Shown piece by piece: positions 1 through 64,000 of a stretch of 64,000 nucleotides of DNA. The stretch spans positions 1 to 64,000 of the forward strand of contig JAHIUW010000038.1 of the NCBI GenBank assembly GCA_018816865.1, given 5' to 3'. Source of the stretch: Pseudomonadota bacterium. GTDB taxonomy: Bacteria > Desulfobacterota > Desulfovibrionia > Desulfovibrionales > Desulfovibrionaceae. Numbering within the stretch: the stretch's first letter is position 1; every line of letters begins with the position of its first letter. Under the pieces are notes generated by a model. It saw only the letters and a list, made by a program, of their open reading frames with translations. It was not told where the DNA came from and made no database searches. Made by a program: the position numbers and the translations under genes.

Positions 1-20
1 ACCTTCTTCCTCGTGGTCAT
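1..20 (-). CDS. 5' end of a CDS running off the left edge
   Basis: Reading the minus strand, an ATG at position 20 is preceded by GGAG about six bases upstream, and the frame continues out of the window (Met-Thr-Thr-Arg-Lys-Lys). Only six codons are visible, so no product can be named. The roughly 110 bases upstream contain short inverted GTGGTCA/TGGCCAC-like motifs, which could be a transposon end (see findings), but that is a guess. Confidence 0.3.
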
Positions 21-315
21 GACGTTCTCCTGTGTTGAGGTTCCGGTGAAGTTTTGCAACTCCAACCGTACCCCAGCCAAGGACGGCATGACCACTTTCA
101 CTTTTGTGGCCAACTGTCAGGTGATAACCATCTCACTACAGATAGTCAACTACTTTCTAATTCAGTGATAAATTGACAGAAATTGCAGGATTTTGAATCC
201 AATGAAGGGGCCTGCACACCTGCCCTACTGTCTTGAGCGGGGAAGGACCGACCGGAGCGGGAAGGGGGGCAGGCGGGGGATTTGCGGGCGCGGATGGATC
301 TGTCTGGCGCAGGAT

Positions 316-342
316 TAAAAAAGGGAGATGTGAACATCTCCC
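316..342 (-). terminator. Rho-independent terminator after rex
   Basis: A perfect 9-bp stem (GGGAGATGT / ACATCTCCC, 323-331 and 334-342) has a two-base loop and is followed on the minus strand by six T. It lies 27 bases past the rex stop codon. Confidence 0.9.
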
Positions 343-368
343 CCAAATACAGGCTGCCATGCCTCCGA

Positions 369-1013
369 TTACTCGGATTCGGCGTTCAGGGTCACGTTGA
401 AGGCCACGGCATAGAGGTGGTGGAAGAAGTCCACATACTCCACGGTGACGTCGTCGGGCACATTGATCCGTGCCGGAGCGAAATTGATGATGCCCTTCAC
501 GCCCGCGTCCACCAGATAGTTGGTGGCGCGCTGGGCCCGTTCGGGGGGGGTGGTGATGATGCCGATCTCGATGCCGATCTCTTCGGCCTTTTCCTTCAGT
601 CTGCGCGAGCAGATGACTTCCAGGCCCGAGACGATTTCGCCGATCTTGAAGGGATCGCAGTCAAAGGCTCCCACGATGTGGAACCCGCGCAGCTTGAATT
701 CGCGGTGGTTGAGCAGTGCCCGGCCCAGGTTGCCGATGCCCACCACGGCGGTTTTCCAGACCCGGTCCACGCCCAGCGCCTGCTTGATGCTGGTGATCAG
801 GTCCTGGACGTAATAGCCCACACCGCGCACGCCAAATTCACCGAAGTAGGCCAGGTCCTTTCGGATCTGGGATGGATTCACCGAGCACGTCTTGGCCAGA
901 AGCTCTGAGGAAATCACATCCTTGCCATCGCGTTGCAGGCTCTCCAGAACCTGGATGTAGACCGCCATGCGCTGGATGGTCGCTCTCGGGATATGTTGAC
1001 TTTTCAGACTCAT
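369..1013 (-). CDS. rex: Redox-sensing transcriptional repressor Rex
   Basis: This 214-aa protein has the normal length and two-domain order of Rex. The N-terminal winged helix (about residues 1-80) contains the recognition segment VNPSQIRKDLAYFGEFGVRG. The Rossmann domain carries GIGNLGRALL near residue 92, and the C-terminal swapped helix is present. Rex family members bind operators when NADH/NAD+ is low and leave DNA when NADH rises. The gene lies just downstream of atpE but is separated from it by a strong terminator. A near-consensus Rex operator sits 84 bases upstream of the start, which suggests autoregulation. Start is ATG at 1013. Confidence 0.95.
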   Translation of the reverse strand: MSLKSQHIPRATIQRMAVYIQVLESLQRDGKDVISSELLAKTCSVNPSQIRKDLAYFGEFGVRGVGYYVQDLITSIKQALGVDRVWKTAVVGIGNLGRALLNHREFKLRGFHIVGAFDCDPFKIGEIVSGLEVICSRRLKEKAEEIGIEIGIITTPPERAQRATNYLVDAGVKGIINFAPARINVPDDVTVEYVDFFHHLYAVAFNVTLNAESE

Positions 1014-1096
1014 GACACCCTGATTCTAGCAGAGATTGATGGGAAACTATACACGACTATCTGATTTATCAGGAAGTGCAGTGTTTGACGCAATTC

Positions 1097-1114
1097 ATGT
1101 GAAATTTTTAACAA
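1097..1114. promoter_or_regulatory. Candidate Rex operator upstream of rex
   Basis: The sequence ATGTGAAATTTTTAACAA matches the Rex consensus TTGTGAA-N4-TTCACAA at 12 of 14 fixed positions. It is in the rex promoter region: a -35-like TTGCGT and a -10-like GATAAA with a 17-base spacer follow on the minus strand. Confidence 0.65.
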
Positions 1115-1122
1115 AAAACGTG

Positions 1123-1154
1123 AAAAAGAAGGCCGTGACGAGCACGGCCTTCTT
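1123..1154 (-). terminator. Rho-independent terminator after atpE
   Basis: A perfect 12-bp stem (1126-1137 with 1143-1154) has a 5-base loop and is followed by five T on the minus strand. It closes the atpZ-atpI-atpB-atpE operon 16 bases after the atpE stop. Confidence 0.92.
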
Positions 1155-1170
1155 GAAATCAACGTGCTCT

Positions 1171-1491
1171 TTAAACGAAGGGGTTTGCGAACAGCAGGAG
1201 CAGGTTCACAACCAGGGTGTAAATGGCCAGGGACTCGATGAAAGCCAGACCAAGAATCAGCATGACCTGGATCTTGCCGGAAGCCTCGGGGTTGCGGGCG
1301 GTGCCTTCACAAGCAGCCTTCAGGCCAAGGCCCTGAGCGATGCCACAACCGGCGGCGGCGATGGCCATACCGATGGCGGAACCCCACATGATGTTGGCCA
1401 GGACTTCGGGGGCGGCGTCAGAGGCAAACGCCAGGGAGGCGATGGACAGCAGGGCCACGGTGTTCAGAGCGATCATCAGAAATTTACGCAT
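1171..1491 (-). CDS. atpE: ATP synthase F0 subunit c
   Basis: Subunit c forms the ion-binding rotor ring. At 106 aa it is longer than the usual 75-90 because of an N-terminal signal-like segment (residues 1-24, ending AFAS). Two membrane hairpin helices follow, joined by the polar loop ARNPEA. The ion-carrying glutamate is E86 (FIESLAIY). Q53, S87 and Y91 stand at the spacings of the sodium ligands Q32, S66 and Y70 in Ilyobacter subunit c, while the position of T67 is Leu. It is the last gene of the membrane-subunit operon. Confidence 0.95.
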
Positions 1492-1565
1492 GCTATTCTC
1501 CTAAGGAATACAGGTTATATAAGGATGGTCTATGACCATTTCCCCTCAAGTGAACAAGGCCGGTT

Positions 1566-2252
1566 CTAATGCGCGTGATCCAGGGAGCCCTTCAGGTAGA
1601 TCATGCCGAGCATGAAGAAGATGAAGGCCTGGATGAACTTGGCCAGCACGAACAGGAAGTACATCGGCAAGGAACCGATGACGGGTGCCAGCATGAACAT
1701 CAGGATCAGCACGATTTCCTCACCCTTGATGTTGCCGAAGAGTCGCAGTGTGAGCGACAGCGGGCGGGACAGGTGAGAAACGACTTCGATGACGAACATC
1801 AGCGGAGCCAGAACGGGCAGCGGACCAAAGAAATGCTTGATGTAGCCGAAGCCCCATTTCTTGATGCCGATGTAGTTGTAGTAGAGGAACAGGAACAGCG
1901 CCAAGGCGGCGTTGGTGTTCACGTTCGCAGTAGGAGCGTCCAGACCGGGAACCAACCCGAACCAGTTGCAGGGCAGGATGAACAGGAACAGGGCGCAGAG
2001 CACGGGAAAGACTTCGCGGCCTTTCTCGCCAATGTTGGAGACGGTGAAGTCTTCCAGTCCGCCGATGACCAATTCAAAGCCGTTTTGCAGCTTTCCCGGA
2101 ACCATCCTGAGCTTGCGGCTCGTCAGGAAGGACAGGGTGAAAAGCAGCAGCATGACGACCCACGTGTAGGCGACATGAGTGGGAACGTGTACCCCAATGG
2201 ACTCAAGGGCCATGGGTACGATAAACATTGGATGCGGAAGTCCACCTGCCAT
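1566..2252 (-). CDS. atpB: ATP synthase F0 subunit a
   Basis: Subunit a (228 aa, usual 220-270) is the stator channel facing the c ring. Several hydrophobic helices are visible. The essential arginine lies in [10 protein letters not shown] near residue 171, and the C-terminal helix has the conserved Gln/Phe cluster [15 protein letters not shown]. The gene follows atpI by 5 bases and precedes atpE by 74 bases. The F1 and b-subunit genes are about 20 kb away, so the ATP synthase is split into two operons, an arrangement known in other Desulfovibrio-type genomes. Confidence 0.96.
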
Positions 2253-2257
2253 TTCAG

Positions 2258-2683
2258 TTACGCCTCCTTGATATTTTTCCCCCTCATCCGGGTGATAGCC
2301 CAGATGAGTACCGTAACAACAACCGTGGATAGACCGGCCAGCAGTGCAATGACTGAGCTGTCGGCCATGCTGATCAGAACAAATAGGGCGACGCCGGTCA
2401 GCAGCAGGCGTCCGTAAAATTGGAACAGCATCCCGCCCACGGGCACCTGTGCTTTCTCCAGGACCCGATGAACGAACTTAGACAGGAAATAGAAGTTCCA
2501 TGTGGCCAGGACGGTCCCCGCCGCAAAGTCGAACAACCTGGGCCAGGCCCATCCGCCAACGCACCCCAGGATGACGATGACCAGGGTCAGCATCAACTGG
2601 TTGCGCACCAGGATTCGCGTTTCTTCATGAACGAATCCGCGGCGATAGAGTCCGGCCTCAATCTTTTGGAGTATCACTGTCAT
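2258..2683 (-). CDS. atpI: ATP synthase subunit I
   Basis: This is a small membrane protein of the ATP-synt_I type, encoded just ahead of atpB as usual. From the ATG at 2683 it is 141 aa, with four hydrophobic segments ([59 protein letters not shown]). AtpI proteins help assemble the c ring. A longer reading to 2758 exists, but the 2683 ATG overlaps the upstream gene by 26 bases and gives the more typical length. Confidence 0.8.
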
Positions 2684-2912
2684 CTGGTTTTTCGTTGCGC
2701 CGTTGCAGACGCTGGGCCTGTTCGTACATGTTTTTGAACCCGGCCGCAATTCCCACAAGCAGGAATATCAGCAGCATCACGGGCTTTGTACCAAGCCACT
2801 TGTCCAGATAATAGCCGATGGCCAAGCCGACGAAGGTGCTCACCACCATATGGGTGCCCATGGTCCCGACATCGGCGATCAGATCAATGACCGGCTTTCT
2901 GTCCTTCTTCAT
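2658..2912 (-). CDS. atpZ: AtpZ/gene-1-type ATP synthase accessory protein
   Basis: First gene of the operon. From the ATG at 2912 it encodes 84 aa with two transmembrane helices (THMVVSTFVGLAIGYYLDKW and PVMLLIFLLVGIAAGF) followed by a polar tail, the pattern of the ATPase gene 1/AtpZ family. AtpZ with AtpI has been proposed to handle Mg2+/Ca2+ near the synthase. The frame is open upstream to a TTG at 2981, but the ATG at 2912 has GGAA upstream and starts at the family's usual charged N terminus (KKDRKP). Confidence 0.75.
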   Translation of the reverse strand: MKKDRKPVIDLIADVGTMGTHMVVSTFVGLAIGYYLDKWLGTKPVMLLIFLLVGIAAGFKNMYEQAQRLQRRNEKPDDSDTPKD

Positions 2913-2973
2913 TCCATTTCCAAAGAGCATTGCGACGCCTGCGGCAGTCCCGCTGGTTATGTATCCAACTGCT

Positions 2974-2991
2974 TCGTTCAAACGTTCACAA
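2974..2991. promoter_or_regulatory. Possible Rex half-site upstream of atpZ
   Basis: On the minus strand TTGTGAA-CGTT-TGAACGA matches one half of the Rex palindrome perfectly and the other half at 4 of 7 bases. It lies 62 bases before the atpZ ATG. Weak on its own; see findings for the parallel site at the other ATP synthase operon. Confidence 0.3.
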
Positions 2992-3129
2992 ACACCGCGG
3001 ACCTAACACAGCTCAAGAGCGCTCGTCAACGGGAATTCAACCTTTGCCATGCTGAAAGTGCTATTTTTCACGATTCGCTCGTTGCCTGAAAATGTTGACG
3101 AAACAACCCAAAGTTTCGGGGGTCGGCCG

Positions 3130-4587
3130 TCAATCCTGGGGGGGGATGCAGGCCTTGCCCCGGAACCTGAAAAAGAGCTTCAGCGCCTTCCTGATCCGTT
3201 CCGAAAAGATCTTGGGGCCCAGTACGCTTCCGGCCGCCCGCTTGTTGATCTCGCCCAGGGTTGGATAGGGATGGATGGAGCCGGCCAGGGTGGATAACCG
3301 CAGTCCCCCGTTTTGCACGGCCACCCATTCGGCGATCAGTTCCCCGGCATGGGGTCCGACGATCTGCACGCCCACGGGTCTGCCCTTGTCCAGGACCAGC
3401 TTCAACTGGCCTTTGGTCTCGCCTTCGGCCAGGGCACGGTCGTTGTTCGCAAAGCCCTCGCACTGGATCTCCACCGTGCGTCCCGCAGCCTTGGCGGCCT
3501 TTTCGTTCAGACCGATGGAGGCCAGCTCCGGCCAGGTGTAGGTGCACCATGGCAGGTGGGTGTAGTCGGCCTTGCGCGGCAGATGGAAGATCGCGTTGGC
3601 GACCACGATGCCGGCCTCGTATCCCGCGGCGTGGGTGAACTGGTGTTGTCCGGTGACGTCCCCGGCCGCGAAGATGTGTTTGTGCGAGGTGCGCATGCGG
3701 GCATCCACCGGGATGCCCCGCTTGGTCACATCCACGCCGGCGGCCTCCAGGCCCAAGCCCTGCGTGTTGGGGGTCCTGCCCAGGGCCACCAGCAGCACCT
3801 CGCCGCGCACGGTCTTGCAATCGCCGTTGCCCAACTCGAACTGCACCTCGCGCAGGCCGCCTGCGTTGCTGACCTGGGTGACCTTGGCGCCCAGATGGAA
3901 GACCACGTTTTCGGCGGTCATGGCGTCCATGACCACCGCGGCCATGTCCTGGTCTTCCTTGGACAGGATCTGGGTATTGCGCTGCACGACCTCCACCCGT
4001 GTGCCCAGACGGCTGAAGGCCTGGGCCATCTCCACGGCGATGGGTCCCGCCCCGAGCACGATCATGGACCCCGGCAGTTTCTTGAGGGAGAAGATCTGCT
4101 TGTTGGTGATGTAGGGGGTGCTGTCCAGCCCCGGCAGCGGGGGAATGCCCGGAGAGGAGCCCGTGGCCACGACCCAGGTCCGGGCCGAGAGACTCCGGCC
4201 ACCGAAGGTGATGGAGTGCTCGTCCGCGAAGCGGGCGTCGCCGAATTCCACCTGGGCGCCCAGCCCGCAGAACCGCTCCACCGAGTCATGGACCTGGATG
4301 GTGTCGATGACCTCGCGGATACGCGCGGCCACCCTTGAGAAATCAACGGGGGGGACGTCGGGCTGCGGCAGGCCGAAGCGCGCGGCGTTGTTCAGCTGGT
4401 GATAGACGTGGGCCGTGCGGATCAGGGTCTTGGAGGGCACGCAGCCGTAGTGCAGGCAGTCGCCTCCCAGCTTGTCGTCCCTTTCCACCAGCAGGGTTCT
4501 GGCGCCCAGTTGGGCGCTGCCCGAGGCCACGGAAAGACCGGCGGCTCCGGCGCCGATGATGCCTATGTCGTAATCGTATGTGGCCAT
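3130..4587 (-). CDS. FAD-dependent pyridine nucleotide-disulfide oxidoreductase (MerA/Lpd-like)
   Basis: A class I flavin disulfide reductase of 485 aa. Residues 7-20 form the FAD dinucleotide fold (GIIGAGAAGLS). The redox pair is in GGDCLHYGCVPSK (residues 41-53). The NAD(P) site is VLGAGPIAVEMAQ near 178, the second FAD motif is IFAAGDVTG near 311, and the dimer-interface catalytic pair is HPYPTLGE near 445. It lacks the C-terminal vicinal Cys pair of true mercuric reductase and has no 2-oxoacid dehydrogenase genes next to it, so the substrate is unknown. The partner downstream of its promoter side is a TVP38 membrane protein 19 bases upstream; the two families are often neighbours or fused. 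Confidence 0.85.
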   Translation of the reverse strand: MATYDYDIGIIGAGAAGLSVASGSAQLGARTLLVERDDKLGGDCLHYGCVPSKTLIRTAHVYHQLNNAARFGLPQPDVPPVDFSRVAARIREVIDTIQVHDSVERFCGLGAQVEFGDARFADEHSITFGGRSLSARTWVVATGSSPGIPPLPGLDSTPYITNKQIFSLKKLPGSMIVLGAGPIAVEMAQAFSRLGTRVEVVQRNTQILSKEDQDMAAVVMDAMTAENVVFHLGAKVTQVSNAGGLREVQFELGNGDCKTVRGEVLLVALGRTPNTQGLGLEAAGVDVTKRGIPVDARMRTSHKHIFAAGDVTGQHQFTHAAGYEAGIVVANAIFHLPRKADYTHLPWCTYTWPELASIGLNEKAAKAAGRTVEIQCEGFANNDRALAEGETKGQLKLVLDKGRPVGVQIVGPHAGELIAEWVAVQNGGLRLSTLAGSIHPYPTLGEINKRAAGSVLGPKIFSERIRKALKLFFRFRGKACIPPQD

Positions 4588-4606
4588 TCAGAACCTCCCC
4601 AAGGGG

Positions 4607-5302
4607 CTACAGGTCGAGGGGTTTGCCGCGGCGTTGGCGCACCAGGGTCATGATCTTTTTGCTGACCAGGGGGAACAGGCCCAGCAGGACGAAGGAGGCG
4701 ATCAGGTTGAAGGACAGGATGCCCGAGAGGGAGTCGATGCTGCCCAGTTCCTTGCCGGCATTCACGAAGACCATGGTTCCTGGCAGCATGCCCAGCTGCG
4801 AGACCCAGTAGAAGGTGCGCAGGGGCAGGGCGGTCAGACCCATGGCCAGGTTGATGACGAAAAAGGGCACGGCCGGGATGAGGCGCATGGTGAAGAGGTA
4901 GAAGGCCCCTTCGGCCCGGACGCCCTTGTCCACGGCGACGAGTCTGGGGCCGAAGCGGGCGCGCACCCAGTCGCGCAGCAGAAACCGGGCCGCGAAGCAG
5001 GCCAGGGTTGCGCCCAGGGAGCTGGCAAAGGAGATGACCAGCAACCCGGTCCAGAACCCGAACAGCGCCCCGCCGGCCAGGGTCAGTACCGTGGCGCCGG
5101 GCAGGGACAGGGCCGTGGTTGTGACGTAGATCAGGAAATAAACCCCCAGCACGGTGAGTCGGTTGGCGGCGTACAAGGCCGCGAAGTCGGCCTGGCGTGA
5201 TTTCAGGTAGGCCAGGGTCAGATACTGGCCGAGATCGAAGGCGAAGAACGCTGTCGCCAGGGAGGCCAGCAGGAGCAGGAGGAGCAACTTCTTGGTGTTC
5301 AT
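4607..5302 (-). CDS. TVP38/TMEM64 (DedA-like) membrane protein
   Basis: A 231-aa inner-membrane protein of the SNARE-associated/VTT family. It has an N-terminal hydrophobic helix, a central VTT segment with the typical glycines (GATVLTLAGGALFGFWTGLL), and the family's FxxRLIPxxPF element as LFTMRLIPAVPFFVINLAMG. Family members are thought to act in lipid scrambling or transport. It precedes the disulfide reductase by 19 bases and is probably cotranscribed. Start taken as ATG 5302; a GTG at 5317 is also in frame and neither has a clear ribosome site. Confidence 0.82.
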   Translation of the reverse strand: MNTKKLLLLLLLASLATAFFAFDLGQYLTLAYLKSRQADFAALYAANRLTVLGVYFLIYVTTTALSLPGATVLTLAGGALFGFWTGLLVISFASSLGATLACFAARFLLRDWVRARFGPRLVAVDKGVRAEGAFYLFTMRLIPAVPFFVINLAMGLTALPLRTFYWVSQLGMLPGTMVFVNAGKELGSIDSLSGILSFNLIASFVLLGLFPLVSKKIMTLVRQRRGKPLDL

Positions 5303-5399
5303 CAGGGGGTGCGTCACTTTTCGGGTTGTCCGGCACAGGGCCGGGTTGTGCCAGTCTTGATGCTAGCAGAAAGGGAGTGGGCTTGACCAGCAGCGGGGG

Positions 5400-6149
5400 A
5401 TGGCATACCGCAACCCTATGTCTGCTCATACTGCGAAAAACAAGGGCCTTGCGCCGTCCGGCGGGCCTGATCTCCCCTGTCGTTTGCTGGTGGCCGATGA
5501 CGATCAGGCCATGCGCGCGCTGCTGGCCTACCACCTTCGGAATGCGCCCTGGGAGACGGTCTTTGCCGAGGATGGCCTGCAGGCCGCCGCTCTGTACGAG
5601 GCCTCGTCTTTTGGTCTGGTGCTGCTGGACCTGGAGATGCCCGGAGGCGGAGGGCAGGCCGCCGTGTTGGCCTTGCGGCAGGTCGAACGTGCCAAGGACC
5701 GGCCCCGGGTGCCGATTCTTGCCTTGTCCGCCCACGCCGCCGAGACCGGTTTTGAACTGCCCGAGGGCTTCGATGGAATGATTGCCAAGCCGTTTACCGC
5801 CGAGGGACTGCTGCGTGCAGTCCAGTTCCACCTGCCGGGTGATCAGGGGGCGGTCCGGTCCGAGGGTGTCGGCTGCACCACGGACGAGGCCTTGCTGCAT
5901 CTGATGCCCCAGGTGACCGATTCACTGGCGGAACTGGGGGCCGAGGCCGCAGCGGCCTTGGAGGCCGAGGATTACGGAGCCTTGGGCAAGGCCGGTCATA
6001 CCATGCTCGGAACCGCGTCCTGTTTTGGGCTCGGGGAGGCCGTGGACATCGCCCGGGATCTGGAACTGGCCGCAGAAACGAAAAGCGCCGCCCTGGCGAC
6101 GGCGGCACTGGATCGCCTGCCCGATGTCCTGGGCAGACTTCTTTCCTGA
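5400..6149 (+). CDS. Response regulator receiver protein with C-terminal Hpt domain
   Basis: A receiver domain (about residues 27-140) carries the acidic pair VADDDQ, the phosphoacceptor Asp in LVLLDLEMPG and the conserved Lys in IAKPFT. A C-terminal histidine phosphotransfer domain (about 160-245) has its His in GKAGHTMLGTASCFGL. No kinase or output domain is present, so it looks like a phosphorelay intermediate. It converges on a NarL-type regulator 10 bases away. ATG 5400 follows a run of G; ATG 5418 is an alternative start. Confidence 0.8.
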   Translation: MAYRNPMSAHTAKNKGLAPSGGPDLPCRLLVADDDQAMRALLAYHLRNAPWETVFAEDGLQAAALYEASSFGLVLLDLEMPGGGGQAAVLALRQVERAKDRPRVPILALSAHAAETGFELPEGFDGMIAKPFTAEGLLRAVQFHLPGDQGAVRSEGVGCTTDEALLHLMPQVTDSLAELGAEAAAALEAEDYGALGKAGHTMLGTASCFGLGEAVDIARDLELAAETKSAALATAALDRLPDVLGRLLS

Positions 6150-6159
6150 ATCCATCCTT

Positions 6160-6795
6160 TCAGCTGAACAGCCCGTATTCGCGGATAAAAGACAGCAGGT
6201 CGCTGGCCGAGTCCAGTTCCAGCTTGCGCGTCAGGTTGGCCTTGTGCTTTTCCACCGTCTTGACGCTGATGCACAGCTCGTGGGCAATGGCCTTGTTGCC
6301 CCGGCCTTCCGCGGTCAGGCGGATGACCTGGAGTTCGCGTTCGGTGAGCCTGTCCAGCACCGACTGCTGGTTGTTGCCGAAGCCGGGTCCCAGCAGGGTG
6401 ATGGGGATTTCCGGGCAGATGTAGGTCTCGCCGCGCAGGATCGTCTCCATGGCCTGCATCAGGACCGGGGCGGAGGTGTTCTTGAGGATGAAGCCGTCGG
6501 CGCCTGCCGCCAGCGCGCCCCGCACCATTTCCTCGCGTTTGTGTGCGGTGAGGGCCAGGATCTTGATGCCGGGGAAGCGGCGCTTGATGTCCCGGATGGC
6601 CAGGGAGCCATCCATGCGGGGCAGGGACAGGTCCATGAGCACGATGTCGGGTTCCAGGCGCTCCACGATGCGCACGGCCTCGATTCCGTCTCCGGCCTCG
6701 CCGATGACGGAAAATTCCGAGTAGGCCTCGATCAGGGTGCGTATCCCTTCCCGGACGATTTCATGGTCCTCGACCAGGACCACTGTGCGCTTCAT
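6160..6795 (-). CDS. NarL/FixJ-family response regulator
   Basis: A 211-aa two-domain regulator. The receiver domain has VEDHE, the phosphoacceptor Asp in DIVLMDLSLPRMDG and Lys in FILKNTSA. The LuxR-type helix-turn-helix is LTERELQVIRLTAEGRGNKA followed by SVKTVEKHKANLTRKL. The ATG at 6795 is chosen because AGGAGAGG stands just before it; an upstream start would add ten residues without that site. No histidine kinase is adjacent, and targets are unknown. Confidence 0.9.
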   Translation of the reverse strand: MKRTVVLVEDHEIVREGIRTLIEAYSEFSVIGEAGDGIEAVRIVERLEPDIVLMDLSLPRMDGSLAIRDIKRRFPGIKILALTAHKREEMVRGALAAGADGFILKNTSAPVLMQAMETILRGETYICPEIPITLLGPGFGNNQQSVLDRLTERELQVIRLTAEGRGNKAIAHELCISVKTVEKHKANLTRKLELDSASDLLSFIREYGLFS

Positions 6796-6958
6796 GTCCT
6801 CTCCTGCTATCCAATCCTCAACCACCTAACAGTATTGATAAAAGCATAATACATACCCAGTGACAAGCACAAAGCCTGTGGCACCGGAGGCTGGGCGGGC
6901 CGCGAAAGCAGGGGATTCCCCCATTGATATTGCCTTGCTGTCGAATAACATAAAAAGA

Positions 6959-7285
6959 GTGGACCATGAAAAAAGGGGGGGGCGTCGCGTGTGGAAGTGC
7001 ATTCTTGTCTTTGTCCTGTTTGCCAGTCTGGCCTGGATGTGCATCTTCATGATGCCATGCGAAGTGGGGGCGACTTCGCTGCATTGCGTGATTATGGAGG
7101 AATGCCGGAAACAAGGGCTGGACGAGCGTCAATGCCTGGCCCGGTACGAGCCCGAGTTGTTGAGCCACATCACCACCAATGTCCAGACCTTGCAGGCGCC
7201 TTGCCAGTACTCCGCCGAGTATTATCCCGTGCACAAGCCGCTGTGTGAGGCCGTGTGTGCGCGCGTGGAGGAATGGGGTTACTAG
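6959..7285 (+). CDS. Small cysteine-rich single-pass membrane protein, unknown function
   Basis: I do not recognise this protein. The reading frame holds a positive N terminus (KRGGRR), one transmembrane segment (CILVFVLFASLAWMCIFMM) and then a roughly 75-residue soluble part with six cysteines and tyrosine-rich stretches, likely on the periplasmic side. The start is unclear: GTG at 6959 and GTG at 6989 are in frame, while the best-looking ATG (6966, followed by AAAAAA and eight G) is one base out of frame. Homopolymer miscounting or slippage could join it. A terminator follows at 7364. Confidence 0.5.
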   Translation: MDHEKRGGRRVWKCILVFVLFASLAWMCIFMMPCEVGATSLHCVIMEECRKQGLDERQCLARYEPELLSHITTNVQTLQAPCQYSAEYYPVHKPLCEAVCARVEEWGY

Positions 7286-7363
7286 GCTGCGGGGGGGGGG
7301 GCCGCCGATCGCCCGCGCATGACTGTTTTGCAGGGACCCACGGCTGGGGAGGGGACCCTGTCA

Positions 7364-7395
7364 AAAGCCCCCGGATGGGAACATCCGGGGGCTTT
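7364..7395 (+). terminator. Bidirectional stem-loop after the 6959 gene
   Basis: A perfect 14-bp stem (AAAGCCCCCGGATG with its complement) with a GGAA loop, flanked by TTT on the plus strand and TTTT on the minus strand. Between this and the cydB terminator (7396-7619) I see no gene; one short tRNA T-arm-like motif there was rejected. Confidence 0.8.
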
Positions 7396-7619
7396 GATCG
7401 TTAGAACAGGGTATCGACCCTCGTCAGGGCCGGATCGGGACCCCAGGACCCGGCGGTGCGCCATGTTCATGCCCATCCGCCCAAGGCCGATCATCCCTCT
7501 CTGCATCTTTTTCTCCACTGGTTCGAGTCCCCTCCGGCATAGCGCGATCAGGCCCATTGGCAAAGGTCGTGTGGCCTGCTTTGGCCGAGGTTGTTCCCGG
7601 AGCGGCTTTCGCGGTGTTG

Positions 7620-7651
7620 AAAAAGCCCCGGCATTCAGGGGTGCCGGGGCT
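7620..7651 (-). terminator. Rho-independent terminator after cydB
   Basis: A 10-bp stem (AGCCCCGGCA and complement, 7624-7633 with 7642-7651) followed by five T on the minus strand, 22 bases after the cydB stop. Confidence 0.9.
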
Positions 7652-7673
7652 CGTTCGTAGGGAATCTGAAGGC

Positions 7674-8702
7674 CTAGTAGGCTTCTTTGTAGTCCAGATC
7701 CGCCTGGGTGATCTTGTGGGAGAAGGTCCGGTAGACCCAGATCTGGTAAGCCAGGACAATGGGCACCATGACTAGGGCCACGCCCAGCATGATCTTCAGC
7801 GTCAGGGGGCTGGAGGCCGAGTTGTGGATGGTCATGCTCCAGCCCGCATTCAAGGAGGATGGCAGCAAGGCGGGGAACAGGCCGATGACCCCGAACATGG
7901 TCACGCCCGCGATGAAGGTCGCGGAACCGGCCCAGGCTCGCCACATCTTGGCGGAGCCCAGGGACGAGCGCACCGAGATCAGGCCCAGCACCGCGCCGAT
8001 CAGCACCAGGAACAGCAGCGGGTTTTGCATGTAGTTGTTGAAGAGCATGGTCTCCAGGCCGGTGTAGACCAGAAAGAACACCGCACCGACAACGGCGATG
8101 GGCCAGGTCTTGATGGCCACGGTTCTGGCGCGGTCATGCAGGGGCCCGCTGGACTTGATGGCCAGCCAGATGGAACCGTGCATCACGAACATCACCACGA
8201 AGACCACGCCGCCCAGCAGGCCGTAGGGGTTCAGCAGCTCCAGCAACCCTTCCTGGTTGACGCCGTTGGCGTCCAGGGCGATGCCGCGGAAGATGTTGGC
8301 AAAGGCCACGCCCAGCAGCAGGGCGGGCAAAAAGCTGCCCAGGAAGTGGCAGGTGTCCCAGGCCTTACGCCAGGCGTCGCTGTCCACCTTGCTGCGGAAC
8401 TCGAAGGACACGCCGCGCAGGATCAGCGCGAACAGCAGCAGGTACAGCGCGGTGTACAGCCCGCTGAACATGGCGGCGTAGGCCGCGGGGAAGGCCGCGA
8501 AGGTCACGCCGCCAGCGGTCAGCAGCCAGACCTCGTTGCCGTCCCAGAAGGGACCGGCCGCATTGTAGATGGTGCGTTTCTCGGTCTCGTTGCGAGCGAT
8601 GAACGGCAGCAGGGTCCCCATCCCGAGGTCGAAGCCGTCCAGGACGAAGTACACGGACCACAGGATGCCCCAGAGCAGGAACCAGATGGTTTCAAGAGTC
8701 AT
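7674..8702 (-). CDS. cydB: Cytochrome bd quinol oxidase subunit II
   Basis: CydB (342 aa) is the membrane partner of CydA in cytochrome bd. The N terminus LETIWFLLWGILWSVYFVLDGFDLGMG and the following GPFWDGNEVWLL are hallmarks of the family, and eight or more hydrophobic helices follow. The ATG at 8702 is preferred because AGAGG lies eight bases upstream; another ATG at 8708 is only two bases from it. It follows cydA by 46 bases and is terminated at 7620. The oxidase reduces O2 with menaquinol and protects the anaerobe from oxygen. Confidence 0.96.
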   Translation of the reverse strand: MTLETIWFLLWGILWSVYFVLDGFDLGMGTLLPFIARNETEKRTIYNAAGPFWDGNEVWLLTAGGVTFAAFPAAYAAMFSGLYTALYLLLFALILRGVSFEFRSKVDSDAWRKAWDTCHFLGSFLPALLLGVAFANIFRGIALDANGVNQEGLLELLNPYGLLGGVVFVVMFVMHGSIWLAIKSSGPLHDRARTVAIKTWPIAVVGAVFFLVYTGLETMLFNNYMQNPLLFLVLIGAVLGLISVRSSLGSAKMWRAWAGSATFIAGVTMFGVIGLFPALLPSSLNAGWSMTIHNSASSPLTLKIMLGVALVMVPIVLAYQIWVYRTFSHKITQADLDYKEAY

Positions 8703-8748
8703 GATCATACCCTCTTGGGTTCAGGTTTGCGCGACGATTCACGGCGGC

Positions 8749-10044
8749 TCATTCGGGGCCCATGCGGGCGTACTTCAGCATCAGGAAGATATCCACGGCC
8801 CCGAGCAGGGCGTAGAGCAGGCAGAGGGTGACAAAAGAGAACACCACCTGCGAGGTCGCCAGGGGCGAGACCGCGTCTGCGGTGCGCATCAGGCCCTGCA
8901 CGATCCAGGGCTGGCGGCCGACTTCGGTCACGGTCCAGCCCGCGAAGATGGCGATGTAGGGCAGCGGGATCATCCAGGGCAGGAACTTGAGCAACGGGAA
9001 CTGCTTCAGCCTGTTGCGGTACAGGAAGGCCAGCCCCGCCATCAGCGGGAACAGCGTGCCCAGGCCGACCATCAGTCTGAAGGACAGGAAGGTCAGCAGC
9101 ACGGGCGGGCGGTCCTGCTCGGGGATGTCGTTCAAGCCCGTGACTTCGGCGTTGACGTCGTTGAAGGCCAGAAAAGACAACAGCCCCGGCACGGGCAGGG
9201 CCTGGATCATGTTGCCGTCCCCTGTCAGGCTGGGCATCTGCAACAGATACATGGGGGCCCTGGTCTGGGTCTCCCAGTGCGATTCCATGGCCGCCAGCTT
9301 GGCGGGTTGCTGCAGGGCGGTGTTGTTGCCGTGGATGTGGCCACCCAGGACCACGAGGACCGAGAAGATCAAGGCGGAGCCCAGGCCCATCTTGAAGGAG
9401 CGGGTGAAAAAATCGGTCTCGTTGTCGCGCAACAGATGCCAGGCCGAGATGCCCATGATGAAGAACCCGGCCAGGGTCAGCGCGGCGGGGATCATGTGCA
9501 GGAACTGCAGGATCCCGGTGGTGTTGGTGATCACCGCAATGAAGTCGTTCAGTTCGGCGCGGCCGTTGCGCATCACGTAGCCCACGGGGTTCTGCATGAA
9601 GCCGTTGGCCAGCAGGATCCACAGTCCGGAGACGTTGGAAGCGATGGCAACCAGCCAGATGGCCAGACAGTGGACCTTGGGGGACAGGCGGTCCCAGCCG
9701 AAGACCCAGACGCCGATGAAGGTCGACTCCAGGAAGAAGGCCACCGTGGCCTCGATGGCCAGCAGCGAACCGAAGATGTCGCCCACGTAGGCCGAATAGC
9801 GCGACCAGTTGGTCCCGAACTGGAATTCCAGGGTGATGCCGGTGACAACGCCCAGGGCGAAGTTGATCAGGAACAGCTTGCCCCAGAACTTGGCCATGCG
9901 TTTGTAAGTCTTGTCACCGGTGCTCACGTATCTGGTTTCCATGATGGCCACCAGCAGCGACAGGCCCAGGGTCAGCGGCACGAAGATGAAGTGGAACATC
10001 GTGGCCGCGGCAAACTGGAGCCTGGACAGCATCAGAACGTCCAT
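8749..10044 (-). CDS. cydA: Cytochrome bd quinol oxidase subunit I
   Basis: CydA (431 aa) carries hemes b558, b595 and d and the quinol site. The N-terminal SRLQFAAATMFHFIFVPLTLGLS has the distal heme His, GRQPWIVQGLMRT near residue 390 is the family signature, and the Q-loop region before it is short. That places it in the short-Q-loop class (about 440 aa) rather than the E. coli class (522 aa). It lies 81 bases after roo on the same strand, so it may be read through from the rbr-roo block. Confidence 0.96.
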   Translation of the reverse strand: MDVLMLSRLQFAAATMFHFIFVPLTLGLSLLVAIMETRYVSTGDKTYKRMAKFWGKLFLINFALGVVTGITLEFQFGTNWSRYSAYVGDIFGSLLAIEATVAFFLESTFIGVWVFGWDRLSPKVHCLAIWLVAIASNVSGLWILLANGFMQNPVGYVMRNGRAELNDFIAVITNTTGILQFLHMIPAALTLAGFFIMGISAWHLLRDNETDFFTRSFKMGLGSALIFSVLVVLGGHIHGNNTALQQPAKLAAMESHWETQTRAPMYLLQMPSLTGDGNMIQALPVPGLLSFLAFNDVNAEVTGLNDIPEQDRPPVLLTFLSFRLMVGLGTLFPLMAGLAFLYRNRLKQFPLLKFLPWMIPLPYIAIFAGWTVTEVGRQPWIVQGLMRTADAVSPLATSQVVFSFVTLCLLYALLGAVDIFLMLKYARMGPE

Positions 10045-10089
10045 GGAGCCCCCCTTGGGTTGAGGATTGGATTTGAATCTATGATGCGT

Positions 10090-10110
10090 CGGGGGGCAGT
10101 ATGCCCCCCG
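10090..10110 (-). terminator. GC-rich hairpin between roo and cydA
   Basis: A perfect 9-bp stem (CGGGGGGCA / TGCCCCCCG) with a 3-base loop lies just after the roo stop. No T run follows on the minus strand, so it may attenuate or protect the mRNA rather than stop transcription fully. Confidence 0.5.
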
Positions 10111-10125
10111 GTGTGTTTGTAAGGC

Positions 10126-11328
10126 TTAGAGTTTTGCCCGCAGGGCCTGGCCCACGGATCGGCCCAACTCTATGCATTGATCCAGCATTTCCTGGTCGGG
10201 CACGTGCTTGACCTTGGCGGCCGGGTCCACGACCTCGAAGTTCATGTCTTCCAGCCACTGGCTGATGACCTTCACGCACTCGCCGCTCCAGCCGTAGGAG
10301 CCGAAGGCCGCGGCGACCTTGTTCTGGGGCTTTAAGCCCTTCATGTAGGTCAAGAGGTCGGCCACCAGGGGCAGGATGCCGTTGTTGTGGGTGGGCGAAC
10401 CCACCACCACTGCTCCGGCCTGGAAGACCTCGCTCATCACCTCGGAGTGGTGGAAGGACTTGAGCGCCATGACCTTCACGGAGACGCCCTCGTCCATCAG
10501 TCCGTCGGCGATGGCCAGGGCCATCTTCTCGGTGGAGTGCCACATGGTGTCGTACACGACTACCGCGCGGTTGGCATAGGCCTGGGCCGCGAACTCGCGG
10601 TAGGTGTCCAGGGCAAAGGCCACGTCCTCGGGCCCGCGGAAGATCAGTCCGTGGTCCGGGGCGATCATGTCGATTTCCAGGCCCATTTCGCTGACCGCGT
10701 CCAGGGTCTTGTCCACGATCTGCGAGAACGGGGTCACGATGTTGGCATAATATTCTGACATGCGCCGCCTGATGAAGCCCTGGTCCATCTCGTCCACGAA
10801 GCGTTCGCTGGAGGCGATGTTCTGACCGAAGGCGTCGTTGGGGATCAGCAGCTTGTCTTCGGGGATGTAGGACAGCATGGAGTCTGGCCAATGCAGCATG
10901 CGCGCCTCGATGAACTGCACACTGCGCTTGCCCAGGCTGATGCTGGCGCCGGATTTGACGGCCTCGATGGGCCAACCCTGGGGGTGGAAGTGGGCCTCAA
11001 TGGAGCGCACACCCATGGGCGAGCAAAAGACCTTTTCGGGGCCGCAGGCCTGGATCAACTGTGGCAGTGCCCCGCTATGGTCGGGCTCCAGGTGGTTGGC
11101 TACGATGTAGTCGATCTTGCAGGGGTCCACCACCTGGGCGATGGTCTCCAGGAATTGATCGACAAACGGCGCTTTGACCGTGTCGAACAGGGTGATCTTC
11201 TCGTCCATGACGAGGTAGGCGTTGTAGGTGGTCCCGTGACGGGCCAGGGAATAGCCATGGAAGTCGATGGTGTTCCAGTCCACGGCTCCCACCCACCAGA
11301 TGCCTTCTTTGATTTCAACAGGTCTCAT
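10126..11328 (-). CDS. roo: Rubredoxin:oxygen oxidoreductase (flavodiiron protein)
   Basis: This cytoplasmic flavodiiron protein (400 aa) reduces O2 to water with electrons from rubredoxin. The metallo-beta-lactamase-like domain has the diiron ligands H79, E81, D83 and H84 (NHLEPDHSG), then His in MLHWPDSM, Asp in PNDAFGQN and His in APDHGLI. The C-terminal flavodoxin domain (from about residue 250) has the FMN loops TMWHSTEKMA and SPTHNNG, and YGWSGE. The gene follows rubredoxin, its expected donor, on the same strand. Confidence 0.96.
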   Translation of the reverse strand: MRPVEIKEGIWWVGAVDWNTIDFHGYSLARHGTTYNAYLVMDEKITLFDTVKAPFVDQFLETIAQVVDPCKIDYIVANHLEPDHSGALPQLIQACGPEKVFCSPMGVRSIEAHFHPQGWPIEAVKSGASISLGKRSVQFIEARMLHWPDSMLSYIPEDKLLIPNDAFGQNIASSERFVDEMDQGFIRRRMSEYYANIVTPFSQIVDKTLDAVSEMGLEIDMIAPDHGLIFRGPEDVAFALDTYREFAAQAYANRAVVVYDTMWHSTEKMALAIADGLMDEGVSVKVMALKSFHHSEVMSEVFQAGAVVVGSPTHNNGILPLVADLLTYMKGLKPQNKVAAAFGSYGWSGECVKVISQWLEDMNFEVVDPAAKVKHVPDQEMLDQCIELGRSVGQALRAKL

Positions 11329-11385
11329 GCTTGGTCTCTTTCTTCATAGAGTGATGCCGGTTGTCTTCCGGCGTGCTCGTATTCC

Positions 11386-11407
11386 GGGAGGGCCGGTTGG
11401 CCCTCCC
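11386..11407 (-). other. Intercistronic hairpin between rubredoxin and roo
   Basis: GGGAGGGCC and GGCCCTCCC form a perfect 9-bp stem around GGTT, just after the rubredoxin stop. There is no T run. It may separate mRNA levels of the small and large genes; that role is inferred. Confidence 0.5.
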
Positions 11408-11425
11408 GCTGGTCACTGACGCTGG

Positions 11426-11584
11426 TTATTCCTTCTCGAATTGGTCCTTGGGTGCGCCGCAGACGGGGCAGACCCAGTCCTCGGGCAGGTCCTTGAACTT
11501 GACGCCCGGGTCGATACCGCCGTCGGGGTCGCCTTCGGTGGGGTCGTACACATAGCCGCAGATGGTGCAAACGTATCTGTCCAT
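11426..11584 (-). CDS. rub: Rubredoxin
   Basis: A 52-aa type I rubredoxin. The single iron is held by CTICGY and CPVCGAP, with the usual spacing, and the [13 protein letters not shown] and LPEDWVCP segments are classic. AGAGGA lies eight bases before the ATG at 11584, so the longer upstream frame is not used. It sits between desulfoferrodoxin and Roo, consistent with donating electrons to both. Confidence 0.96.
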
Positions 11585-11612
11585 ATCTTGATCCTCTTCG
11601 CAGTGGTTGGAG

Positions 11613-11993
11613 TTAGGCGTCGGCCTTCCACAGGCCATGCAGGTTGCAGTACTCGCGCGCGCTGACCTTGCCGGCCTTGATGCAGAACTGGGCCACGGGC
11701 TCTTGCCCGGGCTTCAGGAACTGGGTGTAGGACTTGCCGTCGGCGATGAGCTCGATCCATTCGATCCAGTGCTTCTCTTCCATGGGATGGGCCACGCTGC
11801 CCACGGAGACCTTGTAGCCGGTGGCGGTCTTCTCGATGACGGGCACGTGCTTTTCCTTGGCCGCATCAACCGTGTTTTCCTTGAAGAGTTTCATGTTTTC
11901 GCCACAGCAGACCAGGTCTCCGGCCCCGCCATGAAGCACTTCCACGATGTTCCCGCAGACGTTGCATTTATAGACTTCCAACAAATCAGGCAT
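11613..11993 (-). CDS. dfx: Desulfoferrodoxin (2Fe-superoxide reductase)
   Basis: A 126-aa superoxide reductase with both iron centres. Center I is the desulforedoxin-like site C10, C13, C29 and C30. Center II, where superoxide is reduced to peroxide, has His in EKHVPVIE, two His in [14 protein letters not shown], and Cys-His in YCNLHGLW. The ATG at 11993 has GGAGAG upstream. The gene order rbr-dfx-rub-roo groups peroxide, superoxide and oxygen removal. Also called rbo. Confidence 0.97.
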
Positions 11994-12061
11994 GACTTCT
12001 CTCCGGATGTTGAGGGGTTTTCCCACCTGTTTTTAATAGCTAATGGTTCCTAATACCAAGA

Positions 12062-12643
12062 TCACCAGTTTTTGCAAGTGATTTCAAAGTAGGCACGCGG
12101 ATGGACGCAGGCCGGGCAGAGGTCCGGAGCCTCGGGACCGTGGTGGACGTAGCCGCAATTGCGGCAGCGCCAGACGATCTGTTGACCGGGGCGGCGAAAG
12201 ACGATGTCCGTTTCGATGTTCCGGATAAAGGCCCGGTAGCGCTCCTCGTGAAATTTCTCTGCCACGGCAATGGCCGTAAAGGTCTCCGCGATGTCCTGGA
12301 ATCCTTCCTGAACCGCGATCACGCCGAATTCGGGGTACATGATTTCGTGTTCGTGCTTTTCGCCCTCGGCCGAGGCGTAGAGGTTTTCCAGGGTGGAGCC
12401 CATCTTGCCCGCCGGGAAGCCTGCGGAGATCATGACCTCGTGACCTGCGGTCAGGTACTTGAACAGGCGCTTGGCGTGTTCCTTCTCCTGCAGGGCGGTC
12501 TCCTGGAAGATGTGGCTGATCTGCTCGTAGCCATCCTTCTTGGCGATGGAGGCGAAATAGTCATAGCGGTTGCGTGCCTGGGACTCGCCGGCGAAGGCGG
12601 TCAGCAGGTTGATCTCCGTTTTGGTCCCTTTGAGGGGTTTCAT
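12062..12643 (-). CDS. rbr: Rubrerythrin
   Basis: A 193-aa peroxidase. The N-terminal four-helix bundle has the diiron glutamates in FAGESQARNRY, QEKEHAK and the later EGF..AE..HEERY segments. The C-terminal rubredoxin domain has CRNCGYVHHG and CPACVHP. It reduces H2O2 with electrons from rubredoxin or NADH-linked reductases. It is the first gene of the oxygen-defence block, with a good promoter 90-120 bases upstream and GGAG before the ATG. Confidence 0.96.
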   Translation of the reverse strand: MKPLKGTKTEINLLTAFAGESQARNRYDYFASIAKKDGYEQISHIFQETALQEKEHAKRLFKYLTAGHEVMISAGFPAGKMGSTLENLYASAEGEKHEHEIMYPEFGVIAVQEGFQDIAETFTAIAVAEKFHEERYRAFIRNIETDIVFRRPGQQIVWRCRNCGYVHHGPEAPDLCPACVHPRAYFEITCKNW

Positions 12644-12733
12644 CAGCAGTGCTCCTTATGGTGAGATTGATCGTGTTGTCGGATGAGTGGCCTGCTCCAG
12701 CCGAGCATGCGCAAAGAAAGCTATCTCCGTGCA

Positions 12734-12762
12734 GATATACAACCTTTGCAGGCAGGTGGCAA
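12734..12762 (-). promoter_or_regulatory. Sigma70-type promoter for the rbr block
   Basis: On the minus strand TTGCCA (12757-12762) is separated by 17 bases from TATATC (12734-12739). It predicts a leader of about 85 bases before rbr. I could not define an operator for PerR or Rex here. Confidence 0.55.
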
Positions 12763-13153
12763 CAGTGGCTCCAGAAAAATGGGCAACTCCGCAAAAGAAA
12801 ATGAGGAGCCGGTCTCTGGTCAGGGCGAGCCGGTCATGGGCCGGCGGCGGATTCCGAGTGTCCTTGTGGCAGGGGCGAGGGCAGAACGGATCAGGGGATG
12901 AAGCGAAGCCAGACCTGGGCCTGCACATTGGGCGAAGCAAACCACCGGCCGCTCGTCCGCGGGCCTGTGCGAGAAAACCGAAGCATCAGAAACGGGTTGA
13001 TCAAGCCGGATCGATCAGCCGGGATGTGCCGGAGACGGAGGGAATAGGGGGTCTTGGGGCTGACATCCCTGGGCGCTCTGACCTGCGTCAGGCCCAAACC
13101 TTTGGGTCTGGTGGGTAGGCTCTTGAGGGGCCTGTCCCGGTGTTGGGCTGTGG
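12763..13153. other. Intergenic stretch with no recognised gene
   Basis: The sequence between the rbr promoter and the stem-loop after the chemoreceptor gene is open in several frames. None has a convincing start, family match or typical composition. I see no repeat or RNA that I can name here. Confidence 0.5.
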
Positions 13154-13226
13154 GCCTGGAGTTCCTCACGGATCAGAGGGGGCTGTTTTGCAGCTCCGCG
13201 CTCCGGTCCGGGGAGGAACTCCAGGC
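13154..13226 (-). terminator. Long stem-loop after the chemoreceptor gene
   Basis: A perfect 14-bp inverted repeat (13154-13167 with 13213-13226) encloses 45 bases that can form an inner GGCTG/CAGCT hairpin. It starts 9 bases past the stop of the chemoreceptor gene. It lacks a T run, so its role as terminator is inferred from position. Confidence 0.5.
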
Positions 13227-13234
13227 GTCCACGG

Positions 13235-15244
13235 TTATTCCTTGAATTTTTCCACCAGGGTGGACAACTTCTCGGACATGGCCGCCACTTCCTGGATGGA
13301 GGTGTTGGCTTCGTTGATGCGCGTCGAGATGCTCTGCGAGAGTTCGTTGATGCCGGTGACGTTGATGTTGATCTCCTCGCTGGTGGAGGACTGCTGCTCC
13401 GAGGCCGTGGCAATGGAGCGGACCATGTCGGCGATGGAGTCGGATTGGTCGACGATCTGCTGGAGCACCTTGCCGGCGGCCTCGGCCATCTGCTCAGTGT
13501 GGCCCACACGCTTGCGGGTGTTGGTCATCTCCTTCACGGCTTCGCTGGCGCTGTTCTGGATGGCGGTGATGGCGGAGTCGACCTCCTGGGTCGCGCCCAT
13601 GGTCTTTTCGGCCAGCTTGCGCACCTCGTCGGCCACCACGGCGAATCCGCGCCCGGCATCGCCCGCGCGGGCGGCTTCGATGGCGGCGTTCAGGGCCAGC
13701 AGGTTGGTCTGGTCCGCGATGTCGTTGATGACCGCCATGACCGCGCCGATGTTCTCGGCCTTGGCCGAAAGGTCGTTCAGGGTCTCGGCCAGGGCCTCGG
13801 TGGTGCGGGCCATCTCGCGGGTCTCAACGACGGTGCGTTCAACCTCCTTGCCCCCGTCCTTGGCCACGTTGGAGGCCACATCCGAGGCGTCTGAGGCCTT
13901 GCCCGCATTCTGGGCGACTTCCAAGACCGTGGCGTTCATCTCCTCCATGGCCGTGGCCACTTGCGAGGTCTGGCCGGCGGTTTCCGCCATGCCGTTGGTG
14001 ACCTCGTTCATCTGGCGCGAGAGATGGCCGGCGGAGTCGTTCAGGCTGTTGGCCACGGCGGCGACCTCGTTGGCCACCTGCAGCAGGTTTTCCCGCTGGG
14101 CGCGGATGCGTTCCTTGTCGCGTTCCTCCTGGGTCAGGTCGATCATCATGCCGATGGCGCCCACGATGCTGTCGGAGGCGTCCTTGAGTGGGGAGATCTC
14201 GTAGTGCAGGGGGAAGCTCACGCCGTCGCTGCGGGTGTATTCCATCTGCCCGTTCTTGCTCTGGCCCGAGGAAATGACCTGGTCGGCCACCTTGCCGTGG
14301 CCGTTGCTGGTGAAGATGGAGGTCAGGGAGTGACCAAGGATATCTTCCTCGCTCAGGCCCAGGATATTGCGCAACGGGGGGTTGATGTAGTTGAAGCAAC
14401 TGTCGTTGTCAGTGACGAACAGCGGGATGATGATCCCCTGCAGCACGCCCTTGTTGTATTCCAGCTGGTCCTGGACCGTCTGGACCATGACCTTCAGGTT
14501 GTCGGCCAGATTGGCAAGTTCGTCGTGGCCCACGACCTCGAACTGGGCGCTGTAGTCGCCTTCGCGGATACGGTCGCTGATGGCGGCGATGGTCACGATC
14601 TTGTTGATCACGATCTTCCTGATGAACAGGCCCAAGAGGACCAGCAGAAAGATCGCCCCGGCCAGGGAGATGATGGCCGTGGTGCGCTCGGAGGCGGCGA
14701 CATCGGCCATCTGGGGGCTGATGTCTTGAAACAGGATCATGGAGCCCAGGATGGGCTGTGAGGAACCGTGGCAGTGGTAACATTCCTTGTGGTTGGGAAT
14801 GGTGTTCACGGCCACGAAAAACGATTTTCCGCCATGCTCGAGCTGGACGCCCTTGTTGATGTCCTGCTTGAGGCTCTGCTCCAGGCAGGGCAGGAACTCG
14901 GGGATGCTGCGGACCTCGGCCATGTCCTGACGTACGGTGTCCTCGTCCGTCGCGTAGGTGATGTTGCCCTTGTAGTTGGTCAAAAAGACGGAGACATCCG
15001 GATAGTTCGCGGCCACCTTGCGCAATTGCCCCACGGTGCCCTCGTTGTCGCCGATGGACATGGGCTCCTCGATGGCGGACAGCAGGATGGAGGCCATTTG
15101 CTTGGCGGAATGGTTGATCAGCTCGGCGGTGGCCTCGCGATGCTGCCGGGAGTTGGTGAAGCCGAGTATTGCAAAGGTGATCACGGTGATCACCGAGACA
15201 GGCAAAATGATCTTGATTCCCAGAGAATTACGAATGAACTTCAT
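13235..15244 (-). CDS. dcrA: Methyl-accepting chemotaxis protein with periplasmic heme-c site (DcrA-like)
   Basis: A 669-aa chemoreceptor. Transmembrane helix 1 is residues 11-30 and helix 2 about 183-205. The periplasmic domain between them contains one heme-c motif, CYHCH (C155-H159). A HAMP segment, a PAS domain (about 290-400) and the signalling hairpin with the invariant [31 protein letters not shown] tip follow. DcrA of Desulfovibrio vulgaris is the known heme-c receptor of this kind, proposed to sense oxygen or redox state, and it also lies beside the rbo-rub-roo genes. ATG 15244 starts at the membrane anchor; an upstream extension to 15340 is unlikely. A tetraheme cytochrome gene precedes it by 13 bases. 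Confidence 0.88.
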
Positions 15245-15257
15245 GGTTCCCCCTTCC

Positions 15258-15731
15258 CTAGTGAGCCCCGCCGTACAGCAGCGGCTTGAAGTTGAAGGCC
15301 CCAACGCGTTCGGCGTTGTGGCAGGTTTCGCAATCCTCAAGGGCCAGAGACCCCTTGATCAGTTCGGGGTCGCCTCCCTCTTCGACATGCGCGGAACCCG
15401 GGCCGTGGCAGACCTCGCAGCCGGCGTGTCCGAGGTCGGGGGTCTCCTCAAAGCTGACGAAGCCTCCGGGTTGACCATAGCCTGTGGTGTGGCAGGCGAA
15501 GCACTCCTGAAGTTCCTCGACGGTCAGGTCGGAGGCCATGATTTTGATGCTGCGGTCGGAATGGGATTTTTTGGCGAACTTCTCGAAGTTCTCAAATTGT
15601 TCTTCGTGACATTCGGAACAGGCTTTGGTGCCCACGTAGGTCGCTTGTTCACCTTGTGCCGAGCTGGCAGAGAACAATGCCAAGGAGCAGCAAACTGCAC
15701 AGGCCATAACGACAACAACCCGATTTATCAT
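15258..15731 (-). CDS. Periplasmic tetraheme cytochrome c
   Basis: A 157-aa exported protein with a signal peptide (residues 1-26, ending SSAQG) and four heme motifs: CSECH, CFACH, CEVCH and CETCH. The spacing and the [17 protein letters not shown] segment resemble the cytochrome c554-like multiheme family rather than cytochrome c3. It has its own promoter and GGAGG before the ATG, and is probably cotranscribed with the heme-c chemoreceptor. A link between electron flow and chemotaxis is suggested by position only. Confidence 0.88.
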
Positions 15732-15763
15732 ACCATTCCTCCAATTTTTAAGGCATCGTATCC

Positions 15764-15792
15764 CCTATTGCGTTAACCGTCACTTTTGTCAA
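15764..15792 (-). promoter_or_regulatory. Promoter for the cytochrome-chemoreceptor operon
   Basis: TTGACA (15787-15792, minus strand) with a 17-base spacer to AATAGG (15764-15769), about 30 bases before the cytochrome ATG. The AT-rich stretch beyond it to 16033 contains no gene that I can support, only a short CACCTT/AAGGTG inverted repeat near 15835. Confidence 0.5.
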
Positions 15793-16033
15793 ATAAAAGG
15801 TCGGAATGGAAAACGCGCGGCAAAATATGAGTAACACCTTGTATTCGAAGGTGATTGATAGAATGCGAAAGACTCGTGCTGTTTGCCGTTGAGTAGAATG
15901 TGCATAGGATATTAGATTTAACTGCTTGGGATACATCTGATTTTTCGAAAGTAAAGCGGGCGGTGCGTAAAGTGTAAAAAGTTGCAGCGCATCGTTCATG
16001 CCCCTGCGCTCAGCCGGAAATTCGAAAAGCAAA

Positions 16034-16068
16034 CAAAAAGGCCGGCCCGGAAATCCGGGTCGGCCTTT
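16034..16068 (-). terminator. Rho-independent terminator after rny
   Basis: A 15-bp stem with one G-T pair (16037-16051 with 16054-16068) is followed by TTTTTG on the minus strand, 22 bases past the rny stop. Confidence 0.88.
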
Positions 16069-16090
16069 GGATGTCATGATCGGCAAACGA

Positions 16091-17650
16091 TTATTTGGCG
16101 TATCCCACGGAGCGGCGTTCGCGGATGCAGGTCACGCGAATCTGTCCGGGGTAGGTCATGTTTTCTTCGATCTTCTTGGAGATGTCCTTGCACAGGATAT
16201 GGGTCTGGTCGTCGTCCACGCGGTCGGAATCCACCATGACCCTGATCTCTCGCCCGGCCTGGATGGCATAGGCCTTGGCCACGCCTTCGAAACTGGTGGC
16301 GATGCCCTCCAGCTCCTCCAGACGCTTGACGTAGTTCTCCAGCAGTTCCTTGCGAGCGCCGGGACGGGCGCCGGACAGGCTGTCCGCGGCCTGCACGAGC
16401 ACAGCCAGGATGGTGGTGGGCGCTTGGTCCTCGTGGTGGGCGGCGATGGCGTGGATCATGTCCTTGCCTTCGCCGTACTTCTTGGCCAGATCGGCACCGA
16501 TCAGGGCGTGGGGGCCTTCGACTTCGTGGTCCACGGCCTTGCCGATGTCGTGCAACAGGCCGGCTCTTTTGGCCTTCTTCTGGTCGAGGCCCAGTTCGGC
16601 GGCCATGATGCCGCACAGCGAAGAGACTTCCAGGGAGTGCTGCAGCACGTTTTGCGAGAAGCTGGTCCGGTACTGGAGTTGGCCCAGCAGGCGGATCAGG
16701 TCCGGATGGATGCCGTGCACGCCGGCGTCGAAGGTGGCCTGTTCGCCGATCTCCCTGAGCTTGACGTCCATCTCCTGCTCGACCTTCTTGACCACATCCT
16801 CGATGCGCGCGGGGTGGATGCGCCCGTCGCTGATCAGACGTTCCAGGGCCATTTTGGCAATCTGGCGTCTGAGCGGGGAGAATGCGGACAAAACGACGGT
16901 CTCGGGCGTGTCGTCGATGATCAGGTCAACGCCGGTGGCGGCTTCCAGGGCGCGGATGTTGCGGCCCTCGCGGCCGATGATGCGGCCCTTCATGTCCTCG
17001 CTGGGCAGGGTCACGGCGGCAACGGTGTTCTCGGCCACAAAATCGCCCGCGTAGCGCTGGACAGCCGAAGCCAGGATTTCCTTGGCCTTGCGGTCGGCGG
17101 TTTCCTTGGCTTCCATCTCGATTTGGCGGATCATCTTCGCGGCTTCGTGGCTGGTCTGGGATTCGATGTCCTTGAGCAGACGCTGTTTGGCCTCCTCGGC
17201 GGTGAGTCCCGAAATCTCTTCCAGCTTGTGGTTCTGCTCAGCGGTCATCTGATCCAGGAGCTCTTCCTTTTCAATGAGGCCGCGTTCGTGGCGGGAGAGG
17301 CGTTTTTCCAGGGCCACAAGTTCGGAATCCTTCTGGGTGACCTTGTCGGTCTTGATTTCCAGACGTTCCTCCTTCTCCTGGACCTTGACTTCACGTCTTT
17401 TGATATCTTGTTCGCGATCCTTGTATTCGGATTGGACTTCCTTTTTCAGATTCAGGATCTCATCCTGGGCCTGGACCATGTATTCCTTGCGTTCGGCCTG
17501 AGCCTCTTTCCGGGCTTCCTCAAGGATCTTATTGGCCAGGTCGGTCGCCCCGCCTACCTGTTTCGCAGAGATGTAGTTGTGCAGGACATATCCGCCTCCG
17601 GCACCTGCTGCGGCTCCCACCAGGGCGGTAATGATAAATTCCACGCTCAT
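16091..17650 (-). CDS. rny: Ribonuclease Y
   Basis: RNase Y (519 aa) is a membrane-anchored endoribonuclease that starts mRNA decay. The N-terminal anchor is [20 protein letters not shown] long coiled coil (about 30-200) with many Lys/Glu repeats follows, then a KH domain (around [14 protein letters not shown]) and an HD metal-binding domain ([13 protein letters not shown] and AIAAHHED). Length matches the family. The upstream region contains several hairpins and a probable 6S RNA. Confidence 0.96.
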
Positions 17651-17704
17651 GGCGCACTCCCTTATCGGCTACGGGCTGCCGCGCGCCCGATATGTTGGCG
17701 GCGT

Positions 17705-17820
17705 GCTCCTACGCCTGGAGCTCGCCTGCGGCGTTTCTTAAATAAGGAAGAGGTGGGGTACAGCAAGACTGCTGCCCGTATGATCCGGGCTGTTGGGACA
17801 CCGTTGGCTCTTGGCGGTGT
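17705..17820 (-). ncRNA. Structured 5' leader of rny (hairpin cluster)
   Basis: Four hairpins occur in a row: ACACCG/CGGTGT (17798-17820), CCCG/CGGG (17775-17789), CAGCA/TGCTG (17761-17774) and GCTCC/GGAGC (17705-17721). They occupy the leader just before rny. I do not recognise a known riboswitch. Self-control of an RNase through its leader is known for RNase E; for rny this is only inferred. Confidence 0.35.
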
Positions 17821-17899
17821 GGGCAATGCTGAAGCGGCGTTTGAAAAGTACTGAGGCTTTGATCGATATGCAGCTGGAAATGTAGAACTATATTAATCG

Positions 17900-18045
17900 A
17901 TCCCCGGGGAGCCGTGTCGCCCGGCTATCTTGAACCTTGCTTACGCAAGGTGGGTGCCGCTGTGCCTGCCGTCAGGCTCCCCGAACAAGCGGGTCTGCGC
18001 ACGGGCCGGCCTAGAAGCAGCTCCCAATTAATGAATGTTGGCTCA
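17900..18045 (-). ncRNA. ssrS: Probable 6S RNA
   Basis: 6S RNA binds sigma70 RNA polymerase. The gene is usually next to zapA, as here. On the minus strand the 3' part has CACCTTGCGTAAGCAAGG then TTCAAG, GCC, GGGCGACA and GGCTCCCC, which parallels the 3' half of E. coli 6S (CACCTTG, TTCAAG, GGCGGCA, CTCGG). GGGAGC near 18020-18025 can pair with GCTCCC near 17907-17912, and CCGGCCCG with GCCGGGC, as a closing stem. CCTTG/CAAGG gives the central-bubble hairpin. Ends are approximate, and the visible closed part (about 125 bases) is shorter than E. coli 6S. Confidence 0.5.
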
Positions 18046-18085
18046 ACGATTGCCTGACAATCACGAACGCCCCAGGGAGAATAAG

Positions 18086-18367
18086 TCAAACGCCAGTTTT
18101 CAACACTTCGGCCTGGTCGATCCTTGCATTGAGGGTTGTCAGCCTGTCCATCAGGTCGGCCAATTCCCCTTTGTTCTGCAAAAGATCGTCTGCAAGGCCA
18201 AGAGCCAGAAATGTCAGCAGTTTCTCCTTGCTTAACCGTCTTCCGTTTTGCGTCAATTCCTTGTAGCGGTCTTCCAGCAGCTCTTTGGCAGCCTGGACCC
18301 GCTCATGGTCGGCCTGAGCCTTGAAGGAGACCTCAAGATCCAGGACAGAGAGGGTGTAGCTAGGCAT
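18086..18367 (-). CDS. zapA: Cell division protein ZapA
   Basis: A 93-aa ZapA. The N-terminal domain SYTLSVLDLEVSFKAQADHERVQAAKELLEDRYKEL has the family pattern, followed by a C-terminal coiled coil (DDLLQNKGELADLMDRLTTLNARID). ZapA bundles FtsZ filaments at the division site. AGAGGGG precedes the ATG. It lies 14 bases after zapB and is followed by the probable 6S RNA, the same order seen in many proteobacteria. Confidence 0.85.
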   Translation of the reverse strand: MPSYTLSVLDLEVSFKAQADHERVQAAKELLEDRYKELTQNGRRLSKEKLLTFLALGLADDLLQNKGELADLMDRLTTLNARIDQAEVLKTGV

Positions 18368-18381
18368 GGGCCCCTCTCCGG

Positions 18382-18612
18382 CTAGATGGTCTCATCCTGC
18401 AGTCGCTGCAGGAGTCCGTCGATCCTGCCGCGGACCTCCTCTTTAGCGCTTTGCTCACGTTCAAGCTCTTCGCGAAGACGAGTGATCTCGGCCTTCAGGT
18501 CGGACTGTCCACGCACGCTTTCATCTTTCATGCGGCGATTATCGGCTTCCAGGGATCTGGTCCGCAGAAGCAGGGACTCGATTTTGGTTTCCAGTTGACT
18601 CAGAATATCCAT
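18382..18612 (-). CDS. zapB: ZapB-like coiled-coil division protein
   Basis: A 76-aa protein that is almost entirely coiled coil (LSQLETKIESLLLRTRSLEADNRRM... to ...RIDGLLQRLQDE), as in ZapB and its relatives, which layer on the FtsZ ring through ZapA. The neighbour zapA supports this call. Start taken as ATG 18612; a TTG two codons earlier stands closer to an AGGA ribosome site and may be the true start. Confidence 0.7.
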   Translation of the reverse strand: MDILSQLETKIESLLLRTRSLEADNRRMKDESVRGQSDLKAEITRLREELEREQSAKEEVRGRIDGLLQRLQDETI

Positions 18613-18653
18613 AACCAAAAATTATCCTGTTCGACCCATGAAATCAAGTGATG

Positions 18654-20042
18654 TTATTTCTTGATCCTGGGAAGGTTTTTTTGCTTGGAACGGGTGATCG
18701 CCAGGGTATTCGGCGCCACGTCCTTGGTGATCACGCTGCCCGCACCGATCAGCGCCCCGTCACCCACCGTCACCGGGGCCACCAGGGCGGTATTGCTGCC
18801 AATAAAGGCATTTTCACCGATAATCGTGCGGTGCTTGCGCACTCCGTCGTAGTTGCAGGTGATGGTCCCCGCACCGATGTTGGCACCGGCACCGATCTCG
18901 GCGTCGCCCAGATAGCTCAGGTGGCCGGCCTTGGCACCCTTGTGCAGGGTGGCCTTTTTCATCTCCACGAAGTTTCCGACCCGGGCCTCGTCCTCGACCA
19001 CGGCCAGGGGCCGCAAGCGAGCATAGGGGCCGATCTGGCAATCACGGGCCACACGGGCGCCCTCCAGATGCGAAAAGGGTTTGATGCTGCTGCCCTCGCC
19101 AATGCGTGAATCCTTGATCCAGACATGGGGGCCGATGACGGCGCCGCAGGCGACCTTGGTCTCGCCCAGGAGTTCGCAGGGGCCGGCCAGTTCGCATCCG
19201 GGCTGCAGTTCAACCCGGGGGCCGATGACGGCCTGGGAAGCCTGGCGAATGAGCACCCCACTGTCCAGGTGCCGGTTCACGATGCCCTGGCGCAAGAGGT
19301 CCTCTGCGGCCACCAGTTCGGCGGGGCTGTTGACCCCGAGCAGCGACAGGTCGCGGCCGGAGCGCAGGGCGAGGACCTTGAGCCCGTGTGCGATGCCCAG
19401 GGAGACCAGATCGGTGATATACAGTTCGCCACTGGCGTTGTCGTTGGACAATTGGCCCAGCAGAGGGCCTATGGTTGTCGGCCGCAGTGCATAGATGCCC
19501 GCATTGATCTCGCCCTTTTCAGGGCCATGCAGGGCCGGGTTAAAATCCTTTGCTTCCACGATGGCCCTGACGGAATCGTCGCTGTGGCGCACCACGCGTC
19601 CGAAGGCCCCCGCATGGTCCAGGGTCACGGTCAGGAACGCCAGGTCGGCCTGCTGCGCCCGGAACTCGGCGATCAGCCCGGCCAGCCGGGCGGGTGACAC
19701 CAGAGGGGTGTCCCCGTTGACCACGAGAATGGTTTCCGGAGCGTCGGCCATCAGGCGCTCCCAGGCGGTCTGCAGGGCGTGGCCCGTGCCGAGCTGTCGC
19801 TCTTGAAGGATGAAGCCGGCGTTGCGTTCGGGGAATGCGGCGCGCAGCTGGTCGGCACCATGACCGACCACGGTCAGCAGGGCCTCGGGTTTGATGGCAT
19901 CCAGGGCCGTGTAGACATAGTCGAGCATGGGTTCGGCCAGCAGGGTGTGTAGCACCTTGGGCCGCTCGGAGCGCATGCGCGTCCCCTTGCCCGCTGCCAG
20001 GACCAGGGCGGCGACACCCTGTCCATCGAATGCTGTGGTCAT
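18654..20042 (-). CDS. glmU: Bifunctional UDP-GlcNAc pyrophosphorylase / GlcN-1-P acetyltransferase
   Basis: GlmU (462 aa, usual about 456) makes UDP-N-acetylglucosamine. The N-terminal uridylyltransferase has LVLAAGKGTRMRSERPKVLH and NGDTPL. The C-terminal left-handed beta helix of hexapeptide repeats carries VEMKKATLHKGAKAGHLSYLGDAEIG and NIGAGTITCNYDG, typical of the acetyltransferase site. The ATG at 20042 is used because the extra upstream frame has no family content. It lies between the ATP synthase operon and zapB. Confidence 0.95.
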   Translation of the reverse strand: MTTAFDGQGVAALVLAAGKGTRMRSERPKVLHTLLAEPMLDYVYTALDAIKPEALLTVVGHGADQLRAAFPERNAGFILQERQLGTGHALQTAWERLMADAPETILVVNGDTPLVSPARLAGLIAEFRAQQADLAFLTVTLDHAGAFGRVVRHSDDSVRAIVEAKDFNPALHGPEKGEINAGIYALRPTTIGPLLGQLSNDNASGELYITDLVSLGIAHGLKVLALRSGRDLSLLGVNSPAELVAAEDLLRQGIVNRHLDSGVLIRQASQAVIGPRVELQPGCELAGPCELLGETKVACGAVIGPHVWIKDSRIGEGSSIKPFSHLEGARVARDCQIGPYARLRPLAVVEDEARVGNFVEMKKATLHKGAKAGHLSYLGDAEIGAGANIGAGTITCNYDGVRKHRTIIGENAFIGSNTALVAPVTVGDGALIGAGSVITKDVAPNTLAITRSKQKNLPRIKK

Positions 20043-20168
20043 CGGATCTACTCGCAGCTTGGGTTGGCCGGGGCAGGGCGGATCGGCTCTGCACACGGCA
20101 TGGACTCCACGGGAACTACCCCGGTGCGCGGCCACTTGTCCAGTGGCAAGCTTGCCTTCAAGGTCAAC

Positions 20169-20202
20169 CAAAAAGAGGCGGGCCGCGTGAGCGACCCGCC
20201 TC
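20169..20202 (-). terminator. Rho-independent terminator after atpC
   Basis: GAGGCGGG (20175-20182) pairs with CCCGCCTC (20195-20202), with an inner CGC/GCG, and five T follow on the minus strand. It ends the long run that begins at atpF'. Confidence 0.9.
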
Positions 20203-20230
20203 TCAAGGGGCAGTAGCGATAGCCTGCGGC

Positions 20231-20656
20231 TTAGTTGCTGCAGGTGCCGGCCGCCTGGGCGCGGTCACGGCAGGAGATGCGTGCCAGGGAGCGGGCCAGG
20301 GCGGCCTGCACACGGGCACTTTGGATGTTTTCCTGTTGCTGAGCCAGGCGCTGCTCGGCACGTTCGCGGGCCTTGCGGGCGCGCTCGGTGTCGATCTCGA
20401 CAGCCTTCTCGGCAATTTCAGCCATGATGGTCACCTTGTTATGGGAGACCTCGGCGAATCCACCAGCGACAAAGACGTAGAACGTCTTTCCGCCGTCCTT
20501 ATAGTACAGATTCCCGACCTGCAAGGCCGTCAGATACGGGATATGGTTGGGCAGAATACCGAATTCGCCCTCATATCCCGGTGCTCCGACGTACTCCACC
20601 TCTTCGCTCAGGACGAGGCGGTCGGGAGTGACGATCTCAAGTTGCAGCGTAGCCAT
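20231..20656 (-). CDS. atpC: ATP synthase F1 subunit epsilon
   Basis: Epsilon (141 aa) has the N-terminal beta-sandwich ([42 protein letters not shown]) and the C-terminal helical hairpin rich in Ala, Arg and Gln. The helix region can inhibit ATP hydrolysis. Last gene of the operon, 16 bases after atpD and just before a strong terminator. Confidence 0.95.
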
Positions 20657-20672
20657 TTGGGCCTCCTAGGGC

Positions 20673-22091
<1,419 letters not shown>

Positions 22092-22102
22092 CTACCCCTT
22101 AA

Positions 22103-22984
22103 TTATCCTTTCAGCGCTTCAGCGCCGCCGACAATGTCCATGAGTTCGCCGGTGATGGCGGCCTGACGGGTCTTATTGTAGAGCAGCGTCAGGGAGTCAA
22201 CCATATCGTCACAAGCCCGGGTCGCGTTGTCCATGGCTGTCATCCGGGCCGCGTGCTCGGACGCGGAGGTGGAGAGCAGGCCACGATACACCTGGACCTT
22301 GATGAAACGGGGAAGGAGCTCTGCGAGCAGGCCCTTCACGTCAGGCTCATAGATGTATTCAGCATTGCCGGCAGTCTCGGCGACGACTTCGGTGGAAGCG
22401 TCGGCGGACATGGGCAGCAGGGCCAAGGACACCGCAGTCTGCCTGGCGACACTGACGAAGTCACCGTAGATCAGGGTCACTTCGTCAAGTTCGCCGGCGA
22501 GGTAGGCGCTGATGACTTCCAAACCGACCTCGTTGGCCAGTGTGAAGTCGAAGGCACCCATGGAATCAGTCTTGCTCATGACGATTTCCATGTCCGTCTT
22601 CTTGAAGACGGCGTTGCCCTTCTTGCCGATGCAGTAGAACTTGACGGTTTTGCCCTGGGCCATCTTTTCATTGGCCACGATGTGAGCGCGCTTGATCAGG
22701 TTTGAGTTGAAGCTGCCGCACAGGCCTCGGTCGGAAGTGACCAGGACGATGGCGGAAGTCTTGATCTCTTCGCGGACAGCAAGCAGGGGATGGGAATCCC
22801 CGTCGGCGCGTCCGGCAAGATCACCCAGCAGTTCATAAAACTTGTCAGCGTAGGGTGTGAATCGTTCGATTCGACCCTGAGCGTTGCGAAGTTTCGCCGA
22901 GGCCACCATATTCATGGCCTTGGTGATCTGCTTGGTCTTCTTGACGCCTTGTATTTTCAGTTCAACGTCCTTCAGCGAAGGCAT
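22103..22984 (-). CDS. atpG: ATP synthase F1 subunit gamma
   Basis: The central rotor shaft (293 aa). N- and C-terminal long helices are seen (MPSLKDVELKIQGVKKTKQITKAMNMVASAKLR and ASEHAARMTAMDNATRACDDMVDSLTLLYNKTRQAAITGELMDIVGGAEAL). The C-terminal motif is invariant in the family. 17 bases from atpD and 22 from atpA. Confidence 0.97.
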   Translation of the reverse strand: MPSLKDVELKIQGVKKTKQITKAMNMVASAKLRNAQGRIERFTPYADKFYELLGDLAGRADGDSHPLLAVREEIKTSAIVLVTSDRGLCGSFNSNLIKRAHIVANEKMAQGKTVKFYCIGKKGNAVFKKTDMEIVMSKTDSMGAFDFTLANEVGLEVISAYLAGELDEVTLIYGDFVSVARQTAVSLALLPMSADASTEVVAETAGNAEYIYEPDVKGLLAELLPRFIKVQVYRGLLSTSASEHAARMTAMDNATRACDDMVDSLTLLYNKTRQAAITGELMDIVGGAEALKG

Positions 22985-23006
22985 TGCGTTTCCTCCCTCG
23001 CGTTAT

Positions 23007-24515
<1,509 letters not shown>

Positions 24516-24518
24516 CGG

Positions 24519-25070
24519 CTACTCACCCCTTTTGATCTGTTCTTTCATCGCGTTCAGCTGCGCCTTGAGACTTGCGTCCAAGATCTTGTCCCCAACCTTC
24601 AGAACGACGCCGCCCAGGATGCCGGCATCAGAGGAGAAATCAAGAATCAGCTCTTTGCCGAGCTGATCAGCAAGCTGCTTCTTCACTTCAATTTGCTTGG
24701 CGTCTTCCAGCTCGATGGCGGTGACCAGTTCACCGCGGATGATGCCCTTGGCCTCATCCAGCAACACGCCAAAATGTGCCTCGATTTCCAGCAGACAGGA
24801 CAGACGGTCCTTTTCGGCCAGAAGGAAGCAAAAGTTCTTCACGGTCTTGGTGGGATTCGCTTTGGAGAGAAGCTTCTCCACGATGGCCTTTTTTTCCTCA
24901 CGGGTGAAGATGGGATTGCGGAACATCCTGAGAAGTTCCGGCGAGTCCATCAGCACCGCGGCGAGGCCGGCCAAATCCTTGCCGTACGCCTCCATTTCGG
25001 CGTCACCCTGGCTCTTCGCTATGGAGAAGAGCGCGCGGGCATACCTGCGTGCAACGATGTCAGCCCTCAA
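24519..25070 (-). CDS. atpH: ATP synthase F1 subunit delta
   Basis: The peripheral-stalk connector between F1 and b (183 aa). The N-terminal helical bundle begins VARRYARALFSIAKS, and the C-terminal domain has SSDAGILGGVVLKVGDKILDASLKAQL, the family signature. It overlaps the end of atpF by 4 bases. Confidence 0.96.
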   Translation of the reverse strand: MRADIVARRYARALFSIAKSQGDAEMEAYGKDLAGLAAVLMDSPELLRMFRNPIFTREEKKAIVEKLLSKANPTKTVKNFCFLLAEKDRLSCLLEIEAHFGVLLDEAKGIIRGELVTAIELEDAKQIEVKKQLADQLGKELILDFSSDAGILGGVVLKVGDKILDASLKAQLNAMKEQIKRGE

Positions 25071-25630
25071 TTGAGCACCACCTTTGTTAAGTAGTCGTTG
25101 ATCAGCTTATTGTGCTCGTCGGCAGTCAGCTTGCCGAGCAGGGCCTTTTCAGCTGCATCGATGACCAACTCGGCGACTTCGGCGCGGATTCCCTTCAGAG
25201 CGGCGGCGCGCTCGCTGGCAGCGGTCATCTTGGCCTGTTCCATGATCTTTTCGGCAGAGATCTGGGCGTTCTCGATGATGGACGCTTTGAGGGTCTCGCC
25301 CTGCTTGGTGAACTCGGCAAGGATCTGAGCGCGTTCGGCCTCGATGTTGGTGATGCCCTTTTCGACATCGGCCAACTTGGCTGCTGCGTTCTTCTTGCGG
25401 TCCTCAAGTTCTGTGAGCTGGGTCTCGATGTTTTTGCGGCGGCCGCCAAACGTGTTGGCGATGGTCTTGCCACCGAATTTCCAGATGAGCGCGATGAAGA
25501 TGATGAAGTTGATCACTCGAAAGATCGTCGTCATCATCGATTCGTGCAGCACCCCTTCCGAGGCGGACGCCACGGTCGCGGCGGCAAGCACAAATAGCAT
25601 CGCGGGTAAAAGTCGTTTCAAGACTGTCAA
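25067..25630 (-). CDS. atpF: ATP synthase F0 subunit b
   Basis: Peripheral stalk subunit of 187 aa. It opens with a signal-like segment (LKRLLPAMLFVLAAATVASA), then the membrane helix (FRVINFIIFIALIWKF) and a long charged helix. I place the start at the TTG at 25630 because AGGAGG stands eight bases upstream; the TTG at 25651 overlaps that ribosome site. A non-ATG start on a core subunit is unusual. A hairpin separates it from atpF', and it overlaps atpH by 4 bases. Confidence 0.88.
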   Translation of the reverse strand: MTVLKRLLPAMLFVLAAATVASASEGVLHESMMTTIFRVINFIIFIALIWKFGGKTIANTFGGRRKNIETQLTELEDRKKNAAAKLADVEKGITNIEAERAQILAEFTKQGETLKASIIENAQISAEKIMEQAKMTAASERAAALKGIRAEVAELVIDAAEKALLGKLTADEHNKLINDYLTKVVLN

Positions 25631-25675
25631 CGCGAAACCCTCCTTGTCCAACCGGTTCAGTTCTCTAAATATAGC

Positions 25676-25707
25676 AAGGCGAAATCGGGGGAACCGGATT
25701 TCGCCTT
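25676..25707 (-). other. Intercistronic hairpin between atpF' and atpF
   Basis: AAGGCGAAATC and GATTTCGCCTT form a perfect 11-bp stem with a 10-base loop. It is followed by TGCTATATTTAG on the minus strand, not a T run. It may slow transcription or mark a processing site so that b' and b are made at different levels (inferred). Confidence 0.5.
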
Positions 25708-25719
25708 GGACTCGATACG

Positions 25720-26136
25720 TTAGCCAAGCACCTTGGTGGTGACTTTGCCCGCCAGGGCATCGACTTGACCCTTGAGGGCGTCCATGGCGGAGCTGACTTG
25801 ACCGGCCACGGTCTCGCGCTCGGCCTTGACGGTCACGGCGGCCTGTTCGCCGGCGGCGGTCAGGATGCCCTTTTCCTGGGTGAGGCCCTCTTCCTTGAGA
25901 CCATTGCGCTTCGAGGTCCCGGCCACGCGGGTCTCGTCAAGCTGCTTGTGGTATTTCTTCAGCTTGTCTTCAGCGGTGTTCGTGAAGCTCTCCGCATCAT
26001 CGACCATCGAGGACATGGCGCTGTTGCGCTTGCTGATGATGTCACGAATGGGACGGATTAGGAGAAAGTTCAAAACGACCAGTGTGATGATGAAGTTCAA
26101 GAACTGGATAAAGAACGTGCTGTCAAGATCGATCAT
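25720..26136 (-). CDS. atpF': ATP synthase F0 subunit b'
   Basis: A second b-type stalk subunit (138 aa) with an N-terminal membrane helix (FFIQFLNFIITLVVLNFLLIRPI) and a coiled-coil tail. It lacks the signal-like start of the downstream b subunit. The b/b' pair is known in several anaerobes and phototrophs. It is the first gene of the F1 operon; GAGAGGG precedes the ATG. Confidence 0.9.
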   Translation of the reverse strand: MIDLDSTFFIQFLNFIITLVVLNFLLIRPIRDIISKRNSAMSSMVDDAESFTNTAEDKLKKYHKQLDETRVAGTSKRNGLKEEGLTQEKGILTAAGEQAAVTVKAERETVAGQVSSAMDALKGQVDALAGKVTTKVLG

Positions 26137-26152
26137 CTCGCCCTCTCGGAGG

Positions 26153-26170
26153 TTGTGAATTATTGAGCAA
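26153..26170. promoter_or_regulatory. Possible Rex half-site before atpF'
   Basis: TTGTGAA-TTAT-TGAGCAA has one perfect Rex half and a 4-of-7 second half. It falls just downstream of the predicted transcription start and 17 bases upstream of the atpF' ATG. Confidence 0.3.
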
Positions 26171-26180
26171 AGTCACACGG

Positions 26181-26209
26181 GCTTTAGCGGATTTAGCCCA
26201 CCCTGTCAA
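26181..26209 (-). promoter_or_regulatory. Promoter for the atpF'-atpC operon
   Basis: TTGACA (26204-26209) with a 17-base spacer to TAAAGC (26181-26186) on the minus strand, leaving a leader of about 40 bases. Confidence 0.5.
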
Positions 26210-26277
26210 AGGGTTTTTCCCTGGTGGACGTGTGTCCCCTGCCTTGTGCAACAAAGCTAAATGAAAGGAAAAACCCT
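26210..26277 (-). terminator. Inverted repeat after the bactofilin gene
   Basis: AGGGTTTTTCC (26210-26220) pairs perfectly with GGAAAAACCCT (26267-26277) across 46 bases. The distal arm overlaps the bactofilin stop codon. It could partly end mre-region transcription before the atpF' promoter; the loop is long, so confidence is modest. Confidence 0.4.
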
Positions 26278-26731
26278 ATTTCCCGATGGTGGTTATACCC
26301 GCGGAAGCCTCGACCTTGTTCTTTGTTGAACTATCCAAGGCAGAGGGGGCGCGCAGGCCTGCGGAAGTGCCGGCAGGGGCCTGTTCGCCGGGCTTGGCGG
26401 TGCTCTTGGTGCCCATGGTGATCTGCCCTTCCAGGACCGCGCCTTCCTCGATGACCAGGGAAGGAGTGCTCAGGCTGCCGACGATGTGCGCAGTCTTGTG
26501 CAGGACGATCTTTTCCTTGGCCCGGACCTCGCCGTTCAGCTTGCCGCTGATGATCAGCTGGCCGACGTTGATGGTGCCCTCCACGTTGGCTTCCTTGCCC
26601 ACCACGAGCGTGCCCTTGGATGTTACTTCACCCTTGAAATTGCCGTCGATGCGCACCGAGCCCTGGAATTCGAGCTTGCCTTGGTAGGTGGTCCCGGTAC
26701 CGAGGAATGCGTTTATCTCATCACGTGCCAT
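26276..26731 (-). CDS. Bactofilin
   Basis: A 151-aa polymer-forming cytoskeletal protein. The central beta-helix domain (about residues 12-105) has the six-residue repeats seen in GKLEFQGSVRIDGNFKGEVTSKGTLVVGKEANVEGTINVGQLIISGKLNGEVRAKEKIVLHKTA. A proline/serine-rich tail follows. ATG 26731 has AAGGAG at proper distance; a GTG at 26740 is too close to it. It follows rodA, so a role with the elongation machinery is plausible. Confidence 0.9.
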   Translation of the reverse strand: MARDEINAFLGTGTTYQGKLEFQGSVRIDGNFKGEVTSKGTLVVGKEANVEGTINVGQLIISGKLNGEVRAKEKIVLHKTAHIVGSLSTPSLVIEEGAVLEGQITMGTKSTAKPGEQAPAGTSAGLRAPSALDSSTKNKVEASAGITTIGK

Positions 26732-26810
26732 TTGATTCACTCCTTAGCTGTTCGATGGGGGCACCGTGCCCCCTGGGCTCGCGGGGGCCTGGGGTTTGGG
26801 TTTCGGCGGG

Positions 26811-27926
26811 TCAGGATCGCTTGAACACGAAGCGGCGCATGGAAACGTTCATCACCACACCGATCAGGCAGAGGTTCACGACCATGGCGCTGCCGCCGTA
26901 GCTGATGAACGGCAGCGGAATGCCCACCACCGGCATCAGTCCGAGGACCATGCCCATATTAATGAGGACCTGCCAGAAAAAATAAAAAAAGACCCCGGCC
27001 GCCAGGAAGCTTCCGAAGCGGTCCTTGGCCTCTTGGGCTGTGAGGAAAATTTGATACAGAAAGAGGCAGAAAAGTGAAAGCAAAATTATGCAGCCGACGA
27101 AGCCCCATTCCTCGCCGAAGACGGCGATGGCGAAGTCCGTGTGCTTCTCCGGCAGGAACCTGAGCTGGGATTGGGTACCGGCCAGAAAGCCCTTGCCCCA
27201 CATCCGGCCCGAGCCGATGGCAATCTGGGACTGCAGGATGTGGTAGCCGCTGCCCAGGGGGTCGCTGCCGGGGTTCAGGAACGTCAGGATGCGCTGCTTC
27301 TGGTAGTCATGCAGGAAGAACCAGGACAGGGGCAGGAGCAGCGGCAGAGTGATGAACAGGGGCTTCAGGACACGTTTTTGCAATCCGCGGTACATGATCA
27401 TCCCGCCCAGCAGCATCAACACGGACAGGCCGGAACCAAGGTCGGGTTGGAGTATGATCAGTCCGGCCGGGATCAGGCCCAAGAACATCACGCCGAACAG
27501 CATTCCCCAGTCCAGGGGGCGTTGGCCCTTGGACAGGAGTTTGGCTCCGAGCAGGAGCATGCTGATCTTGGCGACCTCGCTGGGCTGGAAGTTGAAGAAG
27601 CCCAGGTCCAGCCAGCGGCGCGCCCCATAAATGGTTTTGCCGAACAGCGGCACACACACCAGCAGGGCCACGGTGAGCCCAAACAGGGGCCAGGCCAGGG
27701 TCGTCAGATGGCGGTAGTCCAGAAAGATGCAGACCAGCATGCCGCCCATGCCGATCAGGCCCCAGGCCAACTGCTTCTGGAAGAAGGTATTGACGGCCAC
27801 GCCACTTTCCATGCGGAAGCCGCTGGCGGAATAGAGATTCAGCACCCCCAGTCCGAACAGCACCAGGGTCAGGCCAAGCAGCGCCCAGTTGATGTGCTGC
27901 AACACTCGGCGGTCGATGAAGCTCAT
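26811..27926 (-). CDS. rodA: Rod-shape peptidoglycan glycosyltransferase RodA
   Basis: A 371-aa SEDS-family polymerase with about ten transmembrane helices. Conserved parts include GARRWLDLGFFNFQPSEVAKI, GLIPAGLIILQPDLGSGL with the essential Asp, and MVLGLMPVVGIPLPFISYGGSAMV. The ATG at 27926 has GGAGGAG upstream and overlaps the stop of mrdA by 4 bases, so the longer upstream frame is wrong. It works with PBP2 in lateral wall growth. Also named mrdB. Confidence 0.96.
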   Translation of the reverse strand: MSFIDRRVLQHINWALLGLTLVLFGLGVLNLYSASGFRMESGVAVNTFFQKQLAWGLIGMGGMLVCIFLDYRHLTTLAWPLFGLTVALLVCVPLFGKTIYGARRWLDLGFFNFQPSEVAKISMLLLGAKLLSKGQRPLDWGMLFGVMFLGLIPAGLIILQPDLGSGLSVLMLLGGMIMYRGLQKRVLKPLFITLPLLLPLSWFFLHDYQKQRILTFLNPGSDPLGSGYHILQSQIAIGSGRMWGKGFLAGTQSQLRFLPEKHTDFAIAVFGEEWGFVGCIILLSLFCLFLYQIFLTAQEAKDRFGSFLAAGVFFYFFWQVLINMGMVLGLMPVVGIPLPFISYGGSAMVVNLCLIGVVMNVSMRRFVFKRS

Positions 27927-29713
27927 TGTCTCTCCTCCGAGAAGAGATAGTCGTAGATGGCCTTGAGGATCGGCCCGGCCGCCGTACCGCCGTGGCCGCC
28001 GTGTTCCACCATGCACACTGCGACGTAGGTCTTGCCGTCTTTTTCACCGAAGGAGGCCAGCCAGGCGTGGTCGCGTTCTTCGTAGGACATCTCTTCGGTG
28101 GTGCGGCGCTCGTCGTCTTCCTTGAGCTTGAGGCGCACCACCTGGGCGGTGCCGGTCTTGCCGCCCATGCGCACGCCTTTGCGCTTCAGGCGGCGGGCGG
28201 TGCCGGACTCCACTGTCTCCACCATGGCTTCCACGATCATGGTGCGGTTCAGGTCGCTCAGGGGCAGCGTACCCTGCAGTTCGGGTTGGGCGTCGGCCAG
28301 CAGCAGGGGGCGGTACAGGGAGCCTCCGTTGACCAGGGCGCTGATGTAGCGAGCCACCTGAATGGGGGTCACCAGATTGAAGCCCTGGCCGATGGCCATG
28401 TTCAGGTTGTCGCCGCCGACCCAGGGTTCGCCATAGCGCTTGCGTTTCCACGCTGGCGTCGGCACCAGACCGGATTTTTCGTGGGGCAGGGCGATGCCCG
28501 TGACCGCGCCGAAGCCGCAGCCCTTGGCAAAGGCACTCATTTTTTCCACCTTCAGTCTGTCTCCGGCATTGTAGAAATAGACGTCGCAGGACTCGACCTG
28601 GGCCTTCTGGTAGTTGACCCGTCCATGCCCGTGTTTCTTCCAGCAGCGGAAGACTCGCCGGCCCAGCTTGATCTGTCCGCCGCAGTAGACGGTCTCCTTG
28701 GGATCGAATCCGTCCTCCAGGAGTGCGCCGCCCACCACCAGTTTATAGATCGAACCGGGGGGGAACATGCTCTGGATGACCCTGTTCTGCAGGGGGTGCA
28801 TGGGGTCGTCGCGCAGGTTGATCCACTGCTTTTGGGACAGGCCGGTGACGAACATGTTGGCGTCGTAAGACGGCTGGCTGACAAAGGCCAGGACCTTGCC
28901 CGTGGCGGGCTCCATGACCACGATGGCCCCGGCCTGGCCTTCCAGTTGTCTGGAGGCCTGGGCCTGCAGGCCGAGATCGATGGACAGATTGATGTGTTCC
29001 CCGGCCAGAGGCTCGCGCAGGATGGTTTGCTTCAGGCGGCGGCCGGTGGCGTCCACCTCCACCTGTCTGAGGCCCTTGGTGCCGCGCAGGCGATTTTCAA
29101 GGACCAGCTCCAGCCCACCCTTGCCCACGTTGTCGCCCAGGGCCAGGCTCGGGTTCTGGGTCAGTTCCACTTCGTTGGCGTCGGCCACATAGCCCAGCAC
29201 ATGGGCCAGCAGGTCGTGCTGCTTGTAGTAGCGCTTGGAGCGGACCACGATCTCCAGTCCCGGCCAGAACAGGGCGTTGGCCTCGACCACGGCCAGTTGC
29301 TCAAAGGGGATGTCCGGGACGAGGATCATGGGCTCGAAGGGTTTTACCAGACGCTTGTACTTGTGGAACTTCTCGCGCAGTTCGTCGCGATCAATCCCCG
29401 TCCATTCGCTGATTTTGTCCAGGGTGGCGCTGATGTCCTTGCAGTCCTCGCGCACCAGCCCCAGGGCATAGGCGGGTTCGTTGACGGCCACAAGCTTGCC
29501 GTCCCTGTCGCGCACCAGCCCCCGGGGGGCGAACATGGCCTCTTGGCGCAGTTGGTTGTCCAGGGCCTTGGTCTCGAACTCGGCACCGCGGTAGATCTGA
29601 AGATACCAGATGCGCAGCGTGAAGGTGCAGAACAGTATCCAGATCAGCGCCTGGAGCAGGAACAGGCCTGCTGTGGGAGGGGCCTGCCCCTCGGGTTCAT
29701 ATTGTGCCGGCAT
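27923..29713 (-). CDS. mrdA: Penicillin-binding protein 2 (transpeptidase)
   Basis: A class B PBP (596 aa) with one N-terminal membrane helix (LFLLQALIWILFCTFTLRIWYL), a pedestal domain, and a transpeptidase domain with SMFPPGSIYKL (SxxK serine), VESCDVYFY (SxD) and GGKTGTAQ. A Cys/His cluster in TVYCGGQIKLGRRVFRCWKKHGHG probably binds zinc, as in other PBP2 enzymes. It is coupled to rodA by a 4-base overlap and to mreD by a 17-base overlap. Confidence 0.96.
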   Translation of the reverse strand: MPAQYEPEGQAPPTAGLFLLQALIWILFCTFTLRIWYLQIYRGAEFETKALDNQLRQEAMFAPRGLVRDRDGKLVAVNEPAYALGLVREDCKDISATLDKISEWTGIDRDELREKFHKYKRLVKPFEPMILVPDIPFEQLAVVEANALFWPGLEIVVRSKRYYKQHDLLAHVLGYVADANEVELTQNPSLALGDNVGKGGLELVLENRLRGTKGLRQVEVDATGRRLKQTILREPLAGEHINLSIDLGLQAQASRQLEGQAGAIVVMEPATGKVLAFVSQPSYDANMFVTGLSQKQWINLRDDPMHPLQNRVIQSMFPPGSIYKLVVGGALLEDGFDPKETVYCGGQIKLGRRVFRCWKKHGHGRVNYQKAQVESCDVYFYNAGDRLKVEKMSAFAKGCGFGAVTGIALPHEKSGLVPTPAWKRKRYGEPWVGGDNLNMAIGQGFNLVTPIQVARYISALVNGGSLYRPLLLADAQPELQGTLPLSDLNRTMIVEAMVETVESGTARRLKRKGVRMGGKTGTAQVVRLKLKEDDERRTTEEMSYEERDHAWLASFGEKDGKTYVAVCMVEHGGHGGTAAGPILKAIYDYLFSEERQ

Positions 29714-30161
29714 CGGGCACCCTGCGCTTGTAGATGTTGAAGGTCACGGCCCAGACCAGGGGGAAGAGCACCGCTTGGTAGAAACTCTCCACCAGGAGTT
29801 GGCCTCGCAGCACTTCCAGGTTCTGGAGGTCGGCCATGAGTTGGGTCAGCAGATAGTGCCAGCTGCCCATGAAGATGCCGATGATGAACACGAAGATCAG
29901 GTTGCGCGATTCGAACAGCCAGCGCCCGACCACGAAGAACAGGACCAGCCCGCCGTACCACAGCAGCAGATTGCCAAAGGGCAGGTTGCCCATTCCTTCC
30001 TGGAGGATGATCCAAGCCAGGGCCAGCCAGAAGAACTGGGTCACGCGGCGCAGTTGCAGGCAGACCACCAGCGCCGGGGCGAAGATGTCCACGCCGGGGA
30101 TGAGCCGTTGGGCCCAGATGCCAAGCGCGGTGTAGATCAACCAGAAGACCATTGGCTGCAC
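29697..30161 (-). CDS. mreD: Rod shape-determining protein MreD
   Basis: A 154-aa protein with about five hydrophobic helices. Sequence conservation in this family is low, so the call rests on size, topology and location between mreC and mrdA. It overlaps mrdA by 17 bases and follows mreC by 9 bases. MreD links MreC to the elongasome in the inner membrane. Confidence 0.8.
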   Translation of the reverse strand: MQPMVFWLIYTALGIWAQRLIPGVDIFAPALVVCLQLRRVTQFFWLALAWIILQEGMGNLPFGNLLLWYGGLVLFFVVGRWLFESRNLIFVFIIGIFMGSWHYLLTQLMADLQNLEVLRGQLLVESFYQAVLFPLVWAVTFNIYKRRVPDAGTI

Positions 30162-30170
30162 GGCGGCCTC

Positions 30171-32094
<1,924 letters not shown>

Positions 32095-32124
32095 TCAACT
32101 CATTGATGGGTCAGGTGGGTGCGG

Positions 32125-32153
32125 ATTGTCACTGTTTCCATTCATTCTGTCAA
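32125..32153 (-). promoter_or_regulatory. Promoter for the mreB operon
   Basis: TTGACA (32148-32153) is 17 bases from GACAAT (32125-32130) on the minus strand, within the divergent region shared with the radical SAM gene. Confidence 0.55.
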
Positions 32154-32227
32154 TTGGGAGGTGATAACCAAACCAAGGGCTTGGGGCAAGCCTCCTGCTG
32201 GTAAAATTCAAACCCCGGAATATCAAA

Positions 32228-33187
32228 TTGTTGAGGCACTATTCCCTGTCCACCTATTTTCGTCAAAGCTTCGGATGCAAGGTGCGCAAGGTCCCCCTGG
32301 ACGTGGGTGCAACGTGCCCCAATCGCGACGGAACCTTGTCGCTCCAAGGTTGTTCATTCTGCAACGAACACGGCTCCGGCAGCGGGTTGTTCGGCCGGGG
32401 GGTGGACCTGGAGGGCCAGTGGCGCTCCTGGATCTTGGGACAACCCGACAAGCAGGGCCTGTTTCTGGCCTACCTGCAATCCTTTTCCAACACACATTGT
32501 TCCCTGGAGCGGCTGCGCGATGTTTTGTGCCGGATCACGGCCCTGCCCAAGCTGGTGGGCCTGGCCATCGGCACCCGCCCTGACTGCCTGGACGAGGACA
32601 AGCTTGATCTGCTGGCCTCGCTGGATGTGCATGAGCTGTGGCTGGATCTGGGGCTGCAGTCGTCCTGCAACGCCACGCTCAAGCGCATCAATCGCGGGCA
32701 CAGCGCCGAGGATTTCGCCCGATCCGTGCATCAGGCCGCTGGGCGGGGGATCAAGGTTTGCGCCCACCTCATCGCCGGGTTGCCCGGCGAAGGTGCGGAT
32801 GAGTTCGCGGCCAGCGTGGACTTCGTGAACGCCCTGCCCGTTGCGGGCATCAAGCTGCACAACCTCTACCTCTGTAAGGGCACGCCCCTGGAGGCCGAAT
32901 ACCGGCGGGGCAGCTATGAGCCGCTGGGGTTCGAGGACTATGCGGAATTCTTGGCCCATGCCTTGCCCAGGTTGCGCCCGGACATGGTGGTGCATCGCCT
33001 GGCATCGGACCCGGCCCATGGCGAGTTGGCGGCTCCTGCCTGGGCGTCCGACAAACTGAAGGTCCTGAATCGGCTGGCCAGGATCATGACCCGGGCCAAT
33101 CTCTGGCAGGGCAAGGCCGCCGGAGCCGGGGATCGAATCCCCCCCTGGTTCAGAGCCGAGGCCCCCTTGCCGCCGTCGCTGGCCTGA
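32228..33187 (+). CDS. YhcC-type radical SAM protein
   Basis: A 319-aa member of the TIGR01212/YhcC family. The iron-sulfur motif is within DVGATCPNRDGTLSLQGCSFCNEHG, where the usual CxxxCxxC is stretched as is normal in this family, and IGTRPDCLDEDKLDLLA and ELWLDLGLQSSCNATLKRINRGH are characteristic. The reaction is unknown. It begins at a TTG (32228 or 32231); GGA lies about nine bases before. Divergent from mreB. Confidence 0.85.
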   Translation: MLRHYSLSTYFRQSFGCKVRKVPLDVGATCPNRDGTLSLQGCSFCNEHGSGSGLFGRGVDLEGQWRSWILGQPDKQGLFLAYLQSFSNTHCSLERLRDVLCRITALPKLVGLAIGTRPDCLDEDKLDLLASLDVHELWLDLGLQSSCNATLKRINRGHSAEDFARSVHQAAGRGIKVCAHLIAGLPGEGADEFAASVDFVNALPVAGIKLHNLYLCKGTPLEAEYRRGSYEPLGFEDYAEFLAHALPRLRPDMVVHRLASDPAHGELAAPAWASDKLKVLNRLARIMTRANLWQGKAAGAGDRIPPWFRAEAPLPPSLA

Positions 33188-33236
33188 GGATAGAGTCTCT
33201 TTGCCGCTTCGTTGCGGCCCAAGACAAGGAGGGTGG

Positions 33237-33719
33237 ATGCGCATCCCCGACAAGATTGAACTGATCGTGGCCGACCCCCTGGCCCTGGAGCTGTCCTGGG
33301 ACAACGGAGTGTTGCTGGGCACCAGGATTCTCTGGTCGCAGGGCGGCGTGCCCACGGGCATGAGCGCCGCCGCGAAGATGTTGCGCGAGGCCCTGGCGCG
33401 TTACGTGGCGGGCGAGAAGATAGTTTGGCCGCGCGTGCCCATGGCCTTTCACGAGCAGCCCGAATTTTCCGCCAAGGTCTTGCAGACCCTGCAACAGACC
33501 GTGCCCCATGGACAGACCGTAAGCTACGGCCAACTGGCGGTCATGGCGGGATCGCCCAAGGCCGCGCGGGCCGTGGGGCGGATCATGGCCACCAACCCCT
33601 GGCCGCTCATCGTGCCCTGCCACCGGGTGCTGGGCAGCGACGGGGCGCTCACCGGCTATTCCGCCGAGGGTGGTCTGGAGATGAAGCGCTATTTGTTGGA
33701 ACTGGAAGAGGTTCTCTAG
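33237..33719 (+). CDS. ogt: Methylated-DNA--protein-cysteine methyltransferase
   Basis: A 160-aa O6-alkylguanine repair protein. The active cysteine is in the invariant IVPCHRVLGSDGALTGYS. The helix-turn-helix with the Arg finger is in VSYGQLAVMAGSPKAARAVGRIMATNPWP. AAGGAGG sits before the ATG at 33237. It takes alkyl groups onto the cysteine in a suicide reaction. Follows the radical SAM gene by 49 bases. Confidence 0.93.
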   Translation: MRIPDKIELIVADPLALELSWDNGVLLGTRILWSQGGVPTGMSAAAKMLREALARYVAGEKIVWPRVPMAFHEQPEFSAKVLQTLQQTVPHGQTVSYGQLAVMAGSPKAARAVGRIMATNPWPLIVPCHRVLGSDGALTGYSAEGGLEMKRYLLELEEVL

Positions 33720-33799
33720 GAAAAACCATTCTGGTAAGTGGTTTACGTCACATCCTCTTTTTGATATTTGCTCCCAAATACATTTTTTTGGGAGGGCAC

Positions 33800-34264
33800 A
33801 TGAGACTCAGATTTCTACCTGTCTTGCTTCTTGCCTTTGTTCTATCCGGGTGTGCGACCATGCCCAGGAGCGAGCATTACATCGTGCATGAAGAGCGCCC
33901 TGTCGCTGAACTGAAGGAAGATGCCGCAACCGTGGTCTTCTTTAGGGAGAACAGTTTTATCGGTGCGGCGGTGAGCTACTTCGTGCAGGATGATTCGCAG
34001 AAGATCGGTCTGCTTCGCAAGGGCAGTTATTTCATCTACTACGCCACGCCAGGTGTGCATGCCTTCTGGGCCAAAACAGAGGCCAAGGCTGAGTTGTCCT
34101 TGGAAGTGGAAGCCAACAAGGAATACTATGTCCTTGGCGACGTGGATATGGGTTTGGTCTGCGGTCGCCCGGATCTGGAGCCGTCGTCCAAGGACATGTT
34201 TCTCAAGGTGCTGGATGACTTGAAATTCACGACCCTCAGCGAAAAGGGCGTGGCTCACGAGTAG
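33800..34264 (+). CDS. DUF2846-type lipoprotein
   Basis: A 154-aa exported lipoprotein. The signal peptide RLRFLPVLLLAFVLSGC ends in a clear lipobox (LSGC). The mature part (TVVFFRENSFIGAAVSYFVQDDSQKIGLLRKGSYFIYYATPG) looks like the DUF2846 domain, function unknown. GGGAGGG precedes the ATG at 33800. A plus-strand terminator follows at 34289. Confidence 0.82.
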   Translation: MRLRFLPVLLLAFVLSGCATMPRSEHYIVHEERPVAELKEDAATVVFFRENSFIGAAVSYFVQDDSQKIGLLRKGSYFIYYATPGVHAFWAKTEAKAELSLEVEANKEYYVLGDVDMGLVCGRPDLEPSSKDMFLKVLDDLKFTTLSEKGVAHE

Positions 34265-34288
34265 AGTGAATTCTTGACAGGAATTATT

Positions 34289-34319
34289 AGGCGGAGCGCT
34301 AGGGCGCTTCGCCTTTTTT
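34289..34319 (+). terminator. Rho-independent terminator after the lipoprotein gene
   Basis: An 11-bp stem with one G-T pair (34289-34299 with 34304-34314) is followed by TTTTTT on the plus strand. It overlaps the end of the opposing rhodanese gene. Confidence 0.88.
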
Positions 34320-34688
34320 CGTGCGTCCGCCAAAGAGCTTGTAGGCGCTCATGCCCCAGGTCAGGTTGGCCACGTTGCTGAAACCCGCCTGCTTGAGCTG
34401 CCAGGCTGCCGGGGGCGAGCGGTGCCCGGTCATGCAGATCAGGACGATTTCAACGTCCTTGGGAAGGTCCAGCTCCTGGGGCGGGGGGAAGGGCACGTTC
34501 ACGGCCCCGGGGATGTGGAACCAGGCGTATTCGGCGGGGGTGCGCACATCCAGCAGCACGGGTGTGTCGTCCAGGGCGATGCGCTGTCTGAGTTCCCAGG
34601 GAAGCATCTGGCGGATGCCGAACAGCGGCACGGCCAGATCCCACATGGCCCAGAAGGCGACGATCGCAAGCAACACTTTCCAGTTCAT
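34299..34688 (-). CDS. Membrane-anchored rhodanese-like protein
   Basis: A 129-aa protein with an N-terminal membrane helix (VLLAIVAFWAMWDLAVPLF) and one rhodanese domain (PVLLDVRTPAEYAWFHIPGAVNVP). The active-site cysteine is in VLICMTGHRSP. It is expected to carry sulfur as persulfide at the membrane; the partner is unknown. ATG 34688 has AAGGAG in front. Convergent with the lipoprotein gene, overlapping its terminator. Confidence 0.88.
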   Translation of the reverse strand: MNWKVLLAIVAFWAMWDLAVPLFGIRQMLPWELRQRIALDDTPVLLDVRTPAEYAWFHIPGAVNVPFPPPQELDLPKDVEIVLICMTGHRSPPAAWQLKQAGFSNVANLTWGMSAYKLFGGRTKKGEAP

Positions 34689-34905
34689 GATCGCTCCTTG
34701 GCAAGGTGGAATGGTTGCCCTCTGCCTGGTGAAGGGCACGGTGCCGGCGCCGTCCAACTGTTGGGGGGGGCCGTTGGCAGAATAAGCATTGCGCGGGAGA
34801 AGGCATTTCGATAGCAGCTGTGCAGTTCGATCCACGCGTCTCATTCCGCCCCGCACCCAATCCTGGCACGAGCCCAATCCCTTCTTCTTAGGAGACTTCG
34901 CAACA

Positions 34906-35457
34906 ATGACTCAGACATACGCCAACCCTGCTCCCCTGGGGTTGATGGGTTTCGGCATGACCACCATCCTGCTCAATATCCACAATGCCGGGTTTTTCCC
35001 CATCAGTTCGATGATTCTGGCCATGGGCCTGCTCTATGGCGGCTTCGCCCAGATCATCGCAGGCATCATGGAATTCAAGAAGGGCAACACCTTCGGCCTG
35101 ACGGCCTTTGTCTCCTACGGCACCTTCTGGCTGACCCTGGTGGCGCTGATTCTGCTGCCGAAACTGGGGCTGGCCGATCCCACCCCGAAGGCCTACATGG
35201 GCTGCTACCTGCTGCTGTGGGGCGTGTTCAGCGTGTTCATGTTCGTGGGTACCCTCAAAGGCAGCCGCGTGCTGCAATTCGTCTTCGCCTCGGTGGTGGT
35301 GCTCTTCTTCCTGCTTGCCGCCCGAGACTTCACGGGCCTCGAGGTTCTCGGCACCCTGGCCGGGTGGGAAGGCATGGTCTGCGGGGCGTCGGCCATCTAT
35401 CTGGCCATGGCCGAGGTGCTCCAGGAGCAGTTTGGCCGTCAAATCCTGCCCATGTAA
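34906..35457 (+). CDS. GPR1/FUN34/YaaH-family acetate-type transporter
   Basis: A 183-aa protein with six membrane helices. The N-terminal signature is NPAPLGLMGFGMTTILLNIHNAG, matching NPAPLGL of the SatP/AceTr family. These carriers move acetate and succinate with protons. GGAG lies upstream of the ATG. It is a single gene followed by a hairpin at 35477. Confidence 0.9.
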   Translation: MTQTYANPAPLGLMGFGMTTILLNIHNAGFFPISSMILAMGLLYGGFAQIIAGIMEFKKGNTFGLTAFVSYGTFWLTLVALILLPKLGLADPTPKAYMGCYLLLWGVFSVFMFVGTLKGSRVLQFVFASVVVLFFLLAARDFTGLEVLGTLAGWEGMVCGASAIYLAMAEVLQEQFGRQILPM

Positions 35458-35476
35458 TCTCCCTTGTTCTCAGGCC

Positions 35477-35501
35477 GTGGGTCCGCAGACGGCGGACCCG
35501 C
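35477..35501. terminator. Hairpin between convergent genes
   Basis: GTGGGTCCGC and GCGGACCCGC form a 10-bp stem with one G-T pair and a 5-base loop, 20 bases after the acetate-type transporter stop. No T run is present on either strand. Confidence 0.5.
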
Positions 35502-35506
35502 GGCAT

Positions 35507-35797
35507 TCACTCCCCGCGCAGGGCCATGCGGGCGGTCTCGCCGCCGTCCTCGGCGGCCACGGAGTCCGACCCCACGCCGATGTAGGCCCGGTCCCAGAGG
35601 CTCAGGTCAGCATAGAACTCCAAGGCCTCGCGCAGCCGCTCGTTGCGCTGGCGTGACTGCTCGATCTCGCGGAACAGGATGGGTAGCGCCTCCAGCAGCA
35701 GGCGCCCGGCCACCGTTTGCCCTTGGGGGAGTATCCCGGCCAAGTCCCTGGCATCCTTCTTGACGTTTTCGAAGAGTTGTTCTGTGAAGTGTTCCAT
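35507..35797 (-). CDS. Hypothetical protein
   Basis: A 96-aa protein I do not recognise firmly. The N-terminal half is helical and hydrophobic in heptads (LLLEALPILFREIEQSRQRNERLREALEFYADLSLWD). The C-terminal AEDGGETARMALRG resembles the GGxRARxAL tail of some phage-derived small proteins, but no other phage gene is near. GGAGGA precedes the ATG at 35797. It follows the CULT gene by 21 bases and is probably cotranscribed with it. Confidence 0.6.
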   Translation of the reverse strand: MEHFTEQLFENVKKDARDLAGILPQGQTVAGRLLLEALPILFREIEQSRQRNERLREALEFYADLSLWDRAYIGVGSDSVAAEDGGETARMALRGE

Positions 35798-35818
35798 GGG
35801 GTCCTCCGGAGCCGTGGC

Positions 35819-36271
35819 TTATTGGCCCTCGTCGTTTTCTTCCAGCAGATGCGGCAGGATCAGGGCGTAAAAGCCTTTGCCCGAGGGGGTGCGAAAGCTC
35901 CAGCCCATGAGTGCGTTGCATGAGCGGCAGACCTGAATCTGCCAAGCATGCCCGGGGAACCAGGTGAACTCCCAGGAGGGCGCCCCCTCGTTGGCGCAGC
36001 CCGGGGCCTGGGAGAAACAACCCAGTTCGTAGAGATAGCCCGCCGGGTTGGCGAAGACGTGCTGGTGCTTGCCGCCAACGTTGATGCGCGCATCAACGCT
36101 GGTGATCGGTACGCGGCAGCCCCGGCAAACGAGCTTGCGTCCCTTGCCTTTGGCCGGACTCTCGCTGTGGGCCGTCTTGTCCGCAACGACGCTGCCCGGC
36201 TTTTCGCGCAGCAGCAACAGCGGTAGCGGCGGTAGCGGCGGCTGTCCGCCGGTGGGCTGAGATTGGTCCAT
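35819..36271 (-). CDS. Cereblon-like CULT-domain protein
   Basis: From the ATG at 36271 this is 150 aa. A proline- and leucine-rich N terminus (1-45) leads into a CULT domain, the ligand-binding domain of human cereblon. Zinc cysteines are C49, C52, C115 and C118. The aromatic cage is W104, W110 and W124. The W-W-W spacing (6 and 14) and Cys spacing equal those of human W380/W386/W400 and C323/C326/C391/C394. Bacterial single-domain homologs such as MsCI4 bind uridine and thalidomide-like glutarimides; the natural role is unknown. GGAG lies six bases before the chosen start; the open frame extends further upstream. Confidence 0.88.
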   Translation of the reverse strand: MDQSQPTGGQPPLPPLPLLLLREKPGSVVADKTAHSESPAKGKGRKLVCRGCRVPITSVDARINVGGKHQHVFANPAGYLYELGCFSQAPGCANEGAPSWEFTWFPGHAWQIQVCRSCNALMGWSFRTPSGKGFYALILPHLLEENDEGQ

Positions 36272-36484
36272 GGGCATCTCCAATCTTCGCACCATACGAT
36301 AGCCTGGGCCAAAACAAAAGAACCCACCTTCAGGCTGATGCGAAAGCACCGCCTGCGATGATGCTGCGGGTGTATCAATTCCTCGCGTTTGATCTGATCC
36401 GTTTTGACCTTGATACGCCCAGCGCCGGGCATCCGTGATCATCCCCCGCGCCTGGAGAGGCCCCCGTCTTGGCTTTGTGGCGTA

Positions 36485-36522
36485 GAAAAAAGCTCTACGC
36501 AGAGCGAGTCTGTGTAGAGCTT
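36485..36522 (-). terminator. Rho-independent terminator after the ubiA gene
   Basis: A 14-bp stem with one G-T pair (36490-36503 with 36509-36522) and six T on the minus strand, 33 bases past the stop. Confidence 0.92.
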
Positions 36523-36554
36523 GAGTTGCCAAGCAGCGAGCCGTTTAGGGAGAG

Positions 36555-37400
36555 CTAGAAATACAGGCCCATGAGCACGCCGCCGAAGACAGAGACGCCG
36601 ATCACGCCGTTGACGGTGAAGAAGGCCATGTTGACCCGGCTCATGTCGTCTGCACTGATCAGGGAATGCTCCCAGACCAGCGCTGCGACCACGGGGGCCC
36701 AGACGAGCCAGTAGCCCCAGCCCAGGCCTGCGTTGGCCCCGGCGAGTGCAAAGAAGATGGCCGTGCAGACATGGCAGAAGGTGGACAGGGTCAGCGCCGT
36801 GGGGATGCCCAGGTCGGCGGGCAGCGAATGCAGCTTTTGCCCGCGGTCGAAGTCCACGTCCTGACAGGCGTAGAGGATGTCGAACCCGGCCACCCAGAAG
36901 GTCACGCCGAAGAAGAACAGCCAGGCCGTGATCGTGAACTCGGGCGTCACGCCCAGCCACGAGGCCACGGGGGCCAGTCCCAGCACCGAGCCCAGCACGA
37001 AGTGGCAGAGCGGGGTGAAGCGTTTGGTGTAGCTGTAGAAGGCCCCCACGACCAGCGGGACGGGCGAAAGCGCGAGACACAGCGGGTTCAGGCCTGCGCA
37101 GGCCAGTACGAAGACCAGGGCCGTGAATGCTAGGAAGAGCCTAGCGTCGCGTACGGAGATCTCGCCGGTCACCAGGGGGCGGTCCTTGGTGCGCGGGTTG
37201 GCGCTGTCGAATTGCAGGTCCGCCAGGCGGTTGAAGGTCATGGCGTAGGTGCGGATGGCCACCATGGCCACGGTGATCAGCACAAACGGCACCAGCCCGG
37301 GCCAGCCGCCGGCTGCCAGGACCATGCCGATGTAGGCAAAGGGCAGGGCGAACACCGAGTGTTCGATCTTGATCATCCGGCAAAGTGCGCCGAGCTGCAT
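36555..37400 (-). CDS. UbiA-family prenyltransferase (probable menaquinone MqnP type)
   Basis: A 281-aa membrane enzyme with eight or nine helices. The first Asp-rich motif is FNRLADLQFDSANPRTKDRP, and the second is ACQDVDFDRGQKLHSLP. UbiA enzymes attach the polyprenyl tail to an aromatic ring. Since mqnB, mqnD, a polyprenyl diphosphate synthase and ubiE occur in this window, the futalosine-route prenylation step is the likely role. ATG 37400 has GGAGAAAG upstream; the frame extends to 37484 without family content. The dispersed repeat lies just upstream. Confidence 0.88.
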   Translation of the reverse strand: MQLGALCRMIKIEHSVFALPFAYIGMVLAAGGWPGLVPFVLITVAMVAIRTYAMTFNRLADLQFDSANPRTKDRPLVTGEISVRDARLFLAFTALVFVLACAGLNPLCLALSPVPLVVGAFYSYTKRFTPLCHFVLGSVLGLAPVASWLGVTPEFTITAWLFFFGVTFWVAGFDILYACQDVDFDRGQKLHSLPADLGIPTALTLSTFCHVCTAIFFALAGANAGLGWGYWLVWAPVVAALVWEHSLISADDMSRVNMAFFTVNGVIGVSVFGGVLMGLYF

Positions 37401-37484
37401 GATTTCTTTCTCCGTTTGATATTCGTTGCTGGAGTTTTTACCAACATCGAAATGCGGGATGCGTGTGGCTATGATTTTGCTCAA

Positions 37485-37607
37485 GGCCGCTCAAAAGGGT
37501 GTGGATGCAAGGCGCAAGGCGGCGTCAGGATCGAAGCGTATCGCAACATACGTGAGATTCTGACGCCGTCGCTGCAACACCGCAGACGCATCCTTTTCAA
37601 CGGCCGC
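37485..37607. repeat. Dispersed imperfect palindrome, copy A
   Basis: About 123 bases that fold back on themselves: GGCGGCGTCAGGATC near 37530 faces GATTCTGACGCCG near 37556, and GCGTATCGCAACATACG forms the tip. It touches the stop codon of tyrS and lies upstream of the ubiA-type gene. Copy B at 55771 matches it in reverse orientation. Confidence 0.6.
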
Positions 37608-38864
37608 TTATGCCAACGTCACCAAGCCCCAGTGCTTTTTGCCCTTCTTGATCAGCAACACCTCACCATGCAGGAAGTCCTCGGCCGTGGGGGAGTAGGT
37701 GGGGTCCTTGATCTGCTCCATGTTCACGCGCACGGCTCCGGCGGCGATGTCCTTGCGGGCCTGGCCCTTGGACTGGACCAGTTCGAGGTCCGCGACGATC
37801 TGCGGCAGGGGCGGAATGTCATTGGCCGGATAGGAGACGCTGGGCGCGGAATCCAGGGCCGCGCGCAGGGTCTTGGCGTCCACACTGGTCACGTCGCCCG
37901 AGCCAAAGAGCACGGCCACGGCGTTCTGGACCTTGGCCAGTTCCTCCGGGCCATGGAACAGGGTGGTCATTTCCTCGGCCAGGGCGGTCTGGGCCTCGCG
38001 CAGATGCGGGGCCTCGGCCAGCCGCCGTTCCAGGGCCTCGATCTCTTCGCCGGACTTGAAGGTGAAGACCTTCAACAGCTTGACCACATCGCGGTCATCC
38101 ACGTTGATCCAGTACTGGTACATGTCCCAGACGCTGGTCAGCTCGGGGTCCAGGTAGATGGCCCCCTTCTCGGACTTGCCGAACTTGGCGCCGCTGGCCG
38201 TGGTCAGCAGCGGGAAGGTCACGGCAAAGGCCTGGCCCTGGGATTTCTTGCGCACCAGCTCGGTACCGGCGGTGATGTTGCCCCACTGGTCGGAACCGCC
38301 GATCTGCAAGCGGCAGTCGTATTCGCGGTAGAGATGGTCGAAGTCCAGGGCCTGCAAGATCTGGTAGCTGAATTCGGTGAACGAGATGCCCACCTCGTCG
38401 CGCTCGATGCGCTGGCGCACGGATTCCTTGGCCATCATGCTGTTCACCGTGAAGTTCTTGCCGATGTCGCGCAAAAACTCGATGACGCTCATCTCGCGGG
38501 TCCAGTCGTAGTTGTTGACGACGCGGGTGTCGTCCCCGAACAGGGCGTGGACCTGGGAGCGGATGTTGGCGATGTTGTCCTCGATGGCCTCGAAGTCCAG
38601 GAGTTGGCGCTCCACGTCCTTGCCCGAGGGGTCGCCGATGCGGCCCGTGGCCCCGCCCATGAGCACGATGGGGTCGTGCCCGGCGCGCTTGAACCTGAGC
38701 AGCGCCAGCATGGGCACCATGTTGCCGATGTGCAGGCTCTTGGCCGTGGGGTCGAAGCCGCAGTACAGGGTGCGGCCCGGGGCCTCGAAATGCTTTTTCA
38801 GTGCTTCTTCGTCCGTGGCCTGGTAGATCAGGCCGCGCCATTTGAGTTCGTCGATGATATTCAC
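37608..38864 (-). CDS. tyrS: Tyrosyl-tRNA synthetase
   Basis: TyrRS (418 aa) of the bacterial long type. The HIGH motif is FDPTAKSLHIGNMVPML, and the KMSKS equivalent is AKFGKSEKG. QIGGSDQWGNITAG is in the tyrosine pocket. A C-terminal S4-like RNA-binding domain ends the protein. About 190 bases upstream is a short ORF with a good ribosome site that might be a leader. Confidence 0.97.
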   Translation of the reverse strand: MNIIDELKWRGLIYQATDEEALKKHFEAPGRTLYCGFDPTAKSLHIGNMVPMLALLRFKRAGHDPIVLMGGATGRIGDPSGKDVERQLLDFEAIEDNIANIRSQVHALFGDDTRVVNNYDWTREMSVIEFLRDIGKNFTVNSMMAKESVRQRIERDEVGISFTEFSYQILQALDFDHLYREYDCRLQIGGSDQWGNITAGTELVRKKSQGQAFAVTFPLLTTASGAKFGKSEKGAIYLDPELTSVWDMYQYWINVDDRDVVKLLKVFTFKSGEEIEALERRLAEAPHLREAQTALAEEMTTLFHGPEELAKVQNAVAVLFGSGDVTSVDAKTLRAALDSAPSVSYPANDIPPLPQIVADLELVQSKGQARKDIAAGAVRVNMEQIKDPTYSPTAEDFLHGEVLLIKKGKKHWGLVTLA

Positions 38865-38974
38865 GAAAGAGTCCTCTCGTTTGTCGCCCCTGGGGGCGGA
38901 TGGTGTGCCTGAAAGTCTTGAGCTTGGGGGGACACTGATGGTGCCCGACGCCGGTCCCGGTAAGGTGCGCCGGG

Positions 38975-39058
38975 CTAGCGATACAGGCTTTGCGTGAACA
39001 ACCGGCTCTGGGCTGTGGCGCTGTCCTTGGTGGGGATGGTTCCTGTGGCGATCATCAT
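38975..39058 (-). CDS. Short ORF upstream of tyrS (27 aa)
   Basis: AAGGAGACAA stands directly before ATG ATG at 39058. The predicted peptide begins MMIATGTIPTKDS and ends LFTQSLYR, with one tyrosine at the penultimate position. After the stop, CCCGG/CCGGG can form a hairpin with alternatives to CGTCGGG. The peptide and position suggest a translated leader for tyrS, but no T run or attenuator is clear. The rest of 38865-39243 holds nothing else that I recognise. Confidence 0.35.
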   Translation of the reverse strand: MMIATGTIPTKDSATAQSRLFTQSLYR

Positions 39059-39243
39059 TTGTCTCCTTGCGCGGCGCGGGGCCGAAGCAGGTTTGTAGCC
39101 TCGGGCGCGGCGGGAGTCAAATAAACCAGCGGAGGGAGCGCAGCGTTCTCTACTTTTGGCTTGCCGCAGCTACTCCCGGGGACGGTCGCCAGGTCGGGGT
39201 TTCATCCCAGGTTGACAACCCGTAGAGGAAAGAGGAATTGATA

Positions 39244-40080
39244 ATGAAAGTCAATTCAAAGGAAGGTGCGATGCATACCACGAAGTTACGCGAAACATGG
39301 GATGGGCTGGCGGAGCAACATGCTGCGCGCAAGAAAAGCAGTGCTCAGGACTTGGTTTCGACGCTCTATGAAAAAAGCTGGTGGAAACATATCGAACCGC
39401 TGCTTTCTGGTATTGCCGGGGGTCGGATTCTGGAGGCCGGGTGCGGGGTCGGGCGTTGGGTGGAAAAATTGGCTCCTCTGGGGTTTGAAATGGTGCTTTC
39501 GGATCTCTCCCCCAAGATGTTGCAAAAGGCTCGGGAGTCCGTGGAAGAAAACGGGTATGCGGACCATGTGAATTTTGAGGTCGCGGATATTTGCGATCTG
39601 GGTTGTTTTGAAAGCGGCAGTTTTCACATGGCTGTTGCCACCGGAGAGCCGGTGACACTGTGCGGGAATTCTCAAAAGGCCGTCAGTGAACTGTGCCGAG
39701 TGGTTCGCCCTGGAGGGTATGTGCTGTGCGATGCGTCAAATCGCTACCGCAAGGCCTACGACATGTTTCGCGACGGTCTCTGGGAATCAGTGTTGCAACT
39801 TCTTGAGACCGGGGAGTTTGTGAATAGCAAAGGACTGACCCTGAATCTGCTTGGGCCGGATGAACTGGCCTCCCTGTTCAAGGATCAGGACATGGAACTG
39901 CTCACCGTGGCCGGGATAACGCCCCTGTTTGCCTTTCCTCCGAACCAGGATCTGAAGATCGCCGTGAAGGATCCGGGCATGTATCGGATGCTGGAGAGCG
40001 TTGATGAAAAATTTGCGCAGCATCCGGGATTGGTCCCCCTGAGCAGCCGTCTGATTGCCGTTGCCCGCAAGCCGGAGTGA
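39244..40080 (+). CDS. SAM-dependent methyltransferase
   Basis: A class I methyltransferase of 278 aa. Motif I is ILEAGCGVGRW near residue 63, the acidic end of strand 2 is VLSDLSPKML, and the post-motif region is ELCRVVRPGGYVLCDAS. The substrate cannot be told. AGAGGA lies before the ATG at 39244. Its upstream region and codons are less GC-rich than those of neighbouring genes. It ends at a strong terminator shared with purL. Confidence 0.8.
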   Translation: MKVNSKEGAMHTTKLRETWDGLAEQHAARKKSSAQDLVSTLYEKSWWKHIEPLLSGIAGGRILEAGCGVGRWVEKLAPLGFEMVLSDLSPKMLQKARESVEENGYADHVNFEVADICDLGCFESGSFHMAVATGEPVTLCGNSQKAVSELCRVVRPGGYVLCDASNRYRKAYDMFRDGLWESVLQLLETGEFVNSKGLTLNLLGPDELASLFKDQDMELLTVAGITPLFAFPPNQDLKIAVKDPGMYRMLESVDEKFAQHPGLVPLSSRLIAVARKPE

Positions 40081-40118
40081 TGCCAGTGGAGACATTGATC
40101 CTGGACCTATGGAAAAGG

Positions 40119-40154
40119 AAGCGGGGGGAACTTTGTAAAAAGTTCCCCCCGCTT
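40119..40154. terminator. Bidirectional terminator between methyltransferase and purL
   Basis: A perfect 16-bp stem (AAGCGGGGGGAACTTT and complement) with a four-base loop, lying between two convergent genes. Confidence 0.9.
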
Positions 40155-40171
40155 TGCCTTTCAAGGACTTG

Positions 40172-43100
40172 CTATTCGAAGCTGATGCACTCGTCGCGGC
40201 CCGCGGGGTTCGCGGAGCAGAACTCGCCGCCCGTGCCGCCGTTTTCCATGCCCGGGCCCTCGGTGCCGAAGGGGGCCTTCCAGGAGGCGGTCAGGGAGTC
40301 CACGGCCTCGTTGATCAGCTGCTGTTCGCCCTTGGTCACCGTCAGGGTGCCCTGGTCCGTGACCTCGCCGATGAGCGCGAAGTGCTGGCCCTTGAACGCG
40401 GCCTCGAAGGCGTGGCGATTTTCGGGGCGCACGGTGATCAGTAGGCGGCTGTTGGACTCGGAGTAGAGCAGGTCGGTGACTTCCATGTCCTCCGGGCAGC
40501 AGGGCACCTTGGCCAGGTCAATGGCCGCGCCCAGACGTCCGCCGATGCACATCTCGGCCACAGCCACGCCCAGTCCGCCGTCGGACAGGTCGTGGGCGGC
40601 GCTGACCAGGCTGTCCTGCATGGCGGCATGCAGCGTGATGTAGCGCTCACGGGCGGACACGGCGTCCACCTGGGGCACGTCGAAGAACGGGGCCTTGAAC
40701 AGCTCGGACAGCTCGCTGCCACCCAGTTCGGGCTTGGTCAGTCCCAGGATGTAGACGAGATCGCCGGGCTGTTTGAAGTCCGAGGTCACGCACTTGTTGA
40801 CGTCCTCGATGACGCTCATGGCCGAGAAGAGCACCGTGGGCGGGATGGAGATCTTGGTGCCGCCGCCGGTGTAGTCGTTCTTCATGGAGTCCTTGCCGGA
40901 GATGCAGGGTACGCCGAAGGCTTGGCAGTAATGGGCCAGGGCCTGGTTGGCACGCACCAGCTGGGCCAACTTGTAGTGGCCGTCCGGGGTCTTCTCGCTC
41001 TGGACCGGATCGCACCAGCAGAAGTTGTCCGTGCCGGCCATGTGGCTGGGGTTGCCCCCCGTGGCCACGGCGTTGCGGATGGCCTCGTCGATGGCCGAGG
41101 CCATCATCCAGTAGGTGTCCAGCTTGGAGAACTTGGGGCAGATGCCGTGGGAGACCACGATCCCGCGATCTTTGCCCAGCACGGGCCTCAGCGCCCCGGC
41201 GTCGGCCGGGCCGTCGTTCAGGACCCCGGTCAGGGGCTTGACCACACTGCCGCCCTGAACCTCGTGGTCGTACTGGCGCACCACGTATTCCTTGGAGCAG
41301 ATGTTTAGGCGGCCGAGCATCTTTTTCAGCAGGCTGGCCTGATCGGTGATGAAGAAGGGCATGTAGGGTTCGTCCACATCCGGGCGTTCCCAAACGGCCT
41401 TGAGCTCCATCTGCGGCACGCCGTCGTGCAGGAAGTCCATGGACAGGTAGGCCACGGGCTTGTCGCCGTAGGTGATGTGGAAATACCCCGTGTCCGTGAA
41501 CTCGCCCAGCACCGAGGACTCCACGCCCATCTCTTCGGACAGGGCCAGGAACTCGGGAAGTTTTTCCTGGGACACGGCCAGGGTCATGCGCTCCTGCGCC
41601 TCGGACAGCAGGATCTCCCAGGGCCGTAGCCCGTCGTACTTCAGGGGGGCCTTGGAGATGTCCACCTTGCAGCCGCCGGAGAACTCGGCCATCTCGCCCA
41701 CGGACGAGGACAGGCCGCCCGCACCGTTGTCGGTGATGGCGTTGTACAGGCCCATGTCCCGGGCGCGCATCAAAAAGTCGTACATCCTGCGCTGGGTGAT
41801 GGGGTCACCGATTTGCACGGCCGTGGCGGGCGAGTCCTGGTGCAGTTCCTCGGAGGAGAAGGTTGCTCCGTGGATGCCGTCTTTGCCGATGCGGCCGCCG
41901 CACATCACGATGGCGTCGCCGGGGTAGGCGTTCTTTTCGTGGCTGGGCGCACCGTGCAGGGTCGCGGGCATCAGCCCGATGGTCCCGCAGAAGACCAGGG
42001 GCTTGCCCAGGTACTGCTCGTGGAAGACGATGGAGCCGTTGACCGTGGGGATGCCGGACTTGTTGCCGCCATGCTCCACGCCCTCGCGCACGCCTTCCAG
42101 CACGCGCCGGGGGTGCAACAGGCGCGGGGGCAGCTCCTGGGTCCAGAAGGGCGAGGCAAAGCAGAAGACATCGGTGTTGCAGATCAGGTTCGCGCCCATG
42201 CCCGTGCCCATGGGGTCACGGTTCACGCCCACGATACCGGTCAGGGCCCCTCCGTAAGGGTCCAGGGCCGAGGGGCTGTTGTGGGTCTCGACCTTGATGC
42301 ACATCGAATAATCTTCGTCGAACTTGATGACGCCTGCGTTGTCCTTGAACACCGAGAGACAGAAATCGTCGTCGCCACGCTGTTCGCGGATGACCTTGGT
42401 GCTGCCCACGATGTAGGTGCCGAACAGGCTGTCGATCTCGGTCCGGCGGCCGTTTTCGCGGTTCTCGTAGTCGATCTTGGCGCTGAAGATTTTGTGTTTG
42501 CAGTGCTCGGACCAGGTCTGGGCCAGGGCCTCAAGTTCGGCGTCGGTGGGGTTGGCGGGCAGGCCCAGGGCGGCGCGGCGCTCGCGGACTTCAGGCGCCA
42601 GGTAGTACTCGCGGATCTTGAACATTTCCGTGAGGGACAGGGCCAGGGTGTTCTCGCGTGAGAGGGCCGAGAGCTCCTCGTCGCTCATGCCCGCCATGTC
42701 GATCTCCAGGACCTCGTCCATGGCCTCGCCCGTGACCTGGGCGGCCTTGGCCTCGAATCCGGGGGCCGCGACCCAGTCCGCAGCGCTCTTGATCTCGTAG
42801 CGCTGGATCAGCTCGTTGGCCAGATAGTCGCGTCCGATGCGGGTCACTTCCTCCAGGGAGAGGTCCCCGGAAAGCAGGTACTGGGTGGAGGTGTACACGG
42901 CCATGTGCTCGGCCTCGGTCTTGGACAGACCCAGGACCAGGGCCACGCTTTCCTTGGCGGTGCGGCCCTCGTTGTCGGTCACGCCGGGGCGGAAGCCGAC
43001 CTCGAGGATCCAGTCGAAGCCTGTGGCGACGGGCGTCAGGGAGGCGTCGTGCAGGACCGGGTCGTGCAGGGCGGCGGTCTCAAGGATGGTCTGGATGCCC

Positions 43101-43249
43101 TTTTCGTCCACGCCCTGGATGGTGAACACCTTGACGATGCGGCATTGATCGACCCCCACGCCCAGGGCGTGGCAGGCCCCGCGCGCCACGCGCGCCCCGA
43201 CGTTGTCCGTGACGTGTCCCTTGAGTCCCAGTTCGATTCGCCGCAACAT
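40172..43249 (-). CDS. purL: Phosphoribosylformylglycinamidine synthase, PurS-PurL fusion without glutaminase
   Basis: A 1025-aa FGAM synthase for purine synthesis. The N-terminal 220 residues look like PurS-type repeats (RRIELGLKGHVTDNVGARVARGACHALG and WILEVGFRPGVTDNEGRTAKESVALVLG). The PurL core begins at about 230 (ALAQTWSEHCKHKIFSAKI) and has KVETHNSPSALDPYGGALTGIVGVNRD, GGLSSSVGEMAEFSGG and the second-half ATP site GKDSMKNDY. There is no PurQ glutaminase domain, so PurQ must be encoded elsewhere. AGGAG precedes ATG 43249. Confidence 0.93.
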   Translation of the reverse strand: MLRRIELGLKGHVTDNVGARVARGACHALGVGVDQCRIVKVFTIQGVDEKGIQTILETAALHDPVLHDASLTPVATGFDWILEVGFRPGVTDNEGRTAKESVALVLGLSKTEAEHMAVYTSTQYLLSGDLSLEEVTRIGRDYLANELIQRYEIKSAADWVAAPGFEAKAAQVTGEAMDEVLEIDMAGMSDEELSALSRENTLALSLTEMFKIREYYLAPEVRERRAALGLPANPTDAELEALAQTWSEHCKHKIFSAKIDYENRENGRRTEIDSLFGTYIVGSTKVIREQRGDDDFCLSVFKDNAGVIKFDEDYSMCIKVETHNSPSALDPYGGALTGIVGVNRDPMGTGMGANLICNTDVFCFASPFWTQELPPRLLHPRRVLEGVREGVEHGGNKSGIPTVNGSIVFHEQYLGKPLVFCGTIGLMPATLHGAPSHEKNAYPGDAIVMCGGRIGKDGIHGATFSSEELHQDSPATAVQIGDPITQRRMYDFLMRARDMGLYNAITDNGAGGLSSSVGEMAEFSGGCKVDISKAPLKYDGLRPWEILLSEAQERMTLAVSQEKLPEFLALSEEMGVESSVLGEFTDTGYFHITYGDKPVAYLSMDFLHDGVPQMELKAVWERPDVDEPYMPFFITDQASLLKKMLGRLNICSKEYVVRQYDHEVQGGSVVKPLTGVLNDGPADAGALRPVLGKDRGIVVSHGICPKFSKLDTYWMMASAIDEAIRNAVATGGNPSHMAGTDNFCWCDPVQSEKTPDGHYKLAQLVRANQALAHYCQAFGVPCISGKDSMKNDYTGGGTKISIPPTVLFSAMSVIEDVNKCVTSDFKQPGDLVYILGLTKPELGGSELSELFKAPFFDVPQVDAVSARERYITLHAAMQDSLVSAAHDLSDGGLGVAVAEMCIGGRLGAAIDLAKVPCCPEDMEVTDLLYSESNSRLLITVRPENRHAFEAAFKGQHFALIGEVTDQGTLTVTKGEQQLINEAVDSLTASWKAPFGTEGPGMENGGTGGEFCSANPAGRDECISFE

Positions 43250-43323
43250 GCTGTCTGACTCCTGCAAAGGTGGTGTTTGGCGGATGCCGCAAAAAGGAAG
43301 AGGCGCAGCCGCGCCGGGGGCGA

Positions 43324-43351
43324 CCTATACCGCAGAATGTGTAAAATTCAA
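43324..43351 (-). promoter_or_regulatory. Promoter for purL
   Basis: TTGAAT (43346-43351) with a 16-base spacer to TATAGG (43324-43329) on the minus strand, leaving a leader of about 70 bases. Confidence 0.5.
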
Positions 43352-43411
43352 AGCTTGGCTTCGGCCCGAGGAAAATCCAAGAAATGCGGGTTCTGGCGGT
43401 GCCCCAGGCTG

Positions 43412-45913
43412 TTATTCCCCGGCTTCGACGATCTGGTCGCCGCCGCGCGATTTGGCGGAATAGGCCGCACGGTCCGCCCGTTTCAAGAGGATTTCCGGGC
43501 TTTCGCCCTCCTGGAGCAGTGCCAGGCCCATGCTGACCTGCACCCTGCCTTTCAGGCCGTCGTCGATGCCCTTCTTGATGCGCAGGGCAAGGGACTGCAA
43601 TCCGCCGTCGCCGACATCCGTGGCGATCACGGCGAACTCGTCGCCGCCGTAGCGGCAGGGGAAGTCCGTGCCCTGGCGGCCCTTGTCGCGGATGGCCTCG
43701 GCCACGTCTTTCAGGATCTGGTCCCCGGCCTGGTGGCCGAGGCTGTCGTTGATGTCCTTGAATCTGTCCAGGTCGAAGAAGACGAGGCCCATGGGGCGTC
43801 CGGTGCGCTGTGAGCGGCGGGACTCACGCTCCAGCAGGGCGTGGAACTGGTAGTGGTTGTACAGATCGGTCAGGCCGTCGTAGATGGCCTGGCGCTTCAA
43901 TTTGTCTTCCAGACGGCGAACGGCGGTCAGGTCGCGCCCAACCACAAGGTAGGTCGGGGCCTCGGGCCGGTTGCCCCGAAGCAGCGAGATCATCAGTTCC
44001 AGGGACTTGAAACTGCCGTCCCTGAGCTGGAGGATGGTTTCCACCGGGGCCTTGGCCGAGGGCAGCAGGGCCGGGGACCAGCTGTCGCTGAAGGTGCCCA
44101 TGGGCTTGGCGATGGAGAACAGGTTGCGTCCCAGAAGCAGGTGCGAGAGACGCGGGGAAGCGAAGGTGATGCGGCCGCTGGAGTCCACGGTCATGACCAT
44201 GTCCTGCATGGATTCCACCAGCTGTTCCATGAATTCGCCGTGCTTGAAGGCCTGGACCTCAAGCTCCGAGACCTCGCTGATGTCCTCGGCCAGGAACAGG
44301 ATGCTTTGTTCCCCGGCTCCGCCCTGCTTGTGGGCGGAAAAATACATGCAGCGATGAGTGTCCAGGTCGCCTGCAGAGGGCACGCAGAGGATCTTGCTGT
44401 AGACGGCCTTGCTGTCGTTGCCCAGAAAGAGTCGCCATTCGGTGTCCGCCCCGGCGATGTCCAGCAGCGCCATGCAGTCAAGGATATCGCGGCCCTTGGG
44501 GTTCTCGGGGCTGCCCAGGAATTGGGAGAAGGCCTGGTTGCACTCCAGGATGTGTCCGCGCATGTCCAGCCGGGCGACGCCCACGGGCAGGGCGTCCAGG
44601 GTGTGGGCCTTGGATTCCATCACGGCCTGGCGCATGCTGTACTGTTCGTAGGCGCGCGACAGAAAACGGATGTACAGGCCCAGATCCTGATGGATATCCT
44701 GGGGCAGGGCCGCTCCGGGAATGCGCAGTTCGCCCCACTTTTCGCCGGAGGCGATGAGCAGGAAACGGTTCTTGGACAGCTTCCAGGGCAGGTCGATGTC
44801 CAGTTCGGCCCTGGCCTGCTCGACGATGCCGGTCTCCGTGTCCGTGGTCAGCAGCGTCCAGGAATCGTCCAGTGGCGAACGCAGGGATAATTCCCATTTG
44901 TCCACCTCGAAGTTCCAGCGCAAGTGGCGGGCGATGATGCCGACCACGGATTTGAGCCCGCCGCTGACCGTGTTGATCTCCATGCTCTGGAAATAGAGGT
45001 TCTGCATGGCCTGGACCGAATGCTCGTAGAGGCGCTGCACGGGGTCGGCCTCTTCGAGGTCCAGGATGGCCAGCATGGAACGGAAGCGTTGCAGGCAGGT
45101 CAGCCTCAGTTCCTCGATCTCATCCGAAGAGAGACCCAGCTTGCGCTTCATGAGGATCTCGAACTGCACCAGCAACACGGGGTCCCGGTCGCAGCCGTTG
45201 ACCAGCTCCGACCATTGGGTGGCCAGGATGACGGCCTGGGCCATGGGCTGATAGCTGTCCAGGCGTTCCACATCGTGGTGGTGGAGGATGCATTCGCTGC
45301 CCAGGTCGGGGATGTTCCATTCCTCCAGGGCCCGCACCGTCAGCTCGGGGTGGCTTATTCCCCAGGCGTTGCGCTCGGTTTCGAGCTGCTCGGGCTTCAG
45401 GCAGATCAGGGCATCGCGCTTGAGCAGTTCGGGGATGGCCTCGGGCGCGGCGCGGCTCATGAGCAGCAGGGAAAGGTCCTTGAGCAGGGTGTTGAGATAG
45501 GCCTGGTCGGACAACTCCGGGCAGAGGCTTTCGGCGATGAGACCGGCCGCGATGGCTGACCAGACCACCAGCCGCCAGTTGGAAAACGCTTCCTCGGGGT
45601 GCAGGTCCTTGTCCGTATTGTCCTTCACAAAGGACACGGACAGGGCGATCTTCAGGATCTCCTTGGTCCCCAGGACAACGGCGGCGCGCTGCAGGGTGGT
45701 GACCTTTTGGGTCAGTCCGTAGAAGGGGGAATTGACAAGGTTCAGTACCGCGGCGGTCATCACGGGGTCCATGCCGATGACCTTGGCGATGTCGGCGAAA
45801 TCAGGATTGGGCTTGACCAGTTCGCGCAGGAGTTGGGCCATGACGGGTGGGAAGGCCTGTTCAAGGCCCTTCTTCACGGAACGGAGGATCGATGTGCCGG
45901 TCATGTCTGTCAT
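43412..45913 (-). CDS. HDOD-PAS-GGDEF diguanylate cyclase
   Basis: An 833-aa signalling protein. The HDOD domain is residues 15-215 (VMAQLLRELVKPNPDFADIAKVIGMDPVMTAAVLNLVNSPFYG). The middle part includes at least two PAS-like segments (DALPVGVARLDMRGHILECNQAF near 455 and MQDMVMTVDSSGRITFASP near 575). The C-terminal GGDEF domain has an intact active site CRYGGDEFAV and FFDLDRFKDINDSLGH, so c-di-GMP synthesis is expected. The inhibitory RxxD site before GGDEF is not intact. It lies 18 bases after the polyprenyl synthase gene and may be the last gene of the menaquinone operon. Confidence 0.9.
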   Translation of the reverse strand: MTDMTGTSILRSVKKGLEQAFPPVMAQLLRELVKPNPDFADIAKVIGMDPVMTAAVLNLVNSPFYGLTQKVTTLQRAAVVLGTKEILKIALSVSFVKDNTDKDLHPEEAFSNWRLVVWSAIAAGLIAESLCPELSDQAYLNTLLKDLSLLLMSRAAPEAIPELLKRDALICLKPEQLETERNAWGISHPELTVRALEEWNIPDLGSECILHHHDVERLDSYQPMAQAVILATQWSELVNGCDRDPVLLVQFEILMKRKLGLSSDEIEELRLTCLQRFRSMLAILDLEEADPVQRLYEHSVQAMQNLYFQSMEINTVSGGLKSVVGIIARHLRWNFEVDKWELSLRSPLDDSWTLLTTDTETGIVEQARAELDIDLPWKLSKNRFLLIASGEKWGELRIPGAALPQDIHQDLGLYIRFLSRAYEQYSMRQAVMESKAHTLDALPVGVARLDMRGHILECNQAFSQFLGSPENPKGRDILDCMALLDIAGADTEWRLFLGNDSKAVYSKILCVPSAGDLDTHRCMYFSAHKQGGAGEQSILFLAEDISEVSELEVQAFKHGEFMEQLVESMQDMVMTVDSSGRITFASPRLSHLLLGRNLFSIAKPMGTFSDSWSPALLPSAKAPVETILQLRDGSFKSLELMISLLRGNRPEAPTYLVVGRDLTAVRRLEDKLKRQAIYDGLTDLYNHYQFHALLERESRRSQRTGRPMGLVFFDLDRFKDINDSLGHQAGDQILKDVAEAIRDKGRQGTDFPCRYGGDEFAVIATDVGDGGLQSLALRIKKGIDDGLKGRVQVSMGLALLQEGESPEILLKRADRAAYSAKSRGGDQIVEAGE

Positions 45914-45931
45914 GGGGTGTCCTGGGTCTGG

Positions 45932-46897
45932 CTATTTTTCCCGAGAGATCACAAAATCCAGGATGGCGGCCATGAGATCCGTCTCCGCGTTCTCTGGGAA
46001 GGCGCTCAGGGCCTTGCGGGCCTCGTCCGCGAAGTGCCTGGCGGCATCCCGTGTGGTTTGCGCGTGGCCTCCGGCGACCACCTCGGCCGCGATGCGCTGG
46101 ATGTCCTCGTCCGTGAAGGCGTCGGCTGTGAAACGAGCCAGCAGCTCAGAGCGTAGCGCCTCATCCAGGCTCTTTATATAGGATATGAAGGGCAGGGTCA
46201 TCTTGCCTTCGCGCAGGTCTCCGCCCGAGTGCTTGCCCATCACGTCCGAGGGCGAGACGTAGTCCAGGGCGTCGTCCACCAGCTGGAAGGCGATGCCCAG
46301 ATTCAGTCCGTAGTCGTGGGCCGCCTGTTCGGCCTCGGGGCCCCTGCCCGAGAGGATGGCGCCGCATTCGGCGGCTGCCTGGAACAGATAGGCGGTCTTG
46401 CCCGTGATGATCTCCATGTACTCGTCGTGGGTCAGGGCCGTGTTGCGCACATTGGCGATTTCTTTCACCTCTCCGGTGGCGGTGCGCATGATGGCCTCGG
46501 ATAGGACCAGGGTCAGCCGGGGGAGGCCGTATTCCGCCACCAGGCGGTTGGCCAGGGCCAAGAGCACGTCCCCGGCAAGGATGGTGCTGCCTTTGCCAAA
46601 GGCCAGGTGTGCCGTCTCCTGGCCGCGCCGCAGTTCGGCGGCGTCCAGGATGTCGTCGTGCAGCAGGGTGGCGGAATGCAAGAGTTCCAGCGAACAGGCC
46701 AGGGGGTAGATGTCCGCCTGGGTCTCGAAGGCGCGCGCGGTGAGCACGGTCAGCAGCGGGCGCAGGCGCTTGCCGCCGGCCCTGAGAACATGCTTCACGG
46801 CAGGCTGCACGATGGGGTCCAGCTTGTCTGCCTCGGCGTCGAGGAAGGCGTTGATGCGCGGCAGTTCGCCTTGAAGGTAATGCAGGATGTCGTTCAT
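45932..46897 (-). CDS. Polyprenyl diphosphate synthase
   Basis: A 321-aa trans-prenyl synthase. The two Asp-rich motifs are LLHDDILD and QLVDDALDY, and GGKRLRPLL and KTAYLF are conserved. It makes the long isoprenoid chain, most likely the tail of menaquinone, since mqnD and mqnB follow upstream in the same operon. Chain length is not readable from sequence. ATG 46897 was chosen; upstream frame to 46951 is unlikely. Confidence 0.9.
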   Translation of the reverse strand: MNDILHYLQGELPRINAFLDAEADKLDPIVQPAVKHVLRAGGKRLRPLLTVLTARAFETQADIYPLACSLELLHSATLLHDDILDAAELRRGQETAHLAFGKGSTILAGDVLLALANRLVAEYGLPRLTLVLSEAIMRTATGEVKEIANVRNTALTHDEYMEIITGKTAYLFQAAAECGAILSGRGPEAEQAAHDYGLNLGIAFQLVDDALDYVSPSDVMGKHSGGDLREGKMTLPFISYIKSLDEALRSELLARFTADAFTDEDIQRIAAEVVAGGHAQTTRDAARHFADEARKALSAFPENAETDLMAAILDFVISREK

Positions 46898-46962
46898 GGG
46901 GCTTTCGTATCCGTTTTCCACCCGAGAAAGCAAGGAATTCGCCGTCCCCAAGGTTGGGTTTG

Positions 46963-47757
46963 CTAGGGGTTTTGCGTGATGGCCCTCAGCCTGTCAAGGG
47001 CCAAAACGCCGCGGGGGCCCATCTTGAGGCTCATCTCGGTCACGTAGGCCTCGATATGGGCGCACAGGGTGTCGTTGTCCAGTTCCTGGGCCAGGGAGTG
47101 GATCAGGGGCCAGATCGAGGCCCTGTGGCGGTGGGCGTGTTCCAGGCTGGCCCGGATGGTCTGCGTCACGGCCCGGCGCAGGTCCTCGGGCAGGGAGCGC
47201 CGCGCTGCGATGACCCCCAGGGGCATGGGCGTACCCGCCCCGTGCTCGGCCCACCAGGCACCCAGGTCCAGGCGCAGTTCGAGGCCGTAACGGTCATGGA
47301 CCAGGGCGGTTTCGTGGATCACCAGCCCGGCGTCGGTCTGGCCTTGGGAGACGGCGTCCACGATGTCCGAAAAGAGCATGGGCACAGGGCTGAAGTCGTG
47401 CCCTAAGGCTGCACGGAGCACGGCAAAGGCCGTGGTCTTCAACCCTGGGACGGCGATGGTCCTGAGTTGCCTGGGGCTGTCCGGGCGGACCAGCAGCTTG
47501 GGACCGGCTCCGACCCCGAAGGCCGCGCCTGCGGAGAGGATCTCGTAGCTGTCCTCCAGGTCCAGGGCCGCGGCGGCGCTCAGTTTGAGTACGTCGAAAC
47601 GTCCCTGCTCGGCGGCGTTGTTCAATTCCTCCACGTCGGCCCAGACAAAGCGCACAGGCCTGCCCAGGCAATCCGGGATCAGGCCCTGCACCCAGGCCCC
47701 GAAGATGAAGGTGTCGTTGGGGCAGGGGGAGATGGCGACGGTCAGCGGTGCGTTCAC
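46963..47757 (-). CDS. mqnD: 1,4-dihydroxy-6-naphthoate synthase (futalosine pathway)
   Basis: MqnD (264 aa) converts cyclic dehypoxanthinyl futalosine in menaquinone synthesis. The family motifs VAISPCPNDTFIFGAW and DAGLVIHETALVH are present. It starts at GTG 47757, with AAGGA six bases before. It is followed by the polyprenyl synthase and preceded by mqnB. Confidence 0.93.
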   Translation of the reverse strand: MNAPLTVAISPCPNDTFIFGAWVQGLIPDCLGRPVRFVWADVEELNNAAEQGRFDVLKLSAAAALDLEDSYEILSAGAAFGVGAGPKLLVRPDSPRQLRTIAVPGLKTTAFAVLRAALGHDFSPVPMLFSDIVDAVSQGQTDAGLVIHETALVHDRYGLELRLDLGAWWAEHGAGTPMPLGVIAARRSLPEDLRRAVTQTIRASLEHAHRHRASIWPLIHSLAQELDNDTLCAHIEAYVTEMSLKMGPRGVLALDRLRAITQNP

Positions 47758-47841
47758 GAACTATCCTTGGTGCGACGGGGATGGTGAGGCCTCAACTTAC
47801 GGCAGAGGTCCCGGCCTGTCCAGAGAACGGGTGATCCCCGC

Positions 47842-48528
47842 TCAGTCGGCAAAGAGCCCGGACAGGGCCGCGGCCAGTTGAGCCAGGGCGCCATTCAGGT
47901 CCCAGTGGGCCTTGTCGCGGCTGCCCACGAGATTGGAGATGGTCCGGACCTCCAGAAAGGGGATGGACGCCTGCAGGCATCCCAGGGCCAGGGCGAAGCC
48001 TTCCATATTTTCCGTGGTCGGCTGGTAGCGGGCATGCAGTTGCCTGGCGAAATCCGGGTCCCCGCTGGCAGCGGAGACCGTCAGGCTCGGTCCCTGGGGC
48101 CACTGCGGCGGCAGGGTCAGGCCCAAGGCCCGGGCAGCCGCGGCGGGGTCCAGGGGGATGCGGTCATGGATCGCGCCCAGGGGCGTTTGGGCCAGCGGGA
48201 ATCCGATGCCCCGGGGGTCGATGCCCTGGGGGGTGCGCAGTCCGTACTCCGGCCAGATCTCGGCCGAGGCCACCGAGAAGGAGCGCAGGGGCAGGGCCGC
48301 GATCTCGAAGCTCCCGGCCAGGCCCATGTTCAGGACGCCCGAGAGGGGGTGCGCACCCAGCATCCGCCCCAGACACAGGGCCGCGTTCAGGGGGCCGACC
48401 CCGGTCACGGCCGCCAGGACCGGACGACCGGCCACGGACGTCTGTTGCCAGGCCCCCTGGGGGGGTGCTGGAACCCCGGACAGGGCGGCGGCATATTCCT
48501 TGTGAGTGGCGAAGATCAGGGCCAGCAT
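47842..48528 (-). CDS. mqnB: Futalosine hydrolase
   Basis: MqnB (228 aa) is a nucleosidase of the MTAN fold that removes the hypoxanthine of futalosine. AAVTGVGPLNAALCLGRML, GLAGSF and the ENMEGFALA purine-site motif are visible. It begins two bases after the stop of the candidate selenoprotein, so translation is probably coupled. 84 bases separate it from mqnD. Confidence 0.9.
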   Translation of the reverse strand: MLALIFATHKEYAAALSGVPAPPQGAWQQTSVAGRPVLAAVTGVGPLNAALCLGRMLGAHPLSGVLNMGLAGSFEIAALPLRSFSVASAEIWPEYGLRTPQGIDPRGIGFPLAQTPLGAIHDRIPLDPAAAARALGLTLPPQWPQGPSLTVSAASGDPDFARQLHARYQPTTENMEGFALALGCLQASIPFLEVRTISNLVGSRDKAHWDLNGALAQLAAALSGLFAD

Positions 48529-48530
48529 GG

Positions 48531-48758
48531 CTATTCCTTGACCAGGGTGATGAGCAGATGCCCGTTGGGCAACAGCTCTTTGGCGGTCTGCCGCGCAGCA
48601 TAGTGTTCGGCCAGGATGTCGATCTTGAACAGCGAGGCCCCGTCCACCTCAGCTTCCAGCAGGGCGCCCGGGGGCATTGCCTTGAGGTGCGAACTCACCT
48701 CGCGGAAGCCCAGTCAGCATTCGCGCCAGCAGTTGATGCGCGGAGGGACCTCTGTCAC
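48531..48758 (-). CDS. Candidate selenoprotein, TusA/SirA-like, with in-frame TGA
   Basis: GTG 48758 has GGAGG eight bases upstream. The frame reads 14 codons (MTEVPPRINCWREC), an in-frame TGA (48714-48716), then 60 sense codons and TAG. The second part (SSHLKAMPPGALLEAEVDGASLFKIDILAEHYAA...HLLITLVKE) follows the TusA/SirA pattern, with Cys-Sec at the place of the catalytic Cys-Pro. Twelve bases after TGA, GAGGTG-AGTTCG-CACCTC forms a SECIS-like hairpin (48684-48701). The gene is packed between a sugar dehydrogenase (12 bases) and mqnB (2 bases). If TGA were a true stop, the frame would be a pseudogene or start downstream at a GTG or ATG. Confidence 0.7.
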
Positions 48759-48770
48759 GCGCCGATCCTC

Positions 48771-50090
<1,320 letters not shown>

Positions 50091-50166
50091 GAGTCGTTTA
50101 ACTCCTGCTGCCATGCCATCCCTGCCGGTGGTGGGCAGTGAATCACACACCGGGGACGAGGGTCGC

Positions 50167-50364
50167 ATGCAGTTTGATTGGCATTATTTTCTGGCAGCCC
50201 TCGGGCTGGCCTTCGTTCTGGAAGGTGTAGCGTATTTCCTCGGCGCCAACCAGATGCATGCGATGCTGAAGCTCTTGGCCCAACGGCCAGCGGCTGAACT
50301 GCGTTTGCTCGGCGGCGTGGCGATCATCGCCGGGCTGTTGCTGGTCTGGCTGGCCCGCCTCTAA
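50167..50364 (+). CDS. DUF2065-family small membrane protein
   Basis: A 65-aa protein with two hydrophobic segments (YFLAALGLAFVLEGVAYFL and LRLLGGVAIIAGLLLVWLA). This is the DUF2065/YjeT pattern, function unknown. GAGG precedes the ATG. Its end faces the end of the ubiE gene three bases away. Confidence 0.8.
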   Translation: MQFDWHYFLAALGLAFVLEGVAYFLGANQMHAMLKLLAQRPAAELRLLGGVAIIAGLLLVWLARL

Positions 50365-50367
50365 TCC

Positions 50368-51600
50368 TTACTTCTTGTCGCTGCCCTTCTTGGGGCCGGA
50401 CCGCTTTGGAGCAGCCTTCTTGGGCGAGGGCTGTTTCGGCGTGGCCTTGCCCGCGGCGGTCTTTTTCCCTGAAGATTTTTTCTGCGTCGATTTCTTGACG
50501 GGGGATTTCTTTTTGGCAGCTTTCGGGGCCGTTTTTTGGACGCCTGCCTGCGTTGCGGCGGGCTGTCCGGCTTCGCCCTGTATTCCCTCGGTGCTGTCGG
50601 CAACAGCCTTGGTCTTTGAAGCTGCGGCCTTTTTGGTACTTGTCTTGGAGGCCTGGGTGCCGCTCTGGATCGCCTTGTCCATGGCCCGCAAGCCCGCCTC
50701 CAGGTTGGCGGCCCGCCGAGTGGCACCTTGTCCTGTTTCGGCTTGGGCTTCGGCTTCGGCATCGGCTCTGGCATCGGCAGACGGAGCGGTGTTGTCGGTG
50801 GCGGGGGGCTTGGGGGCGCGTGAAGCACGGGCCTGCTTCGGCACGGGGCCGGGGCGCGCGCCGACGACGAAGGTCTGGCCATCAAAAAAGCGTCGTTCGG
50901 CCACATGGATGTTCACGATGCCCGAGAGCAGCTCCTCATGGGTCAGATTGACGAACCCGGCCTCGCGCAATTCCTCTTCCAGGGCCGGGGCCGTGGGGAA
51001 ATCGGCGATGGTCTCCGCCAGGTATTTGTACGCCTGCCTGTCCTTTGAGACCACGCGGCCCACCAGAGGCAGCAGCGTGTTCAGATAGAAATTGTAGAGG
51101 CCCTTCCAGATGGGGCGGTTGGACGAGCCGAATTCCAGGATGGCCAGTCGCCCGCCCGGGGCCAGGGTCCGCAGGATCTCGGCATAGGCGGCGCTGCGCG
51201 GACGGATGTTGCGGATGCCGAAGGCGATGGTCACCGCGTCCACGGACTGGTCGGCCAGGGGCAGCAGGCGGCCGTCCGCCAGCACAGGCAGGACATCGTT
51301 GCCGAAGGCTGCAAGCTTGGGCCTGCCTCGCTCCAGCATGGGCAGAGAGAAGTCCATGGCCAGAATCCGCGCGTCGGGGTGCAGGCGCTTGAGTTCGCGG
51401 GTCACGTCCATGGTCCCGGCGGCCAGGTCCAGAAAACGGCCGGTGGGTCCGGGGCGCACGGCCTTGACCAGTTTGCGCCGCCAGAGGATGTCCATGCCCA
51501 GGCTCAGGAAATGGTTTAGAAAATCGTACCAACCGGAAATGCGTCCGAACATGCCGGAGACATACCCGGCTTGATCTCTGGGGTCGTTCTTGATCGTCAT
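50368..51600 (-). CDS. ubiE: Demethylmenaquinone methyltransferase with lysine/alanine-rich tail
   Basis: Residues 1-240 are a complete UbiE/MenG methyltransferase: YVSGMFGRISGWYDFLNHFLSLGMDILWRRKLV, FLDLAAGTMDVTREL, DAVTIAFGIRNIR and ILEFGSSNRP. It would methylate demethylmenaquinone. The remaining 170 residues have no fold and are rich in Lys, Ala, Pro, Ser and Thr (for example STKKAAASKTKA, KKKSPVKKSTQKKSSGKKTA), much like histone H1 tails. The fusion is read without interruption. Confidence 0.9.
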   Translation of the reverse strand: MTIKNDPRDQAGYVSGMFGRISGWYDFLNHFLSLGMDILWRRKLVKAVRPGPTGRFLDLAAGTMDVTRELKRLHPDARILAMDFSLPMLERGRPKLAAFGNDVLPVLADGRLLPLADQSVDAVTIAFGIRNIRPRSAAYAEILRTLAPGGRLAILEFGSSNRPIWKGLYNFYLNTLLPLVGRVVSKDRQAYKYLAETIADFPTAPALEEELREAGFVNLTHEELLSGIVNIHVAERRFFDGQTFVVGARPGPVPKQARASRAPKPPATDNTAPSADARADAEAEAQAETGQGATRRAANLEAGLRAMDKAIQSGTQASKTSTKKAAASKTKAVADSTEGIQGEAGQPAATQAGVQKTAPKAAKKKSPVKKSTQKKSSGKKTAAGKATPKQPSPKKAAPKRSGPKKGSDKK

Positions 51601-51616
51601 GGGGTCTTTGCCGGGA

Positions 51617-51811
51617 TTAGTCGTTTGCGGGTTGGATGTCTGTATCAGTGTCTACCGCGCTGCGTGGGGCATCGCTGATGGTCGCAAGCACCTCGTTGTA
51701 GATGCTCGAGAAGACTTCGGGGAAATTGCTGGGGGAGATGCGGCCGATTTCGATGAACTTGACCGTGATCTCCTTGGCGACCTGCAGCGCTTCCTTCTTG
51801 ATCTTGTCCAA
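51617..51811 (-). CDS. Conserved-looking small helical protein, unknown function
   Basis: About 64 aa from a TTG at 51811 with GGAGG five bases upstream; the frame is open to a GTG at 51874 without a ribosome site. It is mainly helical (DKIKKEALQVAKEITVKFIEIGRISPSNFPEVFSSIYNEVLATI), with an acidic end. I do not recognise the family. It lies 16 bases upstream of ubiE on the same strand, so it is probably in that transcript. Confidence 0.55.
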   Translation of the reverse strand: MDKIKKEALQVAKEITVKFIEIGRISPSNFPEVFSSIYNEVLATISDAPRSAVDTDTDIQPAND

Positions 51812-51986
51812 GGCCGCCTCCAACGTGTGTGCATTCAGGGTAAAACCCGCCCGGGGGGAAACGGCCAAGACCACCGTGATCTGGCTTTCCGGGCGGGAAA
51901 AAGGAAAAAACCCGAAAGGCCCCTCCCAATTTTTGCGATTTGTATCATGGGCGGGGTTGGGAGTCGAGCCGCAGTATCCAACGATG

Positions 51987-52016
51987 CAGGGCCCATGGCG
52001 GATGCCATGGGCCCTG
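51987..52016. other. Perfect hairpin after the acidic repeat gene
   Basis: CAGGGCCCATGGC and its complement form a 13-bp stem with a GGAT loop, 38 bases past the stop of the acidic repeat protein. There is no T run on the minus strand. Confidence 0.6.
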
Positions 52017-52053
52017 AAAATGGATTCGAATCAATGGTCCCAGCCGCTGGGGA

Positions 52054-53175
52054 TCAGTCTTTTCCGCCCAGCAGACCGGCGATTTCCTCGCGCAGGACCC
52101 TGGCCGCGGCAGCGGCGATCTGTTTTTCCATGTCGGCCATGAGTTCGGTTTTGATCTCGGCCTTCAGGGCCTCCAGGTCGGGTGTTGCTGCGGCCGAACC
52201 GGCAGCGGGCGCTGCGCTGGGCAGCCGACTTTGCATGTCGTTGAGCATGTCGTTCAGGCGACCCTGCAGATCCTCGCTCACGGTCTTTTCCACGCGCTCC
52301 AGGCGGCGGATCAACTCTTCCAGGGCCTGTTGGGGCAGGACGGCCGGAGGGCCATCGGCCACCATCTGGATGGTCTCGGACTCGGGGGCGACCGGCGCTT
52401 CAACAGCCTGCGCGGTTTCGGGAGCTTCGTCCTCAGTCCCCAGGTCGAGGTCGTCCAGCCCCTCAATGGTGGCGTCCAGGTCGCCCGGGCCTTCCAGATC
52501 TTCATCCAGCTCGGGAAAGGTGTCCTCTTCGGTCTGTGCTGCTTGGCCCTGGGTGGCGTCGTCGGACGCGCCTAGGGTGTCAGTGATGTCGTCGCCTAGC
52601 AGGTCGTCGAGGTCGTCGAGATTCAGGTCGTCATCCTCGGCCGCGTCGGTGGTCTCCGCCGCGTCGGCAGAGGCATCATCGCTGTCGTCGCCCAGCAGGT
52701 CGTCGAGGTCGTCGAGATTGAGATCGTCATCCTCGGCCGAGTCGGTGCTCTCCGCCGCGTCGGCAGAGGCATCATTGCTGTCGTCGCCCAGCAGGTCGTC
52801 GAGGTCGTCGAGATTCAGGTCGTCATCCGCGTCGGGTTGTTCGGCAGCGGGGGTGTCGTTGCCCAACAGTTCGTCCAGGTCGGACAGGTCTCCCAGGTCG
52901 TCGTCAGCGTCGTCTCCGGCATCGCCGCCGGTGTCGTCACCAAGGGAATCCAGCTCTTCGTCCAATCCGGAGAGGTCGATGTCCTCGTCATCATCGCCCG
53001 CAGGGGCGGCGTCGCCGGTCTCGTCCTCGTCGTCGGAGAAGAGTTCCTCGAGTTCCTGCTCGAAGCTGATGTCAACGTCATCATCGTTGTCCCCGCCGCC
53101 CTCGGCAAGGTCGCCTTTCTTGATGATGTCGGTCAGTTCAAGGATTTCCTCGGTGTTGGCGTCGTCGGGGGCCAT
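52054..53175 (-). CDS. Acidic repeat protein, unknown function
   Basis: A 373-aa protein with an extreme Asp/Glu bias in residues 25-250. It begins with an amphipathic motif (EEILELTDIIKKGD) found at the start of some membrane-associated scaffold-like proteins. It then holds a 32-residue unit (DDDLNLDDLDDLLGDDS...) in two full and one partial copies. The C-terminal 110 residues are coiled coil (QQALEELIRRLERVEKTVSEDLQGRLNDM... and DLEALKAEIKTELMADMEKQIAAAAARVLREEIA). GAGGTGAG precedes the ATG. Confidence 0.75.
   Translation of the reverse strand: MAPDDANTEEILELTDIIKKGDLAEGGGDNDDDVDISFEQELEELFSDDEDETGDAAPAGDDDEDIDLSGLDEELDSLGDDTGGDAGDDADDDLGDLSDLDELLGNDTPAAEQPDADDDLNLDDLDDLLGDDSNDASADAAESTDSAEDDDLNLDDLDDLLGDDSDDASADAAETTDAAEDDDLNLDDLDDLLGDDITDTLGASDDATQGQAAQTEEDTFPELDEDLEGPGDLDATIEGLDDLDLGTEDEAPETAQAVEAPVAPESETIQMVADGPPAVLPQQALEELIRRLERVEKTVSEDLQGRLNDMLNDMQSRLPSAAPAAGSAAATPDLEALKAEIKTELMADMEKQIAAAAARVLREEIAGLLGGKD
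52588..52830. repeat. 96-bp tandem repeat in coding DNA
   Basis: Copies start at 52588, 52684 and 52780, in frame (32 codons). The first two are full and differ at a few bases; the third stops after about 50 bases. Confidence 0.85.
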
Positions 53176-53204
53176 CGCTCACCTCGGCGGTTGACGTTCG
53201 GGGA

Positions 53205-53237
53205 GAAAGAAAAGTTGGGGCCGCCAGAGGCGGCCCC
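53205..53237 (-). terminator. Rho-independent terminator after cytochrome c3
   Basis: GGGGCCGCC / GGCGGCCCC (53217-53225 with 53229-53237) with a 3-base loop, then TTTTCTTTC on the minus strand. Confidence 0.85.
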
Positions 53238-53251
53238 TCAAAGCCGTCTAC

Positions 53252-53653
53252 TTAATCAACGTGGCAGGCGGAACCCTTGCAGCCGGTCAGCTGCTTCTTC
53301 ATATCCTTGTCCTTGCCGGCAGTCTTGGCGTGGCAGGACAGACAAGAATCAGTGGCCTTGACCTTCTTGGAGTGAACGGCCTGGTAGTAGCTGTTCACGC
53401 TCTTGTCTTTCTTGTCGAAATTGTCATGGCAACCAGCGCTGGAACACTTCTGGACTGCGGCGGCGCCGTCCCAGGTGTGATGGCAGGCCTTGCAATCAGC
53501 ACTCTTGTGAGTGGAATGATTGAAGGTCACGGGCTTCTTGGTGCTCGCCATGCTCAGGCCATCGGCCGGGGCGTCAGCGGCATTCAGGGCAGGCAACGCA
53601 CAGAAACAGACCAGAGCGGCGCAAACCAGACCCAGGGACAGAAATTTCTTCAT
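53252..53653 (-). CDS. Tetraheme cytochrome c3
   Basis: A 133-aa periplasmic cytochrome. The signal peptide ends near ALNAAD (residue 27). Heme motifs in order are CKACH, CSSAGCH (four residues between cysteines), CLSCH and CKGSACH (again four). The CXXCH/CX4CH alternation and axial His in FNHSTHKSADC and YYQAVHS are those of type I cytochrome c3, the hydrogenase partner in sulfate reducers. It has its own promoter and terminator. Confidence 0.95.
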   Translation of the reverse strand: MKKFLSLGLVCAALVCFCALPALNAADAPADGLSMASTKKPVTFNHSTHKSADCKACHHTWDGAAAVQKCSSAGCHDNFDKKDKSVNSYYQAVHSKKVKATDSCLSCHAKTAGKDKDMKKQLTGCKGSACHVD

Positions 53654-53701
53654 CTCAGATACTCCTCTTCAAAAGGTATTGGTAAAGTATTCACATAGAT
53701 T

Positions 53702-53730
53702 TCAGTATTGCACACCGGGCTTTGTGTCAA
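53702..53730 (-). promoter_or_regulatory. Promoter for cytochrome c3
   Basis: TTGACA (53725-53730) with a 17-base spacer to TACTGA (53702-53707) on the minus strand; AGAGGAG precedes the ATG. Upstream DNA to 53915 holds no gene that I can support. Confidence 0.55.
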
Positions 53731-53915
53731 GATGCCCTGCCCTGGCTGAACGCTGCACGCGTATCCTTTGGCGCTGACGTGTGGTTCTTTCAAGGCGTGG
53801 GTCACGGCGACGTAGATTCCATTAACATAGTAGCAAAAAACGGACCGCTTGGCATCCATGACCGTCTCGCGTGGCATAGCCATACCATAAAAGATCGGTC
53901 GTTGTGTACTCATGC

Positions 53916-54698
53916 TTAAGGGCGACCGTATTTGGCGAGGTAGCCGCGCGGGGTGATCATGCGTCCGCCCGCCAGGCGGGTGTTGGAATTGCCCACGAAG
54001 AGGATGGACAGCATGTCCACCTGGCTGGGGTCGAAGGACTGCAGGGCACAGGCCGTGACCTCCTGTCCGGGGCGGAAGGCCTTGCGCACCAGCCCTATGG
54101 GGGTCTCGGGGGCGCGGTGCTCGGCGATCAGTTCCAGGGCGCGCGGCAGCTGCCAGTCGCGACGCTGGGACTTGGGATTGTAGAGCACGATGACGAAATC
54201 CGCGGCTGCGGCGTGCCAGAGACGTTGTTCGATGGTCTCCCAGGGGGTCATCAGGTCCGAGAGGCTGATGACCGCGAAATCATGGGTCAGGGGCGCACCC
54301 AGCAGCGCCGCGCCGGCGGCCAGGGCCGGGATGCCCGGCAGGATTCGTAGCGGGACGACATCCAGAAGCCCTCGGGTCTCCAGCATCTCCAGGACCAGTC
54401 CGGCCATGCCGTAGATGCCCGCGTCGCCGGACGAGACCACGGTCACGTCGGCACCGGCCTGGGCCCGCTCCACGGCGGAACTGACCCGGTCCATCTCCTT
54501 TTTCATGCCCGTGACGATGACTTCCTTGCCCACGAGCAGTTCGGGAGCGATCAGCTCCACGTAAGTGCCGTAGCCCACCACGACCTGGGACCGGATCAGG
54601 GCGTCCAGGGCCTGGGGGGACAGGAGCTCGGCGTCGCCGGGACCCAGGCCGATGACGGTCAGGGAACCAGGGCCACTGCCACGGTGACTCCGTTGCAT
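53916..54698 (-). CDS. cbiH: Precorrin-3B C17-methyltransferase
   Basis: A 260-aa tetrapyrrole methylase in anaerobic cobalamin synthesis. It begins LTVIGLGPGDAELLSPQALDAL, has VVSSGDAGIYGMAGLVLE and DLMTPWETIEQRL, and ends SILFVGNSNTRLAGGRMITPRGY, all typical. ATG 54698 has GGAG eight bases upstream and overlaps the end of cbiG by 40 bases, so the two are translated together. The frame further upstream is inside cbiG. Confidence 0.93.
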   Translation of the reverse strand: MQRSHRGSGPGSLTVIGLGPGDAELLSPQALDALIRSQVVVGYGTYVELIAPELLVGKEVIVTGMKKEMDRVSSAVERAQAGADVTVVSSGDAGIYGMAGLVLEMLETRGLLDVVPLRILPGIPALAAGAALLGAPLTHDFAVISLSDLMTPWETIEQRLWHAAAADFVIVLYNPKSQRRDWQLPRALELIAEHRAPETPIGLVRKAFRPGQEVTACALQSFDPSQVDMLSILFVGNSNTRLAGGRMITPRGYLAKYGRP

Positions 54699-55750
54699 GC
54701 GGTCTTCTCCACCAGGAGCGTCTCGGCCCCTGCGCTTTTGAGGGCGGCGGCCTCGCTGACCGAATGCACGCCCATGAGTTGTTTGACCCGTTCGGACGGG
54801 TTGGGGACGGCGATGGGGGCCAGTTCGCCGGATTCGTAGAAGAACAGTCCGCGGCCCAGGGTCGCGGCGGCCTCCAGCAGGCCTTCCTCGTCCTGCTTGG
54901 CCGTGATGGAGGCCAGGGTCAGGACGCTGGCCTGTGCAAGTCCGGCCTTGTCCAGGACCCCCTGGAGGCAGTCCAGGATGGTTCGGGCCGGGGTGCCCCG
55001 CTTGCAGCCAACGCCCACGGTCAGGCAGGGCGGGTGCAGCAGCAGCCGGTTCTCGCCGGGTTCGATGCGCCGGTGGTCCACCCAGACCCCGGGCAGGTCC
55101 TTGATCCACGAGGCCTCGTCGTGCACGCGGCGGAAATGCGCGGTCCAGGGGTGCTCCTGACCTGGCTCGGGCGCAAGACGCAGCCAGTTGTGCGGGTCAT
55201 GGACCTGCACGGTCTCGCCCGCAAGCAGGGCGATGTTCACGGCCTTGACCATGCCCAGATTGGCGATGGCCAGCCCGCGTTCCTGGGCCAGGACATCCAG
55301 GGACGGCAGTTCCTCGGTGTCCGTGGCCGTGGTGATCACGGCCTGCCCGGCCGTGATGGCGGCGATCTCTTTGGCCAGGTTGTTGGCCCCGCCCAGGTGC
55401 CCGGACACAAGGCTGATGACGAAGCGCCCGCGCTGGTCCAGGGCCACCACCGCGGGGTCGCGGTCCTTGCCGCGCAAAAGCGGGGCTACGCAGCGCACCG
55501 CGATGCCCGCAGCCGTCACGAAGACGTGGCGCGCGTAGCGCGAAAATTGCTTCCCCACAAAGGGCGGCAGGCTGTTGAAGCTGTCCTTTTCCGCGAAGTC
55601 TCCGCCTGCCAGCCGGGCCGAGACGAACAGCTCGCCGTGCAGTTGCCGGGCCAGCACGCGCCCCAACTGCGCGCCCTGGGGGGTCAGGGCGTAGATGGCC
55701 GTGTCCGGTCGGGTTTCGGGGGCGCTGGCGGTGGGTTCGGGCTCAAACAT
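54659..55750 (-). CDS. cbiG: Cobalt-precorrin-5A hydrolase
   Basis: CbiG (363 aa) opens the delta-lactone and releases acetaldehyde in the anaerobic B12 route. The N-terminal part has FVTAAGIAVRCVAPLLRGKDRDPAVVALDQRGRFVISLVSGHLGGAN, and the C-terminal half has LTVGVGCKRGTPARTI and SEAAALKSAGAETLLVEKTACNGVTVAVA. ATG 55750 has GGAG nine bases before it. Cotranscribed with cbiH. The dispersed repeat copy B is immediately upstream. Confidence 0.93.
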   Translation of the reverse strand: MFEPEPTASAPETRPDTAIYALTPQGAQLGRVLARQLHGELFVSARLAGGDFAEKDSFNSLPPFVGKQFSRYARHVFVTAAGIAVRCVAPLLRGKDRDPAVVALDQRGRFVISLVSGHLGGANNLAKEIAAITAGQAVITTATDTEELPSLDVLAQERGLAIANLGMVKAVNIALLAGETVQVHDPHNWLRLAPEPGQEHPWTAHFRRVHDEASWIKDLPGVWVDHRRIEPGENRLLLHPPCLTVGVGCKRGTPARTILDCLQGVLDKAGLAQASVLTLASITAKQDEEGLLEAAATLGRGLFFYESGELAPIAVPNPSERVKQLMGVHSVSEAAALKSAGAETLLVEKTACNGVTVAVALVP

Positions 55751-55770
55751 GTGGTTGCTCCACGGGCACC

Positions 55771-55928
55771 CATAAGCGCCCATCTGCGGCGTTGCTGCGA
55801 AGCGTTTCAACATCTCGCGTAGGTCTTACTACAGCGCTGCTCTCTGTATCCGTAAGGCTTACAGGTTCGCCTAACGGCTACAGGCCGTCGATCTTGAACG
55901 CTTCTTGCGCCTGGCATCTGGACACTTC
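55771..55928. repeat. Dispersed imperfect palindrome, copy B
   Basis: CATCTGCGGCGTTGCTGCGA at 55781 and GCGCCTGGCATCTGGACAC near 55910 match the two arms of copy A (37485-37607) in reverse complement, with a longer middle. It lies between hemL and cbiG. Confidence 0.6.
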
Positions 55929-55994
55929 TGAACGTCCGTTAACCCCGTTAATGAGTTTCAAATGCGGAGCATTGAAACCAGGTGGGAGGGATTC

Positions 55995-56044
55995 TCAAGG
56001 GAATTATTCCCTTGAGCGGGGGTAGGGGGGCGGAGCCCCCCTAC
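55995..56044. terminator. Two hairpins after hemL
   Basis: TCAAGGGAAT/ATTCCCTTGA (55995-56015) and GTAGGGGGGC/GCCCCCCTAC (56022-56044) are perfect 10-bp stems in the hemL 3' region. Neither has a T run on the minus strand. Confidence 0.5.
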
Positions 56045-56067
56045 TCAACAATTGCTTGCTTGCGCGG

Positions 56068-57336
56068 CTATAGCTTCACCTTGCGCACGGCGGACAGGAA
56101 CTGGTCGTAGTCCTGTTCGGTGTGGGCAAAGGAGGTGAAGGCGCACTCGAAGGCGCTGGGCGCGAGGTTCACACCCAGTTCGCGCAGCTGGGCGTAGTAG
56201 GTGGCGTAGAGCCCCGCGTCCGCGGCCTTGGCGCTCTCAAAGTCCGTGACCGGGCCTTCTTTGAAGAACACGGTGAAGATGGACGCGATGTGGTTGATGG
56301 CCGTGGCCACGCCCTTTTCCTGGAAGATGGAGGACAGATCGTCCGTGAGTCTGGCGGTGCGGTCTTCCAGGGCTTGGTAGTCTGCGGCCTTCAACAGCTT
56401 CAGGGTTGCCAGCCCGGCGGCCATGGCCACCGGATTCCCGGACAGGGTGCCGGCCTGGTAGACGTCGCCGCAGGGGGCGATGCGCTCCATGATCTCGCGC
56501 CGCCCGCCGTAGGCCCCCACGGGATAGCCGCCGCCGATGATCTTGCCCAGGGTGGTCAGGTCGGGGTTGATGCCGAAGCGTTTCTGGGCGCCGCCGTAGG
56601 ACAGGCGGAAGCCGGTGATGACCTCGTCGAAGATCAGCAGCGCGCCGTGGGCCCGGGTCAGTTGGCGCAGACCTTCCAGAAAGCCCTCGGCGGGCAGGAC
56701 GCAGCCCATGTTGCCCGCCATGGGCTCCACGATGACCGCGGCGATGTCCTGGGCATGCTGGGCAAAGAGGGCCTTCACGGCTTCCAGGTCGTTGTATGGG
56801 GCCAGCAGGGTGTGGGCCACGGTCTCGGCGGGCACGCCCGGGGTGCCGGGGATGGACAGGGTGGCCACGCCCGAACCCGCGCTGGCCAGGAAGCTGTCGG
56901 CGTGGCCGTGGTAGTTGCCCTCGAACTTCACGACCTTGGAGCGGCCGGTGAAGCCGCGCGCCAAGCGCAAGGCGCTCATGGTGGCCTCGGTGCCGGAGTT
57001 GACCATGCGCACCATGTCCATGGAGGGCACGGCGTCGATGACGGCCTCGGCCATCTGGATCTCGGCCTCACAGGGTGCGCCGAAACTGGTGCCGCGCAGG
57101 GCGGCCTGGGTGGCGGCCTCGTGGATCTCGGGATGCACGTAGCCCAGGAGCATCGGCCCCCAGGACATCACGAAGTCCACCAGCTCGGCGCCATCCACGG
57201 TGCGCAGGTGCGCGCCCTTGGCGCTGGCGATGAACAGCGGGTCCACGCCCACGGACAGGCAGGCGCGCACGGGGCTGTTGACGCCGCCGGGGATGACTTT
57301 TTTGGCGCGTTCGAACAATTGCTTGGAATGGATCAT
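56068..57336 (-). CDS. hemL: Glutamate-1-semialdehyde 2,1-aminomutase
   Basis: HemL (422 aa) makes 5-aminolevulinate. The PLP lysine is in [18 protein letters not shown], and [19 protein letters not shown] and [11 protein letters not shown]-like [19 protein letters not shown] are present. ATG 57336 has AGGAGAG upstream. It follows ahbB by 11 bases; together they belong to tetrapyrrole supply for heme and corrinoid. Confidence 0.97.
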
Positions 57337-57347
57337 CACAATCTCTC

Positions 57348-57824
57348 CTAAAAATAGACCATGGAGGTCTTTTTGAGCTCTCTGACGCTTTCCAGGACAT
57401 CGAAGTCCGTCAGCCCCGTGGCTTCGGACAATTCCTTGACCACTTGGGCATGGTCCCCGGGGTTCTGGCCGTGGATCATGGTGTAGAGGTTGAAGGTCCA
57501 CTCGGGGGTGGTGAGTCGGATGTAGCAGTGCGAGATCTCGGGGCGCTCGGCCATGAGTTCGCCGATGGCGTCCACGTCTTGGCCCTCGGGGATGCGCCAA
57601 GCCACCATGGCGTTGTGCGAATAGCCCGCCTTCTGGTGGCGCAGGGTCGCGCCGAAGCGTCTGATTTCCTGGCCGTCTTTCATCCGTCTCAGGAGTGAGA
57701 GCACATCAATCTCGGGCACACCCACCTGGGCGGCGATGTCCGCAAAGGGGGTGGCGCTGTCGGGCAGGGTGCCCTGCACCCGGCGCAGAATTTCGCGCTC
57801 GGTCGCGCTGAATTGCTTAGCCAT
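57348..57824 (-). CDS. ahbB: Siroheme decarboxylase subunit (AhbB type)
   Basis: A 158-aa Lrp/AsnC-like protein of the AhbA/AhbB/NirDHLG family. The helix-turn-helix is [22 protein letters not shown], and [28 protein letters not shown] is the family signature, with [21 protein letters not shown] after it. These proteins decarboxylate siroheme toward heme in sulfate reducers. The partner AhbA is not in this window. Assignment to B rather than A is from my memory of the family. Confidence 0.85.
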
Positions 57825-57982
57825 GTTCGTATCCTTTGGTTTGACCCGCGCAGGCGGGACTTCAACTGATAACTGACCCGTGCCCGGCTGGCAACAGGCA
57901 GGAAGGAGGATTGAAGCGCTGTGCTCGGAGCTTGTGTCTGTGCTCGATTATTGAGGGCTGGGCTCCCTTGGCTGGGTCAATG

Positions 57983-58140
57983 CCCGAGGCAATCCTCGGG
58001 ACCTGGGGGCCTGTGCCTTGAGTCCGGGGAGAATCCCGGGCGAGGCAATGGCTGTGGAAGCGGCATGGGTCCAGGGGTGGACAACGCGGTTGCCAAGGCT
58101 TGGAGTCCGAGGGTACACAGAGGCCGACGGCGGCAACCGC
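57983..58140 (+). ncRNA. Structured leader upstream of gpsA
   Basis: Three inverted repeats follow each other: CCCGAGG/CCTCGGG (57983-58000), a stem from TGCCT to AGGCA (58014-58047) with inner CCGGG/CCCGG, and GCGGTTGCC/GGCAACCGC (58086-58094 with 58132-58140). The last ends about 17 bases before the gpsA ribosome site. I do not recognise a riboswitch class. The remaining 57825-57982 shows nothing. Confidence 0.35.
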
Positions 58141-58167
58141 AGCCGGTTTGATCTTGCAAGGAGATTT

Positions 58168-59166
58168 ATGGGTATGAAGATAGCGGTCATCGGCGGCGGC
58201 GCGTGGGGCACGGCCCTGGCCAACGCCTGGGCGGGCAAGGGTACTCGGACTTGCCTCTGGGTGCGTGAGCCGGAACTGGTGGAGGCCATCAATCAGCGGC
58301 GCGAGAACGAGGCTTATCTGCCGGGTGTGCGCCTGGTCGAGAGTCTGACGGCGACCACTGACATGGCCGAGGCCGTACAAGACGCTGCGTATGCCGTGTT
58401 CGTGGTGCCCAGTCAGTTTTTCCGAGCCGCACTGCGCGAGTTCAAGCCCCTGCTGCCCGAGCGTCCGGTCATCGTCTGCGCCAACAAGGGCGTGGAGCTT
58501 CAGACCCTGGCCACCATGTCCGAGATCGTGTCCGAGGAGTTGGGCGATCTCACGGCTCGCTTCGCCATGCTCTCGGGCCCGTCCTTTGCCAAAGAAGTGG
58601 CCGCGGGGATGCCCACGGTCGTCGCCTTGGGCTGCGAGGATCATGCCCTGGGCGAGGAGCTGCGCGAGGCCCTGTCCACCGAGGCCTTCCGGGTCTATTC
58701 CAACCCGGATTACCGGGGTGTGGAGCTGGGCGGGGCCTTGAAGAACATCATCGCCATTGCCGTGGGCTGCGCCGATGGGCTGGAGTTCGGGCACAACGCC
58801 CGGGCCGCGCTGATCACGCGCGGGCTGGCGGAGATGAGTCGCCTGGGCGTGGCCCTGGGCGCCGACGCCGCCACCTTCCAGGGATTGGCGGGCATGGGCG
58901 ATCTGGTGCTGACCTGCACGGGCGACCTGTCGCGCAACCGGCAGGTGGGCCTGGCCCTGGGGCGCGGCAAGACCCTGGACGAAATATTGAAGGACATGAA
59001 GGCCGTGGCCGAGGGCGTGAAGTCCACCGAGTCCGTGCATCATCTGGCCAAAAAGCTGGGCGTGCCGATGCCCATCACCGACCAGCTGTATGCCATCCTG
59101 TACGAGGGCAAGGACCCGCGCGAGGCCGTGCGCGAGCTCATGACCCGCGAACTGAAGGCCGAGTAG
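58168..59166 (+). CDS. gpsA: Glycerol-3-phosphate dehydrogenase [NAD(P)+]
   Basis: GpsA (332 aa) makes sn-glycerol-3-phosphate for phospholipids. The nucleotide site is IAVIGGGAWGTALANAWA, and ANKGVE, LSGPSFAKEVAAGMPT, the catalytic Lys in ELGGALKNIIAIAVG and GLAGMGDLVLTCTG follow in the normal order. AAGGAG lies six bases before ATG 58168. A strong terminator follows. Confidence 0.97.
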   Translation: MGMKIAVIGGGAWGTALANAWAGKGTRTCLWVREPELVEAINQRRENEAYLPGVRLVESLTATTDMAEAVQDAAYAVFVVPSQFFRAALREFKPLLPERPVIVCANKGVELQTLATMSEIVSEELGDLTARFAMLSGPSFAKEVAAGMPTVVALGCEDHALGEELREALSTEAFRVYSNPDYRGVELGGALKNIIAIAVGCADGLEFGHNARAALITRGLAEMSRLGVALGADAATFQGLAGMGDLVLTCTGDLSRNRQVGLALGRGKTLDEILKDMKAVAEGVKSTESVHHLAKKLGVPMPITDQLYAILYEGKDPREAVRELMTRELKAE

Positions 59167-59191
59167 CCGCCCTTTTCCCAGCGCCTTTACC

Positions 59192-59225
59192 CGCGCCTCC
59201 GGGAATGTCTGGAGGCGCGTTTTTT
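59192..59225 (+). terminator. Rho-independent terminator after gpsA
   Basis: CGCGCCTCC/GGAGGCGCG (59192-59200 with 59211-59219) followed by six T. It ends 15 bases before the next ATG. Confidence 0.92.
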
Positions 59226-59239
59226 GTTATGGAAGCATC

Positions 59240-60418
59240 ATGCCCAATATCGTTCTGATCATCCTGCTGGCGGCCTTTCCCGCCCTGTCCACGGACATGT
59301 ACCTGCCCGCCATTCCGACCCTGCAGGACATGTGGGGCATCTCCCTGGCCCAGGCCAACCTGTCCCTGGTGGTCTTTTTCGTGTGTTTCAGTTTTTTCCT
59401 GCTGGTGCACGGGCCGTTGTCGGACCGCATCGGGCGCAAGCCGGTGCTGGTGGGTGGGGTGCTGCTGTACATCGTGGGCAGTTTCGCCTGCGCGGGGGCT
59501 GGGTCCATCACCCAGCTGGTGTTGGCGCGCATGGCCCAGGCCACGGGCGCGGCGGCGGCCTCGTTCCTGGCCCTGGCGCTGACCAAGGACCTCTACCAGG
59601 GCCAGGACCGGCAAAAGGTGCTGGCCCTGATCGGCGTCATCGTGCCGCTGTGCCCGATGCTGGCCCCGATGCTGGGCGGCTGGATGCTGGGGGCCTTGTC
59701 CTGGCGCTGGATCTTCATCTGCCAGGGCAGCTGCGCGTTTGCGGCGCTGTATGGCGGGTTCAGGCTGCGCGAGCCGCAGTTTGCGCGCACCACGGGTGGG
59801 CTGGGTGCTGTGCTTGGTCGCTACCGGGTGCTGCTCAGCAACCGGCGCTACGTGATCTACACCCTGGTGTTCTCGGTCATGCCCATGGGGTTCTTCGCCT
59901 TCATCGGCGGCTCGGCGGACATCTATATCCGGGGCTTCGGCCTGGACGCCGGGGCCTACGGCCTGGCCTTCGGATTCAACGCCCTGGGCATGATGGCGGG
60001 TTCGTTCGTCTGCTCGCGGTTGTGCGTGGGCTTCGAGTCCTGGAAGATCCTCAAGGTCTCGCTGCTGGGGCTGTTTCTTGGGGGCGCGGGCATCCTGCTG
60101 GGCGGGGCGACCTCGGTCTGGACCTTTGCGCTGCCGATGTTCGTGGTCTCGTTCTTCATGGGACTCAGCCGCCCCTTGTCCAACCACATGACCCTGGAAG
60201 AGGTGGACAGCGACGTGGGCGCGGCCTCGGCGGTGATGACCTTTGTGCTGTTCATGTTTGCGGCCGTGGCCATGGAGGTGGTTTCCCTGGGGCTGATGCC
60301 CAAGCCCACTTTCATCGCTACGCTGACGCTGGTGGGCGCGGTGCTGCCCATGGTGACCCTGGCCCTGTTGGGGCGGCACGAACGTCGCCGGGCGCGCAGG
60401 GTGAAGGGGCAGGGCTAG
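59240..60418 (+). CDS. Bcr/CflA-type MFS multidrug exporter
   Basis: A 392-aa major facilitator with 12 helices. The Bcr/CflA N-terminal signature is FPALSTDMYLPAIPTL, and the loop 2-3 motif is GPLSDRIGRKPVLVGG. Helix 5 has the antiporter motif as PMLAPMLGGWML. It is expected to export drugs with protons; the substrate is unknown. It starts just after the gpsA terminator. Confidence 0.88.
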   Translation: MPNIVLIILLAAFPALSTDMYLPAIPTLQDMWGISLAQANLSLVVFFVCFSFFLLVHGPLSDRIGRKPVLVGGVLLYIVGSFACAGAGSITQLVLARMAQATGAAAASFLALALTKDLYQGQDRQKVLALIGVIVPLCPMLAPMLGGWMLGALSWRWIFICQGSCAFAALYGGFRLREPQFARTTGGLGAVLGRYRVLLSNRRYVIYTLVFSVMPMGFFAFIGGSADIYIRGFGLDAGAYGLAFGFNALGMMAGSFVCSRLCVGFESWKILKVSLLGLFLGGAGILLGGATSVWTFALPMFVVSFFMGLSRPLSNHMTLEEVDSDVGAASAVMTFVLFMFAAVAMEVVSLGLMPKPTFIATLTLVGAVLPMVTLALLGRHERRRARRVKGQG

Positions 60419-60563
60419 GGTTGTCTTTCACCAAGGTCTGAGACAGCCGTCCCTTTCCGTAGGCAATCATCGACGGGCCATGGCTCCCTGTGGGGGGCAT
60501 GGCCTATTATCTATGGTGAGCTGGTTTTCGGGAAAGGGGATGGGGTCTGGGGACAGGTTTGGC

Positions 60564-60962
60564 TTAGGAAGCCAGGAACTGCACCCACAGCTTGCGGCTG
60601 CGCGGGCCGTCGAACTCGCAGAAGAAGATTTTTTGCCACGTCCCGAGCTGGATATTGCCGTCCTCCACGATGACCAGCTGATCGCAGCCGAACAGGGACG
60701 ATTTGATATGCGCGTCGGAGTTGCCCTCGCTGTGGCGGTAGTCGCCGTGGTGCGGTACGAGCCCCGCCATGTTGACTAGAATGTCGCGCACCACGTCCGG
60801 ATCAGCGCCCTCGTTGATGGTCACCGCCCCGGTGGTGTGTGGGCAGTACATCAGGAGGGCACCGTCGGACCAGCCGTTGGAGTGGATCAGCTTCCGGATG
60901 TCGCCGGTGATGTCGACCAGTGCTTCTCGGTCATGGGTTTGAACCTGCACTATTTCCATCAT
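60564..60962 (-). CDS. yjbQ: YjbQ/UPF0047 family protein
   Basis: A 132-aa single-domain protein. The family motif YCPHTTGAVTINEGADPDVVRDI and the later GTWQKIFFCEFDGPRSRKLWVQFL are clear. The fold has thiamin-phosphate synthase side activity in some members; the true role is unknown. It follows cbiET by 32 bases on the same strand. Confidence 0.92.
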   Translation of the reverse strand: MMEIVQVQTHDREALVDITGDIRKLIHSNGWSDGALLMYCPHTTGAVTINEGADPDVVRDILVNMAGLVPHHGDYRHSEGNSDAHIKSSLFGCDQLVIVEDGNIQLGTWQKIFFCEFDGPRSRKLWVQFLAS

Positions 60963-60994
60963 GAATCCCTTTTGATTGTCAGAGCCGTAGGCGG

Positions 60995-62208
60995 CTATTC
61001 CTCGGGTTTGTCCGCAATGAGGATGAACACCGGGTTCACGCCTGCCAGGTGCAGCTGCCCGGCCAGGGGCTTGGTCTCGGCGGCCTGGATCAGGGTCACG
61101 GAGAATTCCCAGTCCAGGTCCTCGAAGGTCTTGCGCGCCCGGTACAGGGAGTCCAGCAGGATGGCGTTGGCCACCAGCCGCCCGCCGGGGCGCAGGCGGC
61201 GGCAGGACTCTTCCAGGACCTCGGTGCCCTTGCCCAGCCCGCCGCCGATAAAGATGCGGTCCGGGTCGGGCAGGTCCTTCAGGCAGGCGGGCATGGGGCC
61301 GTGCAGCACGTCCACCAGATAGGCCCCCATGCGCCGGATGTTCTCGCGGATCATGGCCACGCGGTCGGCGTTCTTCTCCACGGCATAGACCCGGCCCTTG
61401 TAGCAGACGCTGGAGGCCTCGATGCCCACGGAGCCGCAGCCAGCGCCCAGGTCCCAGAGGATCGAGTTCTGGCGCAGCCGCAGCGCGGCGATGCTGGCGG
61501 CGCGCACCGGCCCCTTGGTGATTAGGTCCTTTTCGCGCATAAACAGGTCGTCGGGGGTGCCCAGGCCCAGGGGGGTCTCGGACTCGCGGCAGCGTTCCAG
61601 GAGCACGATGTTGCGCGCAGAAAAGGTTTTCTTGCGGGCCTCGCCCAGGGTGTAGCGGCCCACGCGCTCCTTGTTGCTTTCCATGTCCTCCAGGACGTGC
61701 ATGAAATGGGTCTCTCCGCCGCGGTCGAGGATGGTCTGGGCCAGGGCCGAGGGCACGGACTTGGCGTCGGTCAGCACCGCGACCCAGTCGTTGCTCAACA
61801 GGGCGGAGTAGAGCGGGCCGTAGTCGTCGCGGCCATGCAGGGAAACGGCTTGCACGTCGTGCCAGGGGATTTTGACCTTGGCGGCCGCCACCTGCAGGGA
61901 GGTCACCCCCGGATAGAAATACAGATCCTCGGGGGGTAGATGATTGATCAGCGTCGAGCCGATGCCGTAGAACAGCGGGTCGCCATCGGCCAGGACCACG
62001 ACGGTCTTCTTGTTGCTGTGGTCATCGGCGATGCGCTCGATCAACTTGTCCAGGGGGGCCGCGATGGGCACCTTCTCGGCGGGGTGGTCCTCGAAGAAGG
62101 CGAGCAGCTTTACCCCGCCATAGAGCACCTCTGCGTGTTCGACGATTCCGGCGGAATAGTCGGGCAGGTTGTCCGGGTCCTGGCCAAGGCCGACGACATG
62201 AATAGGCA

Positions 62209-62209
<1 letters not shown>
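60995..62209 (-). CDS. cbiET: Fused precorrin-6Y/7 C5,15-methyltransferase and decarboxylase (CbiE-CbiT)
   Basis: A 404-aa fusion. CbiE is residues 1-200 (HVVGLGQDPDNLPDYSAGIVEHAEVLYGG, VVLADGDPLFYGIGSTLI). CbiT is about 215-404 (MREKDLITKGPVRAASIAALRL, LWDLGAGCGSVGIEAS). The arrangement equals CobL. The ATG at 62207-62209 overlaps the cbiD stop (TGATG), with GGGGAAG before it. Confidence 0.94.
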
Positions 62210-63299
<1,090 letters not shown>

Positions 63300-63303
<4 letters not shown>

Positions 63304-64000
63304 CGGGGCTCCGGTGGCGGGGTCGCCTGCCCGTCCGTGGGGGTTGGATTGACCCGGGCATCTCGGCAGGCCTGCACAAAAGCCTCGGCCGCGTCGGGAT
63401 TGGAGGTGAAGTGGGCGTGGATGTAAGTGCCCAGGGTGTTGTGGACGGTGAAGCCCTCGCGCAGGTCGGTCCAGCCCTTGCGGTCCCGCACCTTGTAGAT
63501 GGCCTCGATTTCGTCGCCCGCGTCGGTCAGGGAGGAGTAGTGGAACTCGTGGCCGCGCAGCAGGGTCCAGGCCGGGCCGAAGATGCAATTCGCCGTGGTC
63601 ACGGCCTCGCGGTAGCCCAACGCCCGGAAGCGGTCGCCCATGGCGGCGTTCATGGGGAAGACCCCGGCCATGGGATGGCGGCGGCCTTTGGCGTCGGTGA
63701 TGGACTGCATCAGGGTCATGAACCCGCCGCACTCGGCGTAGACCGGCCTGCCCGAGGCGCAAAACGAGCGCAGGGCCGAGAGCATCCCCGTGTTGGCGGA
63801 GAGGTCTTGGGCGTGTAGTTCGGGATAACCCCCGCCCAGATACAGGCCGTCCAGGTTTGAGGGCAGGGCCGTGTCCGCCAGCGGCGAAAAGCGCACGATC
63901 TCGGCCCCGGCGGCGGCCAGGAGGCGCAGGTTCTCGTGGTAGTAGAAGCAGAAGGCCGCATCCCGGGCCAGGCCGATGCGTACGTCCGGTGTCCTGCCAC
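63300..64000 (-). CDS. cbiA: Cobyrinate a,c-diamide synthase, C-terminal part
   Basis: The frame enters from the right edge, so the N-terminal ATPase domain is missing from the window. About 233 codons remain. RIGLARDAAFCFYYHENLRLL and LDGLYLGGGYPELHA are typical, and the glutaminase cysteine is in PVYAECGGFMTL. It amidates the a and c side chains. A GTG at 63896 is only an internal codon. Confidence 0.93.

Follow-up and report, generated by a model that had tools for sequence, protein, structure and literature searches.

What does an in-frame TGA signify when it interrupts a short reading frame that is otherwise intact, and what kind of protein would result from reading through it? Both questions are raised by a minus-strand gene of the window (the whole stretch of DNA that was analysed, 64,000 nucleotides long, from a relative of sulfate-reducing bacteria). 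The gene begins with GTG (48758-48756), 8 nt from an AGGAGG (48772-48767); 14 codons lead to the TGA (48716-48714), a further 60 to a TAG (48533-48531), and the ATG of mqnB follows two bases later, at 48528. With the TGA read as selenocysteine (Sec, U) and the first codon taken as Met, the protein is MTEVPPRINCWREC-U-LGFREVSSHLKAMPPGALLEAEVDGASLFKIDILAEHYAARQTAKELLPNGHLLITLVKE. A preliminary description of this DNA had given the layout exactly, leaving the strand (minus) unstated, and had pointed to GAGGTG-AGTTCG-CACCTC twelve bases past the TGA, where it indeed lies, at 48701-48684. It had proposed a selenoprotein of the TusA/SirA pattern made with menaquinone genes, and the parts of that proposal fare differently in what follows. 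The features of the locus are collected in Table 1.

Table 1. The candidate selenoprotein gene and its surroundings in the window
Feature	Position	Strand	Basis
Candidate TusA-like selenoprotein CDS, 75 aa, GTG start, TAG stop	48531..48758	minus	TGA read as Sec; 73 carriers; purifying selection, from sequence comparison
TGA as putative Sec, codon 15, after Cys14	48714..48716	minus	at one column in 42/42 order-level carriers; after Cys in 31/31 further phylum-level ones
Putative bacterial SECIS hairpin, 6-bp stem GAGGUG/CACCUC, loop AGUUCG, UGA-to-loop 18 nt	48684..48701	minus	family-wide stem and covariation; bSECIS constraints
AGGAGG ribosome-binding site; overlaps the stop codon of the gene upstream	48767..48772	minus	sequence
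mqnB, futalosine hydrolase, start 2 nt past TAG	47842..48528	minus	NCBIfam TIGR03664, E 3.8e-54, over cut-off
Nucleotide-sugar dehydrogenase, directly upstream, 12 nt gap	48771..50168	minus	TIGR03026 over cut-off; PF03721, PF00984, PF03720
Menaquinone biosynthesis protein, MqnA/MqnD family	46963..47757	minus	PF02621, E 5e-60

Homologues and the TGA column

A search for relatives with the single window protein finds none, patterns made from Cys codons being unable to match TGA. Protein searches with Cys written for Sec find homologues in 42 of 297 genomes of the order, the window genome included, each with one TGA. The profile made from these 42 sequences matches 21 of 395 genomes of the phylum (the window's own included). 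A second profile, built on 49 of the 62 homologues then known, with 13 close relatives left out, matches 32 of the 395 at E <= 2e-9, again counting the window's own genome and again with one TGA each; there follows a gap, from E 2e-9 to 0.0057, and the next match is without TGA. In total, 73 of 73 homologues have exactly one TGA, following a Cys and at the same place, with no other stop within the match. The TGA occupies one column after an invariant Cys in the order-level set; the new phylum-level sequences have Cys-TGA at the start of the domain (20 + 10 + 1 read), and both columns are invariant among the 20 of them that were aligned. The scripts that read the sequences looked for Cys-TGA and presupposed it, while the TGA counts of the genome searches were made independently. 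Conservation extends to both sides of the TGA, and the residue two past the TGA is kept, mostly as Gly or Ala.

Homologues with neither Cys nor Sec at this site, which the preliminary description held would speak against a selenoprotein, did not appear in the search that it had proposed: all 73 have the putative Sec codon there. A form with Cys at the Sec site is likewise absent from the 42 order-level and 32 phylum-level clear matches, though the query carried Cys there. Nine weaker matches were fetched, three with a TusA-like CP motif (14-18 bits, judged by eye) and six noise-like. One of the six, a 19-residue CWQHCC look-alike in a phylum genome (G584), was weighed as a possible Cys-Cys form and rejected: it is not in frame and falls within another coding frame. 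An E of 0.01, such as this match has, is what chance would give in 395 genomes.

Among the sampled genomes the family is present in 13 bacterial families of the phylum (f1 and 12 others). A strict DNA motif scan of genome contigs returned 40 loci, of which 8 are family members and 32 share the motif alone; the 8 come from records named Desulfovibrio, Halodesulfovibrio, Desulfovibrionaceae, Desulfovibrionales or delta proteobacterium, and all were already among the 42 carriers. The form of motif scanned for excludes the D-Y/S-R variant of the wider phylum, and the distribution given here is that known from the order and phylum samples.

The substitution pattern bears on the part of the gene past the TGA. 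For the 45 most similar pairs printed (equal length, >55% identity, at least 5 differences; the pairs are not independent), dN is lower than dS past the TGA in every one, at ratios of 0 to 0.54; between the window gene and its nearest relative this part has dS 0.63 and dN 0.17. By this measure the frame past the TGA is under purifying selection, and dN below dS in all listed pairs argues that this part is translated in that frame.

The SECIS hairpin

The window hairpin, taken alone, is unremarkable: its z is -0.58 against dinucleotide shuffles of 60 nt, and 10% of synonymous recodings of the window sequence give an equal stem. A scan of 48500-48800 against Rfam gives no match. The hairpin falls within the four-part bSECIS model as set out in PMC13188914 (a loop of 3-9 nt on a stem of 4-16 bp, a G among the first two loop positions, a distance of 16-37 nt to the UGA and MFE <= -7.5 kcal/mol), with its 6-nt loop AGUUCG, 6 bp, G in second place and a distance of 18 nt; its energy is -19.3 kcal/mol over 51 nt. 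The significance of the hairpin is seen only across the family, and the tests that establish this cover 62 homologues, the 11 later ones having been left out and read by eye.

The contiguous stem has a mean length of 6.94 bp in these 62 members, versus 2.08 bp on synonymous recoding (sd of the family mean 0.22), and the highest family mean in 500 family-wide synonymous randomisations is 2.69 bp. At least 5 contiguous pairs form at the fixed place in 59 members; the other three have short stems (L011, 4 bp; L022, 2; L025, 1). The loop starts AGUU in 51 of the 62, and the inner pair of the hairpin lies 19-20 nt past the U of UGA in nearly all. Stems were taken as closing 19 or 20 nt past that U, with loops of 4 or 6, and randomised sequences were searched alike; the position was fixed after a prior look at folding energy in the same 62 members, of which 55 have a 51-nt folding energy under the synonymous mean (mean z -1.35).

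The two arms also covary. The score is 0.413 versus 0.226 shuffled for a loop length of 6 (slid controls at most 0.246) and 0.551 versus 0.285 for a loop length of 4 (slid controls at most 0.161), and at neither length is it reached in any of 500 shuffles. Changes on both sides are found in 4 of 7 pairs (loop 6) and 5 of 7 (loop 4), which 46 and 19 of 500 shuffles equal; the number of further pair types does not stand out either, as many being seen in 61 and 132 of the 500 shuffles. These pair counts lean towards structure because the members were split by better-fitting loop length (31 and 31); the slid control gives a fairer comparison.

The selenocysteine machinery

The window genome (42 contigs, 99.97% complete) carries selA (606 bits), selB (392 bits), selC, the gene for tRNA-Sec (76.3 bits), and selD, all over their cut-offs; their absence, which the preliminary description had named as grounds for abandoning its reading, did not occur. 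The genome also has two formate dehydrogenase genes (fdhA), both TGA-containing. Its selD (L222, G000:C21:41386-42303) is itself of the TGA-containing form, with Sec after Ala-Ala-Gly.

tRNA-Sec is over cut-off in 42 of 42 order-level carriers and matched at E <= 1e-7 in all 31 further phylum-level carriers, G495 and G629 giving weak matches (3.3e-9 and 6.9e-9). Two order-level carriers with fragmented assemblies, G251 and G264, reach only E 7.4e-26 and 3.5e-56 for selB, yet their tRNA-Sec is over cut-off. Possession of selB or tRNA-Sec does not discriminate the carriers, because most sampled genomes possess them: selB is over cut-off in 251 of the 297 order genomes, of which 42 have the family gene, and tRNA-Sec in 355 of the 395 phylum genomes, of which 32 have it.

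The Sec machinery, the TGA in 73 of 73 homologues and the covariation of the SECIS hairpin all support the selenoprotein reading. On this comparative evidence the window gene is almost certainly a selenoprotein gene in which UGA codon 15 is decoded as Sec, its product standing as a candidate at the protein level.

A predicted TusA-like fold

Scanned against Pfam and NCBIfam, the window protein has no hit at E <= 1, and a sequence search of solved structures yields PRDM9 zinc fingers alone, at E 0.51. Four of 49 members match Pfam TusA (PF01206), the best with E 1.7e-6; the gathering cut-off is 28.6 bits, and the members with bits shown, at 22.2 and 26.7, are both under it. When TusA was searched for in 60 genomes, nine of which are carriers, one of the nine family genes came up (26.7 bits, E 1.7e-5, below cut-off). 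In profile alignment, hhalign of the family against 21 TusA proteins gives a probability of 90% and E 1.7e-6, with a one-residue gap in the motif region.

The AlphaFold2 model (nine sequences, Cys written for Sec; pLDDT 91.3, pTM 0.77) has the predicted topology beta-alpha-beta-alpha-beta-beta, with helix 1 starting at Cys14. Its nearest solved chains by VIA-align are those of YeeE-YeeD, at Z 11.2 (rmsd 2.0 over 73) and 11.0 (2.5 over 74), with SirA-like 3hz7 at 9.9 (2.0 over 70) and TusA 3lvj at 9.6 (2.7 over 73). Chains of the TusA family thus rank first (Z 11.2-9.2); 3wbm (8.9) and Alba 2z7c (8.7) follow from outside it, and because these come close, part of the structural score reflects a common arrangement and the margin is modest. 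The same YeeD, SirA-like and TusA proteins lead the Foldseek list, with weak E-values (best 1.8e-3, none <= 0.001). The predicted fold and the distant profile similarity bear out the TusA/SirA pattern that had been noticed from the sequence: a TusA-like fold and a distant relationship to TusA are very probable.

What the family lacks is the TusA motif. CPxP is absent in 73 of 73 sequences, which have Cys-Sec-x-Gly/Ala/Pro instead, usually as Asp-Cys-Sec-x-Gly/Ala. The proposal that Cys14-Sec15 falls on TusA Cys-Pro stands in one alignment and fails in the other: the Pfam alignment of one member, starting at profile position 10, sets Cys on the TusA Cys and Sec on the Pro, and hhalign sets Sec on the TusA Cys. 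With TusA/SirA (PF01206), then, the family shares size, predicted fold, a reactive residue at the start of helix 1 and distant profile similarity; it differs in motif, and the window protein lies outside Pfam TusA. YeeD/TsuB, the thiosulfate uptake partner of YeeE (8j4c, 8k1r), which provides the best structural matches, is described as keeping CPxP with a cis Cys-Pro peptide (PMC11073785), unlike the window family. YedF (TIGR03527) has in common with the family a SirA-like domain and a link to selenium use, but is presented as two domains with CPxP and CGxC (PMC5322559), whereas the window protein is a single 75-residue domain with a putative Sec. The YedF model (SirA + DsrE) is not matched, there being no NCBIfam hit for the window protein and none relevant for the 49 members.

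A possible mechanism and its rivals

The fold and the motif suggest a chemistry, put forward tentatively and by analogy, with a chance that we set a little short of even. The vicinal Cys-Sec pair would take the place of Cys-Pro-x-Pro at the start of helix 1, where the selenolate, at the helix N-terminus, would attack sulfane or other oxidised sulfur (persulfide, thiosulfate, polysulfide) to form a selenosulfide. The neighbouring Cys would resolve this to a Cys-Sec selenenylsulfide, with sulfide released or passed on, and a cellular thiol reductant would regenerate the pair. The Gly-Cys-Sec-Gly end of thioredoxin reductase closes a selenenylsulfide, and the pair may be likened to it. A further Cys four residues ahead of the pair's first Cys (Cys10 here, and present in order-level members) might resolve or relay. 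The protein would then accept sulfur in the manner of TusA and could in addition cycle as a reductase, the selenolate taking sulfane sulfur quickly and the adjacent Cys freeing sulfide. YeeD is described as taking persulfide and thiosulfate-derived sulfur at its CPxP Cys, the place at which TusA-type proteins carry sulfur (PMC11073785). No Cys form turned up in the 693 genomes searched, one to two hundred-fold more than it takes to meet the Sec form, and this argues that selenium is required for the chemistry. The account in its entirety (a 75-residue Sec protein with a SECIS hairpin 12 nt downstream, a TusA-like fold and a Cys-Sec pair acting as sulfur acceptor/reductase) seems to us on balance probable, though not by much.

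Two other functions for a Cys-Sec protein have to be weighed, both of them unlikely. The protein might give selenium to SelD or report selenium status, as a carrier or sensor in the manner of SirA-like/YedF proteins. The TusA fold would suit such a task, as would the links to SelD that PMC5322559 reports for YedF (SirA + DsrE) and for the LysR_Se regulator, and a LysR regulator lies directly upstream in 5 of 20 phylum-level loci, its identity as LysR_Se being that of a candidate. Most sampled Sec users, however, are without the gene (42 genomes versus 251 of 297 with selB; 32 versus 355 of 395 with tRNA-Sec), and a general role in selenium delivery was set back on this ground. Equally improbable is a binder of soft metals or metalloids, its Cys-Sec pair capturing Hg, Cd, As or organometals. 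Table 1 of the 2026 catalogue does contain CU-motif selenoproteins with metal-related names (HgcA, SaoL, MbdU and the Csac_0668 family; PMC13188914), but none of 10 Pfam-scanned neighbour proteins is a metal-resistance protein, and the fold is that of sulfur carriers.

Gene neighbourhoods

Neighbourhoods were compared by tblastn in 32 of the 41 order-level carriers other than the window's own genome and in 20 of the 31 phylum-level ones; the ORFs of six other phylum-level loci were glanced at. The dehydrogenase and mqnB surround the gene in 21 of the 32 order-level loci, one of which ends before mqnB; L138 has its dehydrogenase at a distance of 0.8 kb from the selenoprotein gene. In nine others rpsA and the gene of a TauE-type exporter flank it, and an HGD-D protein is encoded upstream; two have neither context. 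None of the 20 phylum-level loci yields a match to mqnB. The association with menaquinone genes that the window suggests is lineage-specific, not general as the preliminary description would have it. Neighbours differ among lineages, and context therefore fixes neither role nor substrate.

The reading of the protein as an accessory of menaquinone (futalosine) biosynthesis and partner of MqnB fares worse than the preceding two. The two-base spacing to mqnB in the window and the surroundings in 21 order-level loci speak for it; the eleven order-level loci with other neighbours and the phylum-level loci devoid of mqnB speak against it, as does a full-text search (most subscription journals and all supplements lie outside its reach) in which no paper joins a selenoprotein with futalosine. 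It is thus very improbable, and a menaquinone-specific role was set back because the genomic context is not kept. Scarcely credible is an ordinary stop, with a 14-codon leader followed by a separate small gene that starts inside (a GTG is available at 48698) and is kept merely as part of an operon: the single-sequence hairpin statistics are indeed not significant, but in 73 genomes the motif runs across the TGA at a constant distance, the stop codon there is always TGA, the Cys ahead of it and mostly Gly/Ala two after it are kept, the SECIS covaries, and the neighbours vary by lineage.

The nine rpsA-TauE/SafE loci belong to one genus (L039, L040, L042, L045, L140, L149, L150, L153, L154); upstream genes encode an HGD-D (HgdB-like) protein in all nine and a BadF-like activase in eight. 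In a divergent branch (L170, L171, L227, L229) the gene adjoins and precedes dus, assigned by Pfam for L170 and by cluster or eye for the others. The ORFs upstream in L227 and L229 we take to be speD-like and agmatinase-like.

Relation to catalogued selenoproteins

Among the 119 families in Table 1 of the 2026 review (PMC13188914) there is no TusA/SirA selenoprotein, nor does the 2022 review's Table 1 of prokaryotic selenoproteins have a TusA/SirA entry; the comparison was made by listed domain or motif, and it is by these descriptions that the window family is set apart from the 119. The 49 members match no selenoprotein model of NCBIfam or Pfam, and many catalogue entries have such models. 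A full-text search, with most subscription journals and supplements outside its reach, found no paper on a SirA-like selenoprotein in Desulfovibrio. The lists of a 2006 survey, 8 and 7 selenoproteins in two Desulfovibrio species that may or may not carry the gene, hold no TusA-like entry. The absence from catalogues and full-text searches is why we call this a new selenoprotein family in a known fold; it is apparently uncatalogued.

Its nearest parallels differ in kind. The CU-motif selenoproteins of the catalogue (SaoL, SaoC, HgcA, MbdU, KCU-star and the Csac_0668 family) also have a vicinal Cys-Sec pair, but unlike the window family none is listed with a TusA domain (PMC13188914). A c-type cytochrome candidate of Geobacter and relatives (PMC1914089) is called by its authors a rare selenoprotein without non-Sec homologues, a trait shared with the window family; it is a multihaem cytochrome for which its authors report finding no SECIS, unlike the window family.

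It is fairly probable that this is the first selenoprotein branch of the TusA superfamily, one without a Cys form, in which an obligate Cys-Sec pair would serve a sulfur/selenium relay, and that it escaped notice because searches depend largely on Cys homologues and because the TGA splits the gene in ordinary annotation. The nine new families of deep-Sep are said to have Cys homologues. The existence of the uncatalogued window family suggests that selenoproteins without Cys homologues are under-counted, because SECIS-independent searches, as described in PMC12013277, begin from Cys-containing proteins. If the reading is true, the family is among very few bacterial selenoprotein families without any cysteine form. 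It would place selenium in the TusA sulfur-carrier fold, and it raises the question of what a sulfur carrier gains from an obligate selenolate.

Other observations in the window

A UbiE/MenG-type methyltransferase (50368-51600, minus strand; PF01209 on residues 13-234 of 410) has a long Lys/Ala/Pro-rich, histone-H1-like tail. Tails are similar in L135, L136 and L139, consist of Gln/Ser repeats in L044, and are lacking in L043, L047, L138, L142 and L144. An acidic protein encoded at 52054-53175 (minus strand), with no Pfam family at E <= 0.001, carries repeated DDLNLDDLDDLLGDD-like units.
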